Part shown: positions 1 to 33,376 of the stretch, piece by piece
How positions within the stretch are numbered: position 1 is the stretch's first letter
Layout of the letters: the number at the start of each line of letters is the position of its first letter
Assembly: GCA_015232555.1 (NCBI GenBank)
Contig: JADFZJ010000040.1
Location: 1-33,376, forward strand
Direction of reading: 5' to 3'
DNA: 33,376 bases
Source: Desulfamplus sp.
Lineage (GTDB): Bacteria; Desulfobacterota; Desulfobacteria; Desulfobacterales; Desulfobacteraceae
Notes under the pieces: model-generated
Told to the model about the DNA's origin: nothing
The model's database searches: none
What the model saw: the letters and a program-made list of their open reading frames with translations, nothing else
Made by a program: the position numbers and the translations under genes

Positions 1-205
1 TGCTTTGTTCTCTGCTCATTTAGAGCATTTGTTTAGCATCTTTGAAGAAAACCTCAATAGACCAGCGTTTTGCGTAATAAGTCAAGATTTGTGAAGCATC
101 TAATTCAAGGTCAGTACTGAGCAGTGCTTGATTTATGTCTGAATCCAAACCAGTATTTTAAAATTGTCTTTGTAATGAAAGCGGATATGTATTATTATTT
201 CTCAT
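1..205 (-). pseudogene. Remnant of an IS4-type DDE transposase, internally deleted and with in-frame stops
   Basis: Read from an ATG at 205, the minus strand begins MRNNNTYPLSLQRQF, meets a TAA at 158-160, and continues in the same frame with text that matches the C-terminal catalytic part of IS4-type transposases, including YYAKRWSIEVFFKDAKQML. That segment holds the Y-(2)-R-(3)-E-(6)-K signature of this superfamily, with Glu as the last residue of the DDE triad. A second in-frame TAA at 20-22 follows. A full-length transposase of this type is usually 350-450 residues, so most of the protein between the N-terminus and the E region is missing. The start retains a good ribosome binding site (AAGGAG). 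This is a non-functional, internally deleted copy; it may run past the left edge of the window. Confidence 0.8.
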
Positions 206-206
206 G

Positions 207-271
207 AGCAGCTCCTTTGTTTGTAATTTCAATATCTTAGCAATATCAATATTACTTATTTAGGAGCTGCT
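207..271 (-). repeat. Inverted repeat upstream of the transposase remnant
   Basis: AGCAGCTCCT at 207-216 is the reverse complement of AGGAGCTGCT at 262-271. A second paired segment (GTAAT/ATTAC on the minus strand) lies just inside it, separated by a 6-nt internal loop on each side. The arm nearest the transposase start contains its AAGGAG ribosome binding site, so a transcript entering from outside would fold the site away. Confidence 0.65.
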
Positions 272-345
272 TTCAAGAAAAAAATACATATAAAATCAAT
301 TATTTATCCTCTCAAAACCTCACTATTTTTATATGCGAAACTTGA

Positions 346-601
346 GTTATTATTGCATTTTTCTTAATCTTGGCAAATTTATAAGATAGTGTGTCCCTAA
401 ATTTCTATGATTAGGTGTCCCTGACGTAATAATTATTGCATTTTGACTTAGATCTGGAAATTTTAAGATGTGTCTTATATAGATTGTTTTAACATTTGTA
501 GTATGATAATTTTGACATATTTGAGAAAAAAACAAATTTATGCGATTACGTGTCCAAATTTATGAGATAGGGTGTCCCGCTACAGCTACAGTCCCGCTAC
601 A
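346..601. repeat. Cluster of 23-24 bp direct repeats ending in GTGTCCC, probable remnant of an IS end
   Basis: At least four copies of a unit of the form CAAATTTAT-(5-7 nt)-GTGTCC lie in the same orientation at 374-397, 398-421, 533-555 and 555-578. A more degenerate copy is near 455-476. The first and the degenerate copies sit in a longer imperfect duplication (346-397 and 428-476) that starts with TTATTGCATTTT. On the right an 11-bp direct repeat, GTCCCGCTACA, occurs at 574-584 and 591-601. Arrays of short subterminal direct repeats near a TGT terminus are typical of IS21-like insertion sequences, where they bind transposase. No transposase ORF accompanies them here, so this is likely a solo end or decayed remnant. 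The spacing is irregular and there are no unique spacers, so it is not a CRISPR array. Confidence 0.5.
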
Positions 602-633
602 CTCACACAGACTCTCACACAGTTGATTAGTCC

Positions 634-669
634 AAAAAAAGAGGCTGACGATTAACTTGCCAACCTCTT
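634..669 (-). terminator. Rho-independent terminator of the tRNA-Lys gene
   Basis: Downstream of the tRNA on the minus strand, an 11-bp stem (arms 659-669 and 639-649, two G-U pairs, 9-nt loop) runs directly into a run of seven Ts. It lies about 20 bp after the CCA end. Confidence 0.8.
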
Positions 670-688
670 GATTTTATTTAAAATTTTA

Positions 689-764
689 TGGTGGGCCGTC
701 CGCGAATCGAACGCGGAACCTACTGATTAAGAGTCAGGTGCTCTACCGATTGAGCTAACGGCCC
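689..764 (-). tRNA. tRNA-Lys (anticodon CUU)
   Basis: The minus strand folds into a full cloverleaf. The acceptor stem is GGGCCGT/ACGGCCC, the D-arm starts TAGCTCAATCGG, the anticodon loop is CTCTTAA with CTT at the anticodon, and the T-arm contains GTTCGATTC. The 3' CCA is encoded (689-691). Anticodon CUU reads AAG lysine codons. The gene is a single transcription unit, with a consensus-like promoter upstream and a hairpin terminator downstream, and it is divergent from hemL. Confidence 0.95.
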
Positions 765-786
765 CTTTTGAGCAAAAAACAGAGGG

Positions 787-815
787 AATCTAACAGCAAT
801 CACGGGACATGTCAA
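787..815 (-). promoter_or_regulatory. Sigma-70 type promoter of tRNA-Lys
   Basis: On the minus strand a perfect -35 box TTGACA (810-815) is followed by a 17-nt spacer and a -10-like TAGATT (787-792). The next bases are C-rich (CCCTC), as in stringently controlled stable RNA promoters. The distance to the tRNA 5' end (764) allows a leader of roughly 15 nt. Confidence 0.7.
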
Positions 816-1037
816 ACACTTTTTTTGTTTTTTGATAGTGGATACTGTCAATATTGAAACTAATTTTCCATTACAAACAACAAAGATATTGACCTTGAAC
901 ATGGGGTCTGATAGTTAATCTTTACATTACATATATCTCTAAAAACTAAGAAGATTCAAACAGTTTAATAATGAATTGGTGGAATATTAACCTTATTTTT
1001 AATAAAACGAATAAATAATTGCAAGGATGTATTTGGT

Positions 1038-2324
1038 ATGAATAATTCAAAATCTCAGATATGTTTTGAGGATGCTTTGTCAGTTATACCTGGCGGTGTA
1101 AATTCTCCTGTGAGGGCATGCGGTTCGGTTGGAGGAAAACCTCTTTTTATAGAAAGGGCAGATGGAAGCAAAATATTTGATGTGGATGGTAATAGTTACA
1201 TTGATTATGTGGGTTCATGGGGCCCCATGATTCTTGGTCACCGTCATCCTGCAGTTATAAATGCGTTAGAAAAGGTGCTCAAAAGCGGCACAAGTTTTGG
1301 TGCACCAACTCCGCTTGAGACTGAACTTGCCCATCTTGTGATTGAGTTTGTTCCGTCTGTTGAGATGGTTAGAATGGTCAACTCAGGCACAGAGGCAACT
1401 ATGAGTGCCTTACGTCTTGCTCGAGGTTTTACAGGTCGGGATATTATCATCAAATTTGATGGCTGCTATCATGGACACGCTGATACTCTTCTTGTTGCTG
1501 CTGGTTCAGGGGTTGCCACTCTTGGCATTCCAGGAAGTCTTGGTGTGCCTGAATCTGTTATTAAAAATACACTCTCCATTCAGTATAATAATATCGATGC
1601 TTTCACAGATGTGATGAAAAAAATGGGTGATAAGATAGCTGCCGTTATTGTGGAGCCTGTTGCTGGTAACATGGGTATGGTGACTCCTGTTAAGGGCTTT
1701 CTTGAAACTTTGCGTGAGCTTACCTCAAAGTATGGTACTCTGCTCATATTTGATGAAGTTATGACGGGTTTCAGGGTAGCTAAGGGGTCTGCTCAGGGGC
1801 TTTTTAAAATCACTCCTGATCTTTCCTGTTTTGGAAAAATTATAGGCGGCGGTCTGCCCGTAGGTGCTTATGGCGGTAAACGTGAGATTATGAATCATAT
1901 TGCTCCTGTTGGTCCTGTCTATCAGGCGGGCACTCTTTCTGGCAATCCTCTTGCAATGGCTGCTGGTATTGCTACACTTACAGAGCTGAAAAAACCAGGA
2001 TTTTATGAATTTCTTGAGGCGAAGACGGCAAAACTTATGAATGGTTTTAAACAGGCGGCTCAAACGGCAGGTATTGAGATTACAGCGGGTCATATCGGTT
2101 CAATGGCTGGAATTTTCTTTACATCTGGGTCTGTAAACAACTTTGATGATGCTAAAAAGAGCAACCTTGAGAGATTCGGGATATTTTACAGAACTATGAG
2201 AGAAAAGGGCATCTATCTTGCACCATCTCAATTTGAGGCTTGTTTTGTATCTGCCGCACACAGTGATAATGATATTGAAATAACTATTAGAGCTGCTGAA
2301 GAGGTTATGAAAGGTCTTGCTTGA
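1038..2324 (+). CDS. hemL: Glutamate-1-semialdehyde 2,1-aminomutase
   Basis: PLP-dependent enzyme that converts glutamate-1-semialdehyde to 5-aminolevulinate in the C5 tetrapyrrole pathway, feeding heme, siroheme and corrinoids in the cytosol. The 428 residues equal the usual family length. The N-terminal [11 protein letters not shown] (residues 17-27) is diagnostic of HemL. The cofactor phosphate motif [15 protein letters not shown] starts at 115, the Asp that contacts the PLP ring is in FDEVMTGFR (238-246), and the Schiff-base lysine is Lys267 in [13 protein letters not shown]. The start has an AAGGA site about 10 bp upstream. Only one base separates its stop from mpl, so the two are probably co-transcribed and translationally coupled. 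Confidence 0.97.
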
Positions 2325-2325
2325 T

Positions 2326-3867
2326 ATGGATTTAAAAGGAAATTTCATTCCGACAGATGTGAAGAAAATCCATATAATTGCAGCATGTGGGACAGGTATG
2401 GGGGCACTTGCCTGTATGCTTCAAGATATGGGATTTGAGGTAACTGGTTCAGATCAGAATATATATCCTCCTATGAGCGATTTTTTGATGGAAAAAGGCA
2501 TTCGCCTTTTTAAGGGATTCAGCCCTTCAAACTTTTTAGCTCTCCAATCGCGATTAGAAGGATATATAGAAGAGACAACTCAGCTCAAAAAATTGGAAAC
2601 GCCTGACCTTGTTATTATTGGTAATGCTGTTACATGCAACAATGTGGAGGCTCTTGCGGTTATGGAGCACAATATCCCATACTGCTCCATGCCTCAGGCT
2701 CTGAACCATTTTATTGCAAAAGATAAAAAAATACTTCTTGTAACTGGAACACATGGAAAGACCACAACATCATCAATTCTTGCCCATGTTTTAAATGAAG
2801 CTGGGCTTGATCCCTCTTTTATGATTGGTGGAATTGTCAAGGAGTTTGGCAGCAACTACAGAATTGGCAAAGGCGATTATATTGTTATTGAGGGCGATGA
2901 ATATGATACTGCTTTTTTTGATAAGGGACCTAAATTCATGCACTACACCCCTTATGCTGTGGTTATTACAAGTATTGAATTTGATCACGCCGATATTTTC
3001 AGGGATATTGATCATATAAAAGATGCTTTTAGGCAGTTTGTTGCAAAAATTCCAGCTAAGAGCCTTATTATGGCTTATGGAGAAGATAGCAATGTAAGAG
3101 AAATCCTTGCTTCTGCTGTATGCGATGTTGAATATTATGGGTTTAGGTCTTATGATTGGTCATACAGTAGCCTTGAGGTTAAAAATGGAAATACAAATTT
3201 TTCAGTGAACAGAGCTTTTAAAGATAAGTCCCAAATAGATACTGAAAAACTAAAGAGCGGTAACAATCTCTACTCCTTACAAGCAGAAGATGGAGTCGAA
3301 ATAACAACCCCTCTTATGGGCAGACACAATTTAATCAACACTCTTGCTGTGTTTGGTGTTGCAAAACGGATTGGAATTGCAGATGATGTAATTGTAAAAG
3401 CACTAAAAACTTTCGCAGGAGTAAGAAGAAGACAGGATATAAGAGGAGTTAAAAGGGGCATAACTGTGATGGACGATTTTGCCCACCACCCATCTGCGGT
3501 AAGAGAGACCATTGCAGGGGTTAAACCTTTTTTTAAAGAGGGCAGACTTATTGCTGTTTTTGAACCAAGAACCAACTCAAGCATGAGGGATGTATTTCAA
3601 GATGAATACCCTAAAGCCTTTGATGGTGCTGATATTGTCTGTATAAGAAAACCTTCCATGTTATCCAAAGTTCCAGAATATCAACAGATGAATACTCAAA
3701 AACTTGTTCAAGATATTATAAAACGAGGTATCATGGCACTCTATTTTGATGATACAGAGAGTATTATTGATTTTCTCACTACAGAATCCAGAACTGGTGA
3801 CCTGATTTTAATCATGTCCAATGGAGGATTTGATAATATTCACCAGAGGCTTCTTGAAAAATTGTAG
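2326..3867 (+). CDS. mpl: UDP-N-acetylmuramate:L-alanyl-gamma-D-glutamyl-meso-diaminopimelate ligase (Mpl)
   Basis: Murein-recycling ligase that joins the recovered tripeptide L-Ala-gamma-D-Glu-meso-DAP to UDP-MurNAc in the cytosol, bypassing MurC, MurD and MurE. It has the three-domain Mur ligase layout. The nucleotide-sugar domain has CGTGMG at 21-26 and the Mpl-typical GSDQNIYPPMS. The ATP P-loop is GTHGKTTTS at 141-149, followed by EGDEYDTAFFD. The C-terminal domain has DDFAHHPSAV and EPRTNSSMRDVF. YPPMS and FDKGPKF-type motifs separate it from MurC. At 513 residues it is slightly longer than E. coli Mpl (457). I chose the ATG at 2326 over an in-frame TTG at 2317, because the AAGG at 2311-2314 is too close to the TTG. 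It is one base after hemL. Confidence 0.92.
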   Translation: MDLKGNFIPTDVKKIHIIAACGTGMGALACMLQDMGFEVTGSDQNIYPPMSDFLMEKGIRLFKGFSPSNFLALQSRLEGYIEETTQLKKLETPDLVIIGNAVTCNNVEALAVMEHNIPYCSMPQALNHFIAKDKKILLVTGTHGKTTTSSILAHVLNEAGLDPSFMIGGIVKEFGSNYRIGKGDYIVIEGDEYDTAFFDKGPKFMHYTPYAVVITSIEFDHADIFRDIDHIKDAFRQFVAKIPAKSLIMAYGEDSNVREILASAVCDVEYYGFRSYDWSYSSLEVKNGNTNFSVNRAFKDKSQIDTEKLKSGNNLYSLQAEDGVEITTPLMGRHNLINTLAVFGVAKRIGIADDVIVKALKTFAGVRRRQDIRGVKRGITVMDDFAHHPSAVRETIAGVKPFFKEGRLIAVFEPRTNSSMRDVFQDEYPKAFDGADIVCIRKPSMLSKVPEYQQMNTQKLVQDIIKRGIMALYFDDTESIIDFLTTESRTGDLILIMSNGGFDNIHQRLLEKL

Positions 3868-3930
3868 TTATTTACAACAGAATTTTTAAAGTGTGGATAG
3901 ATTTAAAAAAATTATGGATAGACTAAAAAT

Positions 3931-4128
3931 ATGAAAAACAGAGTAGTTATACGATTAATGATGATCGGTGCATTGCACACCTTTCTCTATCTGTGGCTTG
4001 TCCCTTTTGAGATTTATCCCAGATTTGGCAATAATGGATTTATGTTTACTATATTAGTTGCTATAGTAATATCTGTGGCAACTATTGGAACATTGTTTCT
4101 TGGAAAAAAAGATTCTAAAAAATTATGA
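3931..4128 (+). CDS. Small two-helix membrane protein, function unknown
   Basis: The 65-residue product has two hydrophobic segments (about residues 9-26 and 37-58) joined by a short loop with PFEIYPRFGNNG, and a Lys-rich C-terminus. This predicts a hairpin in the inner membrane with both ends in the cytosol. I do not recognise the family. It lies 63 bp after mpl and 21 bp before the hemerythrin-like gene, in line with a place in the same operon. The ribosome binding site is weak (GGATAG-like), which lowers confidence a little; the amino-acid composition still looks like a real membrane protein. Confidence 0.7.
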   Translation: MKNRVVIRLMMIGALHTFLYLWLVPFEIYPRFGNNGFMFTILVAIVISVATIGTLFLGKKDSKKL

Positions 4129-4149
4129 GAAATCAGGAGAGACAAATTT

Positions 4150-4752
4150 ATGATAGAAGAGGATAATATTGAAGATAATGATTTGCAGGATGAGTTTGCA
4201 ACTGATGATAACGAAATAGATGACGGCTATGAATCAGACGAGTATGATGCTGATAATGAAGCAGATTATTGTTTAAAAGATAAAGAAGATAATAAGGCTT
4301 TAAATAGCCAGTCAAATAGCGGATATAAAATTGAATGGGAGCAGTCATTAAGCGTTGATATCCCTGAAATTGATGAACTCCAGAAAAGAGTATTTATGAT
4401 GTTAAACGGGCTTATCAATCAGCATGAGTTAGATGAAGAAATGTTAAAAGATGCTGCTGCAATGGTTGCAGAACTTACCGAATACAGCAGATATTATTTC
4501 AGTAAGGAAGAGGAGTATCTTAGAAGATGCGGTTATCCTGATATTGACTGTCACTCCAAAGAACATCGGCAGTTTATAAAAAATACTATTAATTTGAGAA
4601 GACAGGTCTCTGAGGATAAAAAAAATTTATCATATCAGACTGTGAGCAATCTGAAAGATTGGCTGGTCAGCCATATTTCAGGCACTGATCATGTTTATGT
4701 TCCATTTGTGAGAATTAACAACTACGTGGAAGAGTGCAGATTAAAACGATAA
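4150..4752 (+). CDS. Hemerythrin-like protein with an acidic N-terminal extension and two substituted iron ligands
   Basis: Residues 1-55 are a very acidic, probably unstructured extension. Residues 60-195 match bacteriohemerythrin: the W63 start, IDELQKRVF, YYFSKEEEYL, H135xxxH139 and WLVSHISGTD. Against the seven canonical diiron ligands, Glu120 (Glu58 in sipunculid hemerythrin), His135 (His73), His139 (His77), His175 (His101) and Asp180 (Asp106) are kept at exact spacing. The two terminal histidines of the second iron are replaced, by Gln78 (for His25) and Tyr116 (for His54). That iron is the one that binds O2 in hemerythrin. The protein may thus bind a single iron or no O2, and could act as a sensor or scaffold. 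A clear AGGAG site precedes the ATG. It lies 58 bp before der. Confidence 0.85.
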   Translation: MIEEDNIEDNDLQDEFATDDNEIDDGYESDEYDADNEADYCLKDKEDNKALNSQSNSGYKIEWEQSLSVDIPEIDELQKRVFMMLNGLINQHELDEEMLKDAAAMVAELTEYSRYYFSKEEEYLRRCGYPDIDCHSKEHRQFIKNTINLRRQVSEDKKNLSYQTVSNLKDWLVSHISGTDHVYVPFVRINNYVEECRLKR

Positions 4753-4810
4753 ATTATGACCCCTTGTCGCGGCAAGGATACTCTTTAAAACTATGGAGAT
4801 TTAAAATAAA

Positions 4811-6283
4811 ATGAAGCCGGTTGTTGCCCTTGTGGGACGTCCCAATGTTGGTAAATCGACCCTTTTCAACAGAATAACGAGAACCAGACAGGCATTAGTG
4901 GATGACTTTCCCGGTGTTACCCGTGACAGACATTATGCAGATGCTGTGTGGAATGAAAAAGAGTTTACCCTTGTTGATACAGGAGGATTTCTTCTTTCTG
5001 ATGATGATCTTTTTGCAGCAGAGATACGTCAACATGTAGAAATTGCAGTCAATGAGGCAGATATAGTTCTCTTTGTTTTAGATGGAAGGGCAGGGGTTTC
5101 ACCTTTTGATCGTGATCTTTCAGATATTTTGAGGCGTAGTCAAAAGCCTGTATTTTATTTGATAAACAAAATTGAGAATGCGAGCCAGCACCACAATATC
5201 CCTGAATTTTATTCTTTAGGTATTGATAAATTCTATCCTGTGTCAGCAGAACATGGTTTAGGAATGGATGAACTGCTTGATGAGATGACTGCAGCATTTC
5301 CCGATTACGAACTTGATAATACTCCTGTTGATGATAAAGAGATTTGCATTGCAGTTGCAGGACGCCCAAATGTAGGCAAATCCTCTCTTATAAATAAACT
5401 ATTTGGTGAGCAGAGGCTTATGGTAAGCGAGCAGGCTGGCACTACAAGAGATTCTGTATCGCTAACCATTGAATATGGAGGAAGACGTTTTAAGCTAATT
5501 GATACCGCAGGTATAAGGCGTAAGGGCAAGGTGACAGAAAAAATTGAAAAATATTCAATTATGAAGTCACTGCAAAGTTTGGATGCGTGCGATGTTGCAC
5601 TTATTTTGATCGATGCGAGCGAAGGAGTAACTGATCAGGATATAACCATTGCTGGATATGCTCAAGACAGAGGCTGTGGAGCTATGTTTTTGTTCAACAA
5701 GTGGGATATTGTGGATAGTGATGAAAAAGATCAGAAAAAATTCATGGATGAGCTGCGTATGCAGTCAAAATTTTTATCCTTTGCACCTGCAATGACCATA
5801 TCTGCCCGCACAGGTTTAAGAACACACAAAATTTTTGACATGGTAGAGAGTATTTACAACGAGTACTCTCACCGTATTAACACGGGTCTTCTGAACAGGA
5901 TTATCGAAGATGCAGTTTTCAGATCAGAGCCGCCACTTCATAAGGGTAAAAGGCTTAAATTTTATTACGCAACTCAGGTATCTGTCAAACCACCTACAAT
6001 TGTATGTTTTGTAAACTATCCTGATGCTGTTCACTTCTCCTACAAACGATATCTTTTAAATCAGATACGTGAAGTTGCAGAACTTGAAAAGACTCCAATA
6101 AATCTCTATTTCCGCGAAAGAACAGGTAAAATAGATTTCTCAGATAGAATCCCAGATACTCCTGCAAATAAGCGATATGCTGAGAAGAAAAAGCGTAAAT
6201 CTGTAAAAAGAAAAAAAGAGCGTGAGATTCAGCAGGAGAGGAAAAAAGCAAGAGAGACAAAAGACAGCCAGAATAGCTTTTAG
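4811..6283 (+). CDS. der: Ribosome biogenesis GTPase Der (EngA)
   Basis: Essential GTPase with two consecutive G domains and a C-terminal KH-like domain, needed for maturation of the 50S subunit. GRPNVGKS occurs at 9-16 and again at 184-191; DTGG (57-60) and DTAG (231-234) are the two G3 motifs. The second domain has a normal G4 motif NKWD (about 296), while the first has NKIE (119-122) with Glu in place of the usual Asp. The C-terminal 40 residues are very rich in Lys and Arg, as expected for rRNA contact. The 490 residues match the E. coli length (490). A GGAG site precedes the ATG. A small palindrome (CCTTG/CAAGG, 4762-4777) lies just upstream. Confidence 0.97.
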   Translation: MKPVVALVGRPNVGKSTLFNRITRTRQALVDDFPGVTRDRHYADAVWNEKEFTLVDTGGFLLSDDDLFAAEIRQHVEIAVNEADIVLFVLDGRAGVSPFDRDLSDILRRSQKPVFYLINKIENASQHHNIPEFYSLGIDKFYPVSAEHGLGMDELLDEMTAAFPDYELDNTPVDDKEICIAVAGRPNVGKSSLINKLFGEQRLMVSEQAGTTRDSVSLTIEYGGRRFKLIDTAGIRRKGKVTEKIEKYSIMKSLQSLDACDVALILIDASEGVTDQDITIAGYAQDRGCGAMFLFNKWDIVDSDEKDQKKFMDELRMQSKFLSFAPAMTISARTGLRTHKIFDMVESIYNEYSHRINTGLLNRIIEDAVFRSEPPLHKGKRLKFYYATQVSVKPPTIVCFVNYPDAVHFSYKRYLLNQIREVAELEKTPINLYFRERTGKIDFSDRIPDTPANKRYAEKKKRKSVKRKKEREIQQERKKARETKDSQNSF

Positions 6284-6428
6284 GTTGCACTTACTGTCAA
6301 ATACGCAAACAAACCTTGAATTTTTTAATGATTTTTGATATGGGTTTACATGAAAAAATTAATTTAGCAAAGTAATTAACGAATTTCTCCCTTCCCATAA
6401 AGGACGGGGTTTAATTGGAGGTTTTTTT

Positions 6429-7715
6429 ATGAAAGAAGTGGTAATTGTAAGTGGTGTTAGAACTCCTGTCGGGACTTTCGGTGGCTCTTTGAAAAGTCTC
6501 TCTGTGGTTGAACTTGGAACTATTGTAATGAAAAATCTGTTGAAACGGGCAGGATTAAGACCAGTCACTGACGATAAATTTAAACCTTACGGACCAGGTT
6601 CTCTTAAAGATCAGGGTATGATAGAGCTTGAGAAAAAGGGCTATGATTATGATGATTCTCTGACACCGATTCATATTGATGAAGTTATCATGGGTAATGT
6701 GCTTCAGGCAGGTCAAGGTCAGAATACAGCTCGTCAGGCGATGATTGCGGCTGGTATTCCACGTCACACTACAGCATTTACAGTCAACAAAATATGCGGT
6801 TCTGGTCTTAAAGCGATTGCACTTGGTGCTCAGGCAATTAAAGCTGGAGAGGCTGATGTTATCCTTGCAGGAGGTCAGGAGAGCATGAGTAATGCTCCTA
6901 TGGCACTTCTTAAGGCAAGATGGGGACACCGTATGGAGCTTACAGGTGTTGGTGATATCCACGATCTGATGGTCTATGATGGTCTTTATGAAATTTTCTA
7001 CGGCTACCACATGGGGCTGACTGCTGAAAATATTGCTGCAAAATATGGTATCACTCGTCAGGAGCAGGATGAACTTGCACTGTTAAGCCATAAACGTGCC
7101 TTTGCTGCTGTGCATGACGGTACATTTGCAGAAGAGATTATACCTGTAACCATTGCCTCCAAGAAAAAAGAGATTGTTGTTGATAAAGATGAGCGCCCAA
7201 TGGAGACAAGCATGGAGCTGCTTGGCAAACTTAAACCAGCATTTAAAAAAGATGGCTCTGTTACTGCTGGTAACGCCTCTGGTATTAATGACGGTGCTGC
7301 TGCTGTGCTGCTTATGAGCGAAGAGAAAGCAGATTCATTGGGTCTTGAAAAACTTGCACGGATAAAAAACTTTTCATCTGGCGGTCTTGATCCCGCATAT
7401 ATGGGACTTGGTCCTGTGCCTGCTGTCAGAATGGCACTTGATCGTGCCAAAATGACAATTGGAGATATTAACCTTATTGAACTTAACGAGGCTTTTGCCG
7501 CTCAGGCAATCGGCTGTATGAGAGAGCTTGGAATTGATGTTCAAAAACCCAATGAACTTGGAAGCGGTATCTCTTTAGGACATCCAATTGGCTGCACAGG
7601 TGCACGTCAGATGGTTACAGCTATCAATCAGATGAAGAGAAAAGGCTACTCTACCGGTCTTATATCCATGTGTATTGGCGGTGGCATGGGTATGGCAATG
7701 ATCATTGAAAGATAA
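6429..7715 (+). CDS. Acetyl-CoA C-acetyltransferase (thiolase) with an N-terminal insertion
   Basis: Thiolase that condenses two acetyl-CoA or cleaves acetoacetyl-CoA. Catalytic residues are all visible: nucleophile Cys123 in NKICGSGLKA, NEAFAAQAIG near 353, His385 in GHPIGCTGAR and Cys415 in CIGGGMGMA. The protein has 428 residues against about 393 for E. coli AtoB. The extra length is mostly one insertion at about residues 44-81 (YGPGSLKDQGMIELEKKG within it), before IDEVIMGNVLQAGQGQN. Such a segment in the N-terminal half would sit near the CoA face or the oligomer interface; that is inference. GGAGG lies 8 bp before the ATG. The gene stands 145 bp after der and is probably its own unit. 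The exact physiological direction (butyrate, PHB or fatty acid metabolism) cannot be told from this window. Confidence 0.92.
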   Translation: MKEVVIVSGVRTPVGTFGGSLKSLSVVELGTIVMKNLLKRAGLRPVTDDKFKPYGPGSLKDQGMIELEKKGYDYDDSLTPIHIDEVIMGNVLQAGQGQNTARQAMIAAGIPRHTTAFTVNKICGSGLKAIALGAQAIKAGEADVILAGGQESMSNAPMALLKARWGHRMELTGVGDIHDLMVYDGLYEIFYGYHMGLTAENIAAKYGITRQEQDELALLSHKRAFAAVHDGTFAEEIIPVTIASKKKEIVVDKDERPMETSMELLGKLKPAFKKDGSVTAGNASGINDGAAAVLLMSEEKADSLGLEKLARIKNFSSGGLDPAYMGLGPVPAVRMALDRAKMTIGDINLIELNEAFAAQAIGCMRELGIDVQKPNELGSGISLGHPIGCTGARQMVTAINQMKRKGYSTGLISMCIGGGMGMAMIIER

Positions 7716-7753
7716 ATTTATATATGGTTGTTTATCAGCGAGGATAATGTATT

Positions 7754-7909
7754 ATGGATATCAGTAGAAAACTTGCAATTATGGTGTTCAGTGCGGTTCC
7801 TGCAATTATTGGCGGCGGGATAGTGTATCATTTTTTTGGCAGCTTTACTCAGGTGATAGTTTATGAGATTCTTTTGCTGCTGGCTACTTTGGGATGTATC
7901 AGCCGATAG
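7754..7909 (+). CDS. Small membrane protein (51 aa), function unknown
   Basis: An ATG at 7754 with a GAGG site about 10 bp upstream opens a 51-codon frame ending in TAG. The product starts MDISRKLAIMVFSAVPAIIG and has two hydrophobic stretches (about 8-25 and 34-49), predicting an inner-membrane hairpin. It lies 38 bp after the thiolase stop and is followed by the hairpin terminator at 7994-8036, which suits the last gene of a short operon. No family recognised. Confidence 0.55.
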   Translation: MDISRKLAIMVFSAVPAIIGGGIVYHFFGSFTQVIVYEILLLLATLGCISR

Positions 7910-7993
7910 TTTGTTTATGCCGCCCCCCTTATAGAATGAGGGAGTGCGAATTAAAAACAGACAGACAAGTAAATAACTAAATAAACATATCAT

Positions 7994-8036
7994 AAAACTC
8001 CTTCCGTAACGTTAAGTAACTCAGAAGGAGTTTTTT
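7994..8036 (+). terminator. Rho-independent terminator between the thiolase unit and gyrA
   Basis: AAAACTCCTTC (7994-8004) pairs perfectly with GAAGGAGTTTT (8024-8034) across a 19-nt loop, and the 3' arm runs into six Ts. The opposite strand also ends in a TTTT run, so it could work in both directions. Confidence 0.85.
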
Positions 8037-8109
8037 AGTTTTGCCTGATGCTCATCACTGTCTTAATGATAAAAGCCTTGATATTTAAAAAGGCTCTAAA
8101 GGAACTTTA

Positions 8110-10737
8110 ATGATAGAAGATAAAAACGTGACCAGTATTGAGAAGGAGATGACACACTCCTATCTTGAGTATGCAATGAGTGTTATCATCGGCAGAGCCT
8201 TGCCTGATGTAAGGGATGGATTAAAACCAGTTCACCGCAGGGCACTTTTTGCCATGAGGCAACTTCGTAATGACTGGAATAAACCCTACAAAAAATCTGC
8301 CCGTGTAGTTGGTGATGTTATTGGTAAATATCATCCTCACGGAGACACAGCCGTATATGACACCATTGTCCGTATGGCTCAGGACTTTTCCCTTCGTTAT
8401 ACCCTTGTGGATGGTCAAGGTAACTTTGGTTCAGTAGATGGTGACTCTCCTGCAGCTATGAGATACACAGAGATAAGGATGAGAAAACTTGCCCACCTTA
8501 TGCTCTCTGATATTGAAAAAGAAACTGTTGACTGGGTTCCTAACTATGATGAGACGATGGAAGAACCATCTGTATTTCCAACAAAATTTCCTGCACTTTT
8601 AGTCAACGGTTCGTCTGGCATTGCAGTTGGAATGACCACAAATATTCCTCCTCACAACATTGGTGAAGTTTCAGACGCCATAAGTGCTCTTCTGGACAAT
8701 CCTGACATGGAAATACCTGAACTTATGCAGTACATTCCAGGACCTGATTTTCCAACTGCTGGTATAATTCATGGTAAAAAGGGAATTTACGATGCCTACA
8801 CTACTGGACGCGGTGTTATAATCGTCAGAGCAAAGATGGAGGTTGAGATAAACAGCAAAACCCAAAGAGAGACCATTGTTGTTACAGAGCTTCCATATCA
8901 GGTGAATAAGGCAAAGTTAGTTGAAAAGATTGACGAGCTGATGCGGGAAAAGGTTATTGAAGGGGCAGCATTTGTTCGTGATGAATCTGACCGTGACGGA
9001 ATGAGAATAGCTATTGGATTAAAGCGGGATCAGATTCCTGATGTGGTGATAAACCAGCTTTATAAACATACCAACATGCAGTCAAGTTTTGGCATTATAT
9101 TTCTTGCTGTAGTTAATAAACGTCCCCAACTGTTCAATATCAAACAGATACTTGAACAGTTTATTAATCACCGAAAAGATGTAATTACCAGAAGAACCAT
9201 ATTTGAGCTGAAAAAAGCAGAAGAGCGGGCACATATTTTAGATGGGCTTAGAAAAGCGTTGGATCATTTAGATGCTGTTGTAGCACTTATTAGAGCATCA
9301 GCTTCACCTGAAGATGCAAAAAATGGATTGATGAATCCAGAGCAGTTCAATTTTTCAGAATCTCAAGCTCAAGCTATTTTAGATATGAGACTCCAAAAAT
9401 TGACAGGACTTGAGAGAGGTAAAATTGATGAGGAGTATTTTGTCCTGATAAAAGATATTGAGTGGTTCACAAAGATTCTTGCAAGCGATGAGGTTGTAAA
9501 GGGTATCATAAGAGAAGAGATATCTGAGATGAAAGCTGAATTTGCCGACCCTCGCCGCACCGAGATTGTTGAGCATTCGGGGGATATAAATATTGAAGAT
9601 TTGATTGCTGAAGAGGATATGGTGGTTACAATCTCAAGAACTGGATATATCAAGAGAAATCCTGTAACCCTTTATGAGATTCAGCGGCGAGGCGGTAAAG
9701 GTAAAACTGCAATGGGGACAAAAGATGATGACTTTGTTGAACATCTATTTGTCGCATCAACTCATCACACATTTTTGTTTATCACAAATTTTGGAAAGGT
9801 CTATCAAAAGAAAGTTTATGATATTCCTATGGCAGGACGTACAAGTCTTGGTAAGGCGATTGTTAATCTGCTCAATTTTGATGAAGGTGAAAAACTTGCA
9901 ACTGTCTTGACTGTTCCTCAGTTTGAAGAGGGAAAATATGTTATCATGGCAACCCAAAAAGGGCTTGTTAAGAAAACTGCTCTTATGTCTTACTCCCGAC
10001 CCCGTACAGATGGATTGATCGGCATAAAGTTAGTAGAGGGTGATGAGCTTATTTCAGCACGTATCACTAACGGAACAATGGATATTTTCCTTGGCTCAAA
10101 ATCTGGAAAGGTTATCCGTTTTAGTGAAGAAGAGGTTCGTTCAGTTGGAAGAGGCTCTATGGGCGTGATTGGTATGCGGATAAAAGAGAATGATCAAGTT
10201 GTTGGAATGGAGGCATTAAGCCATGGTCAGACTCTTCTTACTGTTACTGAAAATGGATATGGAAAACGCACCAAAATTGAAGAATACAATGCTCAAGGTC
10301 GTGGAGGACAAGGAGTATTTTCGATCAAAACATCTAAACGCAACGGCATGATGGTATCGCTCCTGCTTGTTGAAGATAGTGATGAGTTGATGCTTGTTAC
10401 AGACAAAGGCAAACTCATCAGAATACATGTTGATGGAATTTCCACAATAAGCAGAGCTACTCAAGGTGTCCGTCTTATCAATCTTTCTGATGAAGAAAAA
10501 CTTATAGCTGTGGCAAGACTTCCAGAGTCTGAGGATAAACAGCCGAAATGTTCAGAAGAAGATGGTCAAAATAGTGAACAAGATTGTTTTGAAGATTCTG
10601 ATGATTATGATTCTCAAGAAGATTTATCTGCATCTGAAGAGGACGATTTGGAAAAAGACTATGGTGATCCAGAAGAGAGCCAAGATAATGACGATGAAAG
10701 TTATGATGATGTAGAAGAAGATGATGATGATAAATGA
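8110..10737 (+). CDS. gyrA: DNA gyrase subunit A
   Basis: A subunit of the ATP-dependent type II topoisomerase that introduces negative supercoils. The breakage-reunion domain has RALPDVRDGLKPVHRR (29-44), the quinolone-determining segment HGDTAVYDTIV (77-87) and the catalytic Tyr119 in AAMRYTE. The GyrA box QRRGGKG is at 525-531 and opens the DNA-wrapping beta-pinwheel; this marks it as GyrA and not ParC. The E. coli Ser83 position is Thr80, and Asp87 is kept as Asp84. The last ~60 residues (from about 812) are strongly acidic, with runs such as EEDDDDK. AAAGGAA precedes the ATG. Its TGA overlaps the radC ATG by 4 bp (ATGA), showing translational coupling. At 875 residues the length equals that of E. 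coli GyrA. Confidence 0.97.
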   Translation: MIEDKNVTSIEKEMTHSYLEYAMSVIIGRALPDVRDGLKPVHRRALFAMRQLRNDWNKPYKKSARVVGDVIGKYHPHGDTAVYDTIVRMAQDFSLRYTLVDGQGNFGSVDGDSPAAMRYTEIRMRKLAHLMLSDIEKETVDWVPNYDETMEEPSVFPTKFPALLVNGSSGIAVGMTTNIPPHNIGEVSDAISALLDNPDMEIPELMQYIPGPDFPTAGIIHGKKGIYDAYTTGRGVIIVRAKMEVEINSKTQRETIVVTELPYQVNKAKLVEKIDELMREKVIEGAAFVRDESDRDGMRIAIGLKRDQIPDVVINQLYKHTNMQSSFGIIFLAVVNKRPQLFNIKQILEQFINHRKDVITRRTIFELKKAEERAHILDGLRKALDHLDAVVALIRASASPEDAKNGLMNPEQFNFSESQAQAILDMRLQKLTGLERGKIDEEYFVLIKDIEWFTKILASDEVVKGIIREEISEMKAEFADPRRTEIVEHSGDINIEDLIAEEDMVVTISRTGYIKRNPVTLYEIQRRGGKGKTAMGTKDDDFVEHLFVASTHHTFLFITNFGKVYQKKVYDIPMAGRTSLGKAIVNLLNFDEGEKLATVLTVPQFEEGKYVIMATQKGLVKKTALMSYSRPRTDGLIGIKLVEGDELISARITNGTMDIFLGSKSGKVIRFSEEEVRSVGRGSMGVIGMRIKENDQVVGMEALSHGQTLLTVTENGYGKRTKIEEYNAQGRGGQGVFSIKTSKRNGMMVSLLLVEDSDELMLVTDKGKLIRIHVDGISTISRATQGVRLINLSDEEKLIAVARLPESEDKQPKCSEEDGQNSEQDCFEDSDDYDSQEDLSASEEDDLEKDYGDPEESQDNDDESYDDVEEDDDDK

Positions 10738-11456
10738 GTAATACTTCTATAAAAGATGAAAAGCAGGGACACCGAAAACGCCTTCGTGAAAAGTTCATTC
10801 AAAATGGACTTGGCGGTTTTTTAGATTATGAGGTTATTGAGCTTTTATTAACTTTGAATACTCCAAGAAAGGACTGCAAAGCTACGGCTAAAGAGCTAAT
10901 AAGCAGATTTAAGACACTTCAAGGCGTGTTTGAGGCAAACGCTGAAGAGCTTTCACGGGTAAGCGGGGTAGGGGAGGCGAATATTTTTGGGTTAAAGCTC
11001 ATCAAGGAGGTTGCGGACAGATATCTTCAAAAAAAGGTTACTGGCAGAGATGTTATAACTAACTCAAACGATCTTATGCACTATCTTAAAAATGCTATTG
11101 GGCAGCGGACTAAAGAGGTCTTTGCAGGAGTCTTTCTTGATGCAAAAAACAGGGTCAATGCACTTGAGATTCTGTTTCAAGGCACATTGACCATGAGTTC
11201 TGTCTATCCAAGAGAGGTTATTATAAAAGCTCTTGAGCATCGGGCAGCCTCAATTATATTTGCCCATAACCACCCTTCTGGAGATTTTTCACCTTCTCCA
11301 GAAGATATTGCAATTACAAGACGGCTTGTTTTTGCCTGCCGCCATGTTGGAATTACAGTTCATGAGCATGTAATTACTGGTGATGAAGGGTATTATAGTT
11401 TTGCAGATAACGGCTATATTGCTGAATTTAATAGGGAGTTTGAAAAAAATGGCTGA
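10734..11456 (+). CDS. radC: RadC family JAB/MPN-domain protein
   Basis: RadC (UPF0758) protein of 240 residues, a normal length. The N-terminal part carries helix-hairpin-helix elements (LSRVSGVGEANIFGLK, about 73-88). The C-terminal MPN/JAMM metalloprotease-like domain has the full zinc motif: His178, His180, Ser188 and Asp191 within HNHPSGDFSPSPED, matching H-x-H-x7-S-x2-D. The biochemical role of RadC is unsettled; the old link with DNA repair is doubtful. The start overlaps the gyrA stop and the end overlaps the next gene by 8 bp, so the three are translated from one message. Confidence 0.95.
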   Translation: MSNTSIKDEKQGHRKRLREKFIQNGLGGFLDYEVIELLLTLNTPRKDCKATAKELISRFKTLQGVFEANAEELSRVSGVGEANIFGLKLIKEVADRYLQKKVTGRDVITNSNDLMHYLKNAIGQRTKEVFAGVFLDAKNRVNALEILFQGTLTMSSVYPREVIIKALEHRAASIIFAHNHPSGDFSPSPEDIAITRRLVFACRHVGITVHEHVITGDEGYYSFADNGYIAEFNREFEKNG

Positions 11457-11781
11457 TCATACTCAAAGCGACATACGCTCAGATTCTAACCAATCAGTTG
11501 AGATCAGCTCTAAATCTATACCCGACTGTTTCGGAAATTTAGAAATAGTCTTTCCAATGGGCAGCAGAGGATTAAGAGAGACCCCTGATAATTGCATGTA
11601 TCTTTGTGCTCATAAAACTCCATGCCTTAGACAAGCTATGTCTGGTTTAAAAGGCATTGAGGTTAAAGAGGAGATGGTTGAGCGTAGAGAAAAAGCTGGA
11701 GTTATTGGTTTTTTTGAAAGATGGTCCAAAAAAAAGGCTCTTTACAGAGAAAAAGAGCAGGTAAGCAGCTTTAAAAAATAA
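11449..11781 (+). CDS. Four-cysteine small protein, function unknown
   Basis: A 110-residue protein with Cys27 (IPDCFGNLEIVFPMGSRGL) and a cluster Cys49-x3-Cys53-x5-Cys59 in DNCMYLCAHKTPCLRQAM. The four Cys could bind zinc or an iron-sulfur cluster. The C-terminal 45 residues are charged and helical. I chose the ATG at 11449 because GGGAG lies 10 bp before it; the frame is open further upstream (an ATG at 11380) but that would only read antisense-like text inside radC. It overlaps radC by 8 bp and ends 18 bp before pgk, so it belongs to the gyrA-radC-pgk unit. The Cys tail resembles that of the ArgA-like protein at 13121-13588. Confidence 0.8.
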   Translation: MADHTQSDIRSDSNQSVEISSKSIPDCFGNLEIVFPMGSRGLRETPDNCMYLCAHKTPCLRQAMSGLKGIEVKEEMVERREKAGVIGFFERWSKKKALYREKEQVSSFKK

Positions 11782-11799
11782 CAAAATGGGAGATAGCCG

Positions 11800-12996
11800 A
11801 TGAAATCAATAAGAGAGATTAATGTTGCAGAAAAAAGAGTAATGGTTCGGGTTGATTACAACCTGCCAATGGATGAAAATTTAAATATCACTGATGACAA
11901 TCGAATTGTTGAGACCCTCCCTTTAATAAAATATCTTCTTGAAAATAGAGCTAAAATTATTCTAATTTCTCATTTAGGGCGACCAAAAGGTAAAGTAGTA
12001 AATTCTATGTCTTTAAAACCCGCATCAATTCGACTTGCAGCACTGCTTGGAGACGGCGTTAAGGTTGGATTTGCTGATGACTGCATAGGTGAAGATGTTG
12101 TGCAAAGAGTGTCAAAATTGCAAGCAGGCGAAATTCTTATGCTGGAAAATTTAAGATTCCATGAAGGTGAAAAATCTTGTGATCCAGATTTTGTGAAACA
12201 GTTGGCATCTTTATGTGATGTTTATGTTAATGATGCTTTTGCTGTATCGCACAGAAAAGAGGCTTCTGTAACAGCACTGCCAATGATGGTAAAAGAGTCT
12301 ACTGCTGGATTTCTGCTGGAAAAAGAGCTTAAATGCTACCAAGATGCAGTACAAAACCCTGTAAGACCATTAGTTGCAGTGATTGGAGGAGCAAAAGTGT
12401 CAAGCAAACTTGCTGCACTTGAAAATATGCTCAATAAAGTTGATACGCTTATAATCGGCGGTGCAATGGCAAACACGTTTTTAAAGAGTCAAGGCGTTGA
12501 TGTAGGCGGCTCAGTCGTTGAGGACGATCTGTTAGAAACTGCCCAAAAAATTATAAAAACAGCACAAGAAAAAGGGATACAAATTAAACTTCCAGTTGAT
12601 CTTGTTTTTGCATCAAAATTTGATAAAAATGCTGAAAAGATAAGTGTTGAAGTTGGACAATCTGCTCCTCAAGGCTGGTTAGCATTGGATATTGGAGAGA
12701 AAACTTCCCAGCTTTTTGCTGATCTGATTGCTGGAGCAAAGACAGTTGTTTGGAACGGTCCAATGGGCGTTTTTGAGATGGATAGATTTTGTGAGGGAAC
12801 TTGCAAAGTAGGTCAGGCAATCGCAGAGTCAGGTGCTTTTTCCGTTGTTGGTGGAGGGGATACAGCACTTGCTGCTAAGGTGTGCAATGTTCAAGATAAA
12901 GTCAGCTACATCTCAACTGGTGGCGGTGCATTTCTTCATCTGATGGAAGGAAAAGACCTTCCAGGTGTGTTAGCTCTTGAGAAGGTTAATCTGTAA
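11800..12996 (+). CDS. pgk: Phosphoglycerate kinase
   Basis: Glycolytic and gluconeogenic enzyme that transfers phosphate between 1,3-bisphosphoglycerate and ADP in the cytosol. It shows RVDYNLPMD (about 22-30), the substrate-binding [19 protein letters not shown], the hinge region [12 protein letters not shown], and the nucleotide-binding GGGDTALA near the C-terminus. The 398 residues match bacterial Pgk. GGGAG precedes the ATG by about 7 bp. It is last in the gyrA-radC-(Cys protein)-pgk cluster and convergent with the ArgA-like gene. Confidence 0.97.
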
Positions 12997-13062
12997 TTTT
13001 AATATTGCAGCGGGGCAGGGTAGATAGGGAATTGTACATGAAAGTAGAGATCGGCTATAAAA

Positions 13063-13095
13063 GGTAGAGACGCACGGCTGTGTGTCTCTGCTACC
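13063..13095. repeat. REP-like imperfect palindrome between convergent genes
   Basis: GGTAGAGACGCAC at 13063-13075 pairs with GTGTGTCTCTGCTACC at 13080-13095, with a small bulge and a GGCT loop. The GTAGAGACGCAC...GTCTCTAC type is a known kind of dispersed palindrome in several bacterial genomes. There is no T-run, but the position between convergent pgk and the ArgA-like gene would suit a bidirectional transcription end. Other copies are not seen in this window. Confidence 0.5.
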
Positions 13096-13120
13096 TCTGC
13101 TCTGCAACTACGATACATAA

Positions 13121-13588
13121 TCAAATAGCAATAGCTATGCTTTTCATCATGGCAATCTCATTGCAATCAGGAAAATTTACGCATGTAATGCAGCCTGACC
13201 ATATCTTTATCGGAAGTTCTGCTCTGTCAATCTGATTAAAGTCAAATTGTTGAAAAAAGGTGGGGCGGTAGGTAAGTGCAAATAACTTTGGTATCTTGTA
13301 AGATATGGCTTCTTGTATAGTTCTGTCAACCAGAAGAGTACCAATGCCCTTTCCATGAGCTTTTTCCACAACCGCAAGCGATCTTATTTCAGCAAGATCT
13401 TCCCAGCAGAATTGAAGAGCACTGCACCCCAAAATCTCTTTAGTATCTTCATCAACATATACCCAAAAATCGCGGATATGGTCGTATAATTCGCTTAATG
13501 GTCTTGCAAGGAGTTCACCCCTTTTCCCATATAATTGAAGCAGTGTGTGGATCGCTCTAACATCTGCTGGTGTTGCCTTTCTTAACAT
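13121..13588 (-). CDS. GNAT N-acetyltransferase, short ArgA-type N-acetylglutamate synthase candidate
   Basis: A 155-residue GNAT protein. The acetyl-CoA site is in EIRSLAVVEKAHGKGIGTLLV (about 67-87), with the HGKGIG loop at 78-83. The C-terminal tail has IKIWSGCITCVNFPDC (Cys133, Cys136, Cys142) ending NEIAM, a pattern known from the short, stand-alone N-acetylglutamate synthases of deltaproteobacteria and actinobacteria. These acetylate glutamate in the first step of arginine synthesis. Since argJ is also in the window, this enzyme would be primary or top-up depending on whether ArgJ is bifunctional. AAGGAGAGG lies 8 bp before the ATG. It is 111 bp downstream of the HEAT/REC gene on the same strand. 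Confidence 0.75.
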   Translation of the reverse strand: MLRKATPADVRAIHTLLQLYGKRGELLARPLSELYDHIRDFWVYVDEDTKEILGCSALQFCWEDLAEIRSLAVVEKAHGKGIGTLLVDRTIQEAISYKIPKLFALTYRPTFFQQFDFNQIDRAELPIKIWSGCITCVNFPDCNEIAMMKSIAIAI

Positions 13589-13699
13589 CTATTTTACCTC
13601 TCCTTATAATAAACGTTGCTCTATTGTATTATTTATAATAATCACCATTTCATAGCATGAATCCACTCGCATAAATTTTATATTTATGCTCTATATTTA

Positions 13700-15379
13700 T
13701 CATTTCTTAGGCAGAAGACTCGCAATGGTCTCTTGAAGCTCTTCGTTGGAAAAAGGTTTATGAAGAACCTTGTTTATACCTGCATTACCAAGAAGGCTTT
13801 TACTCATTTTTAAATTTTCATCAGATTCAACAAAATCGCTCTGAGTTGTTATCATTACAATTGGAAGTTCGGCTGATGAATATTTTTTTCTGACTGCCTG
13901 AGCAAGCTGAATTCCATTTATTTTTGGCATATTAAGATCAGTTATAACAATGTCTGGTTTTGATGTATATATCTGCCGTATAGCCTCTTCTGGCAACATA
14001 AACGATGTTGCATTATATCCAAAACCAGTGAGTTTATTTTCATATAGTTTAAGCATCATTTTAGAGTCATCTACAACATAAATTTGTGCAATATCAGATG
14101 AGGATTCCTCTTTTTCTTTAGGCAGCAATTGAACAATCTTGTCTGCAAGAGCTTGATAGTTTTTCTTTCTTAATATACCAAGAAAATGCTCTCTCGTCTT
14201 TTTATCTGCCTTATTGGTTACATGTTTAACAGACAACTTGATAAATGACTCTTCTTGAAGCAAAAAATTAAAAATATTGTCAGACTCTGAATCTATAAGA
14301 GCACCAACTACATTTAAAGCATCTTCGTTTCCTTCCCTTACAATATTTTTAAGACCCGCAACAAGCACTTTTGATATATTTTTGTCCATTGCCCGAGCCG
14401 CACTAATACGCACTGCTTCAACTGGATCCTGAATACCCGCTGCCAGTACAATTGCAGATTTGGTAGATGGTATTCTCTCCATGCTCTCGTAAGCTGCTTG
14501 ACGAATATTAGGGTCTTCTGGTTTTGTCTTCATAATATCAAAAATCACAGGTAGAGCTTTTTGATCTTTTATATATCCAAGAGTGGTAATGAGATGAACC
14601 ATAAAATCTGTATTTGCATTTGAAGTTGCAGCAGTAAGTATCGGTACAGCTTTGCCGCCAATTTCTATAAGCATATCAATTGCTGCATCTCTGATATGTG
14701 TATTTTTAGATTGTAGAAGAGATGCGAGCTGATTGAGTGCATATTGATCCTGTATCTCACCAAGAGCTTTTATTTTCAACGAATCGGAATCGTCCTGACC
14801 AGTAATTGATGAGACAAGGTAGTCAACTGCCTCTTTAGTGCCAATTTGAGCGATTGCAGAAACAGCAGTATTTTTAATATCTGGATCATCATAACTTTCA
14901 CTCAACTTTATAAGAGATAGAAGAGATGAAGGCAGACGAAGTGAGCCAAGCGATATTGCAGTCTGGACAAGAATTTCAGGGTCTTTGGATGTCTGAAGAA
15001 TTTTTTCAAGAACAGAAGCAGCTTCAACAATAAGAAAATCACCTGCCACTTTAATGTAGATAATACGATTTTTTTTGTCGTCTTGTATTATATAATTAAT
15101 AATGAGGTCAGTATTGCCGTAAGCCTTATCAAGGATCAGCTCATACAGGCTCTCATTTATTTCAGGATTGTGTATCTGAAGGGTAGTCAGATATTCAAGC
15201 AGTGGGAATACAAGTTTTTCTGATGCTTTAGATAGCTCATGAAGTGCTCTTTTCTGAACATTTACATTCATTTCCTGATTTGTGATGAACTGTAAAAGAG
15301 CCTTTGCCTTGACTATATCTCCCTCTTTAAGGCAGAAGATAAGCTCTTCTAAAAACTCTTTTGGGTTAATGGCTGCCAT
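13700..15379 (-). CDS. HEAT-repeat protein with a C-terminal response-regulator receiver domain
   Basis: A 559-residue protein. Residues ~1-420 are alpha-helical repeats of the HEAT type, with recurring units such as IKNTAVSAIAQIG, IRDAAIDMLIEIG and IRQAAYESMERI that end in D-x-x-I/V-R. Residues ~432-559 form a complete CheY-like receiver: acidic pair Asp437-Asp438, phospho-acceptor Asp481 in VITDLNMP, Thr511 and Lys541 in HKPF. No DNA-binding or enzymatic output is seen. The gene follows cheR by 170 bp on the same strand, so the receiver is the likely target of CheA phosphoryl transfer, with the HEAT scaffold as the effector or docking surface. That is inference. The two-part design (scaffold first, receiver last) is uncommon. 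Confidence 0.85.
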   Translation of the reverse strand: MAAINPKEFLEELIFCLKEGDIVKAKALLQFITNQEMNVNVQKRALHELSKASEKLVFPLLEYLTTLQIHNPEINESLYELILDKAYGNTDLIINYIIQDDKKNRIIYIKVAGDFLIVEAASVLEKILQTSKDPEILVQTAISLGSLRLPSSLLSLIKLSESYDDPDIKNTAVSAIAQIGTKEAVDYLVSSITGQDDSDSLKIKALGEIQDQYALNQLASLLQSKNTHIRDAAIDMLIEIGGKAVPILTAATSNANTDFMVHLITTLGYIKDQKALPVIFDIMKTKPEDPNIRQAAYESMERIPSTKSAIVLAAGIQDPVEAVRISAARAMDKNISKVLVAGLKNIVREGNEDALNVVGALIDSESDNIFNFLLQEESFIKLSVKHVTNKADKKTREHFLGILRKKNYQALADKIVQLLPKEKEESSSDIAQIYVVDDSKMMLKLYENKLTGFGYNATSFMLPEEAIRQIYTSKPDIVITDLNMPKINGIQLAQAVRKKYSSAELPIVMITTQSDFVESDENLKMSKSLLGNAGINKVLHKPFSNEELQETIASLLPKK

Positions 15380-15549
15380 TATGCACTCTCATATAATTTT
15401 ATAATTATTGGATTGTTTTTTAGCTTTTTATAGTTGGGTCATTTTGAGGATTACTTATGGTTATGGATAACTTATTTATATTATTGAAGTTTATGTGGTA
15501 TGATAAGTGTGAAACTAATCTTGATCAATTGTTGGAATCGTTGTCTGTG

Positions 15550-16386
15550 CTAACTCAACTGATAAAAAACAGAGTTAAGATATCTTTTAGAAACAAACAG
15601 ATCTGAATTATTTGCAAGGGATTCTGTTGCACCAATGATAAGATAGCCGTCTGGCTCAAGAACTTTAGCAATATTAGCGTATATTTTACGCCTGTCTTCT
15701 TCGGTGAAGTAGATCATAACATTGCGGCATAAAATAATATCAAATTTTCCTAATCCCACAAACGGCTTCATAAGATTCATCTTCTGAAACTGCACCATAG
15801 CCCTTATCTCATCTTTGATTTTCCAGTAATCTCCATCTTGTGTGAAATATTTATTAAGCCGTTTTGGGTCCAACCCCCTTGCCACCTCAAATTTATTGTA
15901 TCTGCCGTAGCTTGCCTGAGCTATAGCCGCATCTGAAATGTCTGTACCGAGAAGTTTAATCTGATATTTTTGAGGGGTAATACCAATCTCATCAAGAGCC
16001 ATTGCAATACTGTAAATCTCCTGTCCCGTAGAGTTTGCAGCACTCCAAAGGCGGATAGCAGGCTTTAATAGAGTTCTGCTCTTTGAGCGTCTGTCAATGA
16101 GATCGGGGATTATTTTGTGCTGTATAAGGGTAAAAGGCGATTTGTCTCTGAAAAAATAGGTTTCGTTTGTAGATATGGCATCAATTATTTTTTTTTCAAT
16201 CTCTTTTTTAGGGTCATATTTTGCCTTTCTGTGAAGATCAGAATATGATGTGCAACTCAATTGCTCCATTAATGGATTCAATCTTGTTTCAATAAGATAT
16301 TCTTTACCCTTGGAAAGTGCTATTCCAGAGATTTCCATGATATATTTAGATAATATATCAAACTCGGCTGGTGTGATTTTGATCAT
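15550..16386 (-). CDS. cheR: Chemotaxis protein methyltransferase CheR
   Basis: S-adenosylmethionine-dependent methyltransferase that methylates glutamates in chemoreceptors. The 278 residues contain the N-terminal alpha-helical domain and TNETYFFRD (73-81). The SAM motif is LWSAANSTGQEIYSIAM (113-129), with Asn-Ser-Thr-Gly-Gln-Glu in place of the enteric C-S-T-G-E-E, and CRNVMIYF at 220-227 closes the pocket. Seventeen bp separate it from cheB upstream. There is no TPR extension. Its presence implies methylated receptors elsewhere in the genome, since none lies in the window. Confidence 0.95.
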   Translation of the reverse strand: MIKITPAEFDILSKYIMEISGIALSKGKEYLIETRLNPLMEQLSCTSYSDLHRKAKYDPKKEIEKKIIDAISTNETYFFRDKSPFTLIQHKIIPDLIDRRSKSRTLLKPAIRLWSAANSTGQEIYSIAMALDEIGITPQKYQIKLLGTDISDAAIAQASYGRYNKFEVARGLDPKRLNKYFTQDGDYWKIKDEIRAMVQFQKMNLMKPFVGLGKFDIILCRNVMIYFTEEDRRKIYANIAKVLEPDGYLIIGATESLANNSDLFVSKRYLNSVFYQLS

Positions 16387-16402
16387 TTTATTTAGCTGTT
16401 TC

Positions 16403-17599
16403 TTAGATTACAGTTTTAGTTATCTCTTCAGCAATTTGATTGAGAGGTGCCACCACATCTGCCATGCCTGACTCTATTGGTTCCTTTGGCATTCCATATA
16501 CAGTGCAGGTATCCTTGTCCTGAGCAATAATCACACCGCCATTTCTTTTAATATGCTCAAGACCTCTTGTACCATCTGAACCCATTCCTGTCATAATAAC
16601 CGCAGTGGATCTTCCCACATAATGTTCTGCAATGGATCTGAAAAGGTAGTCAACTGACGGTTTGCAGCTATTTTCAGGCGGATCATCTGTAATTTTTATA
16701 TTGCGAGTTCGTCCATCTGCACCAGCTACGATTTTCATCTGCATCCCTCCCGGGGCAATAAAAACTGTATTGGGACGTAACGGCTCACCGTTTTCAGCCT
16801 CTTTAACTTCAAGAGCACACTTTGCATTAAGGCTCTTTGCAAGAGATTTAGTAAAAACTGGGGGCATGTGCTGAACTATCAATACAGGCACATTTAGTCT
16901 TGTAGTCAGCATAGGCATCATAACTGCTAATGCCTTGGGACCGCCCGTTGAAATTCCGATTCCTATGATTGATGACGGAGTCTGCCGCCGTATAATAGTT
17001 GATGGTCTAATGATATCACTCTTAATGTCTCCTCTCGATTTCTGTAAGTTAGCTTTAGATGAAGATTTAGCAGCAGACAGATTAGAAATGGAGTGTGGAG
17101 TGGTAGACGATATGATGCTTGAGCCGGCGGAAGAAGAGGACGCAGCGTGATGTAAATCAGGCGGAGATATTTTTAATGTGCTTCTAAACCCTTTCTGACG
17201 TTTAAAAGCATTGATAATAGGAACAAGGGAAGCACGCACTTTTGCCATGTTTTCAGCCATTGTACCACTATCTGGTTTTGATATAAAATCAAAAGCCCCA
17301 AGTTCAAGGGCTTTGATGGTCATATCACTTCCCTTTTGGGTAAGTGTGCTTAACATAACGGCTGAGGTTGGAATAGAGTTGTCTTTAATATACTCTAACA
17401 CTTCGATACCATTCATTTCGGGCATCTCTATGTCTAAGGTCACAATATCTGGTTTTAATGAGGCTATTCTTGCAACAGCTGTCTTACCATTGCTGGCTGC
17501 TCCTACAAGTTCCACATCTGGTAACTCTTTAAGAACGTCACTTACAATCTTACGATAGACTATAGTATCATCAACTACAAGAACTTTAATTTTGCCCAT
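16403..17599 (-). CDS. cheB: Chemotaxis response regulator protein-glutamate methylesterase CheB
   Basis: Receiver domain (1-125; Asp10, Asp11, phospho-acceptor Asp56 in VTLDIEMPEMNG, Lys108) followed by a Ser/Lys-rich linker (about 145-205) and the methylesterase domain (208-395). The catalytic triad is Ser217 (GISTGGPKAL), His244 (VQHMPP) and Asp342 (MTGMGSDGTRG). It removes methyl groups from, and deamidates, chemoreceptors when phosphorylated by CheA. At 398 residues it exceeds E. coli CheB (349), mostly through the longer low-complexity linker. It lies between cheW (40 bp) and cheR (16 bp). Confidence 0.96.
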   Translation of the reverse strand: MGKIKVLVVDDTIVYRKIVSDVLKELPDVELVGAASNGKTAVARIASLKPDIVTLDIEMPEMNGIEVLEYIKDNSIPTSAVMLSTLTQKGSDMTIKALELGAFDFISKPDSGTMAENMAKVRASLVPIINAFKRQKGFRSTLKISPPDLHHAASSSSAGSSIISSTTPHSISNLSAAKSSSKANLQKSRGDIKSDIIRPSTIIRRQTPSSIIGIGISTGGPKALAVMMPMLTTRLNVPVLIVQHMPPVFTKSLAKSLNAKCALEVKEAENGEPLRPNTVFIAPGGMQMKIVAGADGRTRNIKITDDPPENSCKPSVDYLFRSIAEHYVGRSTAVIMTGMGSDGTRGLEHIKRNGGVIIAQDKDTCTVYGMPKEPIESGMADVVAPLNQIAEEITKTVI

Positions 17600-17639
17600 T
17601 TATTGTTTTAAGACCCCTTATATTCTACTAAAAATATCC

Positions 17640-18101
17640 TTAGTCCTTCAAAACTTCCTCAATATCTAAAATACCAATCAGAGATGTTTTTGTTTTCATA
17701 ACACCTTTAAAAAATCTTCCTTTCAATCCGCTGATATTGGATGGGGCGGGTTCAATTTTATCTTTTTCCGCTGTAACTACATCGCTTATTGCATCTACCA
17801 TAAGACCAATGTGCTCATCTTGTGAACGGACAATAATATTTCTGTTACGTTTATCTTTCTCAATTTCTGAAAGTCCAAGTTTTTTTCCAAGATCGAGTAT
17901 TGTTACAATACGACCACGCAGGTTGAGTACACCAACGACATAATCAGGTGATTGAGGTACTGTTGTAACCTCAAAATGTTTGTTAATTTCCTGTATGCTT
18001 AATATATCAATACCACAAAGAGCCTTACCAACATAAAAAGTTGCAAGCTCTGTATTATTTTCTACAGTTGTTCCTGTATTTGTAACTGTTTTTGAAGCCA
18101 T
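17640..18101 (-). CDS. cheW: Chemotaxis coupling protein CheW
   Basis: 153-residue single-domain adaptor that joins CheA to chemoreceptors. The fold signature is visible: LATFYVGKALCGIDILSIQEI, VVGVLNLRGRIVTILDL (55-71), an internal RNIIVRSQDEHIGLMVDAISDV and the final SLIGILDIEEVL. The Asn-Leu-Arg-Gly at 60-63 matches the conserved receptor and kinase contact. It lies 27 bp downstream of cheA and 40 bp upstream of cheB. Confidence 0.95.
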   Translation of the reverse strand: MASKTVTNTGTTVENNTELATFYVGKALCGIDILSIQEINKHFEVTTVPQSPDYVVGVLNLRGRIVTILDLGKKLGLSEIEKDKRNRNIIVRSQDEHIGLMVDAISDVVTAEKDKIEPAPSNISGLKGRFFKGVMKTKTSLIGILDIEEVLKD

Positions 18102-18128
18102 ATTGAATTTTCCTCATCAAAGCAGAAT

Positions 18129-21100
18129 TTAAAGGTTCATATATCTCCTGATAAGTTTCATCAGATTTTCACGGTCAAGTTTTATCTCATATTCATCAAT
18201 ACCTACCTCTTTTCCTCTCTTTACATGGGCATCGCTTGCAAGAGAGGTTAGGGCAATAACCTTAAAGTGTGACAGTACAGGATCCTTTTTTATTCTTGAT
18301 GTCAGTTCAAAACCGTCCATATTTGGCATTTCAAGATCAGTAACTACAAGATCAACTTCATTGTGCCTCTCTTTTAGAAGATTCCATGCAATCTCCCCAT
18401 CTTCAGCCGTTATTACACTATAGCCTTCATCTGTCATAAATCCCTTAACCTGATTTCTGAAAAAAGCTGAATCCTCTGCAAACAGAATAACCTTCTGCCC
18501 AGCCTCTTCCATCTCTGCTGCAGCAAGTTTCTCATCTTCAAACCATGATGGATTGAGGTTCTTAACAACGTCAAAAATATCAACAAGCAGTGTAGTATGA
18601 CCATCTATTATCATGGAACCGTTAATACCCGTCTGTTTTAAGGTTGAATCGTCAATATCAAGAGAAATTTCAACCGCATCTACCGGCGGTGTTACCATTA
18701 AACCAAGTTCTCTGCCTTTAACGGTAAAAACAATAATCTCCTGTTGCTCAGTCTGGGGAAGTTTAGAGACATTAGCAACTTGCGAAAGTTCATACAGAGG
18801 CAATGCCCCTCCTCTGTATTGTACCACTTTTTTACCGCTTACATTTTCAATAGATGATACTGGAATTCGTTCAATACGTTCTACAAGGTTAAGAGGAGCA
18901 GCACAATGTTCAGGTCCATTTTTAAACAGCAGAAGTGATGCTTTATCTCTTGCTTTTTCTCTTGCCTCTTCAGCAGCTCTTGCAGCTTTTGCCGTTCTTT
19001 CTGCCTCTGCCATGGTGGTTAATTCTGCCATTTGGGCAAGATTGGAAACATCAAGAATCAGTGCGACTTTTCCGTCTCCCATGATGGTAGCACCTGCATA
19101 TCCGCTGCACTTTTTAAGGTGTCTTCCAAGCGGTTTTACAACTATCTCTTCTGAGTCTTTCAATTCATCTACTACAAGACCATATTTATGTGTACCAGCC
19201 GATACTACTGCAATGTTTATTGCACTGGCAGCTCTATATCTTCTATCTGTTCCCGTTCGCTCATATGCAACTGTAGTGTTGACAGATTCACGTTTGCCGT
19301 TTTGATCAGTTTTATTTGAACGGCGGTCAGCAATGCTCTGTCTTTGATCTGGATACTCAATTCCATCGTCAGGGTGGACAAATGTCTTCTTAATCCCAAG
19401 CACTTGTGCAAGGTTAAGAAGCGGCAGAAGATTGCCTCTAAGTCTTACTACATCCGCATCTCCAACTTTCTCAATCCTCTCTTTTACCTGAGAAGCAGGG
19501 ATTCTGAGCAGTTCATCTAAATTTACCTGCGGTATGGCATATTTTTCATTGCCGACAGATATGATCTGACTTGGTATAATAGCAAGAGTCAATGGCAGCT
19601 TAATCTGAATATCGGTTCCTCTTCCTGTTTTTGACTCAATCTCAATGATTCCGCCTAATTTAGCAAGATTTGTAACTACAACATCCATTCCTACCCCTCT
19701 ACCAGAGACATCTGTAACTTTTTCTGCTGTTGAAAAACCTGGCAGCAGAATAAGATCAATTCTCTCTTTGGCAGAAAGCTCAGATACCTGCTGCTCACTC
19801 ATCAGCCCCTTTTTAACAGCAACCGCAGCAATTTTATCAGGATCAAGACCTTTACCATCGTCTGAGATCATAATATTGACTTGCCCTGCATCATGGAAAG
19901 CTTTGAGAACTATTTTTCCCGTGGCTTTTTTTCCAGCAGCTTCTCTTATATTGGGAAGTTCAATGCCATGATCAACAGAGTTGCGAATCAAATGGGTCAA
20001 AGGGTCATTAATAGCTTCAATAATGGTTTTATCAAGCTCAACCTCTTTGCCTTCAATTATAAGATCAATAGATTTGCCAAGCTCCTGCGAGAGATCTCGC
20101 ACAACCCTTGTGAATTTGTTGAATACATTGGCAATCGGCTGCATACGTGTACGCATGATAGCTTCCTGAAGCTCTGATGTAATCATGTCAATACGCTGGC
20201 TTGAAAGCTCAGTTGCTTTAGCATTAGATGAGTTTATTCCTTGAATTAACTGATTCCTGCTAAGTACAAGCTCCCCTGCAAGGTTCATCAAAGTGTCAAG
20301 CAGATTAACATTGACCCTCAGTGACCCCATTGGTTTCGACATATTCATTGCATTGCCAGAATCACTCTCGTTCGCATTAATATTGTCGTTGATATCATTA
20401 TCTGATGCAATTTCCTGTTTTTTATGAATCGTAACTGCTGGTTTTGCTTTTATGGTTGGCGTTTGCTGAACATCAAAGTCAACCTTTGGGGTAGTTTTAT
20501 GTTGAGAAGGAGCAGCCGCCTCGTTTTCAGAAGATGCAATTACATTAGATGAAGCATCAGCTTTTTTGGAAGGGACTTTTGTCTGAATCGCAGCATTTTT
20601 TACATCAAATTCATTAACTTGTTGTTTAGTAGAAGTTTTTTCTACTACTTGTGTCTTAACAATAGATTCAACCTCAACATCCCTTGATGGCATGGCTGGA
20701 ACCGTATCAATATTAATAGTTGTATTAGATATAGACAGCATCTCATCAGTAACTACATGGATGTAATCCTCTTCAAGATCAAATAGAGTAGTTGCCATAT
20801 CAGGTTCTAATATTGATGAGAATAGTATCTGAAATGGAATTCTCGTTGACATAAGACCATCATTCAAAGTTCCAACAGAATTAAAGTCTATCCGTGAATC
20901 AATAATGGTACCAGTTTTTTCAAGTGATTCAAGAAGTTCAATCGGATTTCTGCTCTTACGCTGAATATCTTTTATAAGGTCATATTCAACAAGATAGATG
21001 TATCTGCCGTCATCTTTTGCCTGTTCAATACTGTATTGAGATACTGCTGGGAATACTCTGCCATCTGCAAGGGTAAGATCAAGAATAGTAGTTACAGTAT

Positions 21101-21503
21101 CCTGTTTCTCTTCTGATAAAGATGATTTTGTGATATTAGCAAGTGCTAATATGTACTCAGAGACATCTTCTTCATTGCTTGTCTGAATATCGTTCATCAG
21201 ATTTTCGAGCTTATCAAAACCCTTTAGCAGCACACTGATTCTGTTTGGTGTTGGAACAAGCTCTTTATTCCTTATGAGATCAAGGACATTCTCAAGGCTG
21301 TGAGCAAGCCCCTTTATGGTTGTAAGCCCCATAAATCCAGCACCACCTTTAATTGAGTGGGCAGCTCTGAAAACATTGTTTACGATATCAATATCAATAT
21401 TTTCTCCATCACCTTCTATGGTCAACAGATCACTTTCAATATCTGAAAGATGTTCAAGTGATTCTTCAATGTACATCTGTAGAATTTCATCGTCTTCAAT
21501 CAT
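18129..21503 (-). CDS. cheA: Hybrid chemotaxis histidine kinase CheA with two CheW-like domains and a receiver
   Basis: 1124 residues, far longer than E. coli CheA (654). The order is: HPt domain with His49 in AAHSIKGGAGFMG; a P2-like domain (about 138-255); a low-complexity linker (270-390); dimerisation (P3, 393-465); and the kinase with N-box DPLTHLIRNSVDHGIE (500-515), G1 SDDGKGL (547-553) and G2 GRGVGMDVV (601-609). Next is a first CheW-like domain (640-825) with a charged ~50-residue insertion near 708-757, then an Ala/Glu/Arg-rich helical linker (828-855) and a second CheW-like domain (about 856-985). The protein ends with a receiver (1003-1124; Glu1010, Asp1011, phospho-acceptor Asp1056, Lys1108). 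CheA-receiver fusions such as Myxococcus FrzE drive non-flagellar outputs. An AGGAG site precedes the ATG. Confidence 0.95.
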   Translation of the reverse strand: MIEDDEILQMYIEESLEHLSDIESDLLTIEGDGENIDIDIVNNVFRAAHSIKGGAGFMGLTTIKGLAHSLENVLDLIRNKELVPTPNRISVLLKGFDKLENLMNDIQTSNEEDVSEYILALANITKSSLSEEKQDTVTTILDLTLADGRVFPAVSQYSIEQAKDDGRYIYLVEYDLIKDIQRKSRNPIELLESLEKTGTIIDSRIDFNSVGTLNDGLMSTRIPFQILFSSILEPDMATTLFDLEEDYIHVVTDEMLSISNTTINIDTVPAMPSRDVEVESIVKTQVVEKTSTKQQVNEFDVKNAAIQTKVPSKKADASSNVIASSENEAAAPSQHKTTPKVDFDVQQTPTIKAKPAVTIHKKQEIASDNDINDNINANESDSGNAMNMSKPMGSLRVNVNLLDTLMNLAGELVLSRNQLIQGINSSNAKATELSSQRIDMITSELQEAIMRTRMQPIANVFNKFTRVVRDLSQELGKSIDLIIEGKEVELDKTIIEAINDPLTHLIRNSVDHGIELPNIREAAGKKATGKIVLKAFHDAGQVNIMISDDGKGLDPDKIAAVAVKKGLMSEQQVSELSAKERIDLILLPGFSTAEKVTDVSGRGVGMDVVVTNLAKLGGIIEIESKTGRGTDIQIKLPLTLAIIPSQIISVGNEKYAIPQVNLDELLRIPASQVKERIEKVGDADVVRLRGNLLPLLNLAQVLGIKKTFVHPDDGIEYPDQRQSIADRRSNKTDQNGKRESVNTTVAYERTGTDRRYRAASAINIAVVSAGTHKYGLVVDELKDSEEIVVKPLGRHLKKCSGYAGATIMGDGKVALILDVSNLAQMAELTTMAEAERTAKAARAAEEAREKARDKASLLLFKNGPEHCAAPLNLVERIERIPVSSIENVSGKKVVQYRGGALPLYELSQVANVSKLPQTEQQEIIVFTVKGRELGLMVTPPVDAVEISLDIDDSTLKQTGINGSMIIDGHTTLLVDIFDVVKNLNPSWFEDEKLAAAEMEEAGQKVILFAEDSAFFRNQVKGFMTDEGYSVITAEDGEIAWNLLKERHNEVDLVVTDLEMPNMDGFELTSRIKKDPVLSHFKVIALTSLASDAHVKRGKEVGIDEYEIKLDRENLMKLIRRYMNL

Positions 21504-21646
21504 GATGTATCTCCTGAGAGTATTTTGGGCATATACGGATAATGCTATGGTTTCATATAATAAGTCAGATAGAAAGAGATAAAACTCTTTTTATCTCTTT
21601 GTGTATGTATGAAACTGGTATAAGTAGAATTTTTTTCTAAAGTATT

Positions 21647-21662
21647 AAAAAAAAAAAAAAAA
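21647..21662. repeat. Sixteen-base poly(A) tract in the intergenic region upstream of cheA
   Basis: A run of 16 As (T16 on the minus strand) lies 144 bp before the cheA start. On the minus strand it is flanked by TTGACT (662-667 within 21600s) and TAATAC (642-647), which resemble -35 and -10 boxes separated by 14 nt of pure T. A homopolymer this long is prone to slippage. It may instead be a weak T-rich terminator for the U32 gene, but no GC stem precedes it. Confidence 0.6.
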
Positions 21663-21688
21663 GTCAAACACCATTCCATAAAAAGCAA

Positions 21689-23038
21689 TTATGAAACTTT
21701 TCTGACAATATTTAGTGAGGTTAATTGAGAAATTTTTTCTAAACATTCTAATTGTAAAATTGAGGTCGAGTTTGGTTGTGCATGGAGTATTGGATGGTTA
21801 TTAATGTCATATATTGCGATAATTTTTGATTTTATAGCCTCTCCTTTTGGAGGTAAAACCTCAATAATATCCCCGACAGAAATCTTATTTCTAATTTGAA
21901 CAAGAATATTATTATCAGGCAGATATTTTATAATTTTTCCTATAAAACTGTGAATGCTTCCGCCATGTATGTTTAGATAATTTGGAGTCACTTCATTAGA
22001 GCTGTTAAAATAAAATCCAGTGCAGTAAGTTCTATGGTAAATAAGATCAAGTTCCTTGTGCCATATCTCTTTGACAGTATAATTCTTAGGAGCTGTTATG
22101 TAGGAATCAAGTGCTTCACGATAGGTTTTAACTACAGAGGCGAGGTATGAGATACCTTTCATTCTGCCTTCAATTTTTAGAGAAGATATCCCTGCATCGC
22201 AAAGTTCTGGAATATGATCGATCATGCAAAGGTCTTTTGAGTTAAAAATATATGCTCCTCTTTTGTCTTCCATAACAGGCTGATATTCTCCTGGTCTTTG
22301 TTCTTCAACCACTGCATATTTCCACCGACACGGATGGCTGCAAAGACCTCTGTTGCTGTCTCTGCCTGTCAACGCACTGCTCAAAAGACATCTGCCTGAG
22401 TATGAGATACACATTGCACCGTGGACAAAAGTTTCTATTTCAATTGGAGATTTACATAGCGATAAATTTGATTTTGAATTTTGTATAATCTCTCGTATCT
22501 CATCTAACGATAACTCTCTTGCAAGGTTTATCCGTTTGACTCCAATCTCTTCCCAGAATTTAACAGCGTTTAAATTTGTAGTGTTTGCCTGAGTACTCAG
22601 ATGAATATCAATATGGGGAATAATCTGCCTTGCCATAAGGATAATACCAGGATCAGCTATAATTATAGCATCAGCATTAATATCTCCAATCGTCTCAAGA
22701 AAGCTTGCTATCTCTTTATGCTCACTGTTTCTTGAAAAGATATTGCATGTTACATAGACTTTAACATTGTGTTTGTGAGCATAGTAAACAGCAGATTCAA
22801 GCTCATGCTCTGTAAAGTTGCCTGAAAAATTTCTTAGACTGAAATCTTTGCCTCCAAGGTATACTGCATCAGCACCATAATGGATAGCTATTTCAAGTTT
22901 TTCATAATTTCCGACAGGTGCCAGTAATTCTGGTTTTTTAGGATAAGATATCAAATCAGTTTTTATTGTTGATAGATGAGGTGATGCTTTTTCGGTGGAT
23001 AGCATTTTGTTTGATTTGTGATAAGAATATTCACACAT
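21689..23038 (-). CDS. U32 family protein, TrhP/YegQ-like (tRNA uridine hydroxylation)
   Basis: A 449-residue member of the U32 'peptidase' family. The TIM-barrel start is PELLAPVGNYEKLEIAIHYGADAVYLGG (36-63); the hallmark EGRMKG lies downstream. Cysteines at 210, 217, 233, 237 and 271 (in MCISYSGRC, GLCSHPC and KDLC) match the spacing known to hold an iron-sulfur cluster in relatives such as UbiU and TrhP. Length and layout resemble E. coli YegQ/TrhP (453 aa), which makes 5-hydroxyuridine at the tRNA wobble position, better than the longer RlhA. A proteolytic role is not shown. The first ATG has no clear ribosome binding site, and a start at Met12 is possible. It is 71 bp downstream of tRNA-Arg. 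Confidence 0.8.
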   Translation of the reverse strand: MCEYSYHKSNKMLSTEKASPHLSTIKTDLISYPKKPELLAPVGNYEKLEIAIHYGADAVYLGGKDFSLRNFSGNFTEHELESAVYYAHKHNVKVYVTCNIFSRNSEHKEIASFLETIGDINADAIIIADPGIILMARQIIPHIDIHLSTQANTTNLNAVKFWEEIGVKRINLARELSLDEIREIIQNSKSNLSLCKSPIEIETFVHGAMCISYSGRCLLSSALTGRDSNRGLCSHPCRWKYAVVEEQRPGEYQPVMEDKRGAYIFNSKDLCMIDHIPELCDAGISSLKIEGRMKGISYLASVVKTYREALDSYITAPKNYTVKEIWHKELDLIYHRTYCTGFYFNSSNEVTPNYLNIHGGSIHSFIGKIIKYLPDNNILVQIRNKISVGDIIEVLPPKGEAIKSKIIAIYDINNHPILHAQPNSTSILQLECLEKISQLTSLNIVRKVS

Positions 23039-23108
23039 TTAAGAAGCGTTGATATTAAGGAAATCTGTTGAGTTATAGCGGCTATATTAAGGAAAAGGCT
23101 TTAGATTG

Positions 23109-23183
23109 TGGTACCCCCGGCGAGAATCGAACTTGCGCACATGGATTAGGAATCCAATGCTCTATCCACTGAGCTACGGGGGC
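23109..23183 (-). tRNA. tRNA-Arg (anticodon CCU)
   Basis: Minus-strand cloverleaf with acceptor stem GCCCCCG/CGGGGG plus a terminal G-U pair, D-arm TAGCTCAGTGGATAGAGC, anticodon loop TTCCTAA (anticodon CCT, reading AGG) and T-arm GTTCGATTC. The CCA end is encoded. It sits only 19 bp after the mltD stop and before the U32 gene on the same strand, so it may be processed from an mltD transcript. No separate promoter or terminator was clear. Confidence 0.93.
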
Positions 23184-23202
23184 ACTCAACTATTATCTAC
23201 AA

Positions 23203-25221
23203 TTATTTAACCATTAACTTCTGACCAGGAAAGATTTTACTTCCTTTAGGCAGACGGTTAAGGTCAAAAAGATTTTGCACTGACATATTATATTTTTGGG
23301 CAATTGTAAAGGGGGTGTCACCAGATTTTACCCAGTGAGCTGATTTTTTTAACTTAGCACTATTAGTATAGTTAGATGCTATAGTATTATTTGCAATCGT
23401 CTTGGTTTCTTTTATGGTTGCTGTCTCTTTCATGTTTGAAGCAATCTCTAAACCAGATTGAGGAATAATAAGTTCCTTATTTTTATTGACAGTATAGCTT
23501 GAAAGAGAGTTAGCAGATTTAATTGCACCTGGTGTTGTGTTGTACCTTTTCGCAATAGACCACATAGTATCTCCCTGTTTAACCTTATATTTAACTGGTT
23601 TTACAGATTGAACTACTTTTTTATTTACAATTTGCTCTTGTTTGCTGCCAGTAGAACTATTTATCTTATTTTCAGACTCATTTTTACTTAATGATCTATT
23701 TCTTGCGTCACGATTTTGTGATTTACTACTCTTTGACTCACTGCTTTTTGTTGAATCTATGTTTCTGTTTTTAGATTCACCGTTAATACTTGCAGTATAT
23801 TGAGACGAGCTATCAGCAGGTATTTTGAGAGTTTTTCCAGAAGATATGTTATGCTTTATAGAAATATTGTTTGCTGCTGCAAGATCACTCATTGTAACGC
23901 CATAGCTCTTGGCTACACTGAACAGGGTCTCACCATTCCTAACCCTATGAGCTGAATAGTTTTTTGGAGGCACGGGTTCTGATGGTGTCATATCATCAAG
24001 ACTTGCAAGAAAAATCTTCATTGTATTGGCAGGAATCCTTAGCTTATACTCTTCAGGAGGAAGAACTCCGTATTTTAACTCAGGGTTCAATGCTTCAAGC
24101 ACAGTGTGGCTTATAGAAATATTTCTTGCAATATCTTTGAGGCGAAGCTGTTTGTTTACAGTAACTGTCTGAAATTCCAGAGGGTGTATTTTTTTCTGAT
24201 TCGGTATACCATATTTTTCAGGGTTATTTATAATATGAAGGGTTGCAATAAATCGTGGAACATACCTTGCTGTTTCCTGAGGTAGTTTTTCATAGAGATC
24301 CCAAAAGTTATCAAGATAGTTGATATTTTGACTTCTGATAGTTCTTAATACTCTTCCTTCTCCACAATTATATGCAGCAAGCACAGTTGACCAGTCTCCA
24401 AACATCTTGTGAAGTTCAGACAGGTATTTAATAGCAGCTTGTGTTGATTTAAATGGATCCATTCTCTCATCTACATAATAATCACGTTTGAGTCCAAATT
24501 TATATCCAGTTGATGGGATAAACTGCCATAATCCTAAAGCCCTGGCAGGGGATAGAGCTTCAACCCTGAATCCGCTTTCAATCAGAGGAATCCATGAAAG
24601 TTCTTCCGGCAGCCCCGCATCTTTAAGTTCTTTAGTAATAAATGGTCTGTATTCTGCTGCTCGTGCCATTGATCGAATAAAAAATTCCTTTTCAGCTCCT
24701 GTAAATCTGTCAATCTCATTTTGAACATATTTATTAATTGTAAGAGGAATCTCTTTATGGTTCCCCTTTACAGCAGTTTGACGAGATGTATAAAGCTCCA
24801 TGATTCTTTTTGAGATCATAAAGCGTAAATCTTCTTTCTGCTTATTCACTCTTTTGTCATCTGTTTCAATATCAAGAATTGATGCGTATGCAGCATCAAG
24901 ATATTCAATCGCTTTGTCTGCCGCACCTTTTTCCCACGCTTTCTGAGCTTCTCCGCAAAGTTCAAGAGCATGAGAAATCTCTTTTGAAGATACAACTTCT
25001 CCTGATGATAAAATGTCAGATTCTTCATCAGTGGAATGTTTCACTTTAATTGAATTTTTTTCAAGGGCACATGAGCTTGGGATTTTTTGTTGGTCTGAGA
25101 TATTGGATGAAGAGGTGTCAGATGTTTCTGAAGATGTTATTTTCGGTGCACTGTTCATAGATGTACAGGCAGTTAAAAATAGTGATATGACAAAAACAGA
25201 GGCGTATAGTAAATTTTTCAT
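23203..25221 (-). CDS. mltD: Membrane-bound lytic murein transglycosylase D (MltD) lipoprotein with LysM repeats
   Basis: Cleaves glycan strands of peptidoglycan in the periplasm. The N-terminus is a lipoprotein signal with lipobox LTAC and lipid-modified Cys19. The SLT domain (about 160-330) holds catalytic Glu215 in IPLIESGF, with LWQFIPSTGYKFGL and AAYNCGEGRV behind it. Three LysM domains that bind glycan lie at 425-468, 544-588 and 629-672, the first two separated by a Ser/Lys-rich linker (470-540). A degenerate LysM-like segment may occur at about 347-398. The 672 residues exceed E. coli MltD (452 aa, two LysM). It is transcribed toward tRNA-Arg, 19 bp away. Confidence 0.94.
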   Translation of the reverse strand: MKNLLYASVFVISLFLTACTSMNSAPKITSSETSDTSSSNISDQQKIPSSCALEKNSIKVKHSTDEESDILSSGEVVSSKEISHALELCGEAQKAWEKGAADKAIEYLDAAYASILDIETDDKRVNKQKEDLRFMISKRIMELYTSRQTAVKGNHKEIPLTINKYVQNEIDRFTGAEKEFFIRSMARAAEYRPFITKELKDAGLPEELSWIPLIESGFRVEALSPARALGLWQFIPSTGYKFGLKRDYYVDERMDPFKSTQAAIKYLSELHKMFGDWSTVLAAYNCGEGRVLRTIRSQNINYLDNFWDLYEKLPQETARYVPRFIATLHIINNPEKYGIPNQKKIHPLEFQTVTVNKQLRLKDIARNISISHTVLEALNPELKYGVLPPEEYKLRIPANTMKIFLASLDDMTPSEPVPPKNYSAHRVRNGETLFSVAKSYGVTMSDLAAANNISIKHNISSGKTLKIPADSSSQYTASINGESKNRNIDSTKSSESKSSKSQNRDARNRSLSKNESENKINSSTGSKQEQIVNKKVVQSVKPVKYKVKQGDTMWSIAKRYNTTPGAIKSANSLSSYTVNKNKELIIPQSGLEIASNMKETATIKETKTIANNTIASNYTNSAKLKKSAHWVKSGDTPFTIAQKYNMSVQNLFDLNRLPKGSKIFPGQKLMVK

Positions 25222-25881
25222 AATTGTTGTCTGCGTTTCCTTATTTTTATGGTTACTGAAATAAATTCTTATACAGAAACTTCAGAATCAAATATTGACA
25301 TTCAATAAATATCCATACTTGGATAATGGTAAGTAAAATGTCATATAATTTAGATTAAAAGGAAAAATTATAACTCCTTAAAAATAACGGACGACAAGTC
25401 CTAATTTTATTATTAAAGTTTCCTGTATTTTCTGTAAGAATCGCCACGAATACTCTCATGATCCTTTAATAAATATTGGAATCTTGAAAATGAGACTTAA
25501 GGTGTTAAACGTAATTCACCTCCCCTTAAATCGAGCTCTATTTTCTAAAAGCAATCGTTTTTGTGTCTGTAGAAAAAACACCAAAACCGGTTAATTAAAT
25601 ACAGAATGCTAAAAAATCATGTAGATTATTAATAGATAGATTTCTCTATGTCAAGTCTTAACCAGAACAAAAAAATATCGATTTATTTAATTCTGAATGT
25701 TATTTTTATTTTTACAATACAGATATTGTGCATATAAAATTAGTATTTGCTACCATTCCACAATATGTAGTGTTCATTCAACTAAGATTATGTTAAGTAG
25801 CTTTTTTTGAATATTAACCTTTAAATGGAGATTATGGAGAGTTTAGGATACTCAATAACTTTCAATAATAGAAGGAGTATT
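25222..25881. other. AT-rich intergenic region between divergent mltD and the TauE/SafE gene
   Basis: About 660 bp with no convincing gene, RNA or repeat. It should hold the divergent promoters of both neighbours. The only open stretch of note, a 29-codon frame from an ATG near 25648, has no ribosome binding site. The final 20 bp contain the GAAGGAG site of the downstream gene. The base composition is lower in GC than the flanks, and it could be a decayed region. Confidence 0.5.
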
Positions 25882-26682
25882 ATGTCATTTTTTATTTTAT
25901 ACCTTATTTTAGGGGCTGTTGCAGGAGTTCTTGCAGGTCTTCTCGGCATAGGAGGAGGTATCGTTATTGTCCCTATATTGACGTTTATCTTTACTGCTCA
26001 GGGAATACCCCATGAGCACATTCTTCACATGGCTCTTGGGACATCCCTTGCCAGCATTATCTTTACTTCAGTCTCAAGCGTCAAAGCACACAACAAGCGT
26101 GAGGCAGTTTTATGGTCTGTGGTATTTAGTATTACGCCGGGTATTGTAGTTGGCACTCTTTTAGGCACATGGATAGCATCTATGCTGTCCACCAATTTTC
26201 TTAAAGGATTTTCAGGGGTCTTTCTTATCTATGTTGCCACTCAGATGGTGATGGGCATAAAACCCAAGCCAACCAGAAACATTCCCGGCACAGCAGGAAT
26301 GGTCAGTATGGGTGGTATTATTGGAATCTTTTCAAGTCTTGTAGGAATCGGAGGAGGGACAATCTCTGTTCCTTTTTTATTATGGTGTAATACAGCTATG
26401 CACAAAGCCATAGGCACTGCAGGAGCAATTGGTTTTCCTATTGCTGTAGCAGGAGCGTCAGGTTATATTATAAATGGTATTGGGGTTTTAAATCTGCCGC
26501 CTTACAGCTTTGGTTTTATCCATCTTACCGCACTTTCAGGTATTGTGATTGCAAGTATTTTTACCGCTCCCTATGGAGCTAAACTTGCACACAGCCTTCC
26601 TGTAGATAAACTCAAAAAAATATTTGCGGTTCTTCTCTATTTCGTTGGAATAAGGATGTTATTATCAATATTGATTGATTGA
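25882..26682 (+). CDS. TauE/SafE family sulfite/anion permease
   Basis: 266-residue inner-membrane protein of the TauE/SafE (DUF81) family, which exports small anions such as sulfite or sulfoacetate. It has two homologous halves, each with a Gly-rich motif: LLGIGGGIVIVPIL (20-33) in the first and LVGIGGGTISVPFLL in the second; about 7-8 hydrophobic segments. I chose the ATG at 25882, 4 nt after a GAAGGAG site (25871-25877), because it places the first helix at the N-terminus; the frame stays open to 25825 (19 more residues). It stands alone, followed by a hairpin and T-run at 26703-26737. The substrate is not shown by the sequence. Confidence 0.88.
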   Translation: MSFFILYLILGAVAGVLAGLLGIGGGIVIVPILTFIFTAQGIPHEHILHMALGTSLASIIFTSVSSVKAHNKREAVLWSVVFSITPGIVVGTLLGTWIASMLSTNFLKGFSGVFLIYVATQMVMGIKPKPTRNIPGTAGMVSMGGIIGIFSSLVGIGGGTISVPFLLWCNTAMHKAIGTAGAIGFPIAVAGASGYIINGIGVLNLPPYSFGFIHLTALSGIVIASIFTAPYGAKLAHSLPVDKLKKIFAVLLYFVGIRMLLSILID

Positions 26683-26702
26683 TTGCAAAGTGCGGGTTCA
26701 TA

Positions 26703-26737
26703 CTCCGCCGTTTGCGGTGGGAGCTTATTATAATTTT
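26703..26737 (+). terminator. Probable terminator of the TauE/SafE gene
   Basis: CTCCGCCG and CGGTGGGAG form an 8-bp stem with one bulged G and a TTTG loop, followed within about 12 nt by AATTTTTT. It lies 20 bp after the stop codon. Confidence 0.6.
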
Positions 26738-26815
26738 TTGCTTGCCCTGCCTTATTTGCAAGTTACATTAGCATATCTCAATTATTTGATATTTTTAGCT
26801 AACAAAGTAGAATTA

Positions 26816-26838
26816 GTGCCCATATTTATTTTGGGCAC
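26816..26838. terminator. Hairpin between convergent TauE/SafE and selenoprotein genes
   Basis: GTGCCCA (26816-26822) pairs perfectly with TGGGCAC (26832-26838) around a 9-nt AT loop, 18 bp beyond the selenoprotein stop on the minus strand. The T-run after it is poor on both strands, so this could be a weak bidirectional end or only a stem. Confidence 0.4.
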
Positions 26839-26856
26839 CTATTTAAAATTTTGATA

Positions 26857-27045
26857 TTATAATCTGTTACACGGAACATTTGCGAGCATCTCTTCCATAT
26901 AATCATCCATTAGGTCTTTATATCTATCTTCAGGATATCTTGTTCTGCATGACCTGCATACCAAATAGGCATTTTTTCAAGTTTTTTTAAGCATAAGCGG
27001 GTTTCCACATGAAAGACATCTGGCTTTTTTCACTTTCTCGTCCAT
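26857..27045 (-). CDS. Small selenoprotein with two CxxC motifs (in-frame TGA read as selenocysteine)
   Basis: Minus-strand frame of 62 codons from ATG 27045 to TAA 26857, interrupted only by TGA at 26977-26979 (residue 23). Before it comes Cys10-Leu-Ser-Cys13 in KARCLSCGNPLMLKKT; after it, in the same frame, Cys30-Arg-Ser-Cys33 in YLVCRSCRTRYPEDRY and an acidic helical tail ending PCNRL. The two CxxC pairs form a zinc-ribbon-like fold, and the whole reads as one protein across the TGA. A SECIS-like hairpin follows the TGA (separate entry). AAAGGA lies about 11 bp before the ATG. To my recollection NCBI uses the name 'dual CXXC motif small (seleno)protein' for such proteins, found in deltaproteobacteria; unverified here. 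Its function is unknown. A gene caller would end it after 22 residues or start it at the wrong place. It is divergent from argJ. Confidence 0.85.
26936..26967 (-). promoter_or_regulatory. Bacterial SECIS-like hairpin directing selenocysteine insertion
   Basis: On the minus strand an apical stem TGCA/TGCA closes the loop GGTCA (26950-26954). Below it are two pairs (GT/AC), then five more (TATTT pairs with AGATA, one G-U), with small internal mismatches. The loop starts 22 nt after the TGA, within the reported range for bacterial SECIS elements (roughly 16-37 nt). E. coli fdhF has the same core, UGCAGGUCUGCA, with a GGUC loop recognised by SelB. Confidence 0.8.
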
Positions 27046-27184
27046 AATAGCAATAATCCTTTTATAATTTTGATCTTTTCTGATAAAAAATGGCTGTAAA
27101 AATTTTTGTAGCATATCAAAGATCGAACATATATAAAATAATAAAAAGCAACTCTCATATATTATAAATACAGAGGAGGCATTA

Positions 27185-28396
27185 ATGAAAGGCTTTAAAT
27201 TCAAGGGAATAGCAGCAGATATAAAAAAAGATGGGAAAAAAGATTTGGGTCTTATTTTTTCAGCCCGTCCAGCATCGGCAGCAGCACTTTTTACAGAAAA
27301 CAGGGTAGTAGCCGCACCTGTAATCATGGGTCGGGAGCGAATTAAATCAGGGCTTTGTCAGGCAGTTGTGGTGAACAGCGGAAATGCAAACTGTTTTACA
27401 GGAGATCAGGGTTTAAGAGATGCACGGGAGACAGCACGGCTTGCAGCTCATGCACTCCATATTTCAGAAGAGTTGGTTATGGTTGCATCTACAGGAGTTA
27501 TTGGTGCACCTCTTCCTATAGAAAAATTTAGAGATGCAATGCCAGAGTTGACATCAAATATTGATATAAAAGGTATGAGTAACAAACAATCTGCAAGCGA
27601 TATAAATATTGAAGGTTTTGAAGATTTTGCACAATCTATTATGACAACTGATCTTGCCATGAAGGTAGTTGTAAAAAAGCACAGGATAAAGGGAGAAGAG
27701 TTTACAATCGCTGGTGCTGCAAAAGGTTCTGGTATGATAAAACCAAACATGGCAACAATGCTTGCATTTATCTGCACTGATCTTGATATCTCTTCAACTC
27801 TTCTGAAAGCTGCTTTAAAAATAGCCTGTGATCGCTCGTTCAACCGTATATCTGTAGATGGAGATACCAGCACCAACGATATGGTTCTTGCTATTGCAAA
27901 CGGTATGTCCAATGCAGCAGTTGAAGATAGTGATGATGCTTTAGAGTTTGAAAAGGTTCTAAATGAGGTGATGCTTGAGCTTGCCAAGATGATTGTAAAA
28001 GATGGTGAGGGGGCAACCAAACTTGTGAAAATAGTTATAAATGGTGCAGCATCTGCTGAAGATGCCCTTAAAGCTGCGGAAGCTGTATCTCACTCTAATC
28101 TTGTTAAAACAGCAATTTATGGAGAAGACCCTAACTGGGGTAGAATTACTGCTGCTGCTGGAAGATCAGGGGCAGTAGTTGATCCAGACCTGATGGATTT
28201 GGCTTTTGGTGATGTGGTTTTAGTAAAAAAAGGGGTTTGGCAGGGAGTTGAGGCGGAAAGGATGGTGGCTCAAATTATGAAAAAAAGTGAACTTGATATT
28301 TTTCTTGATTTTAATATGGGTAAGTTCAGTGATTTTTACTATTTCTGTGATTTTTCAGAAAATTATGTCAAGATCAATGCGAATTATAGATCATAA
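27185..28396 (+). CDS. argJ: Bifunctional glutamate N-acetyltransferase/ornithine acetyltransferase ArgJ
   Basis: Transfers the acetyl group from N-acetylornithine to glutamate, recycling it in arginine biosynthesis; some members also use acetyl-CoA. It is made as a proenzyme that cleaves itself before the nucleophile Thr191 in KPNMATMLAF, giving alpha and beta chains. Other conserved parts are VNSGNANCFTG (63-73), ASTGVIG (101-107), SIMTTDLAMK and the C-terminal YGEDPNWGRI. The final ~20 residues (FLDFNMGKFSDFYYFCDFSE) look extended relative to the usual ending. GAGGAGG lies 6 bp before the ATG. Its stop overlaps the next ATG by one base (TAATG). Confidence 0.95.
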   Translation: MKGFKFKGIAADIKKDGKKDLGLIFSARPASAAALFTENRVVAAPVIMGRERIKSGLCQAVVVNSGNANCFTGDQGLRDARETARLAAHALHISEELVMVASTGVIGAPLPIEKFRDAMPELTSNIDIKGMSNKQSASDINIEGFEDFAQSIMTTDLAMKVVVKKHRIKGEEFTIAGAAKGSGMIKPNMATMLAFICTDLDISSTLLKAALKIACDRSFNRISVDGDTSTNDMVLAIANGMSNAAVEDSDDALEFEKVLNEVMLELAKMIVKDGEGATKLVKIVINGAASAEDALKAAEAVSHSNLVKTAIYGEDPNWGRITAAAGRSGAVVDPDLMDLAFGDVVLVKKGVWQGVEAERMVAQIMKKSELDIFLDFNMGKFSDFYYFCDFSENYVKINANYRS

Positions 28397-29196
28397 TGTT
28401 AAATATATCTAACAAAGAATCTGCATGGAAATTTGGAAATAAGTCTCAAATTAATCAAAATAGGATAGAGACAAAACAGATGAGGCTGCAAAAATTCTTA
28501 TCACAAGCTGGAATCTGCTCAAGAAGAAAGGGCGAGGAGTATATTATCGCGGGCTTTATTACTGTTAATGGGACTGTTGTAACTCAACTTGGTACATCAA
28601 TTGACGTTGAAAAAGATGAAGTTAGGTTTCAGGGCAAGATTGTAAATTTGTCTCCAGAAAAAAAGAAAATCTACATTGCACTCAATAAGCCTATTGGTTT
28701 TATTACCTCCTGTTCTCACTCTCATCAAGGTGATAAAATAGTTCTTGATATCATTAATATTCCTGACAGAATCTATCCAATTGGCAGGCTTGATAAAGAG
28801 TCAAGCGGATTGATCCTTTTAACCGATGATGGGGAGCTGCATAATAAATTATCCCACCCATCATACAACCACGAAAAAGAGTATATCGTTACCACAGTTG
28901 AGCCCGTCTCTAAAAGTGCTCTTGAAAAAATGGCTGCTGGTGTAATGTTAGATGGGAAAAAAACAAGACCTGCTGAGGTTCTGCTTTTATCAAGGTTTAA
29001 ATTCAGGATAATTTTGAAGCAGGGTGTTAACCGCCAAATAAGAAGAATGGTTGAGAAGACTGGCAATCAGGTTAAAGAGCTTATAAGGATACGAATAGGT
29101 AATATTACAATTGATAAGCTCAAGGTGGGTAAATGGCGGTATCTTAATGAAGATGAGATCAATAAATTAAAAAATAGTGGTTCAGAAAAGCTGTAA
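28396..29196 (+). CDS. rluB: 23S rRNA pseudouridine synthase, RluB/RluE/RluF family
   Basis: 266-residue pseudouridine synthase of the RsuA/RluB group, which isomerises a uridine of 23S rRNA (U2605 for RluB). An S4 RNA-binding domain begins MRLQKFLSQAGICSRRKGEE (29-48) and the catalytic domain has IALNKPIG and the catalytic Asp133 in GRLDKESSGLILLTDDGEL; the C-terminal part has KQGVNRQIRRM. The family normally starts at the residue equal to Met29 (28480). The upstream ATG at 28396 overlaps the argJ stop, so coupling supports it, but the first 28 residues are not conserved in the family and could be untranslated. The choice is undecided. Confidence 0.88.
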   Translation: MLNISNKESAWKFGNKSQINQNRIETKQMRLQKFLSQAGICSRRKGEEYIIAGFITVNGTVVTQLGTSIDVEKDEVRFQGKIVNLSPEKKKIYIALNKPIGFITSCSHSHQGDKIVLDIINIPDRIYPIGRLDKESSGLILLTDDGELHNKLSHPSYNHEKEYIVTTVEPVSKSALEKMAAGVMLDGKKTRPAEVLLLSRFKFRIILKQGVNRQIRRMVEKTGNQVKELIRIRIGNITIDKLKVGKWRYLNEDEINKLKNSGSEKL

Positions 29197-29236
29197 TCCA
29201 TGATTCTTAAATTGAATATTCGGGGAAAATTTGAAG

Positions 29237-30751
29237 ATGAAAAAACTATTTGGTACTGATGGAATCAGGGGAATTGCAAACAAGTATCCAATGACTCCGA
29301 CAATGGCAATGAATACAGGAGTTGCCATTGCAAAATATGTAAAAAAAGAGGGCTGTAATTATATTGTAATCGGCAGAGATACACGCTTATCTGGCCAGAT
29401 GCTTGAATCTGCTCTTGCTGCCGGAATCACATCTCAAGGTGTCAATGTGCTTACTGCTGGAGTAGTTCCAACACCTGCTGTTGCATTTTTATTATCGAGT
29501 TTTAATCAATCAGAGATGAGATTTGGGGAGCCAGAGGAAGCAGATATAAAGGATACAATAGGAGCAGGTGTTGTTATTTCTGCTTCTCACAATCCTTGGC
29601 AAGATAATGGAATTAAAGTCTTTAAACGAGGTGGCTGGAAATTGTCAGATGATGAGGAGCAGATGATTGAATCAACTATTTTATCGCTCTTATCTGAATG
29701 CAGTGATGATAAAAATGGAGAAAGTGATACAGGCAGGATATATACTATTAGCGATGCTGAAAAGATGTATTGTGAGTTTTTAAAAAAAGGCTTTACTCCT
29801 AAGAGATATCATAAGAGCGTTTTCTCAAGCCAATATCAAGAATCTTGTCAAGACAACAAGCCATTAAAAATTGTGGTTGACTGTTCCAATGGAGCTGCAA
29901 GTGCTGTTGCACCCATACTTTTTGATGGTTCTTTTTTCTTATCTACTCAATCAGAGAGGTGTAATACCTTAGAAGGGCAGCCAAATTGGGCAATGCTGTT
30001 TAACGCAAGTTTTATCTTTAACCAGCCAGACGGGAAAAATATCAATGAGCAATGCGGCTCTCAGCATACCGAAACGCTCTCTCTCAAAGTAGTTGAATCT
30101 GGTGCAGATGTCGGTCTTGCATTTGACGGAGACGCTGACCGTCTGATTGCCATTGACGAAACAGGTGCGGTTATTACTGGAGATAGAATTCTTGCTATCT
30201 GTGCTGCACACGCAAAAGCAAATGGAACTCTCAATAATAACTGTGTTGTAAGCACTGTAATGAGCAATATCGGTCTTGCAAGAACTCTTCAATCTCTTGG
30301 CGTTGAACATCTGATAACAGGTGTTGGGGATCGGGAGGTTCTGCAAAAGATGTTGGAGTCTGGTTCAGTGATGGGCGGAGAAGATTCTGGACACATGATC
30401 TTTTCTCAGTATCACACAACAGGAGATGGGCTTTTGACATCTTTGCGTCTTATTGAGGTTATGATCGATACAGGTAAACCGTTATCTGAGCTTGCATCAA
30501 TTATGAAGGTATATCCACAGATTCTTATGAATGTGGAGGTTGATGTGTCCCGCCCTGATTTTATGGCAGTTAAATCTATTGCAGATGAGATAAGAGCAGT
30601 TGAAGCTGAACTTGGAGCACATGGAAGGGTTTTAGTAAGATATTCTGGCACACAGCCTCTTTTACGGGTGATGGTCGAGGGACCTGACCATGATAAAACA
30701 AGAGAGTGCTGTGATAGGATATGTAATAAAATCAGAGATTACAAACTATAA
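29237..30751 (+). CDS. glmM: Phosphoglucosamine mutase GlmM (long variant)
   Basis: Converts glucosamine-6-phosphate to glucosamine-1-phosphate for UDP-GlcNAc, feeding peptidoglycan and LPS synthesis. All active-site parts are present: phospho-Ser117 in ISASHNP, Mg-binding DGDADR (about 296-301), sugar-binding GGEDSGH (about 379-385) and the phosphate-binding RYSGTQPLLRVMVEG near the C-terminus. It starts MKKLFGTDGIRG, as the family does. A TTG two codons earlier (29231) is open but less likely. At 504 residues it exceeds the usual ~445-450. The surplus lies in three places, at about 91-108, 150-205 and 230-262, away from the motifs, probably as surface loops. It ends with a hairpin at 30758-30780. 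Confidence 0.93.
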   Translation: MKKLFGTDGIRGIANKYPMTPTMAMNTGVAIAKYVKKEGCNYIVIGRDTRLSGQMLESALAAGITSQGVNVLTAGVVPTPAVAFLLSSFNQSEMRFGEPEEADIKDTIGAGVVISASHNPWQDNGIKVFKRGGWKLSDDEEQMIESTILSLLSECSDDKNGESDTGRIYTISDAEKMYCEFLKKGFTPKRYHKSVFSSQYQESCQDNKPLKIVVDCSNGAASAVAPILFDGSFFLSTQSERCNTLEGQPNWAMLFNASFIFNQPDGKNINEQCGSQHTETLSLKVVESGADVGLAFDGDADRLIAIDETGAVITGDRILAICAAHAKANGTLNNNCVVSTVMSNIGLARTLQSLGVEHLITGVGDREVLQKMLESGSVMGGEDSGHMIFSQYHTTGDGLLTSLRLIEVMIDTGKPLSELASIMKVYPQILMNVEVDVSRPDFMAVKSIADEIRAVEAELGAHGRVLVRYSGTQPLLRVMVEGPDHDKTRECCDRICNKIRDYKL

Positions 30752-30757
30752 AAGGGT

Positions 30758-30788
30758 AGGGCGTATCTTAAATACGCCCTTATTCTCT
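30758..30788. terminator. Terminator between glmM and the convergent cyclophilin gene
   Basis: AGGGCGTAT (30758-30766) pairs perfectly with ATACGCCCT (30772-30780) around a 5-nt loop, followed by TATTCTCTC. The T-run is short, but the position, just after glmM and before the opposite gene's end, fits a bidirectional terminator. Confidence 0.7.
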
Positions 30789-30828
30789 CAATTATCTGAA
30801 CTTACTACAAATTATCATATCTTGGTTC

Positions 30829-31947
30829 TTATTTTAATTTATCAAAAGAGACTTGATCTGCTTTAAAATTAAGTGCTTTTTCTCCTACACGGGTTATTAC
30901 CACTTTGCCTATTATGTCACCAGCTTCAATCGCATTGACAACCTCTTGACCCGCAACAACATGTCCAAAAACAGAGTGTTGTCCATCAAGCCAAGGTGTT
31001 GCAACATGGGTAATGAAAAACTGGCTTCCATTTGTATTGCTGCCTGAATTTGCCATTGATAAGATTCCAGGACCTGAATGCGTAAGTTCTGCGACAAACT
31101 CATCTTTAAATGAGTATCCAGGTCCGCCCGATCCTGTTCCAAGAGGGCAGCCGCCCTGAATCATAAAATCATTGATTACACGGTGAAAAGTTAATCCATC
31201 ATAATAATGTACACCAGAACCAAGGCTGTGGTTGATTGTCCCTTCGGCAAGACCCACAAAATTGGTTACAGTAAGCGGGGTTCGCTCAAATTCTAATTGA
31301 CAGATAATTACCCCTTTGTTGGTGCATATTTGGGCATATAAACCATATCCAAATCGGCTGTTTATCTCATCCTCACTCAAAGTTATTAGATCGTTTTGAA
31401 GGTCATTGCGGTCTTTGTTATTTAACACATAACCTGACGGCTGATATATAACATATCCAGATGGTTCTGACACAGCAACTACAGCATTATCAGGAGCACC
31501 ATATCCATCCATGTCTGCGTCACGGTAGAAAGAGGAAAATGCTCTGATATTTGAGTAGCCGCTAAAAATTGCATTATTATTTTGATCAAAATTATAAGCT
31601 AAAACCGCAGCATAGAATGAGTATCCTCTGGCATCTTCTATGTTAAATCCAGTATGTGTTCCCATATTGATCTGTCCTATGGAACTTAAGCTGGGGTAGG
31701 GTGCATATAGCAGAAGATAACCCGCTGCATTGGCAACACTATTCCAGTGAACAGTCAGTTTGTTTCCGTTAAGTGTTATTGAAAGTAGCGGTGCATCAGG
31801 AGGCGGTGAATTTGCATATACATCACTACTTTTGAAACAATGTAAGCACACAATAAAAAACATAAGGAACATAAACAGCTTCGCTGTAATTCTGGTTAGA
31901 TTGCAATTCCTTAATGATAAAATACATATTGGTCGCTTCATAATCAT
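30829..31947 (-). CDS. Secreted cyclophilin-type peptidyl-prolyl isomerase with a fibronectin-like and a MopE-like metal-binding segment
   Basis: 372 residues. A long signal peptide (to about 46, cleavage near VYA-NS) points to export. Residues 52-135 resemble a fibronectin type III domain ([18 protein letters not shown]). Residues 142-182 carry DADMDGYG and two copies of PSGYV, like the DxDGDGYG...PSGYV...DCND metal-binding motif of MopE-type proteins, but the usual cysteines are replaced (AVS and KDRND). The C-terminal cyclophilin domain (about 205-360) has [19 protein letters not shown] with catalytic Arg256, NGSQFFIT and LDGQHSVFG. It is expected to assist proline isomerisation in the periplasm or outside. 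Its ATG overlaps the upstream terD stop by one base (TGATG), so translation is coupled. Confidence 0.87.
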
Positions 31948-32531
31948 CAGACACTAACTCCATAACTTTTACAAACAGCAGCAAGTCCGCCTGCATATCC
32001 CTGACCGACTGCTGTAAACCGCCACTCACCTGTTTTAAAGTAAACCTCACCAAATATCATGGCTGTCTCCATAGAGTAATCTTCGCTCAGATCATATCTT
32101 ACAATCTCTTTGTTATCATCTTGATTTACAATACGGATAAAGGCGTTGTTTATCTGTCCAAAGTTCTGTTTTCTCGTCTCTGCTTCGTGGATTGTTACTA
32201 CAAATGCAAGTTTTTCCACATCTGGTGCATCTATTTCAAGCTGTTTTAGGTTGATTTTGATAACCTCATCATCACCCTCTCCAGCACCTGTGAGGTTGTC
32301 ACCCATGTGCTCTACAGCACCATTGATCGCCTTTAAATTATTATAAAAGACAAAATCGTTATCGCTGCGTACCTTGCCAGACGGGTTAAGAAGAAAGACA
32401 GAAGCATCAAGGTCATACTGAGAACCATCTGTTACTCTCGCATCCCATCCAAGTCCTATCTGGATTTTTGATAATCCAGGAGCCTCTTTTGATAAAGATA
32501 ACCTACCACCTTTACTTAATGATACAGACAT
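31947..32531 (-). CDS. terD: TerD family calcium-binding protein (copy 1)
   Basis: 194-residue TerD/CABP1 domain protein, the kind found in tellurite-resistance (ter) and stress loci. Calcium-binding acidic motifs are visible: LGWD (27-30), DLDAS (40-44), [10 protein letters not shown] (56-65) and GEGDDE (84-89), followed by [17 protein letters not shown] and [13 protein letters not shown]. It is roughly 75-80% identical by eye to the neighbouring terD (32595-33179), a tandem duplication. AGGAGG precedes the start. It ends in a TGATG overlap with the secreted cyclophilin gene. No TerB, TerC or TerZ gene is in the window, so a full ter operon is not shown. Confidence 0.93.
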
Positions 32532-32594
32532 TTTATTACCTCCTTTGTTTTTATCCCTACAACTTAATTGTTCTTTGTGCCTTCCAAGTGCCTG

Positions 32595-33179
32595 TTAGAT
32601 ATTCACTCCATAATCTTTGCAAGCAGCAGCAAGTCCGCCAGCATAACCTTGTCCTACTGCTGTAAATCTCCACTCCCCGCCTTTTTTGTATATTTCACCA
32701 AAAACAAGTGCTGTCTCCATTGAAAAATCTTCTGAAAGATCGTAGCGGACAATCTCAGTCTGGTTATCATCATTCAATATTCTGATAAAAGCATTATTAA
32801 CCTGACCAAAATTCTGTTTTCTCGTCTCTGCTTCATGTATTGTTACTACCAAGGCAATTTTTTCAACATCAGATGCACTTGCATCAAGCTGAGCAAAATT
32901 AACCTTAATCACCTCATCATCACCCTCACCTGCACCAGTAAGATTATCCCCAAGATGCTCTACTGCACCGTCAATTGCTTTGAGATTGCCATAAAAAACA
33001 AAATCACCGTCATTGCGAACCTTACCAGAAGCATTGAGCAGAAATACAGATGTATCTAAATCAAAAGGTGCACCATCAGTTGTTCTGCAATCCCAGCCAA
33101 GTCCGATATAAATTTTTGACAATCCAGGTGCTTCTTTGCTTAAAGATATACGTCCGCCTTTACTTAAAGATACTGTCAT
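32595..33179 (-). CDS. terD: TerD family calcium-binding protein (copy 2)
   Basis: 194-residue paralogue with the same layout as its neighbour and the same calcium-site motifs (LGWD, DLDTS, NDGDFVFYGN, GEGDDE). It is first in the terD-terD-cyclophilin string, 63 bp before copy 1. AAAGGAG lies upstream of the ATG. A putative -10 (TAATAC) on the minus strand near 33203-33208 and an inverted repeat TAGTCT/AGACTA (33220-33245) in the leader could be promoter and operator elements, both weak. Confidence 0.93.
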   Translation of the reverse strand: MTVSLSKGGRISLSKEAPGLSKIYIGLGWDCRTTDGAPFDLDTSVFLLNASGKVRNDGDFVFYGNLKAIDGAVEHLGDNLTGAGEGDDEVIKVNFAQLDASASDVEKIALVVTIHEAETRKQNFGQVNNAFIRILNDDNQTEIVRYDLSEDFSMETALVFGEIYKKGGEWRFTAVGQGYAGGLAAACKDYGVNI

Positions 33180-33285
33180 TTTACGACTCCTTTTTGATAA
33201 GTATTATGTGATTTAATTGTAGTCTGAACTGTTTAAATTAGACTAATTTTCAGTAGTGTCCGGTTAGGTTCTTGCATGTGCTAAT

Positions 33286-33342
33286 GCGACCTCCTTATAA
33301 ATTGTTATGGTGAGTAACCATAACAATTTATAAGGAGGTCGC
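33286..33342 (+). repeat. Perfect 26-bp inverted repeat burying the ribosome binding site
   Basis: Arms 33286-33311 and 33317-33342 are exact reverse complements with a 5-nt GAGTA loop. The 3' arm contains AAGGAGG (33332-33338), placed 7 nt before the ATG at 33346. In RNA reading through from outside, the site would be completely paired. A promoter inside the hairpin would give a transcript without the 5' arm and free the site. Confidence 0.9.
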
Positions 33343-33345
33343 AAA

Positions 33346-33376
33346 ATGTGTTGCCCTTTCCATCCTGTAATCTTGA
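33346..33376 (+). CDS. Start of a probable transposase gene, cut by the window edge
   Basis: The frame MCCPFHPVIL opens with a strong AAGGAGG site at ideal spacing and runs off the end. Only 10 codons are visible, so the identity rests on context: it sits inside what looks like an IS end. No family can be assigned. Confidence 0.45.
   Translation, partial: MCCPFHPVIL

Follow-up and report, generated by a model that had tools for sequence, protein, structure and literature searches.

A hemerythrin clade of Desulfobacterales lacking histidines of the O2-binding iron, with a small membrane protein frequently encoded beside it in Desulfobacteraceae

The 200-residue hemerythrin encoded in a 33,376-nucleotide stretch of Desulfamplus sp. 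DNA (hereafter the window) lacks both histidines that would hold the O2-binding iron, Fe2, whereas the three histidines of Fe1 and the two bridging carboxylates are all kept. The same asymmetry recurs in its relatives across the Desulfobacterales. We read these proteins, with a probability of about 0.55, as a clade of one-metal, Fe1-only hemerythrins that would not bind O2 in the usual way and that, in Desulfobacteraceae, probably sit at the membrane side together with a two-helix protein.

Fold and ligand positions of the window protein

The features discussed below are listed here by window coordinates. We take His25 and His54 to be the sipunculid numbering of the two Fe2 histidine positions.

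1038-2324, +: hemL, glutamate-1-semialdehyde aminomutase, first gene of the conserved cluster (profile match, neighbourhood)
2317-3867, +: Mur ligase, Mpl/MurC-like, in the conserved cluster, start uncertain (382 bits, just below the mpl cut-off of 388.7)
3931-4128, +: predicted two-helix membrane protein, 65 residues, between ligase and hemerythrin (ORF, neighbourhood, prediction)
4150-4752, +: variant hemerythrin gene, 200 residues (ORF list, profile matches, ligand alignment, predicted model)
4150-4323, +: acidic N-terminal tail, residues 1-58 (only in Desulfamplus among 32 translated loci)
4327-4749, +: four-helix hemerythrin core, residues 60-200 (model, fold matches)
4381-4383, +: Gln78, in place of the Fe2 ligand His25 (alignment)
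4495-4497, +: Tyr116, in place of the Fe2 ligand His54 (alignment)
4507-4509, +: Glu120, equivalent of the bridging Glu58, kept (alignment)
4552-4566, +: His135 and His139, HxxxH, Fe1 ligands, kept (alignment)
4597-4602, +: Arg150-Arg151, clade signature at the end of helix C (Arg150 in 97 of 97 clade sequences, both in 95 of 97)
4672-4689, +: His175 (Fe1) and Asp180 (bridging), HxxxxD, kept (alignment)
4711-4713, +: Arg188, in the helix D extension (invariant in 46 thinned clade rows)

The product of the ORF at 4150-4752 is a member of the hemerythrin superfamily by sequence and predicted fold, as a preliminary description of this DNA had claimed. It scores 47.8 bits against PF01814 (Pfam Hemerythrin), above the curated cut-off of 25.3, and 104.5 bits against NF033749 (NCBIfam bacteriohemerythrin), above the cut-off of 84. 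The AlphaFold2 model, which covers residues 60-200 and was built from an input alignment of 11 rows, has a mean pLDDT of 82.5. Structural comparison matched this predicted core to DcrH-Hr (PDB 2avk), with a Z of 16.6 and an rmsd of 1.9 Å over 129 residues (Foldseek TM 0.81), and by this match the model displays the up-down four-helix bundle of the PF01814 superfamily.

The long N-terminal tail, previously described as unusual, is indeed strongly acidic, with 23 Asp/Glu within residues 1-59; its scope is narrow, as it occurs only in the Desulfamplus loci (9 of 32 translated loci), and by this comparison it is genus-specific. A gyrase-A-like ORF, recognized by eye at 8110-10737 (+) of the window, ends in a long acidic tail resembling the acidic head of the hemerythrin, and low-complexity acidic stretches of this kind may recur across this genome. 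RNA families searched over the whole window at the gathering threshold gave two tRNAs only, neither near the hemerythrin gene.

Alignment of the seven ligand columns reads Q78, Y116, E120, H135, H139, H175 and D180 in the window protein, exactly the five ligands at canonical spacing and the two replacements that had been described earlier. The attribution of the two lost histidines to the O2-binding iron agrees with the available text of PMC9388753, in which Fe2 is held by two histidines and Fe1 by three. The ligand motif of an O2-binding diiron bacteriohemerythrin is thus absent, with Q78 and Y116 at the Fe2 histidine positions. All four paralogues found in the same genome (L001, L003, L004 and L005) keep the seven ligands, HHEHHHD; for L004 a pairwise alignment gave QHEHHHD through a gap, and the profile alignment gives HHEHHHD.

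Ligand pattern, selection and descent across the clade

In an initial set of 32 sequences (the window protein and 31 homologues), position 78 is Gln in 30 and Arg in two, position 116 is Tyr or Phe, and E-H-H-H-D is intact. A broader set, from which four of 254 rows with more than 40 gap columns had been removed, holds 162 distinct core sequences: 97 clade members, 63 with HHEHHHD, one with HHEQHHD and one cut at the first position. Clade membership was defined by a score above 128 against the A3 profile, itself built from variants, together with a ligand string other than HHEHHHD; the highest-scoring HHEHHHD sequence reaches 127.1 and the lowest clade member 133.6. The Fe1 and bridging set E-H-H-H-D is kept in all 97 distinct Desulfobacterales clade sequences, down to 24% identity to the window protein, and every one of the 97 lacks histidine at one or both of the His25 and His54 columns. 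The residue pairs at positions 78/116 are QY (53), QF (13), NH (6), RF (6), RL (3), KH (3), LY (2) and MH (2), with KY, QR, YH, HL, HV, QH, RH, TY and a shortened -Y occurring once each.

Within Desulfobacteraceae, 75 distinct sequences have Gln (65) or Arg (9) at position 78, one being cut off before it, and Tyr (53), Phe (19) or Leu (3) at position 116, so that an Fe2 histidine occurs at either position in none of them. Outside this family, His54 alone is kept in several families (for example NHEHHHD and KHEHHHD). The reverse state, with His25 present and His54 lost, occurs in two clade members, so the loss of His25 was not one simple event. Homologues with ordinary histidine at both positions, which would have suggested drift, were not found in the clade; on these counts the Gln78/Tyr116 state is a family-wide trait, not drift.

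The clade carries a second signature. Arg150-Arg151 is present in 95 of the 97 members (the others have Arg-Lys and Arg-Gly, one each), compared with none of the 63 HHEHHHD sequences, a set made up of the best matches to variant-derived profiles plus the window's own genome rather than a random sample of hemerythrins. The Arg-Arg motif thus accompanies the loss of Fe2 ligands. When the clade is thinned at 80% identity to 46 rows, ten of 136 columns are invariant (F117, E120, E121, P130, H135, H139, R150, H175, D180 and R188), and all five kept ligands are among them (chance 7e-7), while nine residue types occur at position 78 and six at position 116. Such an asymmetry would be expected if Fe1 is used and Fe2 is not.

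A scan for replacement ligands considered columns with at least 95% Asp/Glu/His/Cys/Tyr. The clade has gained just one such column, residue 155, which lies at the distal end of helix C; residues 62, 73 and 111 are enriched in Desulfobacteraceae, and 73 and 111 are judged from helical phase to face outward. With nearness assessed in the same manner, this 95% scan found no new conserved acidic, His or Cys column near positions 78 and 116, and a replacement ligand elsewhere in the protein was rejected on its outcome. A shifted histidine (HQ for QH at positions 77-78) was likewise rejected, since position 77 varies among the 46 rows (Leu 13, His 11, Cys 4, Lys 3 and others).

Two individual loci deserve a separate record. 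In L165 (genome G635), two otherwise canonical hemerythrins are adjacent, and one of them is HHEQHHD, with His73, the first Fe1 histidine, changed to Gln; here the opposite half of the site is altered. In another locus, a rubredoxin-like ORF (L207:79-288; CxxC by eye) lies directly upstream of an HLEHHHD variant hemerythrin.

The variant hemerythrin is found in 74 of 86 Desulfobacteraceae genomes (40 of 42 of good quality) and in 12 of 14 genera, mostly as a single copy, and has apparently been inherited vertically in this family. For tree building, rows were thinned at 80% identity to 106, and the alignment was stripped of its C-terminal part and of the columns for the two lost ligands and the Arg-Arg motif. 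The Desulfobacteraceae rows form one group (29 rows, SH-aLRT 100). The free quick tree is poorly resolved and needs three label changes, or two without the HHEQHHD sequence; when the 46 variant rows were forced to be monophyletic, with the HHEQHHD row not treated as a variant, the resulting tree improved on the free one by 17 log units (AU p 0.784). The tree is compatible with one origin of the variants, without proving a single clade. In a phylum-wide sample of 297 genomes, clade-type scores occur only in the window's order among the loci fetched, matches below these being judged by score alone.

Gene neighbourhood and the small membrane protein

Gene calling on 31 loci, of which some share a genome, recovered hemL at 28, the Mur ligase at 29 and the hemerythrin at 30 of them, usually on one strand and in that order. 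A role in the heme or siroheme pathway, which the hemL neighbour might invite, was set aside because the loci read outside Desulfobacteraceae have different neighbours, and no one conserved neighbour for the entire clade was found among the loci read.

Several other gene associations were noted. In the f18/f21 loci (L198:4970-5419; L196, L199, L205 and L210), a gene for a protein family of about 150 residues is divergent beside the variant hemerythrin; the one member searched gave no match in Pfam or NCBIfam. In the f35 loci (L203, L204, L206 and L208), two conserved genes lie directly upstream of the variant hemerythrin, with one weak RdgC match (E 1.9e-7, L206 member). The window itself holds, at 13700-21503 (-), a chemotaxis-type cluster recognized by eye, with response regulator, methyltransferase, methylesterase and kinase-like ORFs.

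The 65-residue protein encoded just upstream of the hemerythrin gave no match when the window's copy was searched against Pfam and NCBIfam. Neither this neighbour nor the Arg-Arg motif nor the family-wide spread of the ligand replacements figures in the preliminary description. Its family, aligned over 21 rows, has as invariants an Ile-Gly pair, His16, Leu-Tyr20, two prolines and two glycines. The model has two predicted helices (mean pLDDT 78, pTM 0.47), and Lys/Arg residues at both ends suggest that both termini are cytoplasmic. Of 47 distinct loci whose hemerythrin has Gln/Arg at position 78 and Tyr/Phe at position 116, 40 have this protein upstream; among the seven loci without it, one has too short a flank and one comes from outside Desulfobacteraceae.

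Counted by genome, 69 of 86 Desulfobacteraceae genomes have the membrane protein, of which 67 have the hemerythrin and two lack a full one, the gene being split across frames in one (G645) and cut by the contig end in the other (G337). Seven have the hemerythrin and no detectable membrane protein, and ten have neither. In a sample of 291 genomes from the order, the membrane protein occurs in 26, and all 26 also have the variant hemerythrin; of the 38 variant-hemerythrin genomes, as read from the stronger matches, 12 are without it. The 7 of 74 family genomes and 12 of 38 order-sample genomes that have the variant alone indicate that the membrane partner is not obligatory. The nesting of 26 within 38 of 291 genomes has a hypergeometric probability of 3e-28 with kinship ignored; by family it is roughly four of four among 10 of 73 (2e-4), the number 73 being inferred from group codes. 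In the phylum sample, the membrane protein occurs in one genome of 297, the window's own.

The co-occurrence makes it likely that the hemerythrin and the 65-residue protein are partners, as far as gene content can indicate. That they are not, and that the association reflects shared ancestry and a shared operon, is a minority view of real weight. The genes are adjacent in Desulfobacteraceae, where a joint loss may be a single deletion; only four families of the order sample, possibly of shared ancestry, have the membrane protein; and the hemerythrin stands alone in the seven Desulfobacteraceae genomes mentioned above. Against this view, the genes still co-occur in three other families in which they are not adjacent: in 10 of the 26 genomes (families f10, f18 and f47) the membrane protein is on another contig or megabases away from the hemerythrin, such unlinked positions being other contigs or distant sites in draft assemblies for most of the ten. 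Of the eight unlinked membrane-protein loci that were fetched, none has a neighbour matching hemL or the Mur ligase of the window. In G025, hemL and the ligase are retained, yet neither the hemerythrin nor the membrane protein was found. Finally, in two genomes (G315 and G637, the record of L045), a stop-free frame runs from the membrane protein into the hemerythrin, but in G315 a long A run at the joint and a ribosome-binding-like GGAGAG ahead of the inner ATG make separate translation or a run-length error possible. A different joined frame occurs in G651 (L264:3972-5822, -), where 617 open codons run from the Mur ligase into the variant hemerythrin and the membrane protein was not detected.

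What the site may do

We propose that the Fe2 half of the site, with His25 and His54 and the O2-binding function, was given up, whereas the Fe1 half has been kept under strict selection. The three histidines and the two carboxylates that once bridged the irons would then form a His3-Glu-Asp site for a single metal ion, which is probably iron. Loss of Fe2 may leave an open or solvent-filled, exchangeable position in place of the bridging oxygen, so that the centre could change its redox state or bind a small molecule, with no O2 stored as hydroperoxide on Fe2. Usual O2 binding would be lost because the end-on hydroperoxide, the defining feature of oxy-hemerythrin, has nowhere to bind when Fe2 is missing. 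In Desulfobacteraceae the protein would probably act on the inner side of the cytoplasmic membrane, together with the two-helix protein usually encoded upstream, perhaps as a constitutive sensor of redox state, iron or gas, or as a redox mediator, rather than as an oxygen carrier. The near-constant and mostly single-copy distribution is easier to reconcile with sensing or redox work near the membrane than with oxygen supply, the candidate signals being redox state, iron, NO and superoxide.

The preliminary description had left several fates open for the site. Its view that the protein would not be a normal O2 carrier is strengthened by the absence of Fe2 histidines from the 75 distinct family sequences (one cut before position 78), and a single iron is favoured by the unvaried Fe1 and bridging set of the 97 clade sequences. 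Tyrosinate ligation as a conserved mechanism was rejected: Phe or Leu takes the place of Tyr116 in 22 of the 75 family sequences, and metals are not usually bound by Phe, Leu or Arg. As precedent for unequal irons, one hemerythrin-like subdomain of plant BRUTUS releases one iron only, a differential lability that its authors relate to hexa- versus penta-coordination, and the two irons of hemerythrin-like sites can thus behave differently (PMC12022348, available text).

Persistence of a dinuclear site appears unlikely. Fe2 would then be bound by Glu120 and Asp180 together with solvent, possibly also by Tyr116 or Gln78, and the result would be a modified diiron protein that activates O2 or peroxide. 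Both bridging carboxylates are invariant and many members outside Desulfobacteraceae keep His54, as this arrangement would want; Arg at 78 and Phe or Leu at 116 within the family, none a usual ligand, and the lack of a new conserved acidic, His or Cys column near these positions by helical phase speak against it. For clade members outside Desulfobacteraceae, a weak second metal bound through carboxylates, one His or water is possible, given their kept bridging carboxylates and often kept His54.

That the site holds Zn or Mn instead of iron, in a structural or regulatory role without redox chemistry, is quite unlikely. Three histidines plus carboxylates make a general metal site. The E159L variant of hemerythrin-like YtfE took up manganese in crystals (PMC9268430, available text), but iron is the metal of the canonical family, whose exact spacing the five residues keep. 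A metal-free scaffold with relic ligands is very improbable: Trichomonas RIC2, which is hemerythrin-like, apparently cannot assemble a diiron centre (PMC9268430, available text), but decay would be expected to reach all seven ligand positions, and here exactly the five Fe1 and bridging ligands are invariant, even at 24% identity, while the other two vary. The preferred reading remains the one-metal, Fe1-only site.

Among known systems, the three-His-carboxylate, one-metal site of Fe/Mn superoxide dismutase resembles the proposed site in its ligands only, the fold being unrelated to hemerythrin. Bacteriohemerythrins (NF033749/TIGR02481; DcrH-Hr 2avk and bacterial hemerythrin 4xpx) share the sequence family, the four-helix fold and Glu58/His73/His77/His101/Asp106 with the clade, which differs from them by the loss of His25 and/or His54, the Arg-Arg motif, a C-terminal helix extension and, in most Desulfobacteraceae loci, the small membrane protein nearby. 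The hemerythrin-like domains of P1B-5-ATPases, themselves cytoplasmic and membrane-linked, also have an altered ligand motif; there, unlike in the clade, it is the Fe1 half that is altered, HxE standing in for HxxxH, and His25/His54 are kept (PMC9388753, available text). Their pattern, H-HxxxE-HxE-HxxxxD within a P-type ATPase, is not that of the window protein, a single-domain ORF with H135/H139 as HxxxH. The iron-sensing domains of BRUTUS and FBXL5 have likewise turned the hemerythrin fold away from O2 carriage, with one iron that can be labile, but they are parts of eukaryotic E3 ligases with diiron centres (PMC12022348, same text). RIC/YtfE proteins are four-helix and hemerythrin-like; their diiron site, with two histidines per iron and two bridging glutamates (PMC9268430, same text), differs from the E-HxxxH-HxxxxD of the window protein.

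Variation at iron-coordinating residues was counted in 2016 in 106 single-domain hemerythrins, delta-proteobacteria among them, with the variants uncharacterised; in the available part of that paper (PMC4919030) it was not resolved into a clade. The available part of PMC12607906 holds nothing on missing hemerythrin ligands. A literature search returned no title or abstract opening describing the clade among the matches listed, a weak absence since subscription papers lay mostly outside its scope.

If the Fe1-only reading is true, the clade would represent a natural stepwise conversion of a diiron O2 site into a one-metal site. Members with His54 kept and His25 gone would be possible living intermediates, in which the contribution of each iron becomes directly testable. 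For annotation there is a hazard, as the window protein passes the bacteriohemerythrin cut-off although it lacks the histidine ligands of the O2-binding iron. An uncharacterised family of small membrane proteins, with an invariant His and Tyr in the first helix, is tied to a gene present in 74 of 86 sampled Desulfobacteraceae genomes. Tentatively, at odds below even, a mononuclear His3-Glu-Asp iron protein paired with this two-helix protein may form a new membrane-bound redox or iron-sensing unit, which, if true, would be near-universal in an anaerobic bacterial family.
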